The notes under the pieces: model-generated
The model's database searches: none
Seen by the model: the letters and a program-made list of their open reading frames with translations, nothing else
What the model was told of the DNA's origin: nothing
NCBI GenBank assembly: GCA_963575745.1
Contig: CAUYUJ010015266.1
Location: forward strand, 1 to 64,000
Length of the DNA stretch: 64,000 nt
From: Prorocentrum cordatum
Taxonomy: Eukaryota > Sar > Dinophyceae > Prorocentrales > Prorocentraceae
Reading direction: 5' to 3'
Part shown: piece after piece, positions 1 through 64,000 of the stretch
Position numbering within the stretch: the first letter of the stretch is position 1
Layout: each line of letters opens with the position of its first letter
Made by a program: the position numbers and the translations under genes

Positions 1-50
1 AGCACGCGCAAGCTATCTGGTGTAGGGGCACCCGTAGTCTTGCAGGGGGC

Positions 51-1190
51 GTGATTGTAGCAATGTACATGAGCATTCAGGGGTATTTGAGGACGTGTGC
101 TGCCACGCAGCTTTCGGCTCATCGCTCGCGCCGCCCGCCAGGCCTCGCCATCATGTGGCGCCTTGCCTGCGGCCTGGCCCTCCCCACGCTGGCTGGAGCA
201 CACCCGTCTTCAGGCGGTGCGCCCCAGCACGGAGGAGAGGCTTTCCTGCGACATGCGGAGCGTGGGACGCTCTTCTACTTCTACCTTTACGATGACAGCA
301 TCTACAAATACGATCACAGCGCCAGTTTGGACCCGATCGTGAACAGCACCGCCGCCGCTGGTCCGTGCGGCACCGGGCCGCTGGGCGCCCCCGCGAGCGC
401 CTGGCCTGAGCAGCACCAGGGGCCCCGCCCCACGCGCTGCCCCCCTGGGACTTCGACGGCTACTACGACGTCTTCGACGAGTACCAGCATGTCTCCTACG
501 AGCACGCCCTCGTCAACTACGACACATGCATCGCAGTCGACCACCGATGTTGCCGCAGCTGAGATGACTCCTGCGTCCTCCGGCCACGCCTCGCACCGCA
601 TGCAAGTTCAGCTACGAGGGCTACCATCACTCAACATGACGCTTGCGGTCGACTGTCGTGCAGCATATCCTCGATGGTACCCTGTCCTCAGCTTGTCCTC
701 GACCGTCGTGCAGCATATCCTCGACAGGGCCGCTGGCAAGGCCCAGGCACGCAGTGGCGGCTTCAGCCCCGCTGTCGTGCCCCGCTTCAGCCCCACGAGT
801 CCCACTACCCCTCTGTGCGCCAGGGGTGAACCCGAGGAGGGCCCCGCTTTCTGGCACCTGATGAACATCCGAGCACGGCTCATACCGTGCGCCGCGGCGT
901 GGGCACCAGGCGAGGACCATCAGGACGTGTACTGGGCATGGCTCGAGGACTGCGTCCCGCACGTCCTGGCGACGCTCCATCTGCCACAGTACGACCACTT
1001 TTTCCAGGAGGATTCCGCGGAGAAAAACGACGCCCTGCGCCACCGCACCGCGTTCGACATGTGCGAGGATATCTGGCACTGAGCGGGCCCCGACAGACAG
1101 CGCACCAACCGCAACCTCACTCGTATCCAGGGCAGCCACGAGTACCCCACCCGCTACTTTGGCCTCCTTCTGGAATACAGGGCGCTCGTG
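51..1190 (+). pseudogene. LINE ORF1, N-terminal Tyr-rich part, broken
   Basis: Frame 3 is open from 51 to a TGA at 1080-1082, but the protein-like stretches jump frames. Frame 3 has a Tyr-rich run (LFYFYLYDDSIYKY, about 270-315). Frame 2 has another at 446-559 (DFDGYYDVFDEYQHVSYEH) ended by a TGA at 560-562. Frame 1 has a short third at 601-640. Frame 3 is protein-like again from about 840, and this continues past the TGA at 1080 to roughly 1190 (YPTRYFGLLLEYRALV). The region then passes into frame 2. I do not recognise the domain. The Tyr/Asp-rich character suggests one repeated module. A near-identical 24-bp direct repeat at 651 and 701 sits inside the damaged part. Confidence 0.5.
651..724 (+). 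repeat. 24-bp direct repeat pair in ORF1
   Basis: Positions 651-674 and 701-724 share 23 of 24 bases (both contain TCGTGCAGCATATCCTCGA), with starts 50 bases apart. The pair lies where the Tyr-rich reading is broken, so it may be a duplication that contributed to the damage. Confidence 0.85.
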
Positions 1191-4100
1191 CCCAGCTCGT
1201 CGGCCCTGAGGCTTTCGCGGCACCACTGCCGCCATACCTCTCACGGGCCCACGCCTTGCTGCCAAGAGGCCTCCCTCTGCCCGACCAAGACGCCCTGGCG
1301 TATCTCGCGGATGCAATCCTGCACCACCCGCCAGACCTGCAGCCGCTTGTCGAGGCGGAGCTCGCCGCGGCACCGATGGAACCGCTAAACCTACCACCGC
1401 CAGCTGGCCCCCTCGACCAGAACGCCACGTGTGACCAGCCCGCGGCCGACGCCGAACCGCTTCTGCTCCAGCACGCCGCTGCCAGCGATATCAGCAACAT
1501 ATCCCTGGACTCGTTCCACGTGTCGGACGATAGCCAGAACGACTCCATCCACGACACGGAAACCCAGGACCTCGACGGCACGACACCGCCAGGTGACACG
1601 GCCCAGCGCGACCGTGACAGCGAACCCTACACCGGGCGCCCCCTGTCGCACAGCAGTGCGCCCATCAACTCGGCCCAGGCCGACCCCAGCGCACAGCTCA
1701 GCGACGCCGAAGGCGCCACCGCCGCCGACGAGACAAGCCATTCCACTGCACTGCCAGCTCTCACCAGCCCGCGCAGTGGCGGCTCCAGCCCCGCTGCAGC
1801 ATTGGCTGGATCTGGGCGTCTTCAGACCTCAGGTGGCAGGACCCCGCCCCGCACCCTTGTCTGCCGAGCTAACGCGACTGACTCCAACTCCAGCGCCGTC
1901 GGCCACTGGCAGGCTGGCACCGACAATGATCCCATCGAGGACGCGAGCCCTGACGCCAGCGGCTCCTACGAGGCCCCGCACAGCGCAGCGGCCTCCCGAC
2001 GCTGCGGCTGTCTCATCTGCCTCGTCGTGGCCACGTATGCCATCGTGGTAGCCATGCCGTACAAGGACCAGATCGACGGGTACCTGCCGACACCGAGCCG
2101 AGACCCCAGCTACCGGCAGCGACGACGCCGTGAAGCTGCGGCACCAGGCCCACCCGTGTCCACTACGCCCCGACGCACAACGGCATACGACGCCGCGCCC
2201 GCCTTGTGGGGTATTCTCAAGTGGACCAGTGCCAAACTCAGAGACATCGTCTCGGGCGGAGCCAGCGCAGTCGGGTCTGGCCTCTGGGGTGCCCAGAAAT
2301 GGGCCAGCGGCAAACTCGGAGCTATTGCCACAGGCGGAGTGGTTTGCGGTCTTCTCCTGGTCGGCGCCAAACTTCTCGCTCAAGGAGCCGTCGGACACGT
2401 AGGAGCCCGCATCTGCGCGCGCGCCCTGGACTCACCCACGGCCCAGTGGTGCCTCCGCTGTTGCCAACCGATCAGGAGGCCGTGCGATGAGGCCACACAC
2501 ACAATGCCGCGCACGCATCCCGACGACCCCGAGAGCCAGCCCGTGCACTCTCTTCGACACCCGCTGCTACAGGAACACTATGCTGCTGCAGTTGCCGCCG
2601 CAGTCGCCGATGTCACCACCGCCACCACCGCCGCCATTGTTGAAGTCACTGCCGCGGTATCGCGAGCCTCGTCTGTCACACCACGGTCGACCAGCCCGTC
2701 CCCGCGAGACGGCCCCACAAGCGGCGCGGCCTATGGCAACCCGCCGACTCACGAAGACGCCACAGCTCAGGCCACCGACGCCGAGGCAAGTGAAACACGT
2801 GAGCGCACCCTCGACAGCCCGTGGTCCATCTTCCGACATGCAGATGCTCGTGGTTCCTCTTCCGACATGGACACCCAACCACCACGACGGCGAGCACGCT
2901 ACGCATCACCCGCCAGGCCCCAGGCGCCTCCAGGCCCTGGTACGCCCCACCCAGCCCTCAGGCCACCGACGCGCAACTTACGCAGCACCATCCAGCGCGA
3001 CCCAGCGGTCCCCGTGCCGCCGACGAGCATCCTCACCTCCCTGTACCAGAACGGCTTTGCGCTTGGTAACAGTGGCGTGACTACAGAGGACATCAAAGAC
3101 GCCCTGCGACTCTACGACCATCCTCGATTCACCCATGACCCAACGCTCCAAGCGTTGGCGCCGTGGACTGACATCATGCAGAGGCCCCCGAACCGACTCA
3201 CTTGGGTGCTGGAAGACTCGGGTGGGAACTCAGGCGAGACGATCTTCCCCTACCTCACGTGGGACCTCCGTGAACCCACCACTGACACGCCCACGGTCTT
3301 CTGGCACGGGACCCGCGGCGACCTTGCGGCTCGTCTCGCTTTCAACGGAGGTCACCTCCTGCCGGGCCCCCGCCGTGAAGCGAAGGGTCGAACCGCCACA
3401 AATGTCGGCCGCACGTACGTGAGTGTGCACCCGTCGCTGGCCGCGTGGTACGCGGTGCCGCCTCACCCGCCCTGCAGCCTCGAAGACGACACCCTCGCCT
3501 GGGGACCCATCGCGCTCTGGATGTGCGAGGCTACCAAACCGCCGCGCGGTGAGAACTGGCACAACTTCGTGAAAGGGGAGGCTCACGGAGCGCGCCTCAT
3601 CTACCCACGGGTCCTGGGCCTCCTCATCCGCATGGACTGGTGTGCCCCCACCGAAGCTGCCTCCAGGTGCCGTGCCCTACCACACACCTATGGCATGGGC
3701 GACTGTGCGCACGCCCTCCACATTGCCGGCTTCGATCACCCAGACCTCCGCGAGGCGGCTGAAGCCCGCGACCAGGAAGCAAACACCTGGCGCCGGCTGG
3801 ACACCGCGGCAGCGTGGCCACCGCCGCAGGCACTATACTCGCCAGAGGCAGCGCGAGCATGGGCTACACAGCACTACGACACCGAAGCAGCCACCAGGGC
3901 CGACCCCAACCAGCCCCGTCCGCGCGCCTCGCTTCGCAAGCTCCAGCTGGACCCGCAGCCACTGATCGACCTGGTGTACACCGGCTTGCAGGCCGTTCCC
4001 GTGCGGGGGCAGTCCGTCGTACGAGCGCCGCGCCCCAGCGGCTCCAGCCCTGGGGCCGCGTCTGGCCCATCGCACACCTATCAGCCAGGTGCCGCCCTGG

Positions 4101-4590
4101 GACACAGTCCAGACCGCTCATCGACGACATCGGGAGCCGACGACCGCCGTGCGCCGTCCCTCATCAGCGCGGCCGCCGCCCTCGCCCGAGGCCATGCCCG
4201 CTCACGGCGATCCGCCTCGCGTTCGTCACGGCAGAGCGGCGGAAACTCCACCTCTCACAGCAGCGACATCGAGACGTGGGAGCACATCGAGACGGAAGAG
4301 GAGCCGACCGCCTACCACGTCCTCGCCTTCCACGTCCGCGATGTGCGGGCCCGTGTGAACGCCCCTGGCGTCGAGGTCTGGCTTGACCCGGGCGAGCATC
4401 ACGATGGCGCCTACCTACCGTGGGGGGCGACCGTTGTGGGCCACCGCGTTATTGACCCTGCGGTTGCGGGTCGCGATGGCTGGGTCATCCTTCACCACGA
4501 CCATGGCGATACCACTACCAGGCTCTGGGCACCGACCCAAGTCCACGTCAAGGCGGACGACACTTGGCGCACGGTCATGATCCAGCGGAC
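887..4590 (+). pseudogene. LINE ORF1 central part: membrane segments and ART-like HGT region
   Basis: This is the frame-2 part of ORF1; frame 2 stays open to 5374, but the protein-like reading leaves it near 4590. An acidic Pro/Ser-rich start is followed by a hydrophobic segment at nt 2001-2062 (CLICLVVATYAIVVAM). Two related units follow, LWGILKWTSAKL (about 2203) and LWGAQKWASGKL (2282), and a second hydrophobic segment lies at 2319-2381. After a low-complexity linker comes a globular part, about nt 3000-3700, with FWHGTR (His codon 3305) and, 37 residues later, RTYVSVHPSLAAWYA (Tyr codons 3416 and 3449). This matches the His...Tyr spacing of ADP-ribosyltransferase folds (PARP/Tpt1 type). 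A third catalytic residue could not be assigned. The combination is unusual for a LINE ORF1; the function is unknown. Confidence 0.55.
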
Positions 4591-6345
4591 CTGGGGCCCC
4601 AGTGGATCGAGCGCCATGCTGACGACGCTCGCCTCCCCGCGGAGGTGGTCCGCACTACAGGCCAGTCCTGGTTCGCCGACGTCTGGCCCTTGTGGGATCG
4701 ACCCCGACCCCACCCAGACGACGCAGTCACCGACGAGCAAGCGTTCCCGCCCCTACCAGGACGCTGGACTTGCCTACAGTGCCGATTCCAATGCTGTCAG
4801 TATTGTGCTGCCCGCCGCAACGCGCAGCTCGGCACCTCGGGCCAACCAACGTGCCCGGACTGCTCCCTCAGCGGACTACGTGCACCTATGGACTGGTCCA
4901 CGGACTACTCTTGCAACAGCTGGACGTGTGCGTACAGCACCGACAACAGGGACTCCGACACATGCTGCCTCTCCAGCAGATGCCCGCATCCGCCTCGTCC
5001 GCACAGCCTGTTCGACGTCCGTGCCACAGGGATGCCTCCGCACATCCTCGCCCGCCAATACGGCAACGCGCCAGCCCAGCACGACCTCAAGGAACCCCCC
5101 CGAGCGCCTTCAGGCCCCGGGGGGGAGCCTCCGCAACCAGGCCAAGCAGGATACCAGGGTCAATGGTATCTACCACCGAGGCCGCGTCGCGTCCTCAAGC
5201 AGGGATTGCCCGACGGCACGAGGCGGCCACCAGGGTTCACAGGAACGGGGATGCCTGAAGACCCGTCTCCCGACCAACCGCTGTGGAAGGAAGGCTACGT
5301 GCTCTTCGGCCCTCACCAGGCCCTCAAGGAGGATTTCATCTTCAACAAAGCGGTCCGCCGACCTTACTCCCTAGCCATCACCAACATGCACAGGGATCGT
5401 GTCACAGTCAGGACCGTCTGCGAGTCTATCGCCGAGCGCATCCACACTACCCGCACGCGCTGGCGAGATGTGGTACTGTACTGGGATGCCGAGGGCGGCC
5501 CTGGGCCTCAAGCTCTCGACTACGACATGCGCCTCTGTGACGCCATGGTGAGTCGTGCCACGACCGAAGCCGAGTTGAACCACGACCGCAGCAACCGTGG
5601 TAGTTTCTGTCTCTATGGACCGGCGCACCAGCGGGCTGTGAACATCACGGAGCTCCCCGAGCCGCAGAACATTGACTTCGTGGAGCATGTACGGCGCTAC
5701 TCACCCGTCGGGGAGACTTACCCAGACCATGCCTTCGAGCACGTCTATCAGGGCTGGCGGCGGCCCGACGTGCCGCCCATCCTCCCCGACACCCGCCCGC
5801 TCTCGAGAGCCGACCAGCAGCGCTACCAACAGCACCAGCAGCGCACCCAGCAGCGCGACCAACGCGACGCAGGTCAGCCGAGCACGCCACGCAACCGCTC
5901 TCCCGCGCGCGTCCCGACAGGCGACAGCGCGGTGTACGGCGGGGGCGCCGCCTATCACCGTGGCCCCATTGGTGCCAGGCCCGCGGCGGCAGGAGCATCC
6001 GCCTCCAGCTACGGCCACGCCCCCCACGCCAGGGTGCACCCAGCGGTCGTCGGCTACCCGCGTGCACTCGGGCAGGCTCCCCCACGGGCCACCTCGCCCG
6101 TGCCGGGGTCCACGCGTGCCTGGGGCCATTACCCAGGCCGCCACGACAGCACCGCCAGCAACCAGCCCGCAGTGGCACCCCCTGCGGCTTCCAGCCCAGG
6201 GGGCTGCACCAAGCCGTGGCAGGACAGGGCGCCCCGAAGGATGGCGCGAGGCGAACGTGCGTGCCTGGCAACCGCGCCAACACACGCCCCCGCCAAACGT
6301 GGCCGCAGCGCTGCGCCCTGCCCAGGCAAAACCTGCCCCCCCTGA
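4564..6345 (+). pseudogene. LINE ORF1, Cys-cluster part
   Basis: The protein-like reading moves from frame 2 to frame 1 near 4580-4600 and stays there to about 6200, although frame 1 is open to 6345. Visible is a dense Cys cluster at nt 4771-4862 with the pattern C-x2-C-x3-CC-x2-C-x15-C-x2-C, probably zinc-binding. A second globular block runs at about 5280-5800 (EGYVLFGPHQALKEDFIF, then RRPYSLAITNMHRDRVTV). A Gln/Arg/Pro-rich low-complexity tail follows. ORF1 proteins of LINEs commonly bind nucleic acid through zinc knuckles, so an RNA-binding role is plausible but inferred. The frame leaves for frame 2 near 6200-6235. Confidence 0.5.
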
Positions 6346-7009
6346 GCGCGAGCGGCAGCCGCTCGTCCCGCTCGTCCTCACGCACACCCAGGCGCACCAC
6401 AGCGCCTCCCCGCGGCACAGCGAGGGTAGTGCCCACCACGTCAGCCCCCGGCCCGACGCCGTCGACCCTGACCAGGCTGCAGCCTCGGCGGCGGGCGGCA
6501 CAGGCGGCTCCCGCCCGCCCAGCCCAACACCCTGCGCAGCGCCGATCCGCTCCCCGAGCAGGGCGGACTCTGCGCGCGCTAACGCCCAGGTGGCCTCGCC
6601 ACGTGACCGCCGCACGGGCGGGCGCGTCCCGCGCAGCCGGTCCCACAGCCGCCACAGCTCGCGCAAGCCCCCTGGGAGCTCCGCGAGCTCGCCGCCCCGC
6701 GAGACTCAGGCTGACGGCCAAGCCTCCGAGGTGGTGCCACGTTTCGGTGCCAGCGCCATCGAACCTGGCCAGGTCGACCTCGAGCCGACGCCGTCCACGG
6801 ACCAGGAGCTGCCACCGCCCACCCGCGTTGTCGTCGCCTTCGACGAGGCGCCGACCTTCGACCCCTTCAAGCACAAGTACTCCGTCAAGGGCCTCGCGGC
6901 GGGCTTCGGCGGCGGCTCACCGCTGCCCCCTCTGAGCCACGGCGGCGGCCCCGCCGCCTCAGCCGCTGCCGCGGCAGCGGCAGCCCCGCGTGGAGTCAGC
7001 CCTGTCCGC
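6220..7009 (+). pseudogene. LINE ORF1, Pro/Ser/Arg-rich part
   Basis: Frame 2 becomes the protein-like frame again from about 6220 and reads through SR-like sequence (GGRVPRSRSHSRHSSRKP). A short conserved-looking stretch near 6820-6900 contains PTRVVVAFDEAPTFDPFKHK. The reading then enters an Ala run and APRGVSPVR at the first copy of a 25-bp tandem duplication. Because 25 is not a multiple of three, the second copy pushes the reading into frame 3. The frame-2 stop at 7118-7120 is therefore a consequence of the duplication. Confidence 0.45.
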
Positions 7010-7034
7010 CCCGCGTGGAGTCAGCCCTGTCCGC
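6985..7034 (+). repeat. 25-bp perfect tandem duplication, frame-shifting
   Basis: Positions 6985-7009 and 7010-7034 are identical (both begin CCCGCGTGGAGTCAGCC). Both copies encode the end of APRGVSPVR, one in frame 2 and one in frame 3, which shows the original single-copy frame directly. Confidence 0.95.
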
Positions 7035-7601
7035 AACGCGTGCCTCACGGCAGCGGGCATGGACGAGGCTCAGCGCCAGGCCACCGACCGCGCCGCTCGC
7101 CACGCCCAGCTAGTGGCTGACGCGCTGGCAGGGCGTGCGCCGCCGCAGCCACAGGGCCCACCGCCCGAGGCGAGCGCGGAGGGTGCACACGAACAAGCTG
7201 TTCCAGCTGATGCTGCTCATCACGGCACTGACGGGGCGGGCGCGCCGCCGCAGGACGGACCAGCGGTGTCGCGTGCGCAGTATTTGCGCGCGCGCTGCGC
7301 CGCTGCCGCGCCGAGCTGCCGCCGCTGGCTTGCTTTTGCTCTTGAGCTCGGCAGGGCGGATCGAGGAGTCGCCTCCCTCTCCCCCTGCTGCCGTCTCACC
7401 TCTCCCCCCTCCGTCCCCCACGGTACAGGAGTGAGGAGGATTTTTCGAGGCAGTTTTGCCGACGTTTATGAACCCCCCCCCGGCGCAGCGTCGACCATGC
7501 CTTGCCTATACTTTTGGCCCGACGGCGGCTTCAGCCCCGTCCAAGCCAATCTGCCGCGACGCCATGAGCTCCTACTGTGGCCAAGCCTTCTACCTGGGTG
7601 A
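7010..7601 (+). pseudogene. LINE ORF1, C-terminal part after the duplication
   Basis: Frame 3 continues the reading after the 25-bp duplication: APRGVSPVR appears again and is followed by an Ala/Gln-rich segment (GMDEAQRQATDRAARHAQLV). Later comes a moderately hydrophobic stretch (SCRRWLAFALELGRAD). Frame 3 stops at 7599-7601 and overlaps the start of the endonuclease frame at 7456, so ORF1 and ORF2 overlap or abut, as in many LINEs. No domain is recognised. Confidence 0.4.
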
Positions 7602-8095
7602 CGGCCAGGCTGCCCTCCACCGTGCGGGGCGTGCTAACCCCAGCTCCACCGACGGAGATGGGCCAGGTCGCTCCATCCACCTCGTCAGCCTCAACATCAC
7701 GAGTCTCCCAGCGAACTGGCCAACCATCACCGCTCTAGGTGTCGACCACAACGCCGCAGTCATAGCACTGCAGGAGACCCGACATGCCAAGCCTACCAGG
7801 CAAGCCATCGCTACCAACGCCGCCAATCCACACCACGGAGGATACCAGGCCAGTCTGGGACCTGACCTGGATCTGGCGCGTGCTCAGCGCAAAGCTGCTC
7901 ACGGTGGCACGGACCACACGGTCGAGGGCAACACCGGCGCCTCGGGTGGGGTCGCCATCCTCTCTAAGGACGCCATCGTCGACTCCACCGTCGACGACAC
8001 GACCTGCGCCACCCTCAAGGCGATGGCACGAGGCCTTCCTCCCGCTCTGCACCCAGCACCGCCGCAGGCGACGACGAAACAACCACGGTCCCGCT
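7456..8095 (+). pseudogene. LINE ORF2, N-terminal half of APE-type endonuclease
   Basis: Frame 1 from 7456 carries the first half of an endonuclease/exonuclease/phosphatase (EEP) domain. The Asn motif SLNITSL lies at about 7687-7707 and the metal-binding Glu in LQETRH at 7768-7785, followed by GGVAILSKDAIV. Such an enzyme nicks target DNA to prime reverse transcription. The second half of the same domain is in frame 2, so a frame change must lie between about 8030 and 8095. Frame 1 itself runs out at 8163. The in-frame ATG at 7456 and a second at 7564 are both possible starts. Confidence 0.7.
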
Positions 8096-11000
8096 GGGAT
8101 CTACATTGCGAGCCTCTACGGGGTCGCTGGAGGGGACAGCACCGATTTGTTTCGGCTTGCTGATTGCGCCGCCGCGAGGGTCGGCTCAGCCCCGTATTTC
8201 ATTTGCATGGACGCCAACACGAACATCGACGACAATCCACATCTGCTGCACATGATGCAGCACGGATGGTTTAACGTCGCTGAAGGCACACCAGACCACA
8301 CCATGCACACATATGGCAATATCCCTGACTGGGACCGCGTCACCAAGTGCCCCCGCACTTCGCGCATCGATTATATCATCGCCAACCAAGCTGCGCGATC
8401 CCTTGTCACCGACTTCTGCTATCTGCGTGACTTGCCAGCGAAGTCCCATGTTGGCCTGCAGGTCACACTCGACCTTAGCCGCCTCGATCACACGGCCCCA
8501 CGCCTTCTGGCCCCCACGCCTTACCCTCCAAACGACGGAGCTCATGAGGACCACGAACTTCAGGCATTAGGGACCCTCATCGCAGGACGATACCACGACC
8601 GCATGGAGCAGGCTGACACACGCGACGATGTGGAACGCATGTTCGCCCTGGCAAACGAGGCCAGCCATGAGTACCATCTCACCCGGCTGCGGGACCTGCC
8701 GCCCCCACCGCCAGACCACCCAAAAAAGAAGGCCCCTACCATGCACGGGCTCACACCCACGTTCGAGGAGCGACCCGCCGTCCCCCGCGCCTTTCCCACC
8801 TACGGAGCTTCCACGATTCACATGAACCGCCTTCGCAAGCTCCATCGGCAACTTTGCGAGCTTCGCTTCATCGGACAGCACCATCATATGGACTGCCGTG
8901 CTATCCCGCCGCACCTGGCGCAACGCATCGACTGCACGTGGACCGCGGCCCGCCTTCTCTGCCACAAGCTGCGCCCCACGGCCCTCCTGGCCTTTCCTGA
9001 CGCCTGGACCCCCGACGTGCCAGCACCACGCGGAGAGCACCTAGATCGTCTGATCCAAAACCTAGACTCGGAGCTGGCGCGACGTGCAAACCGAGCCAAA
9101 GCTGAACGCATCAAGATCTGGGCTGAGGGTGTCCGCGAGCCAAGCGGGCGAAAGGCGGCCATATACGCACGGGCTGCCGACTGCTCGCCCACGGCGTATC
9201 TCCGCACGCCTACCACTCCCGACGATGCACAGCTCCACTGCGACACCACCGCCTTCAACCCTGACCAAGCTAGCACGGACGATAGTGACGCCGACACCGA
9301 CGCCGGCGGCTTCAGCCCCAGCGACGGTAGTTCGCTCGACACGGACAACGACGACGGCCACACTCGTGGCCCACCACCTGCCCAGGTTCCCGACGCCCTC
9401 CCCGCCAACGCTATTGTTGCCAACACCAAAGACATGCTTAAGCTCATGGTCGACACCTGGGAGCCCATCTTGGGCAGGTACCGCGCTCGCGCGGGCCATG
9501 ACGCCGAAGCTATGCCGACGTGGGCGGACTTCTACGACGAATACCGCCAAGAGCTGCCTACGCCATCACCAGCAGCCCCCTTCCACCTCACCGACGACCA
9601 ACTCATCCACTTCATTCGCACCCGTTCACCGCGCCGCGCGGGGGGACTCGACGGCTGGACAACTAAGGAGGCTAAGGAGTTACCCGACGACATCCTTCGC
9701 CTCTTCGCCAGCGTCTTACGTGCTATGCAACGCACTGGCACCATCCCCGAGCCCCTCCTGCACGTGCCAAACCCGTGCCTCCGAAAAGGCCGAGGGGAAC
9801 TCCCGACGGACCAACGACTTCTCTCGGTTCTTTCCGTGTGGATGTATGCGTGGGAAGCGCCGGCCTACCGTAGCCTCACGACCTGGCGGCAAGGATGGAC
9901 CCATGCCACGAGCTTCGGCGCTGTTCCCAAAGCCACCATTGGGGATGTCAGCACCTCTCTCGCCCTGCGCATCGAACACGCCAGGACTTTACTCCTCCCC
10001 TTAGCTGGAGCTGCCCTTGACCGACAGAAGTGCTTCGACTACCTCATCACGGACATCTGTCTAAACCTTGCGCTGCACGCGGGGTGTCCACAAGACATCG
10101 TTACTGTCCGCCGAAATTTCTACAGACACCACAAACGCTACATCCGCATGAACGGAGCGTACTCCAGGGACCTGGCCAGGACAAACGGTCACCTCCAGGG
10201 CAGCTCGTGGTCCCTGGATGACATCAAGCTGCTCATGTGCGTGTGGACAAAGAGGCAGCACCGATACGTTCCTCGATCACTCAGCACTACCTTCGTTGAC
10301 GACAGCAACTCCACTACCCACACCGCTTCTGAGCTGCAGAAATCTCTCGACGAAACCGCCAAGTTTGATCGATTCTCAGGTCAACGCATTCACCCTGGTA
10401 AAGTGGCAGGGTGGGCGCTCACCGACGAGCTTCACGCCGCCGTTACCCAGCTCACACTGGCGGATCGCCCCCTACGTGTGGTCGATTCCTTCAAGCTCGT
10501 CGGGAGTTACATCAACGCAGAGGCAGCGCCGGCTCCAGCCGCGCTTAACCTCACGGCCACCGCAGACGCCCGTGTACGGAGGGCGACTATCCGCCTGCCG
10601 CGCATTGGCAAGCTCCCGTCGCCGATGCTTATCAAGGCGCGGCACGCCCGATCCCTGGCTGCCAGCGTCTGCACCACGGGCACCGACATTCAAGCACCAT
10701 CAGGCCCAGCCAAGACTGCCTACAACCACGCCCTCAAGGCGGCTATCCGCCCCAAGGGGAACAAGTGGGTCGAGTTCTGGACTCTCATGGCCGTGTGCGT
10801 GCCGGGACACGCCCTTGAGATCGACGCCATCACGCAGCGTGAAGCATTCCTGTGCCTGCGGCGACAGGTTAACCGCGACGTTACACTCTGCGGGCTCGCC
10901 AGAGACCTCCAACACCACGTCCAGACCCTGTTTGGTGGAGGACCCGTCGGACGACTCGTCCAGTCGCTCCAGCAGCTCCGATGGACCTGGCCCACATTTG

Positions 11001-13201
11001 GCATCATGTACGACGACTGGGGCTGCCCGATCAGCTGGCTGAATTTACCCCAAAACGCCTTCCTGCACATGCTGCGGGCCTCACAACGCAGGGCATTTCT
11101 GCGAAGGATCAAGCCACGGCGACACGACCTTGGCTACCTCGCCTCTGTCAGACAGGGCCTTGACCTCTTCGCCAGCACGTGGCTCGCGCGAACTAAAGGA
11201 GCAGCCAAATGCACTGCCTGGCAGCTGGCGCTCCTCCTGAACTACCTGTCGGGCGGGGACCACACCCAACAGCGACGATCCCGATCAAACACGTCGGCAG
11301 ACCCCAGCCCCATGTGCCGCTACTGTGACGAGGAAGAGGAAACTCAGGAGCACACTGTCCGCGACTGTAAGTGCTGGGCCCGAGAAAGACTCCCTCTCAC
11401 CACCCTCATCAGTGACGACCAGTGGGCCCGTCTTCCGCCGCACACAAGACACTGCGGGCTCTTCGACGAAGACCCAGCCCTCCTCGACCTGCAGGCCGAC
11501 CTCGCGAGGGACCCGCTGCCACAGCCCATTCCGCGGCCCTCCCCCGATGGTGATCCTGCGGCTTCAGCCCAGGACACCTACACCACCTACCTTGACTACG
11601 ACACTGGTTGGATATGGGTCTATGCTGCCACGGACGGTGCGTGCACCAACCAAGCCATCCCATTGCTAGCACGAGCGGGTTACGGCGTCTACTACGGCAT
11701 CGATCACCGCATGAACTACAGTGCACGCGTTCACGGCCTAACGCAGAACGCCCAGGTTGCGGAGACCCTCGCCATTGTCCACCTTACGGCATGTGCCGAA
11801 CGGCCCGTGCACGTTTTCGTGGACAACCAGGCGGTGGTCGATGGGTTCCAAAGCATCATCGACGGACATCCAGCGCCGCAGGGCACGCACGCGGAGCTCT
11901 GGGAAAAGATCCACCGATGTGTTATGGCCAAGCCCAACATGTTTCGCGTCGAAAAAATCGCCAGCCACCTGGGAGACCTGGGCATCGACCTTGGGCTCAT
12001 CGGGCCCATCGCCCTTGCCACAGCCCTTGCCACAGCGGCGGCGCGCACGCACAACCTCCCCGACGACATTGTTGAAGCTGCCAAAACACGACATCGCCAA
12101 GCGACCGTGCTTCATGGGGTCGTTGTCGCTATTTACGAGCGCAGACACCGTACTCTGCCGCTCCCACACCGCAGGGCTGGGTTTACAGCAGCGGAACTCA
12201 GCAACATGGAACCGAACCCCCTGCTGTCGGACCAGGCACCACCCGCGGCTGGACCATACATCCCGCAGAACCCGGATGAGCTCTGGGCCGAGGCCCAACG
12301 GGCGATGCACGACGAACAGGAGGACGACCCGTTCGGCTTCGGCGGGGGATTAGACTTCCTGGACGACGGGCCAGCCAGCGCCAACCCTGCCCCGTCGGGC
12401 AGCCTCTCGACGCCCACCTCGACTCCGCCACCGAGAGCGACATCGCACCCACATGATGACGTCGCTCACCGTCAAGACGCCGACGAGGACCTTTATGATC
12501 CCCTCGGATTGAGTGGCAGCATAGACGACGCCCCGCCGACACCCCACGCTGCCGACGATGCCGCTTCATCGAGACGCCACCCGACCACGCGGCCGACCTC
12601 CGAGCCCTCGCACGGCATCATGATTGGCCCCCCCGTGCCACCCACCCCGTCCCCCCACCAGCGCCAGCCCGCGGGGGCGGCTCCAGCCCCCCCGCAGGGC
12701 ACTGAGCCAGTCAGGCCGTCGCACCCCGTCCACGCTTTTACTGTTGCTGGGTGCGAGGCTGCGGCTCCTCCGTCCTCACGGGGCGTGGCCCTAGCGGCTT
12801 CAGCCCTGGGACCGCGCGTTACCCTCCAGTCGCCTCGCAAGGGCGACGGCCGCCAGCACACGGATCGCCGCACCGCGCTGGTCCACCACCTGGCCAGGCG
12901 CACCGATGACCTCGTCCCCGCCACGAGGCCCGCGGCCGCAGGCACAGAGCAGCCGCCCCTCACCGACCGCGAAGCCGAGCTGTCCCAGTCTATGGCCGCT
13001 CTTCAGCAGAGGTGTGCTGCTCTCGCCGCCGACCTTGCCGCTGCTCAAGCCCGTCAAGGCCCTCTGCTCCAGCGCCTCCACCGCGCCGGGCGTGTTTTCG
13101 CCGAGCTGCTTACACCCTCGCCCGACGGTGCTGCGCCGCCACTCACCCTCCATGCTATGCTGTCATCGCTCCGCGGCGCTCCCCCTGGAGCCCCGCGCTA
13201 A
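7784..13201 (+). CDS. LINE ORF2 polyprotein: EEP C-half, reverse transcriptase, CCHC, RNase H
   Basis: This is an open frame of 1805 codons; the true product starts upstream in frame 1, so residues before nt ~8095 are probably not native. In order: the EEP C-terminal half (CMDANTN near 8204; RIDYIIAN 8366-8389; the final motif reads KSHVGL with the usual Asp of S-D-H not evident). RT spans about 9580-10700, with motif A LDRQKCFDYL (about 10016) and motif C FVDDS at 10292-10306, in place of the common YADD. A CCHC knuckle (C-x2-C-x8-H-x4-C) lies at about 11315-11375. RNase H runs from about 11600, with TDGACT, then ETLAIVHL and FVDNQAVVDG. Its last Asp motif (GN..AD) is not seen. A Pro-rich tail and a final Leu/Ala-rich coiled-coil-like stretch close it. 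Confidence 0.85.
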   Translation: MPSLPGKPSLPTPPIHTTEDTRPVWDLTWIWRVLSAKLLTVARTTRSRATPAPRVGSPSSLRTPSSTPPSTTRPAPPSRRWHEAFLPLCTQHRRRRRRNNHGPAGIYIASLYGVAGGDSTDLFRLADCAAARVGSAPYFICMDANTNIDDNPHLLHMMQHGWFNVAEGTPDHTMHTYGNIPDWDRVTKCPRTSRIDYIIANQAARSLVTDFCYLRDLPAKSHVGLQVTLDLSRLDHTAPRLLAPTPYPPNDGAHEDHELQALGTLIAGRYHDRMEQADTRDDVERMFALANEASHEYHLTRLRDLPPPPPDHPKKKAPTMHGLTPTFEERPAVPRAFPTYGASTIHMNRLRKLHRQLCELRFIGQHHHMDCRAIPPHLAQRIDCTWTAARLLCHKLRPTALLAFPDAWTPDVPAPRGEHLDRLIQNLDSELARRANRAKAERIKIWAEGVREPSGRKAAIYARAADCSPTAYLRTPTTPDDAQLHCDTTAFNPDQASTDDSDADTDAGGFSPSDGSSLDTDNDDGHTRGPPPAQVPDALPANAIVANTKDMLKLMVDTWEPILGRYRARAGHDAEAMPTWADFYDEYRQELPTPSPAAPFHLTDDQLIHFIRTRSPRRAGGLDGWTTKEAKELPDDILRLFASVLRAMQRTGTIPEPLLHVPNPCLRKGRGELPTDQRLLSVLSVWMYAWEAPAYRSLTTWRQGWTHATSFGAVPKATIGDVSTSLALRIEHARTLLLPLAGAALDRQKCFDYLITDICLNLALHAGCPQDIVTVRRNFYRHHKRYIRMNGAYSRDLARTNGHLQGSSWSLDDIKLLMCVWTKRQHRYVPRSLSTTFVDDSNSTTHTASELQKSLDETAKFDRFSGQRIHPGKVAGWALTDELHAAVTQLTLADRPLRVVDSFKLVGSYINAEAAPAPAALNLTATADARVRRATIRLPRIGKLPSPMLIKARHARSLAASVCTTGTDIQAPSGPAKTAYNHALKAAIRPKGNKWVEFWTLMAVCVPGHALEIDAITQREAFLCLRRQVNRDVTLCGLARDLQHHVQTLFGGGPVGRLVQSLQQLRWTWPTFGIMYDDWGCPISWLNLPQNAFLHMLRASQRRAFLRRIKPRRHDLGYLASVRQGLDLFASTWLARTKGAAKCTAWQLALLLNYLSGGDHTQQRRSRSNTSADPSPMCRYCDEEEETQEHTVRDCKCWARERLPLTTLISDDQWARLPPHTRHCGLFDEDPALLDLQADLARDPLPQPIPRPSPDGDPAASAQDTYTTYLDYDTGWIWVYAATDGACTNQAIPLLARAGYGVYYGIDHRMNYSARVHGLTQNAQVAETLAIVHLTACAERPVHVFVDNQAVVDGFQSIIDGHPAPQGTHAELWEKIHRCVMAKPNMFRVEKIASHLGDLGIDLGLIGPIALATALATAAARTHNLPDDIVEAAKTRHRQATVLHGVVVAIYERRHRTLPLPHRRAGFTAAELSNMEPNPLLSDQAPPAAGPYIPQNPDELWAEAQRAMHDEQEDDPFGFGGGLDFLDDGPASANPAPSGSLSTPTSTPPPRATSHPHDDVAHRQDADEDLYDPLGLSGSIDDAPPTPHAADDAASSRRHPTTRPTSEPSHGIMIGPPVPPTPSPHQRQPAGAAPAPPQGTEPVRPSHPVHAFTVAGCEAAAPPSSRGVALAASALGPRVTLQSPRKGDGRQHTDRRTALVHHLARRTDDLVPATRPAAAGTEQPPLTDREAELSQSMAALQQRCAALAADLAAAQARQGPLLQRLHRAGRVFAELLTPSPDGAAPPLTLHAMLSSLRGAPPGAPR

Positions 13202-13790
<589 letters not shown>

Positions 13791-14790
13791 CTCTGTTCCA
13801 CTGTCCCCCGTGCCCGCCTCCTGCGTTTTTCGCTCCGCCCCCCTACCCCCCCACCTCTCCCTGGGTCCCTCACCTCACCCCTTCCCCCGCTCTCCTTGGC
13901 CTGGCCGTTTCCTCCACTGCTCTCCCCGCATCGTTTGCCCCCCCTTTCCCCCGTGCGGTGGCCTGCCCGACGCGACGAGCGAAGCCCGGCGTCGGCTCGT
14001 CAAGGCCAGCACCAGCCAGGAGCGCAAGGAGGCGCGATGATGCGGCCGCCTCGGCGGGGAACGCACAGCGCCCCTCGTGCGCGCGCGCCCGCGATAGCAC
14101 CGCGCGCGCTGCCGCGGCCGCCATAGCCGCCTGCGCCAAAATTGCTGAGGTGCCAACGGGCCAGCTGGAGCAACGGCAACGACGGCAACGACCCAAAGAA
14201 TGCAAGACCCATGGTTCTCCACCCACAACCCAAAGGCGTCAGTCGATGGAACAAGGTAGGTCTGCAAGACCAGGTGCGCCAAACACTCAGAGATATGGTA
14301 TGTCGGAACATGACAGGGATGCAAGGGCAGTCCCGCTGTGTTTTGCATACAACAGTGTGTTCTGATGTTCCAGACTATGAGGATGAGCTACACTTCGTGC
14401 GTGCTTAAATATTATGTTCATGAACATTCTATTTGGCTGCATGATGTGTGAGTTGGTACATCTAGCTTTTTTTGGTTTTCTCTTTAACGCCCCCTGACTG
14501 AAAGGGGCGCTGGTGTCAATATCCCGCCTAAGTGCGTTGATTGGATTCTGCATAACCAGACGCTGCGAATCAGAGCGCGCCTAGGCGCGTCAACTACCGA
14601 ACCTCCTGTCCTCAACAGCCCCGGGTGCCGGAGAGGAACCGGCGAGTTACCGCATCCCCAATCAAGGACTTCACCTTCCCGCGTAGACTCCTCGGCGGCT
14701 CCTCCTGAGGCCCCGACCTCCACGTGCTGGTACCCCCCCATCGTGCCCCTCTTCTCCTTCTTTGCTCGCTCGTCGGGCGCGTCGCATTAC
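13791..14790. other. No recognisable gene
   Basis: C-rich sequence to about 13950 is followed by GC-rich sequence with short open frames of no recognisable character. From about 14360 the base composition turns AT-richer, with a palindromic TGTTCATGAACA near 14415. A small CCCCTGACTGAAAGGGG hairpin lies near 14492. This may contain the 3' end of the LINE; no terminus could be fixed. Confidence 0.4.
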
Positions 14791-16324
14791 CGTCTTGGCC
14801 ACTAGCTCGGCCATCTCGTGAGGGTAGGTCTCACTCCGCTCGGTGACTGCCCTGCCCTCGGCGGGGTCGCGCAGGTGGTCGCCGCTGCAGCGGGGTCTAG
14901 GACGTCCGCGATGCCCCCTGAGGTCGAGACGATGCGGGTGGGCTTGAGGCGCAGGCCCCCTGCGGCGCCCCTGAGGTTCAGGGCGCGCTGATCAAGACGG
15001 ACCTTCCGCCAGGCTGTGTCCTCAAAGAGTGGCCAGAGTTGCTTCCACGCCGCCGAGAGCCAGGGGTTCTCGCCCGAGCATCCCCGCTGCTTTGCCGCGC
15101 GCTCGGTCATGATATTCTCGGCGAGGGCCAGGAAGGTAGCTCTTTCCTTCTTAACCATGGACACGTCGACGCCCCTCGACTCGTTGAGCGCCACGAACGC
15201 GCAGGAAGCCGCACGCGGCCAGCTGACCCAGGTCTCGCGCGGGTCGTGGAGCGCCACGAGTGCGAGCAGCAACCACCTGTCGCGCTTGCGTCGCAAGTCC
15301 TGCCCATGCTGCAGCCCGATCTTGATGGCTCGGCAGCCTTGCTGCATCATTGCCTGGGAGATGCGGGCTTCGCCCGGGAAAACACCGAGGGAACCCAGGC
15401 GGCAGCCGCGCGGCGGCAACGCCGCAGCTTGCGCGCCCAACCAGCTGCGGAGCTCGCCGTCCGAGGGGCCCTCGATGACGTCGGCGAGGTCATCGAGGAC
15501 GACCTTGCCACCCTCTACCTCCTCGCCCTCCTCAGCGACTCCTGCCGCGGCCTTCTCGAGAAAGAGGGCGGAGTTGGCCAGCGTCTCCTCGCTGAGAAGT
15601 CCGACGAGGATGCCTGACGCGGGCCGCCGCGTCACCGCGATGCCCGCCGCCCCCCCGCACCGCTGGCAGGCCAGCGCGCCCGGGTGGTTGGGGGGGGGCG
15701 AGTGGCCAGGGCAAGCTCCAGAAGCGCCTCCCAGCCCAGCGCGGGCAACTCCTGCACGTCGATACCCGCGCCGCACAGCTGCCCCATGATGCCCGAGCCC
15801 GGCGGGGCGAGGACGCGCATGTGGCCCTTGTGCTCTGGGACCCACCTGATGTCCTCCTCCTGCCTCGTGAACTCCGCCCCGGCGATGAGCTCGACGGCCG
15901 CTCTGCCGTAGAAGTCCACGCGCACTGCGCCCAGGGCCTTATCTCGCAGCAAGTCCGGTGGGGGCGCCGCGTGCATGCGGTAGTCCTACTCGCGGCCCCG
16001 GTATGTGAGATCGCGGCAGCAGATGCGGAGGTCTGCCTCCGCCTGGGCCAGGAGCCCGGGGATCTCACCCAGCGCGCTTTCCGCGAACCTGGCCGATCCG
16101 AGCATGCTCTTGCGGAGGCGTAGGCTCTCCTCCTGGACGGCTATCGCCGACGGCCACCCGCCCTCCGGCAAGATGGCATTGCTGATCATGTGCGCCGCCA
16201 CGACGTTGATGTGGGCGCACTCCCGAAGCTCGATGTCTGGTGGCTCGGTCGTCGAGTGGGGTAAACCGTCGAGCGCCTCGACCGTCTCTGGGTCGAGCGC
16301 TAACTTGTCGCGGTAGTCCAGCAT
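14755..16324 (-). pseudogene. Minus-strand polyprotein, conserved C-terminal Pol-like domain
   Basis: Reading starts MLDYRDKLALDPETVEALDG, crosses a TAG at 15986-15988 (YRGRE, stop, DYRMHAAPPPDLLRDK) and changes frame in G9 at 15690-15698. The rest contains VALHDPRETWVSWPRAAS, SGENPWLSAAWKQLWPLFED, VRLDQRALNLRG and LKPTRIVSTSGGIADVLD. After another frame change near 14890 comes CSGDHLRDPAEGRAV and SETYPHEMAELVAKTVM. The series resembles a conserved block I recall from Copia-like polyproteins of dinoflagellates (a Pro-rich centre, ENP..S..W, DQ..G, KPT, C.GDH, YP). Its biochemical role there is not known to me. No integrase or RT follows. Confidence 0.5.
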
Positions 16325-17904
16325 GGGGGCCCACGTGTGGCCTGGCCCAGTGCGACTTCGCCCGCCTTGGTCTTCTTATAGTGCAGCTTCAGGAAGGCTT
16401 CCGCTGACTCTGCCAACTCTGGGCAGCCGAACTCCACCGCGTGCGCAGCAAGGGCCTCCACGTCGCAGGTCTCGCCCACCTCTTTTACCCCCCCGCACAC
16501 GATTGCGGAGGTAGCAACCGAGCAGGCCCGTCGCCGTTGCCACATGCTCGAGGGCTGGGTCGGTATCGATATCGTGCATGACCTCTTTCCTGCGCGCCAG
16601 CTCTGGCGTGGAGTCGCGGAGCGAGGCCCGCTGCTGCTTGGCTTGATGGTGGTTGGCCAGCCAACCAGCGCCTGGGCCCTGCATGGTGAGGCGAAGGTGC
16701 TCCTCCAACTCCGTAGGGTTGAAATCCTTACGCTCCTCAGATACCTCGACCCAGCCGAATGGGGGAGCGGTTCCTTCCTGCCGCGCCTCCTCGACCTCAC
16801 CGGCTGCTTGGTCCTCATTCTGGCCGCGTGCGTCGCATTCGCCGCACTTCTTCTTCGCCGCTGCTGTGGCCTTGGCGGCGGCGGCGGCTGCCGCTGGGGC
16901 TGGAGCGCCCGCCGCCGCCTCGCCCGCGCGCTGGGAAGCCTCCTCGGTGTCGTGCTCCTGGCGCAGCGCGGCCAGCCTCTTGTCCGCCTCCTCATGCGAT
17001 TCGATATTGGGCCCCCCTTTTGGGCCCCGCGCTTGATGAGCTGCATCTGCACGGAGCGGCCCAGCGAGCCGACCTGCCCGATGGGCTTGCGCGAGTGAGG
17101 GCACGCGGCATTGTGGCAGCGCTTCCAGCGGGAGCTGCCCCAGCAGATGATGCGCCCGCTCGCGGGCGACTTGGGGCGGTGATCAAGGCTGCGGCTGTAT
17201 TCTTTGCGCGTCAGGGCTTGTCGAAGTGAGCCTGCGCCTCCATGGCCCCTTGCTGCCCCTCCTGCGCCCTGGCCCCCTGGGCTGCCACCTCCTCCTCCAG
17301 CTCCGCCCGCGCCCGCCTTGGGGCGTTCTGTCGGAGCCGGCTGCCCCGCCCCCGCTCTGGGGCGCCCCGTCGGGTGCGCCGGCAGCGCGGGCTGCGCAGC
17401 GTTGGAGCGGAAAGCGGTCTGCCACTGCGACTTCTGAAGCTTGCTGTGATGCCTGACCTTTATTTCTGTCATGAAATACTGGCCTGACTCGTCCAGAAAG
17501 TAGGCGCGTGGCATCTTCAACCACGGCCCTGGGTCATCCGCGCTGGCCGGGGCAGCGCACGCGAATCGGACGCGGCCCTACGTCGGGTTCTCATCGCCCA
17601 TGAGCCCCAGCACCTTAGCCCGCTTCATGCGTAACTCTTCGCACCACTTGCCCTTCAGCTCGGCCCAGATGCCGAAGATGACGTTAGGCGGCCAAGCGTA
17701 GTCAGCCTCATCATTCATGCTGAGCAGCTGTTCCGCGGCCTTGACCTGCTGCTCGTAGCGCACCTGCCCGTGGAAGCACGACTACGCCCAGGGCTCCCGC
17801 TTGGCGTCCTGGAACCAGTGCTGAAGTGTAGACGCATGCCTCGGCCTGGTCTCCAACTTGTAGTCCTTCGGCGGGATGTAGTTGTCCATGTCCGCTTCCG
17901 ATGT
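16300..17904 (-). pseudogene. Minus-strand polyprotein, middle part with CxxC-H knuckle
   Basis: Same-frame reading after the TAG at 17905 crosses two further TAGs at 17782-17784 and 17578-17580: LQHWFQDAKREPWA, stop, SCFHGQVRYEQQVK, then LMGDENPT, stop, GRVRFACAAP. It then gives MPRAYFLDESGQYFMTEIKV and CHNAACPHSRKPIGQVG, a possible small zinc knuckle, and LGRSVQMQLIKRG. Frame changes fall in C6T4 at 17012-17021 and in C7 at 16488-16494. Between them are HEEADKRLAALRQEHDTEEA and FNPTELEEHLRLTMQGPG; after them EFGCPELAESAEAFLKLHYK. Confidence 0.45.
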
Positions 17905-18740
17905 CTAGGGGAAGTTGGCGCATCCCAGGCAGTAGTCCGGCATGTTCATGTGGTCGTGCCCCCCGTGCTGGAACGCCGCTAGGCCGGGGGCGATCATGTT
18001 GGCGATGCTCGTCGGGAACTTGATCGAGTGGGAGAGCGGCTTGGAGTTCTGCCCGACCGACCGCAGCGCGTGGAACTCATCCTTGTCCAGCAGGCCCAGG
18101 CAGAGTGTGACCGTGTAGAAATCGCACCCCCTCGCCATGTGCACCAGCTGCTCCTCCGCGCGGCCGACGCTGGCGACGGCGCCCATAGCCGCGCCGCCTG
18201 ACTCCTCGGAGTGCTTGTTGGCCCGGCCCAGCTCCCTGACCGAGTTCTGCAGCCCTATGCCGAGCTCCAACTCCGGTTGCGGGGCCCTCAGGGTCCGCTC
18301 CTCCTGCGGCATCGAAGAGGCCCCTGCATGCCATTCGCGCGGCCGCGTGGCCCGCTCCACGAACGACGGCTGCTGGGGCTGCCTCTCGGCCCAAGGGGAG
18401 GTCGAGCTGGCCCCGCCCGATCCGTAGAACGCGCTCGGGTCGAAGGCTGCGGGGGTCTGCAGCGTTGGCGGCGCTCTCCGAAGCCGGCGGCGCGCCCGGC
18501 CTGGGCCCCGGGCCCCGACGGGGGCGGGCCCGGCGGGCCGACCCGGTGCGCGGGAGCGCCTGCGGGGCGCTCCCAGGGCTTCGGGAGCGTAGGCAGGGGA
18601 CCCGGGGCCTGCGCGTTGTGGCGGTCGTCGGGGCTCCACGCCGAAGGTGGGTGGAGTGGGCTGTCGGCTCTGCCAGCCGCTTGGCCGCCATCTCCCCCCT
18701 CGAGCTCCCTGCTCCATGTCGCCGGACATCCGCGCGCGAG
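17905..18740 (-). pseudogene. Minus-strand polyprotein, Arg/Pro linker and globular block
   Basis: From about 18740 the reading is MSGDMEQGARGGRW, then a long Arg/Pro/Gly linker, then a globular block. The block contains FDPSAFYGSGGASS, GIGLQNSVRELGRANKHS, RGCDFYTVTLCLGLLDKDE and MPDYCLGCANFP. It ends at a TAG at 17905-17907, after which the same frame continues (TSEADMDNYIPPKDYKLE). The frame upstream of 18740, open as far as 19794, is Arg-rich shadow sequence. The function is unknown. Confidence 0.45.
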
Positions 18741-19343
18741 ACTGAGGCCGACTTCGCCGGTGACGCCGTCGTGCGTCGCGTCCGCCGCCTCGATGAGCTC
18801 CGCCGGCAGCTCGTGTCTGCCCGCGCCGTTCTGGCGCGAGATAGCGCGCCGCGCGCCAGCGTCCGTCTGGCCTTCTGCACGCTTGCCGAGGTAGCTCGAG
18901 ATGAGCGCCACGCGCGGGTCGTGCGTCCTCTGCTCCTCGTCGTGCGCCGGCGCTTCCCTGAGCTTCGCGTCGAAGTCGCCCCTCGTGTCCCTCCTCGTAG
19001 GAGTGGCGCTGCGACTCCTGGACATGGTGCGCTTGGCCATGTAGTGCCTGCTGCGCTCCATGCTGAGGGCGATAGCTGCCGCGGGGCTCATGCTGTCCCC
19101 CCGGTAGTTGGTGCCACCCCCGTGGTCGGACAGCCTGATCGCCACCCCCGGCTTCCAGCAGATGGCGGGGGGCTGGGCGCTCGCGAACTCGTCGAGGAGC
19201 TCCGCCCTGGGCGCTGGGAAAGCTCCGTCCGGGATGAAGAAGGTCAGCCCCAAGCCCGCGGCCTCCGCGCACGTCCTCGGGTCGTCGTCCGTGCCGTCCT
19301 TGGCGGGGCCGACGAAGCGCGCGGGGAAGTTGTTGCATGCGTC
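18740..19343 (-). pseudogene. Minus-strand polyprotein, part after the TGA
   Basis: It continues in the same frame after the TGA at 19344-19346. Visible segments are CAEAAGLGLTFFIPDGAF, LLDEFASAQPPAICWKPG and DPRVALISSYLGKRAEG. The reading leaves this frame near 18740 within a CGCGCG run (GLSLARG becomes RMSGDMEQG). The part from 19253 looks like an independent start, but the upstream sequence in the same frame is equally protein-like, so it is internal. No domain is recognised. Confidence 0.4.
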
Positions 19344-20236
19344 TCACTTGGCCTCGGCGTCCGCCAGAGGGTCTCGCATATGGACCAGCCAGGCTGAACC
19401 TGCCTCTGCCTTGGCCGGGCTGCCCCGCCTGGCCGCAGTGCCGGAGGGATGACCGTCGGGCCTCTTGGCCTCCCTCCTGTCGGCGCGGCGGGCGCTGGCC
19501 TGGCGATCCCCCTCCAGCTGCGGCGTGCGCGAGCGGCTGCGGCATCCCACCGTTCGGTCTGCAGCGTGGACCGCGCAGAGGCAGAAGCCGTCCTTCTCGA
19601 CAGTCTTCTCGCGGTGGCAGTGAGAGCGTGCGCATCTCCCTGGGGCAGCCTGACTCTCGTAGATGACCGCGTGGCGCGGGCAAGCCCTGAACGCGCGGGT
19701 GCCGCCCTCCTCCGGGGCCTCGCGCACGTCCGAGATCGCTGCGTCCTCGACTAGCATGTAGACGGGGTCCTGCCGCGCGGTGCCCCGACAGCACCTGGCG
19801 CTCAGGACCTGCGTGCCCCCCGCGGTCGTGTACGCGATCTGGTCGGCCTGGCAGACGTCGACGCTGGGCTCCGACTCGGTCTCCGAGTTGGGGTCCATCT
19901 CCTCAATCTCGCCCAGGTTTCGGGCGCCTCCACCGCCTCTTCGCGCAACAGCCGAACGCCTTGCAGCACGCTCGCCCCGCCCCGCGGCACTCCCAGGCGC
20001 AGCGCATTTGACCCCCTGCCCTCGCCCGTTCCGCTCGGGTGAGCTTGGCCAGGTCTTGGCGCGTTGACTCGCGAGCTGTGGTTTACCACGCGCGACGAGC
20101 TGACGTGCACCATCGGCCGGTCGCCCTCGGGGAGGGCGCAAGGTGAGGCCGCGCGCAGGTGGACCTGGCCGATGCCCTCGTCATCCCTAGTAGCCTCCAG
20201 GTCGGTCTTCAAGTGGCGGTGAGAGCTGCCCTTCAC
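19344..20236 (-). pseudogene. Minus-strand polyprotein, Cys/His cluster part
   Basis: Reading begins in the frame of 20236 (KGSSHRHLKTDLEATRDD; VHVSSSRVVNHSSRV) and moves near 19920 to the frame ending at the TGA 19344-19346. The second frame holds a Cys/His cluster at nt 19566-19682: CPRH, then C-x4-CH, then FCLCAVH, spaced like a zinc-binding fold. The part before it contains PSVDVCQADQIAYTTAGGTQ. I recall similar CxxH...C...C...CxxH segments in dinoflagellate retroelement polyproteins, which is memory, not a search. After the TGA the same frame continues protein-like (DACNNFPARFVGPAKDG), so the stop is premature. Confidence 0.45.
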
Positions 20237-20717
20237 GTCCCCTGAACTTATAGACGTGCCCGTGACGAGTGATGCGGCCGCCCTTGAGGGGCCCCTGTTC
20301 GAGCCGCGCGACGGAGCCGCCAGACTTGACGACGAGGTCAGTGGGCATCATCTTCTCAGTTCCTCCACGCGCCCGAACCTCACTCCTGATGTAGTCTTCA
20401 TCCACCGCCTTCGCCTCGCTGGGCCCATGCCATACATGCGCGGCCGTGGGGTCGCCGTCCAGAGCTACCATGACGTCGTGCCCCGTTTTGCTGCCACCCG
20501 CGAACCCCTTCAGCGCCCAGACGAGGACCGAGGTGCACGCCCACGCCGCGCGCACGAACCAAGCCAGGAAACCCAGCGCCGACCCGAGCACCGTAGCCAT
20601 CACCATGGCCACGAGTCCCATGGCTGCCCACTGTAGTCTAGCCCAGAATGCGTCGACCAAGCCTATGAGGAAGGTGATCAGCTGATGCAACAGCGCGCCC
20701 AGGGCGTGGCCTAGCTA
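20187..20717 (-). pseudogene. Minus-strand polyprotein, membrane-segment part
   Basis: An in-frame TAG at 20715-20717 separates MRLGD from LGHALGALLHQLITF. The next 60 residues are strongly hydrophobic, with two or three possible membrane helices (LITFLIGLVDAFWA, then GLVAMVMATVLGSALGFLAW and CTSVLVWALKGFAGG). A soluble part follows (WHGPSEAKAVDEDYIRSEV; TDLVVKSGGSVARLEQGPLK). The frame changes at HVYKFRG near 20240, next to a GGGG run, into the downstream reading. The function is unknown. Confidence 0.45.
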
Positions 20718-20731
20718 ATCACCGAGCCGCA

Positions 20732-21451
20732 TCAGCACCATCTCAACCCACGCGCTGACCCGAGCCAATCCGATGAGCGATGCTGATGCGGCAGTGCTGG
20801 GGGGAGGGCCTGGCGCGGCCTGGGTAGCCTTCTCCTCCCGTGTCGAGTTGCCCACGCTCGGGGGCTCCTCGGGCGGCGGGGGGGGGGTCCCTCTGGGGCC
20901 CCTCTCCCCACCCCCGCGCCTCCGGCCAGGGGTGCTCCACTCCTCTCCGCGGCGCTGGCCTCGGAGACTGGCGGCAGGGGCGCGGGCGCCGCCTCTGGGC
21001 TGGCCTTCTCGCGCGGCTTCGCCTCCAAGTGCGGGGCAGCGGCGTCGCAGTAGTCACCGTAGTAGTCGTGCTCGCTGGAACGCTGACCGCTATGGGCAGA
21101 GCGCCCGCCCTGACCGGCCATGGCTGGCGGCGGGTCCGTGGCCAGGGGCTCGGCAGGCGCGGGGAACGCCGCAGGTAGAGGTGGCCCTTCGGGCGCCGCG
21201 ACCGCTGGCAGCTCGTCTCCGCCCGCGTCTGAGCAGCTGGCCTCGCCCTCGTTGTCGGGCTGGTCCGGCCGCTCCTCCTCTTCTTCATCGCCCGGCCCTG
21301 CGCGCTCATGACCTCCTTCTTCGGGTCCGGTCATAGTGGCGGACGCATGGACCGTGGCGTACCAGTTGACCCCGAACGAGACGTCGAACCATGTCGCCAA
21401 TGCACCCATGGCCAGAGCCAGGGTGCATTCCAGGCCGTGAGCAGGCCTCAT
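20732..21451 (-). pseudogene. Minus-strand polyprotein, N-terminal acidic/Pro-rich part
   Basis: The first ATG-like start of the chain is at 21451. A short hydrophobic N-terminal stretch (CTLALAMGALATWFDVSF) is followed by an acidic run (GDEEEEERPDQPDNEGE) and a Pro/Ala-rich linker with HDYYGDYCD. The annotated frame ends at 20732, but the reading appears to move to the frame that contains LARVSAWVEMVLMRLGD near 20730-20770. No domain is recognised; the start is uncertain. Confidence 0.35.
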
Positions 21452-22661
21452 CCTCTTCGCTGAGCCTCCTTAAGCCTCCCGTGCTGCTCCTCTGCTCGTC
21501 ACCGCGGCGCCACGCTGGAGGCCTCCTGGCGCCTCGCCGCCACGGCGCTCCTCGCCGCGAAGGCGCCGCGCAGCGGCGCCGAGCAGAGCCCGGTCAGGCC
21601 CGGGCCGCCGCCCCCACGCCTCGTGAGAGGTGGCGCGGGGGGGGTCGGGAATGAAAGGACCCGAGCCAGGCGGCCCGGAGGGGAGCGGGCTCGTGCTATG
21701 GCCTCGCCCGCCCACCTCAAAAAAGTATTTCAGAGGCCGCAGGCGGCCCTGAGCCAAAGGCAAAGAGAGGGAGGCTACGCGTAGCGAGGAAACCCGCTGT
21801 TCTTTCGAACGTCTACTTCGTCCTGGCCCGCAGGATGCTAGCTCCTGCTGGGCCAGCTTCTCCTTGGCGGAAGGCGTTGCTTGAAGCACAGGAGTGGACA
21901 GATCTGTTCCCCCTGGAGCGGTCAAAAAATGACCCCGACTGGAAACAACTGGAAGGGCATGGCTGTGGCGATGGCTTGATAGTAACGGGTGCGCCAGTTG
22001 CTCGGAGAGGGGGGCCGCGGCGGGCAAGGCCATCGTCCGCGAAAACGCGGACGCTGAGACCCTTGAGCAGGCTGCCGGTAGCTTTGGTCTTGGCGTGCCG
22101 ACTGAGTTTCCCCACTGTTAATGCAGATGAAAATGATGAAGATGATGCTGATGATGGTGATGGTGATCGTGGTGATGACGATGGCTGTGATGGCTCTTGG
22201 TGATGATGGGGACTATGAAAAATTAAGTATTCCACCCTCCTGCTCATCATCATCCTCATGCACAGTGCCCCTCAATCCTCATCTTCCTCCTCTCCCTCGT
22301 CCGTCAGGCCGTACTGGCAAAGCGCCTCTCGCCGCTGGTCTCCCTTCCGGGGCCAGCTGCAATGCCTAGTCCAGCGTTTCTGCGAGCCCCGCCCCCGACG
22401 AAACATCATCGAGTCCGAGTGCGCCCCCGTCGAGTGCGCCCTTGTCGAGTGCGCCCCCGTCGGGTGAGCGTCCGTCGAGTGCGCCCCCCGCCGATTGCGC
22501 CCTCGTCACGCCCAGTGCCCCCCCGTCCTCCGAGCCAGGGGTGCGCTCGGATGCCGACGCGACGTCGTGTGCCAGCGCCGACGCAGCGCCCGCGGCCGCG
22601 TCGCAGGTGGACGGGTCGGCCACGTCCGAGCCCCACGTGGTGGAGTTTCCATCTGTTCCCA
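21452..22661. other. No gene; GAT-rich and short GC repeats
   Basis: I see no protein-like frame. A degenerate (GAT)n stretch lies at about 22120-22215. Several 15-18-bp units built on GAGTGCGCCCCCGTC lie at about 22410-22490. The rest is unremarkable GC-rich sequence. Confidence 0.45.
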
Positions 22662-23433
22662 ACCATCCTGTGATGTTGGGTCCTCGTTTTGAAGAGACAG
22701 CGCCCGGCGTTCACTCCTCCCGCTGCCCCCTCCCCCCTCATCTCCCATCCGTGCCTCTCCTCCCATCCCTGTCTCGGTTCTCCGCATGTCCATTTCGGCA
22801 CACCCATCACACGGTTCGTGGCCCCATAGGGAGCCTTCACGAAAGCCCCTGTGGCAGGGTCCGGATGGCGCCGCCGCCCCATTTCAGCACACCCTTCACA
22901 CGGGTCGTGGCCCAATAGGAAGCCCCACTGAAGGCCCCAGTGGCAGGATCCGCGTGGCGCCGCCGCTCCGTTTCGGCACACCCTTCACACGGTTCGTGGC
23001 CGACAGGGAGCCCCACCGAAAGCCCCGGTGGCAGGGTCCGCATGGCGCCGCCGCTCCGTTTCGGCACACCCCTCACACGGTACGTGGCCCCATAGGGAGC
23101 CCCACTCCCGGTGGCAGGGTCCGCATGGCGCCGCCGCCCCATTTCGGCACCCCTCACACGTTTCGTGGCCCCACAGTGAGCCTTTCCGAAGGCCCCAGTG
23201 GCGGAGTTTGCATGCGTCCCCGCCACCCAATTCGGCACACCCCTCACACGTTTTGTGGCCAGGGAGCTCCACCGAATGCCCCAGTGGCGGAGTTTGCATG
23301 CGTCCCCGCCACCCATTTCGGCACACCCCTCACCCGGTACGTGGCCCCATAGGGAGCTCCACCGAAGACGGTATTCACAACTGCGTTACTCACAACGGCA
23401 TATGGTTGGGTCCTTCGGCAGGCTAATTTTTGT
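22662..23433 (+). repeat. Composite repeat element, copy 1
   Basis: The element has a 5' flank (ACCATCCTGTG, then TGTTGGGTCCTCGTTTT), an internal array of seven diverged ~88-bp units, and a 3' flank (CTCACAACGGCATATGGTTG then GGTCCTTCGGCAGG). Unit starts at the TTTCGGCACACCC motif are near 22792, 22881, 22970, 23058, 23141, 23229 and 23315, giving periods of 83-89. The units are not multiples of three and the open frames across them are incidental. Both flanks recur around a second array at 23612-24353. Confidence 0.8.
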
Positions 23434-23611
23434 TCGTGATGCGAGGGGGGGTTCGGACCGGGGGTCTAAAAGTCGACCCCCAAACGCAAGCCGGGGTGCG
23501 TTTTGACCAGAACCTTGAGGGGATTCCAAACGTGGACGGGAGTGCCCCAGGAGGCTGGAAGAGGGCGAAATCCGCCAAAGAAACCTTGATTGCCCGTCTT
23601 GTTTTTTCCAT

Positions 23612-24353
23612 ACCATCCTGTGGTGTTGGGTCCTCGTTTTAAAAGACAGCGCCCCGCGCTTCCTCATCTTCCTCCTCCCCCCCTTCCCCTCCCCACCCAG
23701 TACAGAGCTGCGTGGCCCCAATGGGCGGCTGTGATCACATGCGTCCGCCACACCCAGTACAGCGCTTCGTTGCCCCATAGGGAGCTCCACCGAAGGCCCC
23801 GATGCCGACGTTCGCATGCGGTCACCCCACCCAGTGCAGAATTTCGTTACCCCATACGGAGTTCCACCGAAGGCCCCAATGCCGACGCTCGCATGCGTCC
23901 GCCCCATCCAGTACAGCGCTCCATGGCCCCATAGGGAGTTCCACCGAAGGCCTGGCGACGGTCGCATGCGTCCCCCGCCCATTTCGGCACACCTCTCACG
24001 CACTTCCTGGCGCCACAAGGGGGCTCCACCGAAGGCCCCAGTGGCGACGTTCGCATGCGTCCCCCCCGCCCCGCCCATTTCGACGCACCCTTTACGCGTT
24101 TCGTGGCCCCACAGGGAGCTCCACCAAAGGCCCAATGGCGACGTTCGCATGGCGAACCCGCTCAATTTCTGCACACCACTCGGACGTCTCGCAGCCCCAA
24201 AGGGGGGGGTGATGCTGAAGGCCCTGGCCCGTTCTATTTCGGTACACCTTTTACAAGCTTCGTGGCCCCATAAGGAGATTCACCGAAGGCGATACCCACA
24301 ACGGCGATACTCACCATTGCAAATGGTTGGGCCCTTCGCCAGGATTTTTTTGT
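23612..24353 (+). repeat. Composite repeat element, copy 2
   Basis: It has the same plan as the element at 22662: 5' flank ACCATCCTGTGGTGTTGGG followed by TCCTCGTTTT, about seven diverged units (shared words GGGAGCTCCACCGAAGGCCC and GACGTTCGCATGCG), and 3' flank ending AAATGGTTGGGCCCTTCGCC. It starts about 950 bases after copy 1 in the same orientation; 178 bases of unrelated sequence separate them. The units here resemble the last, GGAGTTTGCATGCG-type units of copy 1. Confidence 0.78.
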
Positions 24354-24987
24354 CAAGACGCTGAACGTATGAGGGGTCTTCCAGAGCTATCGTTGCGCGA
24401 TTCTGCGCGATTCGATCCAGCATCGGCTGGGGTCAGAGCCAGGCGCGGCGATCCGATTTCGCTTCGATTCGGGACGATCCACTTGCGATCTGATCCGTTT
24501 CTGATCCGACCCAGTTTCGTGACTCGACCCAGCTCAGGCCTGCCTCATCCGACATATTATTTGTTCAATCCACTGTCTTTGCCATGTCGGCATCCGTGGG
24601 CCGCTGTCGAACCCCCGTCCATGATAGGTTGCCTGGAGCCCTCCGGGGGAAGGGGATCGGCCAAGACTCGGCGACTACAAAGGTTATGGTTACCTCGGGG
24701 TGTGTTTTGCGATCGGCACTGCTGGGGCCCGCGGGGCACGACACTATCCTCGTGTGGCCTCCTCGGGGCGCGGCAGAACTCTATTATCGAGGTCCCCGCG
24801 CGCCCCCCCAGGGTGCCCCCCAGGATGTTCCCCAGGGTGCCAGTTGCAAACCACACCCTTTGCAAGCCACACCCTTTGGAGTCGCCGACAGACTTCCAAC
24901 GTCAAGCAAGAAACACCATCGCTTTTGTTCCACGTCTTTCGGCATCTGGTTTCGTGTCTCGATCCCGCCCAGGCCCGCACGATCGAC
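24354..24987. other. No recognisable gene
   Basis: A GATCCG-rich stretch lies at about 24410-24500 (CGATTC and GATCC words repeated). It is followed by GC-rich sequence with a near duplication of GCAAACCACACCCTTT and GCAAGCCACACCCTTT at about 24845-24875. No protein-like frame was seen. Confidence 0.4.
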
Positions 24988-25177
24988 ATGGGTACGGAAA
25001 GAATGGTGACGAAGGCCGACAGCAGTTCCTGCCCATTCTGATCCGGAGTCGCATTCGGTGCCGCCGCGACCGCTGTCCATTTGAGACAGAAGGCCGCCTG
25101 CCCAGCTGTGGCCGCTGGCGGCCTGGGACAACAGTTGCCGGTCGGGCATCGTGCGTCCCCCTCTCTCCCGTGCCCAT
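24988..25177 (-). mobile_element. MITE, degenerate copy, inverted relative to 50121
   Basis: It starts ATGGGTACGGAAAG and ends with GTGCCCAT, imperfect inverted termini. Over its 190 bases it aligns with the reverse complement of the element at 50121-50309, including the shared GAGACAGAAGGCCGCCT block at about 25083. The inverted ends are far more diverged than in the other copy. No target duplication is clear. Confidence 0.75.
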
Positions 25178-25554
25178 TTCGGGCGTGCCAGTTCTGCGCC
25201 GCCGCCCCAAGGAGGCCCTCGGCGGCCCGGCGGCAGGCGCCGCTTCGGCTCGAAGCTGCGCCGCGCGGTGCGCGCCCCTTCCGCGCGCCCTTCGCGGGAG
25301 CTGGAGCGATCTCTGGCGACCTCCGGCGGGCCCAAGGTCGACGATCGACGCTCGGTCCGTACCGTAGCCCACCTTACTTGTTGCAGGCGTCTCAAGACAC
25401 GATCAAATCCTCAGTGCTTCGCCCTCTGCTGCAGGCCCCCTGTCCATCAGTATGGGATGCGCCAGAACTATGTTAGGATGCCTGGGCGCCGTCTTGCAAT
25501 CATATCGGAACCTCTTGCACGCGGATGGCGGGTAGCCGTGACGTCATGCACAAG
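25178..25554. other. No recognisable gene
   Basis: GC-rich sequence between the MITE and the 42-bp array. Arg/Ala-rich open frames on both strands carry no recognisable motif. Confidence 0.35.
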
Positions 25555-26170
25555 AAATCGTAGCTTCGGGGGCACGGTTCTAGGGTAATACACGAGGGAT
25601 CGTCGCCTCGGCGGCGCGAGTCTGGGGTAAGTTATAAGGATTGTCATGTTGGGGGCGCGAATCTGGCGTACTTGACAAGGGATCGTGATCTCGGGGACGC
25701 GAATCTGAAGTAATTTGCGAGGGATCGTGACCTCGGGGACGCGAACGCGGTGTAATTTATAAGTTACCATTTCTGGCTGAAAATGGCCTCGGGGGCGCGA
25801 ATCGCAATAATTTACAAGGGCTAATGGTCTCGAGTGTCCGAACCTGGTGTAATGTTCAGCGGGTCATGGCCTCGGAGGAGGGAATCATCGTGGCTTCGGG
25901 GGCGCGAAGCTAGCGTAATTTGCAAGGGAGTGTGGCCTTGAGGCGCGAATCTGAAGCTATTTGCGAACGATCGTGGCTTCGGGGGCCCAGATCGATCTCG
26001 TGAATTCACGGAAAATGGATTCGGGGACGCGAGTCGTTTGCAATTTGCGACGGATCGTGGCCGCGGGGGTGCTAATCCGGCGGAATTTGCGAGGGCACGT
26101 GGCCTAGGGGCGCGAATCGGGAGTATTTGTACGAAGGAGTATGTCCCCAGGGGCGCGAATCTCATGTATT
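25555..26170 (+). repeat. 42-bp minisatellite
   Basis: About fourteen diverged units are seen. The clearest run, 25588-25757, has units beginning GGGATCGTGACCTCGGGGAC and continuing GCGAATCTGAAGTAATTTGCGA, a period of 42. The AT-rich half of each unit contrasts with its G-rich half. Single-base differences and some deletions are frequent towards 26170. The minus-strand Pro/Arg frames across it are repeat products. Confidence 0.85.
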
Positions 26171-26420
26171 TGTATGTGTCTTACGGGGGAAGCTGAGAAC
26201 CCCTCGAAGCCCTGGTAACCGGGGTGGTTTTCGGCTCCCCTTCTCGCACGGACTGCAACAGTTTATAGTAACAAGCAACACATGTATTGATAACATTAGA
26301 GACTGGAAACTGGAAATGGCACTGGAGCTGTGACGGGGGCCGAGGAGCTCAGGACTGGTACCTTCGTTGCTGAAGCCCAGTCTTCGCAGCCTGGTGGCCC
26401 CGCAAGAGGGCCAGCGGATT
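26147..26420 (+). repeat. Dispersed repeat, 3' unique part, copy 1
   Basis: This begins with the last 42-bp unit (GGGGCGCGAATCTCATGTAT) and continues through TTTTCGGCTCCCCTTCTCGC and a GAAACTGGAAATGGC stretch to a GC-rich end near CAGCCTGGTGGCCCCGC. It aligns with 49320-49570. The pair marks a dispersed element whose 5' side is the 42-bp array here but only one unit there. Confidence 0.7.
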
Positions 26421-27237
26421 GTCCAATTTTTCTGATCTGAGAGATGTGCACTTGGTGGCAGACCGGATACAGTAGCAATGTCATGTAATTGGGTGTGGTA
26501 GCCAAAACGTTGCTCGTCAGCTCTGCGGGCATAAGAGATGATTCAGCTGGAGCCCAAGTGGCTCTTGCGAGACAAATGGGAGCAGGGAGTAAGAAGTGGA
26601 CTGCCAGGTGGAGGAGGTGGAGGACGAGAAGAATGTGAGAAGGTGGAGCAGCAGCAACCGTAAGAGTAGCATGAGCAGACCTCCGTACAGGGAGTGCGAG
26701 TGACCGCTGCTGCTATTTCTCCGCCGCCGCTGGTTCCCTCCTTGTCCCCATCCGCATTCTCTTGCCCACCCGGCTGCCTCTCTTGCTGATGCTCCCGCAC
26801 CCGCCAGTGCTGTTGTTGCTCTGCTGGTGCTGGTGCCGGTGCTGCTGCTGCCGCCGTGTCCTTCGTCTCTTCCCAAGGCCGGCCGTTGCACGCAGATCTG
26901 GCCTTTCGCAGTCGCTTTATGTGGCTAAGCCGCAGGGCAACTGGCGCAGGCCCTCCTGCGCCCCCCCGGTGACAAGCGCCGCCCCCCAGTGACGAGAGGC
27001 ATGGAGGGCGAGCGGCATGGTCTTCGGGCAGCCAGCAAGGCCCAGGCTGCTCAAACTTGGCCGGGGCGGACAGGGTTGGAGGATTGCGCCCACCGCACGG
27101 CCGAGGCATCGGCGATGCGGCGCGATTGCGACCCTTACGATCTCTATGCCGACGTCGCCCATGCACCGCCGTTTCATCGGCGATGCCGCGCGATCCGCCG
27201 ATCCCGCCTGCTCATCGGCCCCCTCTTTCACCATCCG
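26421..27237. other. No recognisable gene
   Basis: Mixed sequence with CTG/GCT-rich stretches near 26780-26860 and a duplicated CATCGGCGATGC word near 27109 and 27177. The same word recurs near 57629. No protein-like frame is seen. Confidence 0.4.
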
Positions 27238-27389
27238 CCAAACCACCCCAACCCAACCCGAAGGCCCCAATTTGCCTTCCAGTCCCAGTGGGGGGGGGGG
27301 TCGGGGAGCATTGAAAAGACGAATATGAAGCCCGTGCCCCCCCCCCAAACCCGAAATTCGGGTCTTCGGGTTGGGTTGGGGTGGTCTGG
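27238..27389. mobile_element. TIR element, about 152 bp (MITE-like)
   Basis: Inverted repeats of 36 bases at 27238-27273 and 27354-27389 differ at three positions; the left reads ACCACCCCAACCCAACCCG from 27242. A G10 run and a C10 run lie inside and could extend the hairpin. There is no obvious target duplication and no second copy in the window, so it could be a simple foldback rather than a transposon. Confidence 0.65.
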
Positions 27390-27555
27390 TAGGTATTCAT
27401 CATTTGGGCGGCCTTCGCAAGGGGCAGCCTGCTCTGCAGCTGTGCGCGGCGAAGTGTCCGCGCAGGTCGGAGGCGTCGCCCACGCCCAGGCGCTCGCGGC
27501 CCTCGCGAGGGGCGCACGGGGATCGGGGCCTCGAGAGCATGGGCGAGTGGACAGG

Positions 27556-27738
27556 CGACAGGAGGAGGCGGAGGAGGTGGAGGAGGTGGAGGAGGTGGAG
27601 GAGGAGTTGGAGGAGGTTGAGGTGGAGGAGGTGAAGGAGGTGGAGGAGGTGGAGGAGGAGGAGGAGGTGGCGACAGGAGGAGGTGGAGGAGGTGGCGACA
27701 GGAGGAGGTGGAGGAGGTGGAGGAGGAGGACGTGGCTC
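27556..27738 (+). repeat. (GAGGTG)n / (GGA)n purine-rich repeat
   Basis: Degenerate GAGGAGGTG units; the frames read Glu/Val on the plus strand and Ser/Thr on the minus strand. This is low complexity, not a gene. Confidence 0.9.
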
Positions 27739-29315
27739 TGGTCAGGCAGGTCTGAAGGGTCAGTCAGGTCTGGACGGTCAGGCAGGACGGGGGTTGTCGA
27801 TGACTTCTGCAAGGCCCGCCCCGCCTTAGCAGGAGCCTCCTTCGGATCTGAGGAGCTGGCTCAGAGGGGAGCAACGGAAGAGGAAGACGTGTAGGTGGAG
27901 GAGGGCAGGAGGGGGAATGGACAGAGTGAGGTGGGAGGATGCAGTGGCCAAGAACGCCGTGGGCGATAGTCACGATGTATACTTTCCGCTGGTCAAGCAT
28001 GTCGACGAAGAGACGGACTACATCAAGGCTGGCTGGATAAAAAAGCACGGGGGCTCGCATGCCCGTTGTGACTCCGTCCAATACCAAGGTCGGAGGTACG
28101 GAGATGAGGATGCGTAAGACGATTTGGGCAGGCACAGGATTCAGAGGAGCCGTGGGCGGAAAGGGACGCTGTTCACCAGCATGGCACACTTGCCAAAACG
28201 AGAGAAGAGTACGTGAGAAAGGATGACGGCAGCAAATGAGAACTAAGAGGATACATCCACAGAAACAAGACGTGATGATACGACGGCAAATATGTAGGCG
28301 AATGGAGAGGAGGGATACCTACAGCTTGCAACTGGGACAAGAGCTACAGCGACGAGGAGGGCGACGGCCGAAAGGATAGAGACCCCAGTTGGAGGGAAGC
28401 TACATCCGTGAGTGTTACACCACAAAGGAAATCTACAACCATAATAGAAGCTACAGCCACAGCCAAACCGATCGCTTCTGCCACAAGAAGGTCTCAACCA
28501 GAGCGAGGGCTACAGCCACAATACTGAGTACGTACAGCCACAAGGTTTATCAGAGCCGGAAGGGGAACCACAATCGGGAACAACATAGAGATTTGATTAA
28601 TTGTAGTTGTAGCTAGAAAGCGGGCTACAGCCAGGCGATGAGCTCCAAGAGGACGAGAACGAGGAGTACCAGAACGAAGAACACGAGGATGGAGACGAAG
28701 AGGGCTGCAAAGACGAGGAGGACCCGTCCGATGACACGAGGAGCTGGTACGGCGCGCAGGAGGGTGACTCTCAGCGCGCCGCCAATACGCTGCGATCAAC
28801 ACCTGGCCATCACCTGCAGGCAGTGGATAGTGCGGGGCACCGTGGCGTATAATGCCAGAACATGCGTACTCCCACATGCTATCGCGGCGGCCATCAATAC
28901 AGGCCGCAGTCACGCCGTGGCCTCATGCCACAGCCGGCGGAGGAGCCACAGCCTGAAGGGGATTTCCACGGACTCCGCTGACGGACTACCCGGGCACGCC
29001 GCAACGCCTGCGGCACTCTCACAGCTACAGCGGCCACGCTGAGGTACGGCGCAAGGCTACCAGGAGACGCCAGACCACGAACGCGATTCCTCATTACCAC
29101 CGTGGGTTCCTACGACGGCACCCGCAGCGAGGTCCACCAGACCCAGGACTTGGACGACCATAGTCGCCTACTACGGTAGCTACTCTCCGGTCTACAGCGC
29201 TACCACGAGGCGCGCCGATGACACCACCTTCGACAAGATCAGAGTGAGGGGGCCGAACGGTCATTCATTGTCCCTGGGTGCATGGCTGAAGTGGGATTCC
29301 GCGGTGCGGATTCTT
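27739..29315. other. Unassigned; possible decayed Tyr-rich frames
   Basis: No assignable gene. A short open frame at 28389-28616 reads EGSYIRECYTTKEIYNHNRS and then SYSHSQTDR, Tyr-rich. The words GCTACAGCCAC and CTACAGC recur at about 28450-28650. An acidic reading follows near 28640-28730 (LQEDENEEYQNEEHEDGDEE). Together these hint at an old Tyr/acid-rich coding region, but stops and frame changes are frequent, so I leave it uncalled. Confidence 0.3.
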
Positions 29316-29325
29316 GTTGTTGTTG

Positions 29326-29356
<31 letters not shown>

Positions 29357-30557
29357 TGTTGCTGTTGTTGTTGTTGGTGGTGTTGTTGAACATTATTAAT
29401 TCTAAAGAATAATTATTGTTGGGACCCCTGGTGCACGGCCCCCCTGCGCCGCCTAGGCCGCAGCTACATTTTCATCATTTTCGTGAGGAAGCCTCAGGTA
29501 ATTCGATGTGATCAAGATCCGGTTGTTTTGTTCCCCCCCGCTTTCCCTTGCAAAAAACACTATAAAATGACATTTCTTGTTCTAATATAATCAAATTTCA
29601 AGAATCCCTTGCAAAAAATAAGGTAAAGTGGACATTCGCGCGCGCAAGACGAAATCCTTCCAAAAGCTTAGTGTTCGGAGCGATTTTAACATAAAAACAT
29701 CAAAAAACCAATGGTTTTTCAACAAAAAAATGTCAAAATCTCATCCCGCGCGCTCTTGCGGATTCGTAGGAAACCCAACACTTTTTAAACATTTCTGTCA
29801 AACGGGCTTTTGCGAGCAACTTTTTCGAACTTCTGCGACAACGGTTGCGCACCTGCCAGGGCCATCATCCCTGTCAAATAATACCATGCGGGACACATTC
29901 GTTTTTTCTTCGCGCGCGCACGCCGAAATCTCCAAAAACCATTGGGTTCTTAAGAATTTTAGCACCGCGCATCATAAAATCACACGAATCGCACCGTAGG
30001 TCCTCGAAAAACAGCTGCACGACTTTTCAAAATTTCCACCCGCGCGCGCTGTCCGAATCCTAAAAAAAACAATGGTTTCCCAACATTTATGTTACATGAG
30101 CTCGCGCGAGCTACTTTCGCACGCTCTTGCAACGGGGTTCGCGCGCCTGCCAGGGGCCATAATCCCTTGCGGTTGCGCCATAGGTTGCGCCCTCGGCCGC
30201 CGAGAATAAAACGCCCTCCTATTGGTTGCGCCATAGGTTGCGCCCTCGGCCGCCGAGAATAAAACGTCCCCCTACTGGTTGCGCCATAGGTTGCACATGC
30301 GCGCCCCGAATAAGTGACCAAGTTCTGTGGGTGTGTACCCCACGCCAGTGTAGTAGCCACGGTCGTCCGCACGCCACGAAGTGAAGTGTCCCAACGTCAT
30401 AGGGCGGGAAGCTGGGTTTGGGTGGTCGCGAAGAGTCGTTTGGATATTTGGTAGAGCTTGTAATGCCCCCCCACGAAGTGGGGGTATTGCCTGGTGTCGT
30501 ATGAAAACCCTGGCACTGGGGAGAACACCGCGCGTTCGGGTAAAATGATTGTTGTTG
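29316..30557 (+). repeat. (TTG)n-tailed dispersed repeat, copy 1
   Basis: A (TTG)/(CTG) tract at 29316-29383 leads into segment Y (29386-29934; starts AACATTATTAATTCTAAAG). After a middle region comes segment X (about 30330-30545; contains CCACGAAGTGGGGGTATTG and GAAAACCCTGGCACTGGGGA), then a short (TTG)n. Segment Y is nearly identical to 54361-54897 and segment X recurs at 32288 and 54922. The conserved reading starting MDIRARKTKSFQ in Y follows from DNA identity, since a diverged third copy breaks it early. A tailed non-autonomous retroelement is the likeliest class. Confidence 0.75.
30171..30300 (+). repeat. 53-bp tandem repeat inside the dispersed repeat
   Basis: Units start GGTTGCGCCATAGGTTGCGC at 30171, 30224 and 30277. 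Two are complete, with three or so differences, and the third is partial. Each holds GGCCGCCGAGAATAAAACG. Confidence 0.9.
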
Positions 30558-32634
<2,077 letters not shown>

Positions 32635-32960
32635 CCCACCCGCAACCCGCCCCGCGACCCACCCCGCGACCCACCCCGCGACCCGCCCGCGACCCACCCG
32701 CGACCCACCCGCGACCCACCCCGCGACCCACCCGCGACCCACCCGCGACCCACCCGCGACCCACCCGCGACCCACCGCGACCCCCGCGACCCCCCGCGAC
32801 CCACCCCACGACCCACCCCGACCCACCCGCGACCCACCCCGCGACCCACCCCGCGACCGCCCGCGGCCCGCCCCGCGACCCACCCGCGACCCAACCGCGA
32901 CCCACCCGCGACCCACCCGCGACCCACCCGCGACCCACCCCGCTACTCACCCGCGACCCA
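32635..32960 (+). repeat. GC-rich 11-12-bp minisatellite
   Basis: About 27 units of CCCGCGACCCAC with one-base length variation. It begins directly after the (TTG)n tail. The last part is included in the left arm of the inverted repeat. Pro/Arg/Thr frames across it are repeat products. Confidence 0.93.
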
Positions 32961-33953
32961 CCTTCGACCCAAACCACGTTCAAGGTACAAACCACCATTT
33001 TCGGCGCTTGCGGCGGGCTTTTTTGCATCCCTTCCAGGTGCAGAGCCCTCGGCCCACCCGCGACCAACCCGCGACCCAAACCACGTTCAGGGCACAAACC
33101 TTTTTTAGGCGCCTGCGGCGGGCAACTTTTGCATTCGTTCCAGGTGGAGAGCCCGCGGCCCACCCGCGACCATGTTCAGGGTACAAACCAAATTTTTCGG
33201 CGCCTGCGGCGGGCTGCTTTTGCATTCCTTCCAGGTGGAGGTGTAGAGCCCGCGACCCACCCGCGACCCAAGCCACGTTCACTGAACAAACCAATGCCGC
33301 ACAAGCGCGGCCGCGGATTTTTGCATGCCGTCTGAATCCGCAACGACCTCTTCAAGCCCCGCGCATCCACGCCAGCCCGTCCAGCAACTTTGCCCTTGCG
33401 AGTTGCCTTGATCAGAGAAGTCGGGAAGCAGAAAGTGGAAAAAAGGATTGCGTTGCCGTTTTCTTGGGAAAGGAGGGGGAGGCAGGATGAGTAAACAGGG
33501 GACGAGGAGGACGCGGAAGAAGAGAGGATGTAAGGAGAATGTGGAGAAAGAGGAGGAGGAGGAGCAGGAGGACGAGGAGGGGGAGGAGGGGGAGGAGGGG
33601 AAGGAGGAGGACGAGGAGGGGAAGGAGGGGGGGGAGGGGAGGATAATGATGATGGACGACAATGGGAGGACGATAATGGAGGCCGATGAGGGGGAGGACG
33701 ACAATGGGAGGACGATGATGAAAGGACGAGGGGGGGAGAGGGAGGACGAGGAAGAGGAGGAGGAGGAGGACGATGACGATGAGGACGAGGACGAGGACGA
33801 GGAGGACGAGGACGAGGAGGAGGAGGAGGAGGAGGAGGAGAGCGCCATCGACAGGGAAGGTGGGGGCCACGAGGTCCGCCGGCTCGACGACGCCCGCGTC
33901 GCCCGTGCCCGCCCCCTCACTCTTATCCGCAACTGCGGGGTGCTACGTACTTC
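32858..33953 (+). repeat. Left arm of a large inverted repeat
   Basis: This arm matches the reverse complement of 35462-36570 from CGCCCGCGGCCCGCC at the outer end to CTGCGGGGTGCTACGTA at the inner end. Differences are small indels in GGA and A runs plus a few substitutions. Within the arm are three to four diverged units of ~95 bp (CAAACCACGTTCA, CTGCGGCGGGC, CATTCCTTCCAGGTGGA) and a long (GGA)n stretch at about 33550-33845. No gene is seen; the acidic frames come from the GGA repeat. Confidence 0.9.
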
Positions 33954-35461
33954 GACAGCATCGTTGCCCCGGCGCCCACAGGAGGCACCGAGCGGCTTGG
34001 CCGTTCGTTCCATGCATCCCTATCCAACCTCCAGGCTTTTCGATATGACTGATGTGGATCCCGGATTTGGTCCATCTGTGAGTCTCGTGAGTCTCGGTTT
34101 GCTCCCGGTATGTTCCCTGTCAGTCTTCTTGTGTGGGCCATCCGGGCCAGGGGGTTGGCTTCGTGTAGCGAGGTTTGCCGCAGCATACCTCCAACGCGCG
34201 CGCGTCGATTGGGTGTCTGCGCGAAGGCATTCGCGACTGAGGAGCAAGAGCAGCAGGAGGAGGAGGAGCAGGAGGAGGAGGAGGAGGAGGAGGAGAGGAC
34301 GTCATGGGTACGCTGTGGGAGTGTTTTGTGCGAGAGTCATTTTAGGCGTGAGTTGTTGTCTTCCACGGCCCACGGCTACTCACGTGGACTGTGGCTTAGC
34401 AGTGGTCGCCAATATACGCTAGATAGACACTTAAAGGTGCAAGTATGCGCTAATAGGCGCCAGTAGGCTCTAATAGGCGCTAACAGGCTGAAGTAGTCAT
34501 CGCCGACAATCGGGCGGAATCTGTCTTGATCTCGCTCTCACACATAGTGCACATAAGCACTCTGTCTCCTCAGTATCACCCACACATGCTCAAACTACGT
34601 GTGCGTCGGCCCCGCAGGGGCGAAGCGCGCTCTCAGACATGTTCTCGTATATGCTCGGAGGTGGGCGCTTCCTGGCCATACCGCCCTGGTAACGACATGC
34701 TGCAATAGCTCCGCGCTAGATGCTCGTCTTGAACGGACGCTTCCAGTGGGGCCGCACAGCGCCAGTAGGTCCTCCTGCGTCCGCGTCCCATTCCCATTTA
34801 TTCTCCCTCCGGAGCGCCGTGCGCCGCCGAAATCGACGCCTGCCTCCCGCCCCCCCCCCCCTCCCCCGCCCGCGCGGCAGGCTGCGCCCCGCGCTGTCGC
34901 CGCCGCCACGGCCCCTGCTGGGCGGGCAGTGGTGGCAGGATGTGGAGGACCCCCGCGGCCTCCGCCATGAAGCAACCGAGTCCGGAGGGAAGCGGGCCCT
35001 GAGGCTTGTTCCTTGTTCCCTACAGGACAGGTTTGGGTCGTTAGATTTCAAGAACAGACCTCCCGGCCACTCCCACCCAGCATACCGCGGCCGCCCGATC
35101 CCCTCGTCCCGAGTGTCCCGGGTATCCCGCCGCGCGCCCTCGACAAACACAACAGAACAGAATCGACATAGCACAACATAATGTAACATTGCCGAGCATG
35201 ACACAAAACTCAGGTTGATAAAACATATCATATCATGACATAGCGTCACAACTTATTTCATAAGACGGCAGCAAAGCTTAGCGGCGAGCACGCCATAACA
35301 CAACATGACTCACCAGAAACTAGCATAACATCACACGAGAACGCCATAACACGACGAGCATAACATAGCAATATCATGACAACACCGAGCATGACATAGC
35401 ATCACATAACACATCATATCAGAACGTGGTATAACATACGGCGACACACCATAATATAACA
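33954..35461. other. Spacer between the inverted-repeat arms
   Basis: About 1.5 kb without a recognisable gene. It holds a short (GGA)n at about 34250-34300, a cluster of AGGCGCTAATAGGC-like words at 34440-34490, a C11 run near 34851, and an AT-richer stretch at about 35160-35460 made of degenerate CATAACATAGCA words. Confidence 0.6.
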
Positions 35462-36570
35462 TACGTAGCACCCCGCAGTTGCGGATAAGAGTGAGGGGGC
35501 GGGCACGGGCGACGCGGGCGTCGTCGAGCCGGCGGACCTCGTGGCCCCCACCTTCCCTGTCGATGGCGCTCTCCTCCTCCTCCTTCTCGTCCTCGTCCTC
35601 ATCGTCATCGTCCTCCTCCTCCTCTTCTTCCTCGTCCTCCCTCTCCCCCCCTCGTCCTTTCATCATCGTCCTCCCATTGTCGTCCTCCCCCTTCATCGGC
35701 CTCCATCATCGTCCTCCCATTGTCGTCCATCTGTCGTCCATCATCATTATCCTCCCCTCCTCCCCCTCCTTCCCCTCCTCGTCCTCCTCCTTCCCCTCCT
35801 CCCCCTCCTCCCCCTCCTCGTCCTCCTGCTCCTCCTCCTCCTCCTCCTCCTCCTCCTCCTCCTCCTCCTCCTCTTTCTCCACATTCTCCTTACATCCTCT
35901 CTTCTTCCGCGTCCTCCTCGTCCCCTGTTTACTCCTCCTGCCTCCCCCTCCTTTCCCAAGAAAACGGCAACGCAATTTTTTTTTCCACTTTCTGCTCCCC
36001 GACTTCTCTGATCAAGGCAACTCGCAAGGGCAAAGTTGCTGGACGGGCTGGCGTGGATGCGCGGGGCTTGAAGAGGTCGTTGCGGATTCAGACGGCATGC
36101 AAAAATCCGCGGCCGCGCTTGTGCGGCATTGGTTTGTTCAGTGAACGTGGTTTGGGTCGCGGGTGGGTCGCGGGCTCTCCACCTCCACCTGGAAGGAATG
36201 CAAAAGCAGCCCGCCGCAGGCGCCGAAACATTTGGTTTGTACCCTGAACATGGTCGCGGGTGGGCCGCGGGCTCTCCACCTGGAACGAATGCAAAAGTTG
36301 CCCGCCGCAGGCGCCTAAACAAGGTTTGTGCCCTGAACGTGGTTTGGGTCGCGGGTTGGTCGCGGGGCGGGTGGGCCGAGGGCTCTGCACCTGGAAAGGA
36401 TGCAAAAAAACCCGCCGCAAGCGCCCAAACTGGTGGTTTGTACATTGAACGTGGTTTGGGTCGAAGGTGGGTCGCGGGTGAGTAGCGGGGTGGGTCGCGG
36501 GTGGGTCGCGGGTGGGTCGCGGGTGGGTCGCGGTTGGGTCGCGGGTGGGTCGCGGGGCGGGCCGCGGGCG
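35462..36570 (-). repeat. Right arm of the large inverted repeat
   Basis: Reverse complement of the left arm at 32858-33953. It begins TACGTAGCACCCCGCAGT and ends GGGCGGGCCGCGGGCG. The CCT-rich part at 35570-35880 is the counterpart of the GGA stretch in the left arm, and the run of A in the left arm near 33441 is a longer T run here near 35977. The transition to unique sequence at 36571 (ATTAACGGCC) is sharp. Confidence 0.9.
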
Positions 36571-37770
36571 ATTAACGGCCCGCCAGTCCCAGACAGTTAA
36601 GGTTTCATTCGGCCGACGCCGTGGGTTTCCAAGACTTGGGATAGAAGCAGGGAGCACTGTCGGCGGCCCGCGGATGTGTGTCCTCTTCTTGTCTGTGTGT
36701 TTGTTTTCCCTTTCATGGGGGGAACGGGGGAGGGGAGAAGATGCATGCAGGTCTGAGAGGGTCTATGCGTCGGCGGCCTGCCCAAGGGGTCGCGGCGAGG
36801 AGGGGCGCCTTCTGAAAGGGCAAAGAGCTCATCGGAAACGTTCCCGCCGTCCGTGAAGTTTCCCCCGCAGGGCTCCTGAACCCTTCCAAGAATCGCTCTC
36901 AGGAGTCCGCCTCGTCCGCCCCACCACATTTTTGAATCGCTTCGCTCATTCCTTCAGCCCATACTGTACCATCGCTGGCGCTTGCATTCGTCCTCGCGGG
37001 AGCTGAGCAGGTGGTGGGTGTGGCAGTCGTTTCCTGAACTGTCGTGTGAACCTCGCTGGAGGGAGTCGCAGTGGCAGGGTAGCTGCAGGACAATGCTCAA
37101 CGGAGCACGCCCCCACCGAAGCTCCGTCAGTGCATCCCGCCACCGTGCCTGGGTGGTGGGTCAGGGGCGTGTTGGATGCCTCCTGTTTTTTTTCGGGATG
37201 CCTCTTGAGGGTAAATTCAGGGTTTCCTGGGACCTCTTGGGGGCCTCTCTGGGGCCTCCGGGGGCCTGTTGGGGGTCTATTGGGGCCCCTTGGGAGCTTT
37301 GGGGGGCTCTTCGAGGCTTGCTGGCGGTCTCGGCGGCTCCCTCGGAGGCCTGTTTTGTCAATGATGATGCTGAGTCTGCTTGACCCTCGCACGTCAGCTT
37401 TGCGAAGTCGAGCAATATGGACTGGTCGCGTCGAGCGACCGGTCAAACACAGCAATGAGAAATCAGTGACACCCCAGTCTTGGACTGGAACACATCTGAT
37501 AACTGCGAATCTGCTGATAGCTCAAAAGGGGTTCCCTTTGATGTGTGAGAGTGCAAACGGAGTACAAACGGCAATGGAACGTAACGTGCTATGTTTCATG
37601 CCAAAAAGTCTGGCCGCGGTGAGGCAGACAATTTCACAGCTGCATGAGCTCCTGCGTTTCTGGCTGAGGCCACAAACAGGTTACTCTTCACACAGAACCC
37701 TGCAGTGAAGAAACTGGATGGAGATGGCGCCGTGAGATTGCAGCCCCACTTGTAGCACCCTAGCCCTAAG

Positions 37771-37810
<40 letters not shown>

Positions 37811-38375
37811 CACACACACACCTAAGCACCTGCGCTAGGGACTCGAACCAGAATCGTAGCACCGCCCAGTCCTGAGACCCTAACGCCAACCCAACCACGC
37901 GAATCCCCTGACCTTAGCCTATTGCTCCAACCCTGGGGCCCTAGCCCTAAAACGCCAACCTTATCTCGAGTTGTCATGCGGCCCTGGATTGTTCCACTCG
38001 GCACCTCGTGGGTGTGGGTGTGGATGTCCTTTGTGTTCGGTGTGATCTCACTTGCCGCCATTTGGGCTGCATGTGTTTATGTTCGGCTGCTGTGAGCCCC
38101 AGTGGAATGCGCGTCCCATTGGGCCCCATGGAGTTTCGCTGGGCCCCGTGTCGTCTTCGGCGGGCCTCCTATGGGAACGCCCCGTGCTCTGGGTGCGCGC
38201 CGAATTGCGCCAGGGGCCGCGCGTGGCCGCGCCCGCTGGGGCCGCGGGTTGCGCTACTTCGAAAAAACAACGGAGCGCGCGGGTGTGGCGCGCCAAAATG
38301 GGCGGGGCGTCGCGCGTGGCTGCGCCCGCCGGCGCCTTAGGTGGAGCTCATTCATAGTGCCGCGAAGCGCGAGGG
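36571..38375. other. No recognisable gene; CA tract and G/C-rich words
   Basis: A degenerate run of GGGGCCTCT-like words lies at 37225-37330, similar in style to 31250-31380 on the other strand. A (CA)n tract lies at about 37775-37820. From 38180 to 38375 GC-rich words (GCGCGTGGCCGCGCCCGC and GATGGGCGGGG) repeat loosely. No protein-like frame was found. Confidence 0.45.
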
Positions 38376-39125
38376 ATGCGCCGAGATGGGCGGGGGGCCG
38401 CATGTGGCCGCGAGGCGGGTCCGCCCATGGGGCGACGAAGCCCGTGGGCAGCGCGCCCAGGAGAGCACCCGGAGGGCGACAACTGGCATTTCCTCCCGGG
38501 AGGAGAAAACTACATGTCTTTCGTAGACTTCGCCAGGTACATAGTCAACGCGGCGAAGGTGTGCTACGAGCTGTGCTGCCCCATGTTCGACGTGGCGCAT
38601 CGCCCCATATGGTGCCGCATCGTCTACCATTCCTCCTCCGCCACCGACTGCTCCCCCGCCGAAGGCGTCGACTTCGGTACCCCTGCCACCAGGCGCGAAG
38701 GGTCCGATGATGAGTCATGTCATATCCACCGGCGGCCACCATGTCAGGTGGGGGAATTGCTACCATTCGGTGATATTGGAGCGCCGCAGTACGTGCCGCC
38801 TGAGTCCGTCAATATCAATTCGAAAGACTTCTCACCATGGCTGGTGGAACACCATGACTGCAGGCAGGCGTGGGCAGACCGACGTTACACTACAGTACCG
38901 TATGACGACAGGGCTGACATTGACGGAATGGAATTGGAAGCAGGGTCTCCCATGGAGACCTTGCCCATCGATGACAACATGAAGAATGTGATAAAGGCAG
39001 TCGAAAAAGGGACGGCCATGCTGTTGACAGCAAAGTCTCGCAAACCAGCGGCACCGACCGCGAAGGAAGCGACGAAGGCTACGACCGGAGCATCATCCTC
39101 GTCGGGATCTGGCCCTACTGGAAAA
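38376..39125 (+). pseudogene. Unrecognised decayed ORF, part 1
   Basis: Frame 3 is open to 39242, but the protein-like reading leaves it near 39100-39125. Segments include FVDFARYIVNAAKVCYELCC, DVAHRPIWCRIVYHSS, INSKDFSPWLVEHHDCRQAW and IDDNMKNVIKAVEKGTAMLL, followed by a Lys/Ala/Thr-rich linker. I do not recognise a domain. It appears to be the first of several collinear pieces of one long decayed coding region reaching 44736. The start is not known. Confidence 0.45.
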
Positions 39126-40222
39126 CCCCTCTGGGAAGCGATCATCCAGAGTGTGCTTTTCACCACTCCACCATTACTGGCCACGAGGAGCAGATCGTCT
39201 GCAACTTTGGCAATGGTCGCATACAATGTCCTCACTTTTTGAACGCATGTGAAGATAATCAAGCAGCTGTGGTCAGAGGGCAGAGGGCCGGATCCGGGAC
39301 GCTGCCTCATGTCGAGACTATAGTAGAACCCCACCAGGTCGTTGATTACGAGATGATGCTGATCCCCCGCCAGAAGGAGCACGCAATTGAATAGCTGCAT
39401 CTCGTTGAGCAGTTCTACGATGCCGACGGCTGCTATGACGGTCTGAAAGGACGCGTGGCAGCTCGTGAGTGGGTGCTGGCCAGAATGCGCCTGCCACGCT
39501 CCCCACGCATCACGGCAGAAAACTGCCGGAGGATGGCCATTGAGTACTTGGTCACGCGGCGTCTGCACACTGCGTCAAGTGCGAACCTGTCGTGCTCTGC
39601 TCTGTTCGATAGGGGTAAAACGTGATGTGTTGAACGTGAATATTGTGCCATGCTCGAGATTCCGTTCTTGTGGCCTGACTGTGTCCATGACCGTGTCAGG
39701 CGGGGGCAGTGGGAGATTGTCTTCTCCCATGCTACCGACGTCCGGAAGCTCTACGCGCTCCTGAACGCTGTTGCATGCCTCCTCTCCAGGGAGCGATGGG
39801 GCATGAGGGTCAGAACTGATCGGAAAGCGAAGCGTAGATCTCTTGCTGAAGATGTGCATGCTTGCCGCGAGACTGTTCTGATCCACGTGCTGCGCCAGAG
39901 CTATATCCATGGTGCGGAATTCTGGGGCGACGGTAACATAGCAACCATGGACTTGAAGCTCGCAACCCCGCCGGCGGCAGCAGGTGGTTTCCGCCCCGGC
40001 GACGCGGAGACGAAAGGGGGGAAGCAGTGCGTGTGCGACAGGCCTGAACTCATAGTTCGACTGTCGCTTAGACCTTACTTCGCGACCCCCAGTCAAGCCA
40101 ACCAAAGACAGACCTGGGTCTTTCATCCGCAGCATTCTCGCCGCTACGAGGTGGACTACAAGGCGCTCGTGGACCCCTCTCCCGCCCCAGAGGCAGATGT
40201 TTGCGCAGTGGCGGATTGCTAG
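39122..40222 (+). pseudogene. Unrecognised decayed ORF, part 2
   Basis: A coherent frame-2 reading of about 1.1 kb is interrupted by TAG at 39392-39394 and TGA at 39623-39625. It contains HPECAFHHSTITGHEEQIVC and CNFGNGRIQCPHFLNACED, a possible Cys/His metal site. Further on are REWVLARMRLPRSPRITAEN, RRMAIEYLVTRRLHTAS, WEIVFSHATDVRKLYALL and VLIHVLRQSYIHGAEFWGDG. The codon-like continuity across both stops is strong. The frame ends at 40222, just after the next frame starts at 40197. No family is recognised. Confidence 0.5.
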
Positions 40223-40598
40223 CGCGGTAACCGACCAGATCCTGCTGCAACAGCCTCAGACAGACTTCGAGAGGGCAGCCGTGAAGAGACATGCGCGAAG
40301 CCTCTTTCAGTCGACGAAACTGAAGGAGATTGTTGCCGGGCTCAAGGAGCTCAGGGGGGGGCATCTACGACTCCTGGATTCGGGTGGCTGGACGCGTCGC
40401 GAGTTGTATCCCGACCAGCTTGTCACCGAGCACTTTGACGCGCCCACCCTTGTGGCCCGTGGCTATCGGGATATCTCTACTCCCCAACCTAGTCGGACAA
40501 CCGCGAGAACGCCCAGAATTGAGGATGATGGACATGGGCGAATCTATGCCCAGGATCTCAGTCGACGACTGGATGCTCTCCCTCGACAAGGAGACTGA
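40197..40598 (+). pseudogene. Unrecognised decayed ORF, part 3
   Basis: The reading continues from part 2 with a frame change near 40200: FAQWRIASAVTDQILLQQPQ, FERAAVKRHARSLFQSTKLK and LKELRGGHLRLLDSGGWTRR. It stops at 40598. From there to about 41420 no frame is convincing, apart from a Lys/Asp/Glu-rich stretch at 41195-41416. Confidence 0.4.
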
Positions 40599-41422
40599 TC
40601 AAGAAACAAAGCGAAGATCTGATCAGCCTGACACGGACCATGCCCCAGGCAGTGTCGAGCCCCATGGGCCGCCGAGGTCCAGAAGCGTTGTGCGCCGTGG
40701 AGGCCGCGAGGTAATGATTCAGGACGCGGCAAAGGAATGGCGCGAATCCCGATCAGGGGGCGACGCCCCGGCTGGGGCAACATTCGGCATGCTGGATTTA
40801 AGCGCCCGTCTACTGCGGATCGCAAACCACCGCGCTTTGAGTTTCCTGAGGGGGCGCCTCCTGCACAGCGCAAAGATCCTCGCTAGGGGGCGCCGGGCTC
40901 TCAGCCTCCGCCTCTACCTGAGGCCATGCTCGCGCCCATGCGCAAGGTGAGCGCAGCAGCATCACCTGCCGCATCCCACGTTGATCAGATCTACATGTGT
41001 CCAATGATTGGCTGTTCTAGGACAACAAAGATGGCCGTTCCTCAAGGCGCGAAGATTTATCTTGCACGTCGACGCGGCCACTGCCAACCGTCGCAGAGGA
41101 CAGCCGTGCATGTGGATCGATGTCCGCCGAGGCATCGCATGCATAGCCGATAGGCAGGCGGCCGCGGCGCAGGAGCACCACCCGAAGTTGTCGAATGCGA
41201 AAGGACAGGCATGAAAGGTGGCGCAGACAACAGATCACCGAGGTCAGCCTTGAAGCGAGCTCGGACGAGTCCGCATCCGACCAGGACAAGAAGAAAAAAT
41301 GGCGACCCGCGGATTCACACGACGAAGATCATGCTGGCGACATGTCCGAAGAAGGAGAAGGGTCAGTGAAAGCGACCGGCCATGCTGTTGTCGCGATCAT
41401 CCAAATCGACCCCTAGACCCTA

Positions 41423-42184
41423 CCATACATCGCCGATAATGGGTCTCTATTTGGAAAGGACTATTTGTTAATAGACGACGCGTTGCCGCTTCCCAAAGGC
41501 AAGCAGATATCAGAAGAAGAGCTTGGGGGGCTCTGGACACGGCGTGACCGTTTTGATGGTCTTGTGAATCTTGGACTCGAGCATGAAGAGCTGACTTGCG
41601 AAGGCTTTCTCGACCACGGGGGACGCGTTCCGCTGCTGCTGATGCCAGGGTACAAGCGAGAAAACCTCACAGCAAGATCCCCAGCGCGAGCTCGTCTCAC
41701 ATACGAATTTCATTACGACGGGCCTGCGTTACCCAGCCAACGGCTAGGCCGAGCACTTATCAGCGACAGGCTCTCCAATTACGCGGATTTCGTGGCCGAC
41801 CCGCTCTTGGACTACATCCGGCGTTTGCCCGCGCCCGAGCGATCCAGAGTGGATGAGCACCTGCGAGCCCGATACATTGCGATTGAGAGCCACAACCTGC
41901 CTGGACCGGACCATGCCGCGGTGCCCATGCGTCCCCACTTGCGCCCGAAGTTGTGCGCAATCGCGAGCGAAGTGGGGCGCAGTGAGGCTGTCCGACTTGG
42001 CGGGCTGATCATTCACCTCCTTCGCCACAGCTCGGCCCACGCGCTGAGCTCAGGCGGGTGGGCGGACGCGGATGTGCTGATAAGGGTGCTGACGGACGTC
42101 GGTTTTGACCGCCCGTGGGCAAGATTCACGCGCGCGATTTCCGCGCTTCGATGGGGGCGCAGACGCACCCCTGGCGGAGAGTGA
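41423..42184 (+). pseudogene. Unrecognised decayed ORF, part 4, with Tpt1-like RH motif
   Basis: Frame 2, protein-like from about 41423 (YIADNGSLFGKDYLL). It contains HEELTCEGFLDHGG, VPLLLMPGYKRENL and DRLSNYADFVADPLLDYIRR. Near 42003-42090 it reads LIIHLLRHSSAHALSSGGWA and DADVLIRVLTDVGF. That last part resembles the N-terminal LRH...GWADVDELL segment of Tpt1/KptA RNA 2'-phosphotransferases, known to me from family knowledge. The catalytic HGT part of Tpt1 was not found downstream, so the resemblance may be a fragment or chance. Confidence 0.4.
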
Positions 42185-42384
42185 GGCGGAACAGATATTT
42201 GTGGTTCCATCGACTCGACCGCTTCTCTTCAGGGTTGTGCGCGGCGACTCGCTGAGGGTCATCAGTCCACGCCGTCGGAACGCACGGTATGATCCCAGCA
42301 TGTGCGAGAAACCTGGAGCCCTACTTATGCCAATGACTGCTGCTGACGTTCGACGCAATCAGAAAGGGCGAGTGGCCCCCTCGT

Positions 42385-43113
42385 ATGACGAAGCTACAGG
42401 CATCCGACAATACGACACTGTGGCTTACACCGTTGCGCTTTCTCCACACGCGTCAAAGATCCTTGATCTTGAGGCGCTGGCGTTGGAGGACGTATCCGAG
42501 CCACTATGCCTTCAGGAAGCACACGCACTGGTTCGTCGAGATCCCCAGCGAGTCCGCTTTGAACAAGCCACCAACTTTCCGACGTTCCTTCACCAAGACG
42601 GCGCCTGAAAAGATTTGGTTGGGAGTACCTTTGTCCAACTTCGACGGCAAGTACCTCGCTACCATGAGCTCGAGGCACCTGGAAGCGCACCCACACTGGA
42701 TCTTGTCGACAGGACAAATTGTTACGGATAATATCCCAAATTGGAATATCATCTGGCAGGTCGTCGCAATATCAGAGTCGCCTGGTAATAATATATCGTG
42801 GCGCGTCGCCTACGGTCGACGTCTGACAATGGTTCAGGCCCTGCCCAGGCACAAGACAGGCTGCGTCGACGTCCTGGAGCCCAATCAGTGCATTAGAGCC
42901 GGCTGCTGGGAGGACCGGGTCGATACTGCGCAATGGGCGGAAATCAGGCAGCTGCCTGGCTGGGATGATGGCGTATGTCGCGTTTGCCACATGGGACACA
43001 AGTCCAGATATGGCATGATGGGTTGTTCAGTATGTTTCGACGACGTCATCTACGAGGCGCTCCCGTACCATCCCAATAGATTTCGGCCTGCGACGAATTG
43101 GAGGAATGCCTGA
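42385..43113 (+). pseudogene. Unrecognised decayed ORF, part 5, Cys-containing
   Basis: Frame 1. After a short shadow-like start it reads KHTHWFVEIPSESALNKPPT, EKIWLGVPLSNFDGKYLATM, IVTDNIPNWNIIWQVVAISE and ISWRVAYGRRLTMVQALPRH. It ends with CRVCHMGHKSRYGMMGCSVC, a C-x2-C-x2-GH...C-x2-C pattern that could bind zinc. The stop is at 43111-43113. No family is recognised. Confidence 0.45.
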
Positions 43114-43278
43114 ATGCTTAGAGATCCGAGGCCTGAGATCCCGCCCCATGAGCGCGGTGGTGGCAGGCAACGGACACTGGCAGCTCAGATACAGAATTCG
43201 GATCGTACACAAGCGCGTTGGCGGGACAACTGGAAAATCGTCAACTCCGAGGGCGCGCTCTGACGCTATCACCCTGCT

Positions 43279-43545
43279 ATGTCGGGAGAGACAGCTACAC
43301 TCTCGGCTGAAAGACCCGTGTTCGCTTGGATTCCATCATCACCGAATGACAAGCGCCCTGCCCATGGCAACAAGGCGCGTGAGGTCAAGTGGCACAAGTT
43401 GGCCCGTCGGTGGGCGACGTGCCAGGAGTATCTTGGCTGGCGCCCTACTGGCAATAGAGCGGCCTGCCCGACATGGAAGCGGTGGGCGTACCTATCGAGA
43501 CAAGTGGACCAGTCCGATTTCAGCACGGAGATGGGCTTTCTTTGA
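43279..43545 (+). pseudogene. Unrecognised decayed ORF, part 6
   Basis: A short frame-1 reading containing RPVFAWIPSSPNDKRPAHGN, then KWHKLARRWATCQEYLGWRP and CPTWKRWAYLSRQVDQSDFS. It is Trp/Arg-rich and protein-like but too short to place. It lies between parts 5 and 7 on the same strand. Confidence 0.35.
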
Positions 43546-43753
43546 CAGGGGCGCCACGGACCCCGAGGCGCGGGGCAGTGCTGATCCATCTGCCTGTTGG
43601 CCCCGTTGGTGTCACGTCAATCGCGAACGCCTGCCACCGGGGCTCAACCAGCTTCGGCGAGACATCCAGGAGGAAGTAGAAGTTCACTGGCCGCCGAAGG
43701 AGGAAATTGCCGGCATCGAGGAGGAAGACGAGGAAACATAACATGTTCGGGAC

Positions 43754-44278
43754 GTGCGCGCGCGCCGTCCCACCTCGGCACGGCCGCCACCTCATGCCCA
43801 TGGCAGGCGTGGCAGATGTCGGCTCCAGGTTCGATCAGAGGACGCACCTAGAGCTTTCGGGGGTCGCGCCATGCGCAGACGGAACAGCTCTCGCGTGACC
43901 CGCCGCAACATTCACCAAGCTGACATCAGGCTATCCATAAACCAGCATCGCATCGCAAGGGCGGCTCGCGAGCTTGTTACATACTTCGCTGCGCATGACG
44001 AGCCTGCGGAATATTACCAGGCGAGTACTGTTGCCTCCTGTGAGGCACAGATACGCGACATGCGGTACGAGCCGCCCGAGTTCTCCGTCTACGACCCGGA
44101 CCTCTTCAACGTCAAAACGCAGTGGATGTCAGAACAAGCCTACAGGGTCGCCATCGAATTGGCCAAAGACTTTGGACGGATATTGATGCGGGTAGCGCGG
44201 ATGAACGCGCCATGCGAGGTCATCTCAAGGACGTGGGCCAGTTCCTCACGACACTGGCGCGCGAGCTCATCATCCTGA
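43754..44278 (+). pseudogene. Unrecognised decayed ORF, part 7
   Basis: Protein-like from about 43871 (MRRRNSSRVTRRNIHQADIR), then RIARAARELVTYFAAHDEPA, YEPPEFSVYDPDLFNVKTQ and SEQAYRVAIELAKDFGRILM. The reading moves to the frame of part 8 near 44190-44210. It looks helical; no motif is recognised. Confidence 0.42.
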
Positions 44279-44736
44279 ACGCGCGCCGCGAGATGTTGGA
44301 ATTGGTGCACAGGGGCATCTATAGAAACCGATCGGATCTGCCGCAAGTCTCCACTGACGCGCACAAGATCGAGGCGCGCATGCAGTACCTGTTACAGTCG
44401 CACGCCACAGCGATCAGACGCGGCCAGCGGGCAACGCTGGACAGCTTCCAGCGCGCAGCCGTCGAGCTGTGGCCGCTACACGTGTACGAGGCTGCGGTAT
44501 ACGCATTGAACATGTGGCAACAGCATGGGGTGGCGCCGCCTGAATCAGACGAGGAGCGCCCCACCTCACGTGCGCCCATGGCACGAGAGGCACGGCGTCG
44601 CTGGCACCCGGCAACCACAGCCCGGGCAGCCCGTTCCGTCAGTCGCAAGCGCCCCCATCAGTCCCTCATCCCCACAGGGGGTCAGAGCGGCCGCATTCAG
44701 AGCAGCCGCTTTCTCGCGCACGGGGCACGGCCATAG
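44122..44736 (+). pseudogene. Unrecognised decayed ORF, part 8
   Basis: It continues part 7: DERAMRGHLKDVGQFLTTLA, RELIILNARREMLELVHRGI, IEARMQYLLQSHATAIRRGQ and LWPLHVYEAAVYALNMWQQH, then an Arg/Ser/Pro-rich tail to a stop at 44734-44736. It is predicted to be largely helical. It is the last piece of the series; beyond it sequence to 45590 shows only shadow frames. Confidence 0.42.
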
Positions 44737-45598
44737 GCAGCTCATCGAGCGGCGCTGCCCCGACGCCCCCAGAGGCTGCACAGACGGGGAAGGGCAGGCG
44801 ACCCCGAGAGAAGGGTGGCAGTCACACAGCTTCCCCTCCCTCGGTGCGTCTGTGTCACTACGCAGACATCCGCCAATCCGAGCTAAGTGGCGCTGCGTCG
44901 TCATCTTCCCAGCAGGCCAATCCTGAGCCCGAGCGGCGCCAATGGCACGAACGGAGGCAAAGTCGACCCCCCATTGACCGCGCCTGGAGCGCGTGGAAGG
45001 GGCGCTTCCAGCCGCGCCGGAAGCAAGGGACCGGGCAAGGATAACCGTGGCAAGGGCGGTTACGACAGCGGGGTAGATCGCCGCCACGGCGACCGCGATC
45101 AATGGCGTCGCGATGGCGGGTGGCACTGGCACGCCCCAGACGCCCATGCGCCCGTGGCGCTCTGGAGGCGACGCCGATGCAGACACATGCGCCCTCGGCC
45201 CATGCCTGTAAGGTGTACACTGCGTGGCAAGCTGGGCCGCTGGCGGCTATGAGAGCTTCGCGCCCGCGCCTGTCCTAATTCGGCGCCGTCGGAGACTTGG
45301 GGCCCCGATGGTGCTGCGTCGGCCCTGGCCGGCCGCTGCGGCCGGGCCGCCGCGGGGGGGGTCGTTGCCATGCGTTCCCTGCCGCCGTTTATGTACATAT
45401 ACAACCTTGCTTGAACACATACTTGACCGAAGTCTTTTTTCCGGGTCGGGAACAGGGCCCGCGCGCGCCCCCGCGCGCTTAGCCGACGTCATACATTTTT
45501 CCTTTCCACATTGCTTAACGGACGCTCGAACCTCACTTTCCGGCATGTCCTTGGATCCGCTACTATGGACACCAACCTAACCAGTCCTACCTGATGAT
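44737..45598. other. No recognisable gene
   Basis: GC-rich sequence with Arg/Gly/Ala-rich frames on both strands and no motif. A short AT-richer part at about 45395-45530 precedes the truncated LINE. Confidence 0.4.
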
Positions 45599-46150
45599 TT
45601 GAGCCCTGTTGAGCTTAAGTTGGGTAAAGATGCTTTCTGGCGGGCCTGCGCAGGCAAGGCCTGCGAGCGGGCGGTCTGGCAGCAGCTGGGCTGGAGCGAG
45701 TGGCTCAAGGCCAAGCGCGGCGAGGGGCCCGACCTCGACTGGAGCTCGGTGGCGGCCATCCTCGATGTGTGGAAGGCCTTCGAGCAGCTGAGGCACCAGC
45801 GCCTCATCGACGCCGCCGTGCAGCGCGACTTCCCAGTCTGGGCGGCGAAGCTCCAAGTCTCCCTTTACCACATGCCGCGGGCGCTGGGGCTCAACGGCGC
45901 GGTCTCGGACCTCATCGAAGTTCAGCAGGCGGTGCTCGCAGGGGACATGTGGGCCAACGCCTTCACGAAGCTCATCCCGCTCAGCCCGCTCGACCGCGCC
46001 CTGCGGGCCTCGCCGGGCATCGCCCCGTCAGGCGTGGTCGACGACCTGGTCTCCCAGCGCGTGGGAGGCAGCAGGCGCGCGACCGACGACCTCGCCGCCA
46101 GCGTCGCCAGCGTCGTCGGCGAGCTGCGCGCGGTGGACGCCCACGCCACG
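45599..46150 (+). pseudogene. Truncated LINE, reverse transcriptase palm
   Basis: Frame 2. Motif A reads ILDVWKAFEQLRHQRLID (about 45758-45810), the second Asp of the usual KAFD being Glu here. After LIEVQQAVLAGDMWANAFTK and SPLDRALRASPGIAPSG comes motif C VVDDL at 46034-46048. The fingers region before motif A is missing. The reading moves to frame 1 near 46140-46155 (VAAKKSLLLADTPAV), so the frame-2 tail to 46507 is not native. Confidence 0.75.
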
Positions 46151-46400
46151 TCGCCGCCAAGAAGTCTCTCCTGCTGGCCGACACGCCCGCAGTGGCCGCG
46201 GCGCTCGAGAGCCGCCTGGCCCAGGCCGCCAAGGCGCGGCCAGCGGGCGCCGTCCGCAACCTTGGAGTGGATTACGCCCTGGCTGGACGGGCGCCCGGGC
46301 TCGTTCGTCGGCACCACCTCGAGCAGGCCGCGAGGCGAGCCCCACGCCTCAGGCGGCCCTTGGGCCCAGGGCGCCGCCGCCATGTCGCAGCGCGGAATTT
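46146..46400 (+). pseudogene. Truncated LINE, RT thumb region
   Basis: Frame 1 reads AAKKSLLLADTPAVAAALES, then AGAVRNLGVDYALAGRAPGL and LEQAARRAPRLRRP. The NLGVDY signature is typical of the sequence just after the RT catalytic Asp pair in LINE-type RTs. The reading changes to frame 3 at about 46340-46400. Frame 1 stays open to 47523 but is shadow beyond that. Confidence 0.6.
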
Positions 46401-47867
46401 CAAGCAGGGGTCGAGGCCACCTTTGCCTACGGCGTCTGCTGCACGGCGCTCGGCGAAACCGACCTCGACACCGCGCGCGCGATGGCGTTCAGACCAGTCG
46501 AGATTAGGCCCCCAGGCAAAAGTCGCACCGCCGTCCTCGCCGCCATCAGCAGGGACTACGACCCCGTTTCCAAGGCGACGCGCGAACCAGTGCGCACGCT
46601 GTGCGGGGCCGTCTGGGAGCGGTGGTTCCCCAGACAGGCTTTGGACAAGGCCTTCGCGGCGGCCTCGGCAGCGTCGGACAGCTGGGCCGACTGCCGCGGC
46701 CCCGAGGAGGCCGCTCGACTGTCCATGCGCCGCGTGGGATGGGAGGCGACCTCGCTCGATGCATGGATCACACACGACGGCTTTCGCTACAGCGTCAGCG
46801 ACGCCAGCCCGTGGCTCACCAGGAAGCTGCTCGGCCGCAGCTGCGAGCATTGGCAGGCCAAGCAGCCCGGCAAGCACGACGCCTCCTGGCTCGACGTCGG
46901 CATCAACTTCGGCCAGCTTCGGCAGTGGGCGGCCAGCGCCCGCGGCACCTCCCACGAAGCACGGAGCTGGCCCAGCCGCAGCAGCGAGCAGCGCGGCCAC
47001 CTCGGGTCCTGCATCGTCGGCGGTCAGTGGACCAACGCCAGAGAGTACGGCAACAACCCGAGGTGCGCCCCCTCGGACACCTGCGAGCTCTGCCCCAATC
47101 CCGTTGGAGACCTCTGGCACAGGCACCTCTGCTGCAGCGCCATCCCGAACCACGGCCTCGGCCCCCCGAGCGAGATCGCCCTGCTGCAGCCGCAGAAGGA
47201 CAACGCGGTTGTCAAGTTCCTTGTCGTGCGCGTCCTGTCTCTTACCCAGCCGCTCCAGTGGGGGCCCCCCATCGGCGGCTTCCTCGACCACCTCCGCTGG
47301 TGTCGCGGTGAGCCAGGCGAGCTTTTCGTCGGCCAGCCACTGCGCTGCGACGGCCCATTGTGCGATGCGCTGCTGGCCGAGGGCCGCGGTGCGCAGGCCG
47401 CGGGAGCGGTCTTCGAGCTACCTCCAGGCCCCGAGGGGGTCGATCCATGCGTTGGCAGCCGCGCCAAGGCGCTGCGCGCGCCGCTGGTTGGTCCCTGGTA
47501 GAGCACCGAGGGCGCGGAGCTGATGGCGGTGCTCATCGCCCTGCGGCATGCCCCCCCCCCTATCGAGCTGCGCTGCGACGCCGGCTACGTCGTCGACGGC
47601 GTCGACCGGCGGGGCGAGGCCCGCGCGACGCTGGCGTCCTCAGCGCGGGGGCATCTCTTGCGGCAGGTGCGGCAGGCGCTCCGCGACTTCGGTGGCGTAG
47701 GCCCAGCGGGGCTCACGATCGTCAAGATCAAGGGCCACGCCACCGCCGCCCATGTCACCCGCGGCATCATCACGCGGAAGCAGCGCCGTGGCAACTACGA
47801 GGCCGACCAGGTCGCAGGAGGGATCGCCCACCACCTGCGCGCCTCCTCGGCCGAGAGACAGAGGTAG
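46398..47867 (+). pseudogene. Truncated LINE, connector, CCHC and RNase H, broken by TAG
   Basis: Frame 3 from about 46398. A connector contains ATFAYGVCCTALGETDLD, SRDYDPVSKATREPV and VGWEATSLDAWITHDGFRY. A zinc knuckle C-x2-C-x8-H-x4-CC lies at about 47082-47135. RNase H follows: LRCDGPLC near 47343; a TAG at 47499-47501 within VGPW, stop, STEGAELMAVLIALRH; then IELRCDAGYVVDGV; then IVKIKGHATAAHVTRG; and the last Asp motif GNYEADQVAGG at 47792-47824. The next in-frame stop is TAG at 47865-47867. All RNase H landmarks are present, so apart from the internal TAG the domain looks complete. Confidence 0.75.
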
Positions 47868-48859
47868 CAGCGTGCCCAGGTCTTCGTCGACGGCGGCGCG
47901 CGCTCGGCGGCCACGGCTGGCGCTCCAGCGGGGCCGACAGGCTAGACAGCATGCGCGGCTACGTGGCCCGCGACGAAGCCAACGAGGGCCGCCCCCTCCA
48001 CGCTCAGCGCACGTTCGGCACGCTCGGCTCGGGCCCCTGGCACTGCGCGGCGCGTCTGCGCACGGCGCGGACCAAGAAGTCGAAGCAGGTGCGGCGTCGG
48101 CCCCCGCGCGCCCCCAAGATCGCCTCAGCGGCCAGGAAGGCGGCGCCATCCAGTGCGGCAGCAGGCGCGGCCATCGCGGCGGCGGCGGCGGCAGCCGCGG
48201 CAGCCGCCGACGGCGCCGACAGCGACAGCCGCCGACAGCGACAGCCAACCAGGAGCGCTCGGGCCCGGTCGGGGCCAGGACCCCACGCCGAGCGCGGTGG
48301 GTCAGGGGCCCGCGACCGCAGGAGAGGCTGGCTCGGCCCGCGGCGTGGGCCCAGCGTCGAGCTCGCGGGGCCCGCCAACTGCCCCTGCGGGGGAAGCGGC
48401 GGCCCAGGGCGCAGCCGCGGCCAGATGCCAGGTCGCCGGGACTGGACCACGGCCTCCCGCGGGCGGACCTCGGAGGCAGCTGCGAGGTCCCGATCCCCAC
48501 GGCCCGCCACGGCGCAGCCGTCGGCGGGGCCAGCGGCGCCTGCTGTGGGAATGACCGACGCCGAGGACAGCCCGCCGCGGGCGCGCGACGCCCTCGACCA
48601 CATCGCGCAGCGTGCATTCGGATACGTGCTGCGCGCGAGGTGCCACGCCTACGCCAGAGAGCGCCTCGGCAGCATCGAAGCTCTAGCGGCTCAGCGCGCC
48701 CCGCGCGCGGGCGAGGCTGGGCCCATCCGCCGTTTCCGGGCTGACCGCGTTCGGCGGCGTCAGCGCCCGACCACCTCGGCTCGCCCGGCCGACGGCGCGG
48801 CCGCTGGCGAGGCACCAGGCTTCCCGAGCGCCGCCGCCGCCGCCGCGCGGCTGGGCTAG
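47868..48859 (+). pseudogene. Truncated LINE, C-terminal tail
   Basis: The best reading after RNase H is frame 2, to a TAG at 48857-48859: MRGYVARDEANEGRPLHAQ, FGTLGSGPWHCAARLRTA, then an Ala run and a long Arg/Gly/Pro-rich region. It ends with MTDAEDSPPRARDALDHIAQ and FGYVLRARCHAYARERL, which look protein-like. The frame is open far upstream (47360), but that part is shadow. Confidence 0.4.
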
Positions 48860-48889
48860 CCGCTCACTCTTCGGCGCCACTCGCGCGCC

Positions 48890-49040
48890 CCGCCGCCGCG
48901 GCCCGCGCGTCGTCGGCGGCTCCCCGCGCCGCGACGGCCCGCGCGTCGTCGGCGGCGGCAAGCTCCGCCGCGGCGGCCCACGCGTCGTCGGCGGCCGCCC
49001 CGAGCCGCGACGGCCCACGCGTGGTCGGCGGCGTCGCGCT
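48890..49040 (+). repeat. GC-rich ~41-47-bp tandem units
   Basis: About three to four diverged units containing CGGCCCGCGCGTCGTCGGCG and CCGCGCCGCGA. They lie just behind the LINE coding tail, probably in its 3' untranslated region. Confidence 0.65.
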
Positions 49041-49144
49041 CCTGTGCGCCCGCGGCGTGCGCAGGGGGCGTCGGTCACCGCCGTCCTCCCGGGGCTTTGC
49101 CCAGAAAGAAAAAAACGGCTGTTGCGGTGTGCGCAGGCGCTGTG

Positions 49145-49300
49145 GGGGGGGTCGCCACCTACATGCTGCTCGCGTCGTCGTCGCTCGTTGCTCGTCGCTC
49201 GTCGCTCATCTTCGTCGCGCGCGCGGGCGCGGCTGCGGTGCCGGAGCCGCGCGGCGGGGGGGGGCGTTGCATTCCACCCCCGGCCCCCCCCCTCCCCGTG
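49145..49300 (+). repeat. Dispersed (TCG)-containing repeat, copy A
   Basis: GTCGCCACCTACATGCTGCT, then GCTCGTCGCTCGTCGCTC, then GCGCGCGGGCGCGGCTG and a G9 run. The same order occurs at 61555-61745, and the first part occurs inverted at about 60013-60040. Confidence 0.8.
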
Positions 49301-49319
49301 TAAAAACGCGCTCCTACTG

Positions 49320-49570
49320 CGTCGGGGGCGCGAATCTTATGTATTTTGTCGTGTCTCAGTGCCCCCCAGAATTTCTGCGGACGTGATTCGGGGATGCCAG
49401 AAAAGGCGATTTTCGGATCCCCCCCCTCGCGCGGACAGTAACAATTTGTAGTAAGAGGCAGAAAGCAATATTGTAACATTGGAAACTGGACACTGGAAAT
49501 AGCGAAGGGAGCAGCAAACCTTAGCCTCGCAGCCTGATGGCCCCACCAAGGGGCCCGCGGATCTTTTCTC
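49320..49570 (+). repeat. Dispersed repeat, 3' unique part, copy 2
   Basis: GTCGGGGGCGCGAATCTTAT is one unit of the 42-bp family. It is followed by TTTTCGGATCCCCCCCCTCG, ACATTGGAAACTGGACACTG and CAGCCTGATGGCCCCACC, matching 26147-26420 in order. Confidence 0.7.
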
Positions 49571-49794
49571 GACGTCCCCTTCTTGTTATTGTAGTGGCCT
49601 CCGACCAGAGCCGCCGATGCGGGGCGCTATCGATTCTGGTTGCAAAGGAGGACCTTTTATGTTTAAAGAAGCACTCGCTCGAGACAGTCTCATAAGATAG
49701 GAATGTTGAACTCGCTTGGGCAACCGTCGAAGATCCGAAAGTGACGATCTCGCGTAAACAGCCAAACTCATGGGATGTATCTTCCCGCCTTTTG

Positions 49795-50700
49795 GGTCTG
49801 AATGGCGTCAGCCATGGCGTCAGCCTCCGCCTCCCCCGGCTTCTCCTTCCGGGGCCAGAATGGCGTCAGCCATGGCGTCAGGGTTCCGTCCCTCTCCCCC
49901 CTCCGGATCCCCCTCCCCGGCCTGAAGGGCGCCAACCATGCCGTCAGCTACCCTCCTCCTCCCCCCTTCCCCCAAGTTCCTCCTCCCGGGTCTGAATGGC
50001 CTCAGCCATGGCGTCCCCCCCCCCTCTCATGCCCATGGCGTTCTCCCCTTCCCATCCCCCTCCTCCCGCCCGGGCCTGAATGGCGTCAGCCCTCCCAGCC
50101 CCCCCCCCCCGACACCCGAAATGGGTACGGAAAAATTGGGTACAATGCCCAACAACAAATGTTACCCCACCCAAACCAACAGCGGCCGCTGTTGGGTAGG
50201 CGGCCTTCTGTCTCACATGGACACAGGCCGCGGCGACAACGACAACGAGTCCTGTACATAATGAACAGGAGCTGCTGTTGGGCATTGTACCCACTTTTTC
50301 CGTACCCATGAAGCCCCCCCCTCCTATTTCCCGGGCATGAATGGCGTCAGCCCCTCCCCCCCGACAGAGCGAAGGCCCCCCCGCCCCCCCCCCTCTTTTC
50401 TGCCGGGCCTGAATGGCGTCAGCCCCCCCTCCCCTCCTCCCTCCACCCCTTGGCTTTCTCCCCCCCGCCCCCTCCTCCTTCCAGGGCCTGAATGGCGTCA
50501 GCCCCCCCCCTCCCCTCCTCCCTCCCGGGCCTGAATGGCGTCAGCCCCCCCCCCCCCCCGACAGAGCGAACCCCTCCCCCCCCTCCTCCCTCCCAAGCCT
50601 GAGTGGCGTCAGCCCCCCCCCCTCCTCCTTCCCGGGCCTGAATGGCGTCAGCCCCCTCCCCCCCTCCTCCCTCCCGGGCCTGAATGGCGAGGAGAGAGGC
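49795..50700 (+). repeat. Minisatellite of CCTGAATGGCGTCAGCC units, with a MITE inserted
   Basis: At least a dozen copies of the word GGGCCTGAATGGCGTCAGCC or close variants are separated by variable C-rich or CT-rich spacers of about 30-60 bases. Some spacers contain GACAGAGCGAA. The array is interrupted at 50121-50309 by the MITE. The frames give Pro/Ser-rich products only. Confidence 0.88.
50121..50309. mobile_element. MITE with 34-bp terminal inverted repeats
   Basis: The left end (50121-50154) begins ATGGGTACGG and the right end (50276-50309) is its reverse complement with one mismatch in 34. The inside has a second imperfect palindrome, AACAGCGGCCGCTGTT. It has no coding capacity. GAA stands directly on both sides; related units of the host array read GAGCGAAGGCCC or GAGCGAACCCC without an insert, which supports a 3-bp GAA target duplication. 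A second, degenerate copy lies at 24988-25177. Confidence 0.88.
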
Positions 50701-50910
50701 GCTGTCGGAAAAAAGGGAGGAGGTTTCTCGGAGAGGTGAGGTCTGTCCTGGAGGGGGGGGGGGTGAGCGGCCGGGGGTCTGTAGGAGAGAAAGTGGAAGA
50801 GCGGAAAACGATATGTCGGAAGGGGGGGGGCCTGTCTTGGGGGGGCGGCGGGGTGGAGGTCAGTAGGAGAGAAAGCGAAAGAGCGGAAAGGGATATGTCG
50901 GAAGGAGGGC
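50695..50910 (+). repeat. G-rich dispersed repeat, copy 1
   Basis: Words GGTTTCTCGGAGAGGTGAGG, GTAGGAGAGAAAG, GAAGAGCGGAAA and ATATGTCGGAAGG occur in the order seen again at 55795-56140 and 56290-56420. The G runs reach nine bases. No gene. Confidence 0.75.
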
Positions 50911-51144
50911 CTTTTTTCCCGGAAAGGGCGCAGGCCCAGGGTTTTTTTTCCCGGAAAGGGCTCCGGCCCAGGGTTCTCTTTTAGTTGGTAAACCTGTCCC
51001 CCGGTGCCAACTTGAAGGAGGCCGGCGGATTTTTTCCCTGATAAATATCGAGGTCGAAGGAGGCCGGCGGATTAAAATTTGAGGATGTCTCAGGCGAAAC
51101 GCTTGTTTTTGAAATCCCGATCGATAAATCACAGGGTGCGGGGC

Positions 51145-51862
51145 ACCTCAGCACGACCACGCCCCAGCACGACCACGCCCCAGTACGACCACGCCCCAGC
51201 ACGACCACGCCCCAGCACGACCACGCCCCAGCACGACCACACCCCAGCACGACCACACTCCAGCACGACCGCACCCCAGCACGACCACACCCCATCACGA
51301 CCACACCCCAGCACGACCCGATCGATAAATCACAGGGTGCGGACCACCCCAGCACGACCACACCCCAGCACGACCCCACCCCAGCACGACCCCGCCCCAG
51401 CACGACCACGCCCCAGCACGACCGCACCCCAGCACGACCACACCCCAGCACGACCCCACCCCAGCACGACCCCACCCCAGCACGACCGCGCCCTAGCACG
51501 ACCACAGCCCAGCACGACCACGCCCCAGCACGACCACACCCCAGCACGACCCCACCCCAGCACGACCCCACCCCAGCACGACCACACCCCATCACGACCA
51601 CACCCCAGCACGACCCCGCCCCAGCACGACCCCACCTCAGCAAGACCACGCCCCAGCACGACCACACCCCAGCACGACCGCACCCCAGCACGACCCCACC
51701 CGAGCACGACCACGCCCCAGCACGACCACGCCCCAGCACGACCGCGCCCCAGCACGACCACCCCCCAGCACGACCACCCCCCAGCACGACCACCCCCCAT
51801 CACGACCACCCCCCAGCACGACCACCCCCCAGCACGACCACTCCCCAGCACGACCACGCCGC
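51145..51862 (+). repeat. 15-bp minisatellite CCCCAGCACGACCAC
   Basis: About 45 units with variation mainly at the last triplet (CCAC, CCCC, CCGC). Because 15 is divisible by three, every frame is open for long stretches on both strands; no gene is inferred. Confidence 0.95.
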
Positions 51863-51887
51863 CTTGGTTGAGTGGTTGCCTGTCGTC

Positions 51888-52033
51888 GTGGAATGTTTCG
51901 TGGGGTGTATCGTGGAATGTTTCGCGGGATGTCTCGTGGAATGTTTCGTGAGGTGTATCGTGGAATGTTTCGTGAGGTGTCTCGTGGGATGTTTCGTGAG
52001 GTGTCTCGTGGGATATTTCGTGAGGTGTTGCCT
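51888..52033 (+). repeat. 24-bp minisatellite
   Basis: Six units of the type GTGGAATGTTTCGTGAGGTG plus TCTC or TATC, with single-base variation. The unit length is a multiple of three, which opens a Ser/Trp/Asn/Val frame with no further support. Confidence 0.93.
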
Positions 52034-52114
52034 AGTTGTGTATCGTGCAAACGTGTCCATGCTCTACATGTCTATATCCCTTTCCGGGTTCGTGGGTCCA
52101 TCATGTTTAGTGTG

Positions 52115-52670
52115 GTAAACCTGTTCCTGGTGCCGCAACTGAGGTGGGCCGGCGGATTCTTCCCCTGATAAATATCGAGGTCGAGGTGGGCCAGCTGATT
52201 AAATTTTGAGGATGTCTCAGGCGAAACGCTTGTTTGTGAAATCCCGATAGATAAATCACAGGGTGCGGGCCAGTCTTTCGTGTTTTGAGGATGTCTCGAG
52301 CGAAACGCTTGCTCCGCAGAGTTACCGAGGATGTCTCGAGCTACCACCTCCCAGCACGACCACCCCCCAGCACGACCACACCCCAGCACGACCACTCCCC
52401 AGCACGACCACACCGCCTTGGTTGAGTGGTTGCCTGTCGTCGTGGAATGTTTCGTGGGGTGTCTCGTGGACTGTTTCGCGGGGTGTCTCGTGGAATGTTT
52501 CCGGGGAAACGTTAAAAACGGTCGCCCGTGTCTCGTGGAATGTTTCGCGGGGTGTCTCGTGGAAGTGTCCGTCGCCCAATACGGTGTCGTGAAAACGTTT
52601 CCATGCATGCGGTTCTGTATCCCTTTCCAGGTCCGTGGGTCCATCATGTTGGGGGGGGGGGTCATGTTGG
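52115..52670 (+). repeat. Composite minisatellite element, copy 2 (short)
   Basis: The unique part (52128-52268, CTGATAAATATCGAGGTCGA) is followed by an extra GAGGATGTCTCGAGCGAAAC duplication. A 15-bp array of four to five units lies at about 52348-52415, then the same bridge, then three to four 24-bp units interrupted near 52500, then the tail ending GTGGGTCCATCATGTT. Confidence 0.8.
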
Positions 52671-52724
52671 GGGGGGGGTGTCGGAAGGAAGGGGTCCGAG
52701 AAGAAATTTTCTTTCGGAAAAGGA

Positions 52725-53455
52725 AAGTCTGTGTATGCGTGTATGTGTGTATGTGTGCGTGTGTGCGTGTGTGCGTGTGTGCGAGTGTGCGTGTGTTCGT
52801 GTGTGTGCGCGTGTGCGCGTCTGCGCGTGTGCGCGTGTGCGCGTGTGCGCGTGTGCGCGTGTGTGCGCGTGTACGCGTGTGCGTGTGTGCGTGTGTGCGT
52901 GTGTGCGTGTGTGCGTGTGTGCGTGTGTGCGTGTGTGTGTGTGTGTGCGCGTGTGCGCGTGTGTGCGTGTGTGCGTGCGGGCGTGTGGGCGTGTGTGCGT
53001 GTGTGCGTGTGTGCGTGTGTGCGTGTGTGCGTGTGTGCGTGCGTGTGTGCGTGTGTGCGTGTGTGCGTGTGTGCGTGGCGTGTGTGCGTGTGTGCGTGGT
53101 GTGCGTGCGTGCGTGCGTGCGTGTGTGCGTGTGTGCGTGTGTGCGTGTGTGCGTGTGTGCGTGTGTGCGTGTGTGCGTGTGTGCGTGTGTGCGTGTGTGC
53201 GTGTGTGCGTGTGTGCGTGTGTGCGTGTGTGCGTGTGTGCGTGTGTGCGTGTGTGCGTGTGCGTGCGTGCGTGTGTGCGTGTGTGCGTGTGTGCGTGTGT
53301 GCGTGTGTGCGTGTGTGCGTGTGTGCGTGTGTGCGTGTGTGCGTGTGTGCGTGTGTGCGTGTGCGTGTGCGTGTGTGTGTGTGTGTGGGTGTGGGTGTGG
53401 GTGTGGGTGTGTGTGTGTGGGGGGGTGTGGGTGTGGGTGTGGGTGTGGGCGTGGG
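52725..53455 (+). repeat. (TGTGTGCG)n compound microsatellite
   Basis: About 730 bases of alternating purine-pyrimidine sequence, mostly of an 8-base period GTGTGTGC, ending in GTGTGG units. Frames of Cys/Val/Arg on one strand and Thr/His on the other are open throughout and meaningless. Confidence 0.96.
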
Positions 53456-53584
53456 TCAAGCTAGCCAGCTCGAGCGAGTCAAGCATGCCATGCCCATTCC
53501 CACCCGCCCACCCACAACATAAGAAACGGTGATGGCACAACTGGGGGCTGCGCTGGCATTTCAGTGCGAGTGGAGGATACCCCA

Positions 53585-53700
53585 GGACACCGCATTGACG
53601 TCCGCGCGGGATGTGCGCCGCGTCCCATTCCCGCCACACATTTCGCATCGTCGACGACAAGACTGGCCATGTTGAAGGGAACAACGGACACGTTCCGCCC
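53585..53700 (+). repeat. ~115-bp dispersed unit, copy 1
   Basis: GATGTGCGCCGCGTCCCATT, then TTTCGCATCGTCGACGACAA and GGCCATGTTGAAG. Related units stand at 55278-55390 and 55418-55535, the latter two about 141 bases apart. Confidence 0.75.
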
Positions 53701-53755
53701 CCCCCCCCCCCACAACATAAGAAACAATGTTGGCGCAACTGGGTGCTGGCGCGTA

Positions 53756-53758
53756 GCG

Positions 53759-53799
<41 letters not shown>

Positions 53800-53851
53800 C
53801 GTAGTAGTAGTAATAGTAATAGTAGTCGTAGTAGTAGTAGTTGTAGTAGTT

Positions 53852-53898
<47 letters not shown>

Positions 53899-53971
53899 TG
53901 TAGTAGTTGTAGTAGTGGTACTAGTAGTGGTTGTGGTTGTGGTCCTGGTAGTGGCAGTGGTAGTGGTAGTC

Positions 53972-54002
<31 letters not shown>

Positions 54003-54003
54003 C

Positions 54004-54038
<35 letters not shown>

Positions 54039-54050
54039 CAGTAGTAGCAA

Positions 54051-54083
<33 letters not shown>

Positions 54084-54313
54084 CAGTTGTAGTTGTAGTA
54101 GAGTGGGGGTGCGAATAGGTAGTAGTACTAGTAGTACGCTTAATAATACGAGTAGTATAAGCAGGACTACTACAGGTAGTACAAGTAGTCGTACGAGTAG
54201 TAGTACAGAGTTCTAGCACGATGGAAGTAGAAGTGCTAGTCATACTTGTACTACTGCTAGACTAGTAGTAGTGCCATTGGTAGTACAATTTGCAGAACAA
54301 GTAGTAGCAGGAA

Positions 54314-54350
<37 letters not shown>
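53756..54350 (+). repeat. (TAG)n trinucleotide repeat, interrupted
   Basis: Pure and degenerate AGT/TAG triplets run at 53756-54110 and again at about 54310-54349, with a degenerate stretch between. They run directly into (TTG) and segment Y of the tailed repeat. Confidence 0.95.
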
Positions 54351-55198
54351 TGTTGTTGTTGAACATTATTAATTCTAAAGAATAATTATTGTTGGGACCC
54401 CTGGTGCACGGCCCCCCTGCGCCGCCTAGGCCGCAGCTACATTTTCATCATTTTCGTGAGGAAGCCTCAGGTAATTCGATGTGATCAAGATCCGGTTGTT
54501 TTGTTGTAATCCGTTTTCCCTTGCAAAAAACACTATAAAATGACATTTCTTGTTCTAATATAATCAAATTTCAAGAATCCCTTGCAAAAAATAAGGTAAA
54601 GTGGACATTCGCGCGCGCAAGACGAAATCCTTCCAAAAGCTTAGTGTTCGGAGCGATTTTAACATAAAAACATCAAAAAACCAATGGTTTTTCAACAAAA
54701 AAATGTCAAAATCTCATCCCGCGCGCTCTTGCGGATTCGTAGGAAACCCAACACTTTTTAAACATTTCTGTCAAACGGGCTTTTGCGAGCAACTTTTTCG
54801 AACTTCTGCGACAACGGTTGCGCACCTGCCAGGGCCATCATCCCTGTCAAATAATACCATGCGGGACACATTCGTTTTTTCTTCGCGCGCGCACGCCGTC
54901 GTCGTCGGCCGCGGGGCCCTGAATAGTAGCCACGGTCGTCCGCATGCCACGAAGTGAAGTGTCCGAACGTCATAGGGCGGGAAGCTGGGTGTGGGTGGTG
55001 GCGAAGAGTCGTTTGGAAATTTGGTAGAGCTTGAACCGGCCCCCCCACAAAGTGGGGGTATTGCCCGCCTCCTATGAAAACCCTGGCACTGGTGAGAACG
55101 GAGTGTCCCCAGTCTTAAATGATTGTTGTTGTTGTTGTTGTTGTTGGTGTTGGTGTTGTTGTTGTTGTTGTAGTATTAGTAGTAGTAGTAGTAGTAGC

Positions 55199-55230
<32 letters not shown>
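54350..55230 (+). repeat. (TTG)n-tailed dispersed repeat, copy 3, internally deleted
   Basis: Segment Y (54361-54897) is almost identical to 29386-29930; the one obvious difference is TTGTAATCCG in place of TTCCCCCCCG. It is followed after about 25 bases by segment X (54922-55115) and a tail of TTG then TAG triplets to about 55230. The middle region present in copy 1 (29935-30330) is absent, giving a clean deletion or a shorter subfamily. Confidence 0.82.
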
Positions 55231-55231
<1 letters not shown>

Positions 55232-55277
55232 CGTGCCAATGGTACTAGTAGCACTAGTCAGTATGGGAGGGCCCGCA

Positions 55278-55535
55278 GCCCGCATGGACGTCGGCGCGCG
55301 GTGTGCGCCGCGTCCCAGTCTTGTCACATATTTCGCACCGTCGGCAACAAGGCAGGCCATGCTGAGAGGAAAAAGCGAAGACTTCGTATTGAAATTTAAC
55401 TGTCAGGATGGGCGGGCCCAGATTGAGTGCCGCGCGCGATGTGCGCCGCGTCCCATTCCTGCCACGCTTTTCGTATCGTCTACGACAAGAAAGACGATGT
55501 TGAGAAGAAAAACGGCTACTTTGCATTGATTGTTT
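55278..55535 (+). repeat. ~141-bp unit, two tandem copies
   Basis: Units share TGTGCGCCGCGTCCCA, TTTCGYA.CGTC...ACAA and ATGYTGAGA words. The first is nearest to the copy at 53585. The readings across them are not conserved in frame. Confidence 0.75.
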
Positions 55536-55621
55536 ACAGTCCGGATGGGAGGTCCCGTATCGGGTTGCTATCGGCCGGAAAACGGGCTGGTGGGGGGTAT
55601 ATAATAATAAGGAACAAGGAA

Positions 55622-55706
55622 GTTGGTGTGGGTGTGGGTGTGGGTGTGTGTGTGTGTGTGTGTGTGTCTGTGTGTGTGTGTCTGTGTGTGTGTGTGAGGC
55701 GGGGGG
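55622..55706 (+). repeat. (TG)n / (GTGTGG)n microsatellite
   Basis: GTGTGG units followed by TG dinucleotides with a few TCTG interruptions. Confidence 0.93.
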
Positions 55707-55769
55707 GCTTGCGCGTTCAGCGAATTCCGTTGGAAATCCTTCCCCCCTCTAGAGAGCCACGCTCTCACA

Positions 55770-56660
55770 TCACACCAGGAGAGAGGCTGGAGATTTCCCG
55801 GAGAGGTGAGGTCTGCCCTGGACGGGGGGGGGTCTGTCGGAAGGGGAGGGTCTGTGAGAGCGGGGGGGGTTCTGTAGGAGAGAAAGCGGAAGAGTGGAAA
55901 GGGATACGTCGGAAAAGGAGACGGGGGGCGTTTGTTTTTTGGGGAGGGGGGGTATCGAAGGGGCGGGGGAAGTGTGGGAGAGAGGACGGCGCCTGTCCAG
56001 GACAGGAAAGAGATTTTGTCGGAAAAAAGGAAGGAGATTTCTCGGAGGGGTGAGGTCTGTCCTGGAGGGTGGACGGGGTCTGTCGGAGTGGGGAGGGGTG
56101 TCTGTGAGAGCGGGGGGGGTTCTGTAGGAAAGGAAACTCAGGAGCGAAAGAAGGACGTACACGTACATGAATCCACGCCGGTTTCGAGAGTACGCATTTC
56201 CCGAAAGTTCGTATCACGCGGCCCGTCTCGCAGATCGAGGGGCCGTATTCATGTACATAGCTGGGCGCGTACGTCTTTTGTGGGCTCCCTAGAAACGGAA
56301 GAGCGGAAAGGGATATGTCGGAAGGGGGGGTCTGTCTTGGAGGAGGGGGAGGGCTGTAGGACAGAAAAGAAAGCGGAAGATCAACAAGGGATATGTCGGA
56401 AGGGGGGGTCTGTCTTGTGTGTGTGTGTGTTTGAAAGCGCGAGACGTCGTTGTAGGGGGAGGGAAGGGGGGTCTATCGGAGAAAGGGAGAGCAAGCATGT
56501 CGGAGAAGAAAGGGGGGGGGTCAGAGAGGACGGGGGACGGTATAGCGGAAGCGTGAGAGGTCTGTGTGGGTAGGGGGGGCCGGGGGAGGGAGTGTTTGTC
56601 CTGGAGGGGGGGGGGTATGTCGGGGAGAGGGGTGAAGATTTTTGTAGGAGAGAGGAAGAG
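55770..56660 (+). repeat. G-rich dispersed repeat, tandem copies with an AT-richer insert
   Basis: Three or four diverged copies of the unit seen at 50695 (TTTCTCGGAGAGGTGAGGTC, TCTGTGAGAGCGGGGGGGGT, GAAGAGCGGAAAGGGATATG). Between 56146 and 56275 lies a stretch of different composition, bounded by ACGTACATGAAT on the left and ATTCATGTACAT then GCGTACGT on the right, which looks like an imperfect inverted-end insertion. Confidence 0.7.
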
Positions 56661-56704
56661 ACCCACCCCTCTCAATAGCGAAGCATCCCCCCACCCCACC
56701 CCCT

Positions 56705-57040
56705 CTCCAGAGCTTGTGCGGCCAGTCAATTCCGTTGGAATTCGTCCCCCCCTCCCCCCTCCCGGGAGCTTGTGCGTTCAGTGAATTCCGTTGGAATTCG
56801 TCCCCCCCCCCTCTTCGCCAGAGCTTGTGCGTTCACTGAATTCCGTTGGAATTCGTCCCCCCCCCCTCTCCAGAGCGAAGCGTCCCCCCCCCTCCTCTCC
56901 AGAGCTTGTGCGTTCACTGAACTCCGTTGGAATTCGTCCCCCCCCTCTCCAGAGCGAAGCGTTCCCCCCCCCCCCTCTCCAGAGCTTGTGCTTTCACTGC
57001 ATTTCGTTGGAATTCGTCCCCCCCCCTCTGCAGAGCGAAG
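56705..57040 (+). repeat. Tandem units with GAATTCCGTTGGAATTC palindrome
   Basis: Five units begin GAGCTTGTGCGTTCACTGAA and contain the 17-base palindrome GAATTCCGTTGGAATTC or close variants, then a C7-C11 run and, in some, CTCTCCAGAGCGAAGCG. A lone diverged unit stands at 55708-55748. Pro-rich frames across it are artefacts. Confidence 0.9.
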
Positions 57041-59627
57041 CTTGAGCGAGCTCAAGCCCACGCTCGCACAAACTCACACGCCGGATCGGCGGATTTTGTT
57101 TATCCCCTTACTTTGTTTGGCGACTTTTGTCCTCCCGCCCCACTTCGTATTTTGACCATCAAGCTCACTCCAAGCATGCAGGATTGCGTTCGGCGATCAT
57201 TATGCTGTCAGGTTGGCTTCTGGCGCACGTTTCCTTGTCTGAAAAGGTTGGCCAGAGGTAATGCTTCGATCGGTGAATATTCCCAGAAAGACGGTGTATA
57301 CATGACTTTGGATTCCTGCAGGATATTCTAGCGCGCCTTTGGCCTGTTGGGCTGGCGCATTTTCCTTTCCATCTCAGAAGCAAGGAAGATTGAGGCGGGG
57401 AGCGGACGGGGTGCGCGCGCAAGGAAAGGGAGGGGATCGAGGATCGAGGTTTCAGGACTGATTCTTCGGAGGTGATCGTGTCTATCCAGAGGTTTTCGTC
57501 GCCACATCTGGACGCAGCTTGAACATCTGGCCAGGATGGACCCTGGAAAGGCTCAGCCTGTCCACAGGCCGCCTGACCAGATTGGGCCAGGGTCGGTTGG
57601 GTCGGGGAGTAACGCGGCATCGAAGATGCATCGGCGATGCGGCGCGATTCGGAGCCGATGCTTCTCCATATCGATTTGGTTCACGCGTCGGCGATGCGGC
57701 GTGACCTTCCCACCCTGTTCTGCTACCTCCCTGGAGGTCTCCCCAGGGGTCGCATGAGGTCCAAGTAGGCTGGAGGCCCAGGGCTCCGCTTTCCAGAGGC
57801 TCACAGAGGCCATACTCCCGAGGCGCGGGAGGACGGTCGGAGCACGTTGAAGCGAGTCGTCGGTCGTCCTCGTCTGCAATCATCCATGCCAAGCCGCCCC
57901 ATTCGCGCCCGGCCCAGGGACGGGGTCGACCACGCTGACATTCGCGCTTACAGGCTGCCCGCGCAAGCTCACCCTCCTCTCCATGCGTTGCGCTGCGCTG
58001 TCGGCCCGCTCTTGCCGCCGCGTAAGGCCACCGCGTCGCCGTTCGTAGAAGACTCCCGTGCCTATCTGGGAGGCCTCCTGGAGGGACGGAGCGGGCGCCT
58101 CGGAGTACGTCAACTACGAGCCTGTGCCGCCCCTGGCCAGGCCGATCCAGGGGCCCGGTGCTGGCTCGGGCGGGGCTGGGGCGAGGATCAGTCCGTTCCA
58201 GAGCGTTCGGGAACGCTTTGAGAAGGCCGTTGGACCTTCAAAGCCGCTGGACCTCAGATATTCTCGACTTACCCTCACCCGATTTGACCCTCGTTTTGAT
58301 GTCGTCTTGCTGGTCAGGGCCGGCCTTTGTGGGCAGTTCACGTTCCCGCACAGGAGGGAGTCGAGTTCTGCAGGCATCATCAGATGAACATCAACATTCG
58401 GAGTCTGCTGTATCGTCGTTGGTCCCCTCGGGCGGCTTGGCGCGCTTCGGTCCAGCGCCGACCCGAGGAATCCACGTGGACCGCCCGAAGCTTATGGCTA
58501 TGTGGTGTCTTTACTGTTTCCATTGGGGGGAGAGGGTGCGGGCGGGCCTCGCCCAGAGGAGCGCCAGCCATCCGACGACATTTGCTTGGTTTTCGATCCA
58601 CTGGCCCCAGAGGTCTCGACCCCGCCCCCCGGGGACACGGGACATGCTTTTCTGGTATGGGGTCCAGTTCTGATGGCCCTGGACTCCGAATGCGGCTCCC
58701 AGAAGCCGAAACGAAGCCCAAATCATGGCTATGGAAATAACTAAAACGCCAATCAGAGGTCTAGGGTGAATTCTCGGACTTCAGACCCGTCCTGGGGTGG
58801 ATTCTGGCCAGAATGTCGAGGCGGATCCAGCCATTGCGACGTGGAGCCCCAAAGGCCCAAGAAGGACCAAACACGTAGAAAACTTAACCCTCGAAGTTCG
58901 AAGTCCCGACAGGACGTTGGGAGTCCTGTGGCGCGTTCTATAACATGAATTTCGAGGCGTATCCAGTCGTTGCGACGAGAACAGAGCGCCGCAGGATACC
59001 CTCCAAAGGGCGGGACACTCCCAAACATTCAATCCTCGAGCTACGAGCCCCGATCCTCCTCTTCGGGAGGGTCGGGTCGGACGAAGTGGGGGGATGGGCA
59101 AACGCTGGGTTCGGGCGCACGAGATCTGCCACACGCATTCGGTTTCGGCCCCGCCGCCAGGTCCTTCCTTGGAAGAAGTCGCCACCTCGGGCGCTGGGAG
59201 AAAAAACAGCTGCATTCGGCTGAGTCCCCGCAGCCTCCCCAGTTCGGCGGAGACAAGAGGGGTGGATAGCCAAGGGCATTATACGATCATACGTACTTGA
59301 TGGGTGCGCCTCGTCGACGAAGACGTGGGCGATCGGAACCCCTGGACGCAAGTCATGCCCCCCCCCCCGTTGCGTATCCTCTCCTGCTGCAGCCGCCGAC
59401 CATGCCGTGGAATGCAACTCCCGGGAGGTGAAATTCAGCATCGCCAGCGCTGGTATTGATCCGTGGTCGAAAACAGGGCCAACTCCGGCATAGTCCCGCT
59501 TGACCCGTCGTAATCCCGTTTGATCCGGCTTGTTCGTGCTGCGTCTTGGGCTTGATCCAGCTTCATCTGGCTTAATGATTTCTGAATCGGGCTGAACAAG
59601 TAGAGCGTGTTTCTTTATTGGTTGGGG
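57041..59627. other. No recognisable gene
   Basis: About 2.6 kb of mixed sequence with moderate GC. Several open frames of 80-170 codons (for example 58058-58387 and 58158-58673) lack motifs or consistent character. Words at about 58190-58260 resemble a stretch near 61915-62000 (CCGTTGGA, CTCAGA). It may contain old coding sequence, but nothing is supportable. Confidence 0.45.
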
Positions 59628-59763
59628 CATGACGGGCGTCATGGCCCCCGCCGCCCCCCCTCCCATGACGTAACGCTCCCCCCCCGTGCGCTCCGGGCAC
59701 TGCCGCCGTGCGCATTCGGATCCGCATAGGTGTTCGCTTAGGAATCCGCATAGTGGTCTGGTC

Positions 59764-59882
59764 TGCAGTCGTCGTCGTCGTCGCTCGTCGCTCGTCGCTC
59801 GTCGGTCGTCGTCGTCGCTCGTCGCTCGTCGCTCGTCGCTCGTCGGTCGTCGGTCGTCGGTCGTCGTCGTCGTGCGCGCGGA
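59764..59882 (+). repeat. (TCG)-rich repeat, GCTCGTCGGTCGTCG type
   Basis: Units CGTCGCTCGTCGGTCGTCG of 7-15 bases, the same family of words as at 49180 and 61575. It lies inside the left part of an inverted arrangement (59620-61790). Confidence 0.9.
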
Positions 59883-60041
59883 CGCCGCTGGAGCTTGTTT
59901 TTTTTTATTCAGGGCCGATGACGGCAATCATCCATCTGGGGGGGGGGCCGATGACGTCACGTTTCGCGCCGGCAGCGTTTGGGAATGTTTGGGAATGACC
60001 GAGGACGGGTAGCAGCAGCATGTAGGTAGGTGGCGATCTGC

Positions 60042-60505
60042 ACCGCAGCGCCTGTGTACACCACAATGCTCGCGTGCACCACAGCGCGCGTGTACACCAC
60101 AGCGCCTGCGTACACCGCAACAGCCGTGTGTGACGCAGCGCCTTTGTACACCAGAGTGCTCGCGTGCATCACAGCGCCTGTGTACACCACAGCGAATGTG
60201 TAACACCGCAGCAACCATGTGCAACACAGCGCCTGTGTACACCACAATGCTTGCGTGCACCACAGCGCCTGTGTACACCACAGCGCCTGCGTACACCACA
60301 GCGCCTGCGTACACCACAGCAGCCGCGTGCAACGCAGCGCCAGTGTGTGACACAGTACCTGCGGACACCACAGCGATTGTGTACACCACAGCGCCTGCGT
60401 ACACCACATCAGCCGTGTGCAACACAGCACCAGTGTACACCACAATGCTTCCGTGCACCACAGCGCCTGAGTTCATCACGGCGCCTGTGTGCACCACAGC
60501 AACCG
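60042..60505 (+). repeat. 18-bp array, plus orientation
   Basis: About 25 units of CAGCGCCTGTGTACACCA with substitutions, a few replaced by CAATGCTCGCGTGCACCA. It is preceded at 60013-60040 by GCATGTAGGTAGGTGGCGAT, the inverse of the word flanking the opposite array. There are no spacers, so it is not a CRISPR. Confidence 0.93.
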
Positions 60506-60827
60506 TGTGTAACAGAACACCATTTTCGCATATAGCACTGTCAGGAATAATGTTTAGGACATAATGGAGTGCCTGTGGACTTCACAACGAACAATTGTTT
60601 TACATAGGGTTTGGAAGGGGATCTGGAACAAGGAGCGCCTCTGAAATCTACGAGTCATCCCGAGTCCGCCCGCATCATCCTAACACCTCCTGCCTGCGTC
60701 CAGGAGGCTCCAGCAAAATTGGCTGTCCGAAGGCCCACTGGATTGATTGATTAGACCATTTTGCAGTGCACGATGAGGTGCGCACGTGCGCTGTAGTGCC
60801 GGTTCGCGCGACAGGGGGCAAGGGTGA
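60506..60827. other. Unique sequence between arrays
   Basis: No gene or repeat was recognised in this 320-base stretch. Confidence 0.5.
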
Positions 60828-60828
60828 G

Positions 60829-60860
<32 letters not shown>

Positions 60861-61155
60861 CTGATGCTGATGCTGATGCTGATGCTGATGCTGATGCTGA
60901 TGATGATGATGATGACGACGATGATGACGATGGTGGTGGTGGTGGTAGTGGTGGTGGTGGTGGTGGTGGTGGTGATGATGAGGAGGAGGAGGAGGAGGAC
61001 GACGAGGAGGAGGAGGAGGTGGAGGAGGAGGAGGGGGAGGGGGAGGGGGAGGGGAATGAGGAGGAGGAGGAGGAGGAGAAGGAGAAGGAAAACGAGGTGG
61101 AGGAGGAGGAGGAAGAGGTGGAAGTGGAGAAGGAGGAGGAGGAGGGAGGAGGGAA
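60828..61155 (+). repeat. Triplet cluster (GAT)n-(GCT GAT)n-(GGT)n-(GGA)n
   Basis: Four successive triplet families in 330 bases, purine-rich at the end. Met/Asp/Arg/Glu frames on plus and His/Pro frames on minus are open only because of the repeat. Confidence 0.95.
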
Positions 61156-61239
61156 GAACGTCGCATTCTATTCGCAGCACTTCCCTCGCGTGGCGTTTAG
61201 CGGTCCGCAGCAGATCCTCACATACATGTTCCTTCTACC

Positions 61240-61560
61240 TCTTCTGTGCACGCAGGCACTGTGGTGTACACCAGCGCTGCGTTGCACGCGGATGTTGTGG
61301 TGCAGACAACCGTTGTGATGTGCACAGGCGCTGCGGTGCACACAAGCATTGTGGTGTACACAGGCGCTGTGTTGCACATGGTCGCTGCGGTGTACACAAT
61401 CGCTGTGGTGTACACCGGCGCTGTGGTGCACGCAAGCGCTGTGGTGTACACAGGCGCTGCGTTGCACACGGCGGTTGTGGTGTACGCAGGCGCTGTGGTG
61501 TACACGCGCGCTGTGGTGCACGAGAGCATTGTGGTGTACACAGGCGCTGTGGGGCAGATC
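61240..61560 (-). repeat. 18-bp array, minus orientation
   Basis: Reverse complement family of the array at 60042-60505 (plus-strand unit GTGGTGTACACAGGCGCT). About 17 units. It ends in GGGCAGATCGCCACCTACAT, the counterpart of the sequence at 60013-60040. Confidence 0.93.
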
Positions 61561-61586
61561 GCCACCTACATGCTGCTTGCGTCGTT

Positions 61587-61624
<38 letters not shown>

Positions 61625-61790
61625 GCTCGTCGCTCGTCGCTCGTCGCTCGTCGCTCATCGTCGTCTTGCGCGCGGGCGCGGCTGTCGTGCCGGAACCACA
61701 CGGCGGGGGGGGGCGTTCCGTCATGCCCCCCCCGCTTCCCCCCTTCCCCCCATGACGCCCGTCATCGCCGAAAATATACAAACGAGTTCG
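61555..61790 (+). repeat. Dispersed (TCG)-containing repeat, copy B
   Basis: GCAGATCGCCACCTACATGC, about 14 TCG triplets, GCTCGTCGCTCGTCGCTC, then GCGCGGGCGCGGCTGTCGTG and a G9 run, as at 49145-49300. It ends near the palindrome ATGACGCCCGTCAT at 61752, which has a counterpart ATGACGGGCGTCAT at 59629. Confidence 0.8.
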
Positions 61791-62765
61791 TAGCCCCTGC
61801 TCGCTCTTACGAAGTCCTCCCAGGAGTTGCCTCCTCACATGCCCCCTGTCCGCCCCCCTCCTCCCCCCCTCTCCCGAGTCGCGCAGGGCTAGGACATGGA
61901 TATCGCCTCAGAGCGTTCCAGCAGGCCTTCAGAGCCTTCCTGAGCGCTCTGGAGCGGCCGCGGCGCCCGATGCATCCTCCAGAGCCGTTGGATCTCAGAG
62001 ATCGCCCTTCTATCCCTGCCCAGGTTGTCCCTGCTCTGGTTTCGTCCTACGTCCCGAGCGCGAGGGACGACCCCGCCTGGAGGAGCGACAGGGCGCCTGC
62101 CCCCCGTCGCCCCGCTCGCCCCCCGCGCGGCGGCCGCGCGGCCCGCCCGCCGGCTCCGAGCGCGCGGGCTCCACCCCAGACCGCAGGCAGCCGAGGGGCC
62201 CGCGCCCCAGGCGGCCTTCTATGCGGCCCCGGGCCCCAGGAGGCGTTTCGGCCGCTCGTGGCACTCCGTCGCCTCGGCGCCTCCTCGCGCCCCTAGGTTT
62301 TCCTCCTCCGCTGCACCCTTTTCTCGCGGCGCGCCGTCGCCTCGGTTCTGGGCCCAGCCCAGGAGCGAGTCTTGAGGTTTTTGGACGTTTTCTTGGGTCT
62401 CCTGGGGCGTTTTCTTGGCCCCGGCCCGGTTCTCCGCCAAATTCTGCCCAGAACGCACCGTGGACAGGTTCAGGGGCTACTGCGACGGCCTTGGGGCCAG
62501 CGCCGCCGACCCTGAAGGGTGTGATATATACGGTGTACATCGTGTGTTATGGTGCAAAGGGCGACTGTAGCATAGCGAGAGTACCATTGCACTTTGGCCC
62601 AAACATGTTCAGGGCCCTTGAATCAGCGCAGCAGCGGCGTGGAAAACATCCCGGATGATCTTCTCATTTCTCATTCCAATTGCCATCAAACACTTCGGGG
62701 GTTTGCATCATATCAAATTGGTAGCGGAGCCTGGTAAGCCCGGCTCTAGCTTCGACATTACATAT
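61791..62765. other. No recognisable gene
   Basis: GC-rich sequence with Pro/Arg/Ala frames to about 62500, then a less GC-rich 250 bases leading into the Gag-like frame. An LTR or leader could lie here, but no terminal repeat partner is inside the window. Confidence 0.35.
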
Positions 62766-64000
62766 ATGAGCGACCTCTCTCCGGATCTGGTCGCCAACCC
62801 ATAAGCAGCTTCGACTTTGCAGCAAATCCGAGTGGAGATTTCCAAGCCAGTTTTTCGGAAGCCCACGCACACGACCCCGCAGTCGATTTCACAGACCAGG
62901 GCAGTTTCGATTTCGTCGAGCACGTGTCGGACGCTAACCCCTTGTAGTTTCAGTTCATCCGAATGTCTAAGCCGATGGCGGACATGCTACCCGTGCGAGG
63001 AGCTTCACTGTTCGACGGCACAACCAGCAATTTGAAAGAAGACGAGAAGCGGGCGATGATCTTCATCGCGAAGCTCACACTGGAGAAGAAGGAGGGCGAA
63101 TCAGCTCTCATGCTCAGAGCAGGTCTCACAGGAGAAGCTTGGGACGAAGTGGGCGACCTCTCAGCGGACGAGCTTCTCAAGCCAATCGCGGCAAAGCAGC
63201 TCATGGCCAGACAACGGAATCGTTTCAAGATGGGCGATAGGACGGAGCTCGCAGACGACTTCGATGAGTATTTCTCCAAGCTCAAGCGGTCCAAGGGCGA
63301 GACGCGGTTCGCCCACATCTCAAGATGGCGCGCTGCAGAGCGCAAGCTCAGGGCGCGCGGCATCGAGCTTCCGGCGAAGGTCCGAGGCTGGCTCGCGCTA
63401 CGACGAGGAGGGTGCAGCGCGGACCAGAGGGGGACATCATGTCGCTAGTTGGTAAGGATATCACACAGGAGAAGGTTATCGAGGCGTTGGAGACAACGTT
63501 CGGGCAGGAGAATATCATTCACGAGCGGAATCACGCGCGATATCGGTATTTCGTCGGCGGTGACACATCAGAGTACTACGATGCGGAGTTCAACGCTGGC
63601 GAGCCGGAGGGCGAGCCAGACGACTGCGACCAGACGCCTTGGACGGAGGATGACGAGGCCTAGTGCGACTGCGACGGGGGCTATTACCAGCGCGACCCCG
63701 ACGCATTTCAAGAGATCGACCCAGGCGGGCGCGACGAAGTCAACGCGGCTTACGCGTGCGCCAGGAAGCGGTTCAACGACCTGAAGCTAGCCCGCGGTTT
63801 CTACCCGGTTGTGGCGACGGTAGGCGGGGGCTCAGGCTCGGCCGCGGCATCGGCAGGGGGGTCGCGCGGCAAGCCCAACGGAAGAAAGGGTAGCCCGAAA
63901 GGGTCACCACCTCCAGGCTCGCACAGCAGACCACGACCTCCGGCAGCGGGCCCAGTGGGAAGGGCAAGGGCAGCTACGAAGCCAGCGCCAACGTCAGCAC
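62766..64000 (+). pseudogene. Gag-like N-terminal part of a retroelement, broken, runs off the window
   Basis: A likely start ATG is at 62766 (MSDLSPDLVANP), with a frame change near 62800 into GDFQASFSEAHAHDPAVDF and FVEHVSDANPL. A TAG follows at 62945-62947, then FQFIRMSKPMADMLPVRGAS. The core reads LFDGTTSNLKEDEKRAMIFI, LRAGLTGEAWDEVGDLSADE, FDEYFSKLKRSKGETRFAHI and IELPAKVRGWLALRRGG. The pattern (F.G...L..Y/A......L.G.AW......L...Y..L.R..GE....) is that of Gag proteins I associate with dinoflagellate Copia-like elements. A frame change in the G run near 63427 leads to MSLVGKDITQEKVIEALETT. A TAG at 63661-63663 is followed in frame by ACARKRFNDLKLARGFYPVV and a Gly/Ser/Arg-rich tail. Confidence 0.65.

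Follow-up and report, generated by a model that had tools for sequence, protein, structure and literature searches.

A candidate PARP-type ADP-ribosyltransferase domain in the polyprotein of a dispersed LINE from the dinoflagellate Prorocentrum cordatum

The locus described here raises the question of whether a LINE retrotransposon encodes an ADP-ribosyltransferase (ART) of its own. The window, by which we mean the whole 64,000-nucleotide stretch that was analysed, comprises bases 1-64000 of contig C14417 in a Prorocentrum cordatum assembly of 4,128,499,153 bases, the genome being put at 4.15 Gb in its published description (PMC10666404). On the plus strand, frame 2 is open over 830-5374 and its product contains TVFWHGTRGDLAARLAFNGGHLLPGPRREAKGRTATNVGRTYVSVHPSLAAWYAVPP. 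Within this frame FWHGTRG, whose candidate catalytic His is encoded by CAC at 3305-3307, is followed by RTYVSVHPSLAAWYA, which carries two Tyr, both encoded by TAC: a candidate Tyr of the H-Y-x motif at 3416-3418 (RTYV) and a candidate nicotinamide-stacking Tyr at 3449-3451 (AAWYA). The first-pass annotation had placed FWHGTR with its His at 3305 and Tyr codons at 3416 and 3449, and each of these codons is confirmed in the open frame; its distance of 37 residues after the His is correct for Tyr 3416 (His+37), whereas Tyr 3449 lies at His+48. The HG[STC] motif by itself is frequent, with 51 occurrences across all six reading frames. A combined pattern (two hydrophobics, HG[STC], [YF] 25-45 residues on and Tyr 10-12 further) is found twice in the window, where 200 residue shuffles of the frames of at least 60 aa would predict 0.08 occurrences, a comparison that is descriptive only, the pattern having been composed once the motif was already known. 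Its other occurrence lies on the minus strand at 60461, in repetitive, repeat-coded sequence.

Judged by its predicted domains, the region around the motif is an APE-type LINE, with endonuclease, reverse transcriptase (RT) and RNase H in that order. Matches to Exo_endo_phos (PF03372; E 3.3e-6, 27.4 bits against a cut-off of 24.5) and RNase_H (PF00075; E 5.9e-6) are above the Pfam cut-offs, and the match to RVT_1 (E 0.012) is weak and under its cut-off. The frame of the window copy switches several times, and its parts, all on the plus strand, can be followed by colinearity with an intact copy. The polyprotein frame starts in frame 3 (3-1082), open to the contig start, and passes into the frame-2 stretch at 830-5374 that includes the ART-like domain. 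A frame-1 stretch at 4456-6345 continues the same polyprotein, followed by a frame-2 stretch at 5642-7120 that forms a low-complexity linker with FDPFKHKYSVKG. The first part of the APE-type endonuclease, defined by the PF03372 match, occupies 7561-8160, and a further frame-2 stretch at 7766-13201 holds the remaining endonuclease, RT (piece 9596-11000) and RNase H (11501-12350). Beyond the 3' untranslated stretch, a (CT)n run at 13569-13760 may be the tail of the element, and similarity of the window copy to one intact copy extends to 13657. Downstream of the ART-like domain, the frame-1 stretch also contains a Cys-rich, finger-like segment (TCLQC...CPDC) at 4771-4863, which has no Pfam match and whose TCLQC is present in intact frames.

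A protein search of the genome with window positions 2930-3760 gave 2,277 candidates, which are first-look matches as distinct from confirmed copies, and the best 140 of these were scored. All 140 show 97-100% identity, 46 of them, the window included, have the top score in common, and 135 are free of internal stops. The element is thus present in the genome as dispersed, near-identical copies, and because they are near-identical it has probably been active recently. Of the best 140 matches (of 2,277 candidates), 8 each sit within a 4,435-codon open frame. In three intact copies that were checked (C10284, C12666 and C13263), one uninterrupted frame contains the ART-like signature, the Cys-rich finger-like segment, both endonuclease signatures, the RT signature FVDD and the RNase H signature. 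Numbered in C10284 from the first codon past the preceding stop, with the first Met at residue 58, WHGTRG starts at residue 1136 and is followed by the endonuclease signatures at 2616 and 2767, FVDD at 3462 and the RNase H signature at 3907. Aligned with C10284, the first 9.4 kb of the window copy show 98.99% identity and 10 gap openings. Since the intact copies have a single frame and the window copy switches frame, the 'ORF1' of the window is the N-terminal part of a frame-broken polyprotein copy, cut at the contig start. The first-pass description of the region as a LINE ORF1 accordingly needs correcting, as in the three intact copies checked it belongs to one 4,435-codon frame. Copies of the ART-like region also occur in yet longer open frames, of 5,209 codons (G000:C19011:161142-161972) and 5,279 codons (G000:C18077:206857-207405).

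Constraint on the domain was assessed in a sample of 71 sequences from 70 places, consisting of the window, 30 top-scoring loci and 40 lower-ranked stop-free matches; locus L035 coincides with the window, which is therefore counted twice, and the sample covers about half of the 140 scored matches. It contains 49 nucleotide haplotypes, all of which keep His 3305, Tyr 3416 and Tyr 3449 across the 70 genomic places while differing from the window by at most 2.2% at the nucleotide level, and such conservation is weak evidence because the copies are young. The ART-like core is under purifying selection, with pN/pS well below 1 among the sampled copies: for the 49 haplotypes the ratio over the whole region (277 codons) is 0.289, with a core value of 0.190 and a value of 0.505 for the N-terminal 60 codons. 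In a second sample (20 copies with long frames from which ART and RT regions were both taken, plus the window; nine also in the first sample) the ART region has a ratio of 0.309, its core one of 0.179 (20 haplotypes) and RT one of 0.073 (19 of the 20 RT pieces, one with a gap being left out; 18 haplotypes including the window). These figures carry a downward bias in pN, since every copy was taken from the top protein matches and the second set of 20 was selected for long open frames. Constraint on the ART core is weaker than on RT (pN/pS 0.18-0.19 versus 0.07). Beyond this genome, six environmental proteins on short contigs share 37-68% identity with the window sequence over the full alignment. 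The His and Tyr that the first-pass annotation proposed to look for in relatives fared unequally in these proteins: Tyr 3416 is present in all four that cover it and Tyr 3449 in all five, and the His is kept in four of five, P0008 having Gln in its place.

The conserved ORF1-like domain, delimited by homology to these environmental proteins and by an AlphaFold model, extends over 3008-3790 and consists of a helical N-part, a beta hairpin (RLTWVLED..IFPYLTWDL), an ART-like lobe (TVFWHGTRG ... RMDW, 3293-3643) and C-terminal helices. At 3008-3290, the helical N-part and the hairpin ahead of the HGT strand adopt a winged-helix-like arrangement in the model, and this segment is conserved in relatives including P0010. 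The model, built on an alignment of 7 sequences, has a pTM of 0.65, with pLDDT below 50 around the two Tyr. Structure comparison returned a single row, the ART domain of PARP4, at marginal Z, and the portion beyond the motif gave no significant result. Neither an ART sequence profile in general nor the PARP profile PF00644 (hmmscan to E 10) matched the domain, and no DarT family match was obtained in Pfam, NCBIfam and PADLOC profile scans. The ART-type fold suggested in the first-pass annotation, with a structure prediction and fold search proposed to check it, thus finds partial support: the sole structural row is an ART domain and the His and Tyr are conserved, set against the marginal Z, the low model scores at the Tyr and the lack of a profile match. 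With PARP-type (H-Y-E/I/L) ARTs such as PARP1, PARP4 and PARP10, the LINE domain shares the HG[ST] strand and a Gly at His+14. PARP1 further has the same Tyr-to-Tyr spacing of 11 residues (counted on the PARP1 chain, at a place where the LINE model has pLDDT below 50), and its GLILLGEV resembles IALWMCEA of the LINE domain. In contrast to PARP-type ARTs, the LINE domain is located in a retrotransposon polyprotein, has no PF00644 match and shows no Glu that could be assigned to the third position; PARP1 Ser 904 corresponds, by eye, to an Ala of the LINE domain. The third H-Y-x residue, Glu in poly- and Ile or Leu in mono-ADP-ribosyltransferases, also reads by eye as Ala, from GARLIYPRV, in a strand whose alignment is unreliable. 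Based on these data, we consider it probable that the LINE polyprotein includes an ART-fold domain of a diverged PARP type; that this domain is enzymatically active is a more tentative proposition.

The mechanism that we propose begins with a high-copy dinoflagellate LINE that would produce one 4,435-codon polyprotein, with the ART domain in its N-terminal, ORF1-like part, upstream of endonuclease, RT and RNase H. The domain would bind NAD+ through His 3305 and Tyr 3449 and work as a mono-ADP-ribosyltransferase, the activity proposed as most likely given the retention of the His and both Tyr and the lack of an evident Glu at the expected position of the PARP1 catalytic Glu. It may act on the RNP of the element itself, on a nucleic-acid end where integration takes place, or on a chromatin or defence protein of the host, and could do so in cis with target-primed reverse transcription. 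Taken as a whole, an active PARP-type mono-ADP-ribosyltransferase, encoded by a LINE in a giant polyprotein with endonuclease and RT, whose NAD+-dependent ADP-ribosylation of the RNP, of the DNA end at the target or of a host factor would serve retrotransposition or escape from host control, is given a probability of roughly one in three.

Its main rival, which we regard as somewhat unlikely and which takes up part of the probability of an ART fold, is a pseudo-ART that keeps this fold, has no NAD+ chemistry and contributes RNA or partner binding to the LINE RNP. The Gln that replaces the His in P0008 and the lack of a visible PARP-like Glu favor such a module, as do reports that the degenerate PARP domain of TASOR is a weak ssRNA binder lacking NAD+ chemistry (PMC7532188) and that LINE ORF1 codes for an RNA-binding protein (PMC5890265). 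An inactive domain could, however, lose the His and both Tyr that 49 of 49 haplotypes keep, an argument that is weak for haplotypes within 2.2% of the window. It is similarly doubtful that the domain is no ART at all, and that WHGTR and the Tyr of an unrelated, LINE-specific ORF1 domain match PARPs by chance; the absent sequence-profile match, the marginal Z and the non-significant portion beyond the motif would fit this reading, whereas the ART domain in the sole structural row and the match to PARP1 in several spaced features speak against it. Very improbable is a two-lobed protein like the RNA 2'-phosphotransferase KptA/Tpt1, with a winged-helix N-lobe and an ART lobe, whose substrates would be phosphates of RNA or DNA, for although the HGT strand is shared, the helix-strand-helix-helix-hairpin ahead of it resembles the KptA N-lobe by eye and an RNA-binding lobe would fit an ORF1, the domain scan gave no KptA/Tpt1 Pfam match, hhalign against a 10-sequence KptA profile gave P 0.24 with 109 of 200 shuffles scoring equally high, and the KptA motifs LRH, IRAxQGHS and RxxVHLS have no visible counterpart in the LINE domain.

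NAD+ chemistry serves hosts in DNA repair. If the proposed activity is real, an ADP-ribosyltransferase would add this chemistry to the repertoire of a retrotransposon, beside the methyltransferases (PMC5890265) and helicases (PMC5563155) already described in LINEs. The nearest precedents are the ORF1 methyltransferase of SymbioLINE and the ORF1 helicase of Jockey. SymbioLINE-Dnmt of Symbiodinium, a LINE whose ORF1 has a cytosine methyltransferase, likewise is a dinoflagellate element with many copies, purifying selection and an enzyme domain (here enzyme-like) in the ORF1 part, but its methyltransferase is encoded by a separate ORF ahead of the RT ORF (PMC5890265), and the ART-like domain described here is in one fused frame; no DNA_methylase match (Pfam) was found in the LINE pieces scanned. 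Jockey-family LINEs also have an additional enzyme domain in ORF1, in their case a viral SF1 helicase and in insect hosts, and the domains reported in LINE ORF1 parts include RRM, CCHC, coiled coil, PHD, esterase and SF1 helicase (PMC5563155). PARP-fold host proteins are described as counteracting retroelements, and TASOR, whose active-site residues are largely lost, and ZAP are pseudo-PARPs that tie an ART fold to retroelement control and RNA; they are host repressors, in contrast to a domain encoded by the element (PMC7532188). No description of an ADP-ribosyltransferase domain in a transposable element was found in searches of the open-licence full-text literature; among the papers listed, judged by title and opening of the abstract, those on ZAP and TASOR concern host control of retroelements and the others deal with different subjects. 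LINEs with an extra enzyme-like domain are thus already known as a kind, and an ART-like domain would be new among them, pending proof of its fold. The many near-identical copies with intact giant frames in this 4.1 Gb genome would allow direct expression and assay of the domain.

The window also contains other repeats. Two large tandem-repeat arrays, at 51116-51860 and 52730-53456, have a strong strand-composition skew, and a 548-base segment at 29378-29925 recurs with 98.7% identity at 54351-54898, while 30551-31065 holds a third copy that has diverged. An inverted repeat of about 1.1 kb (32858-33949 and 35462-36570, 92% identity) is possibly another mobile element.
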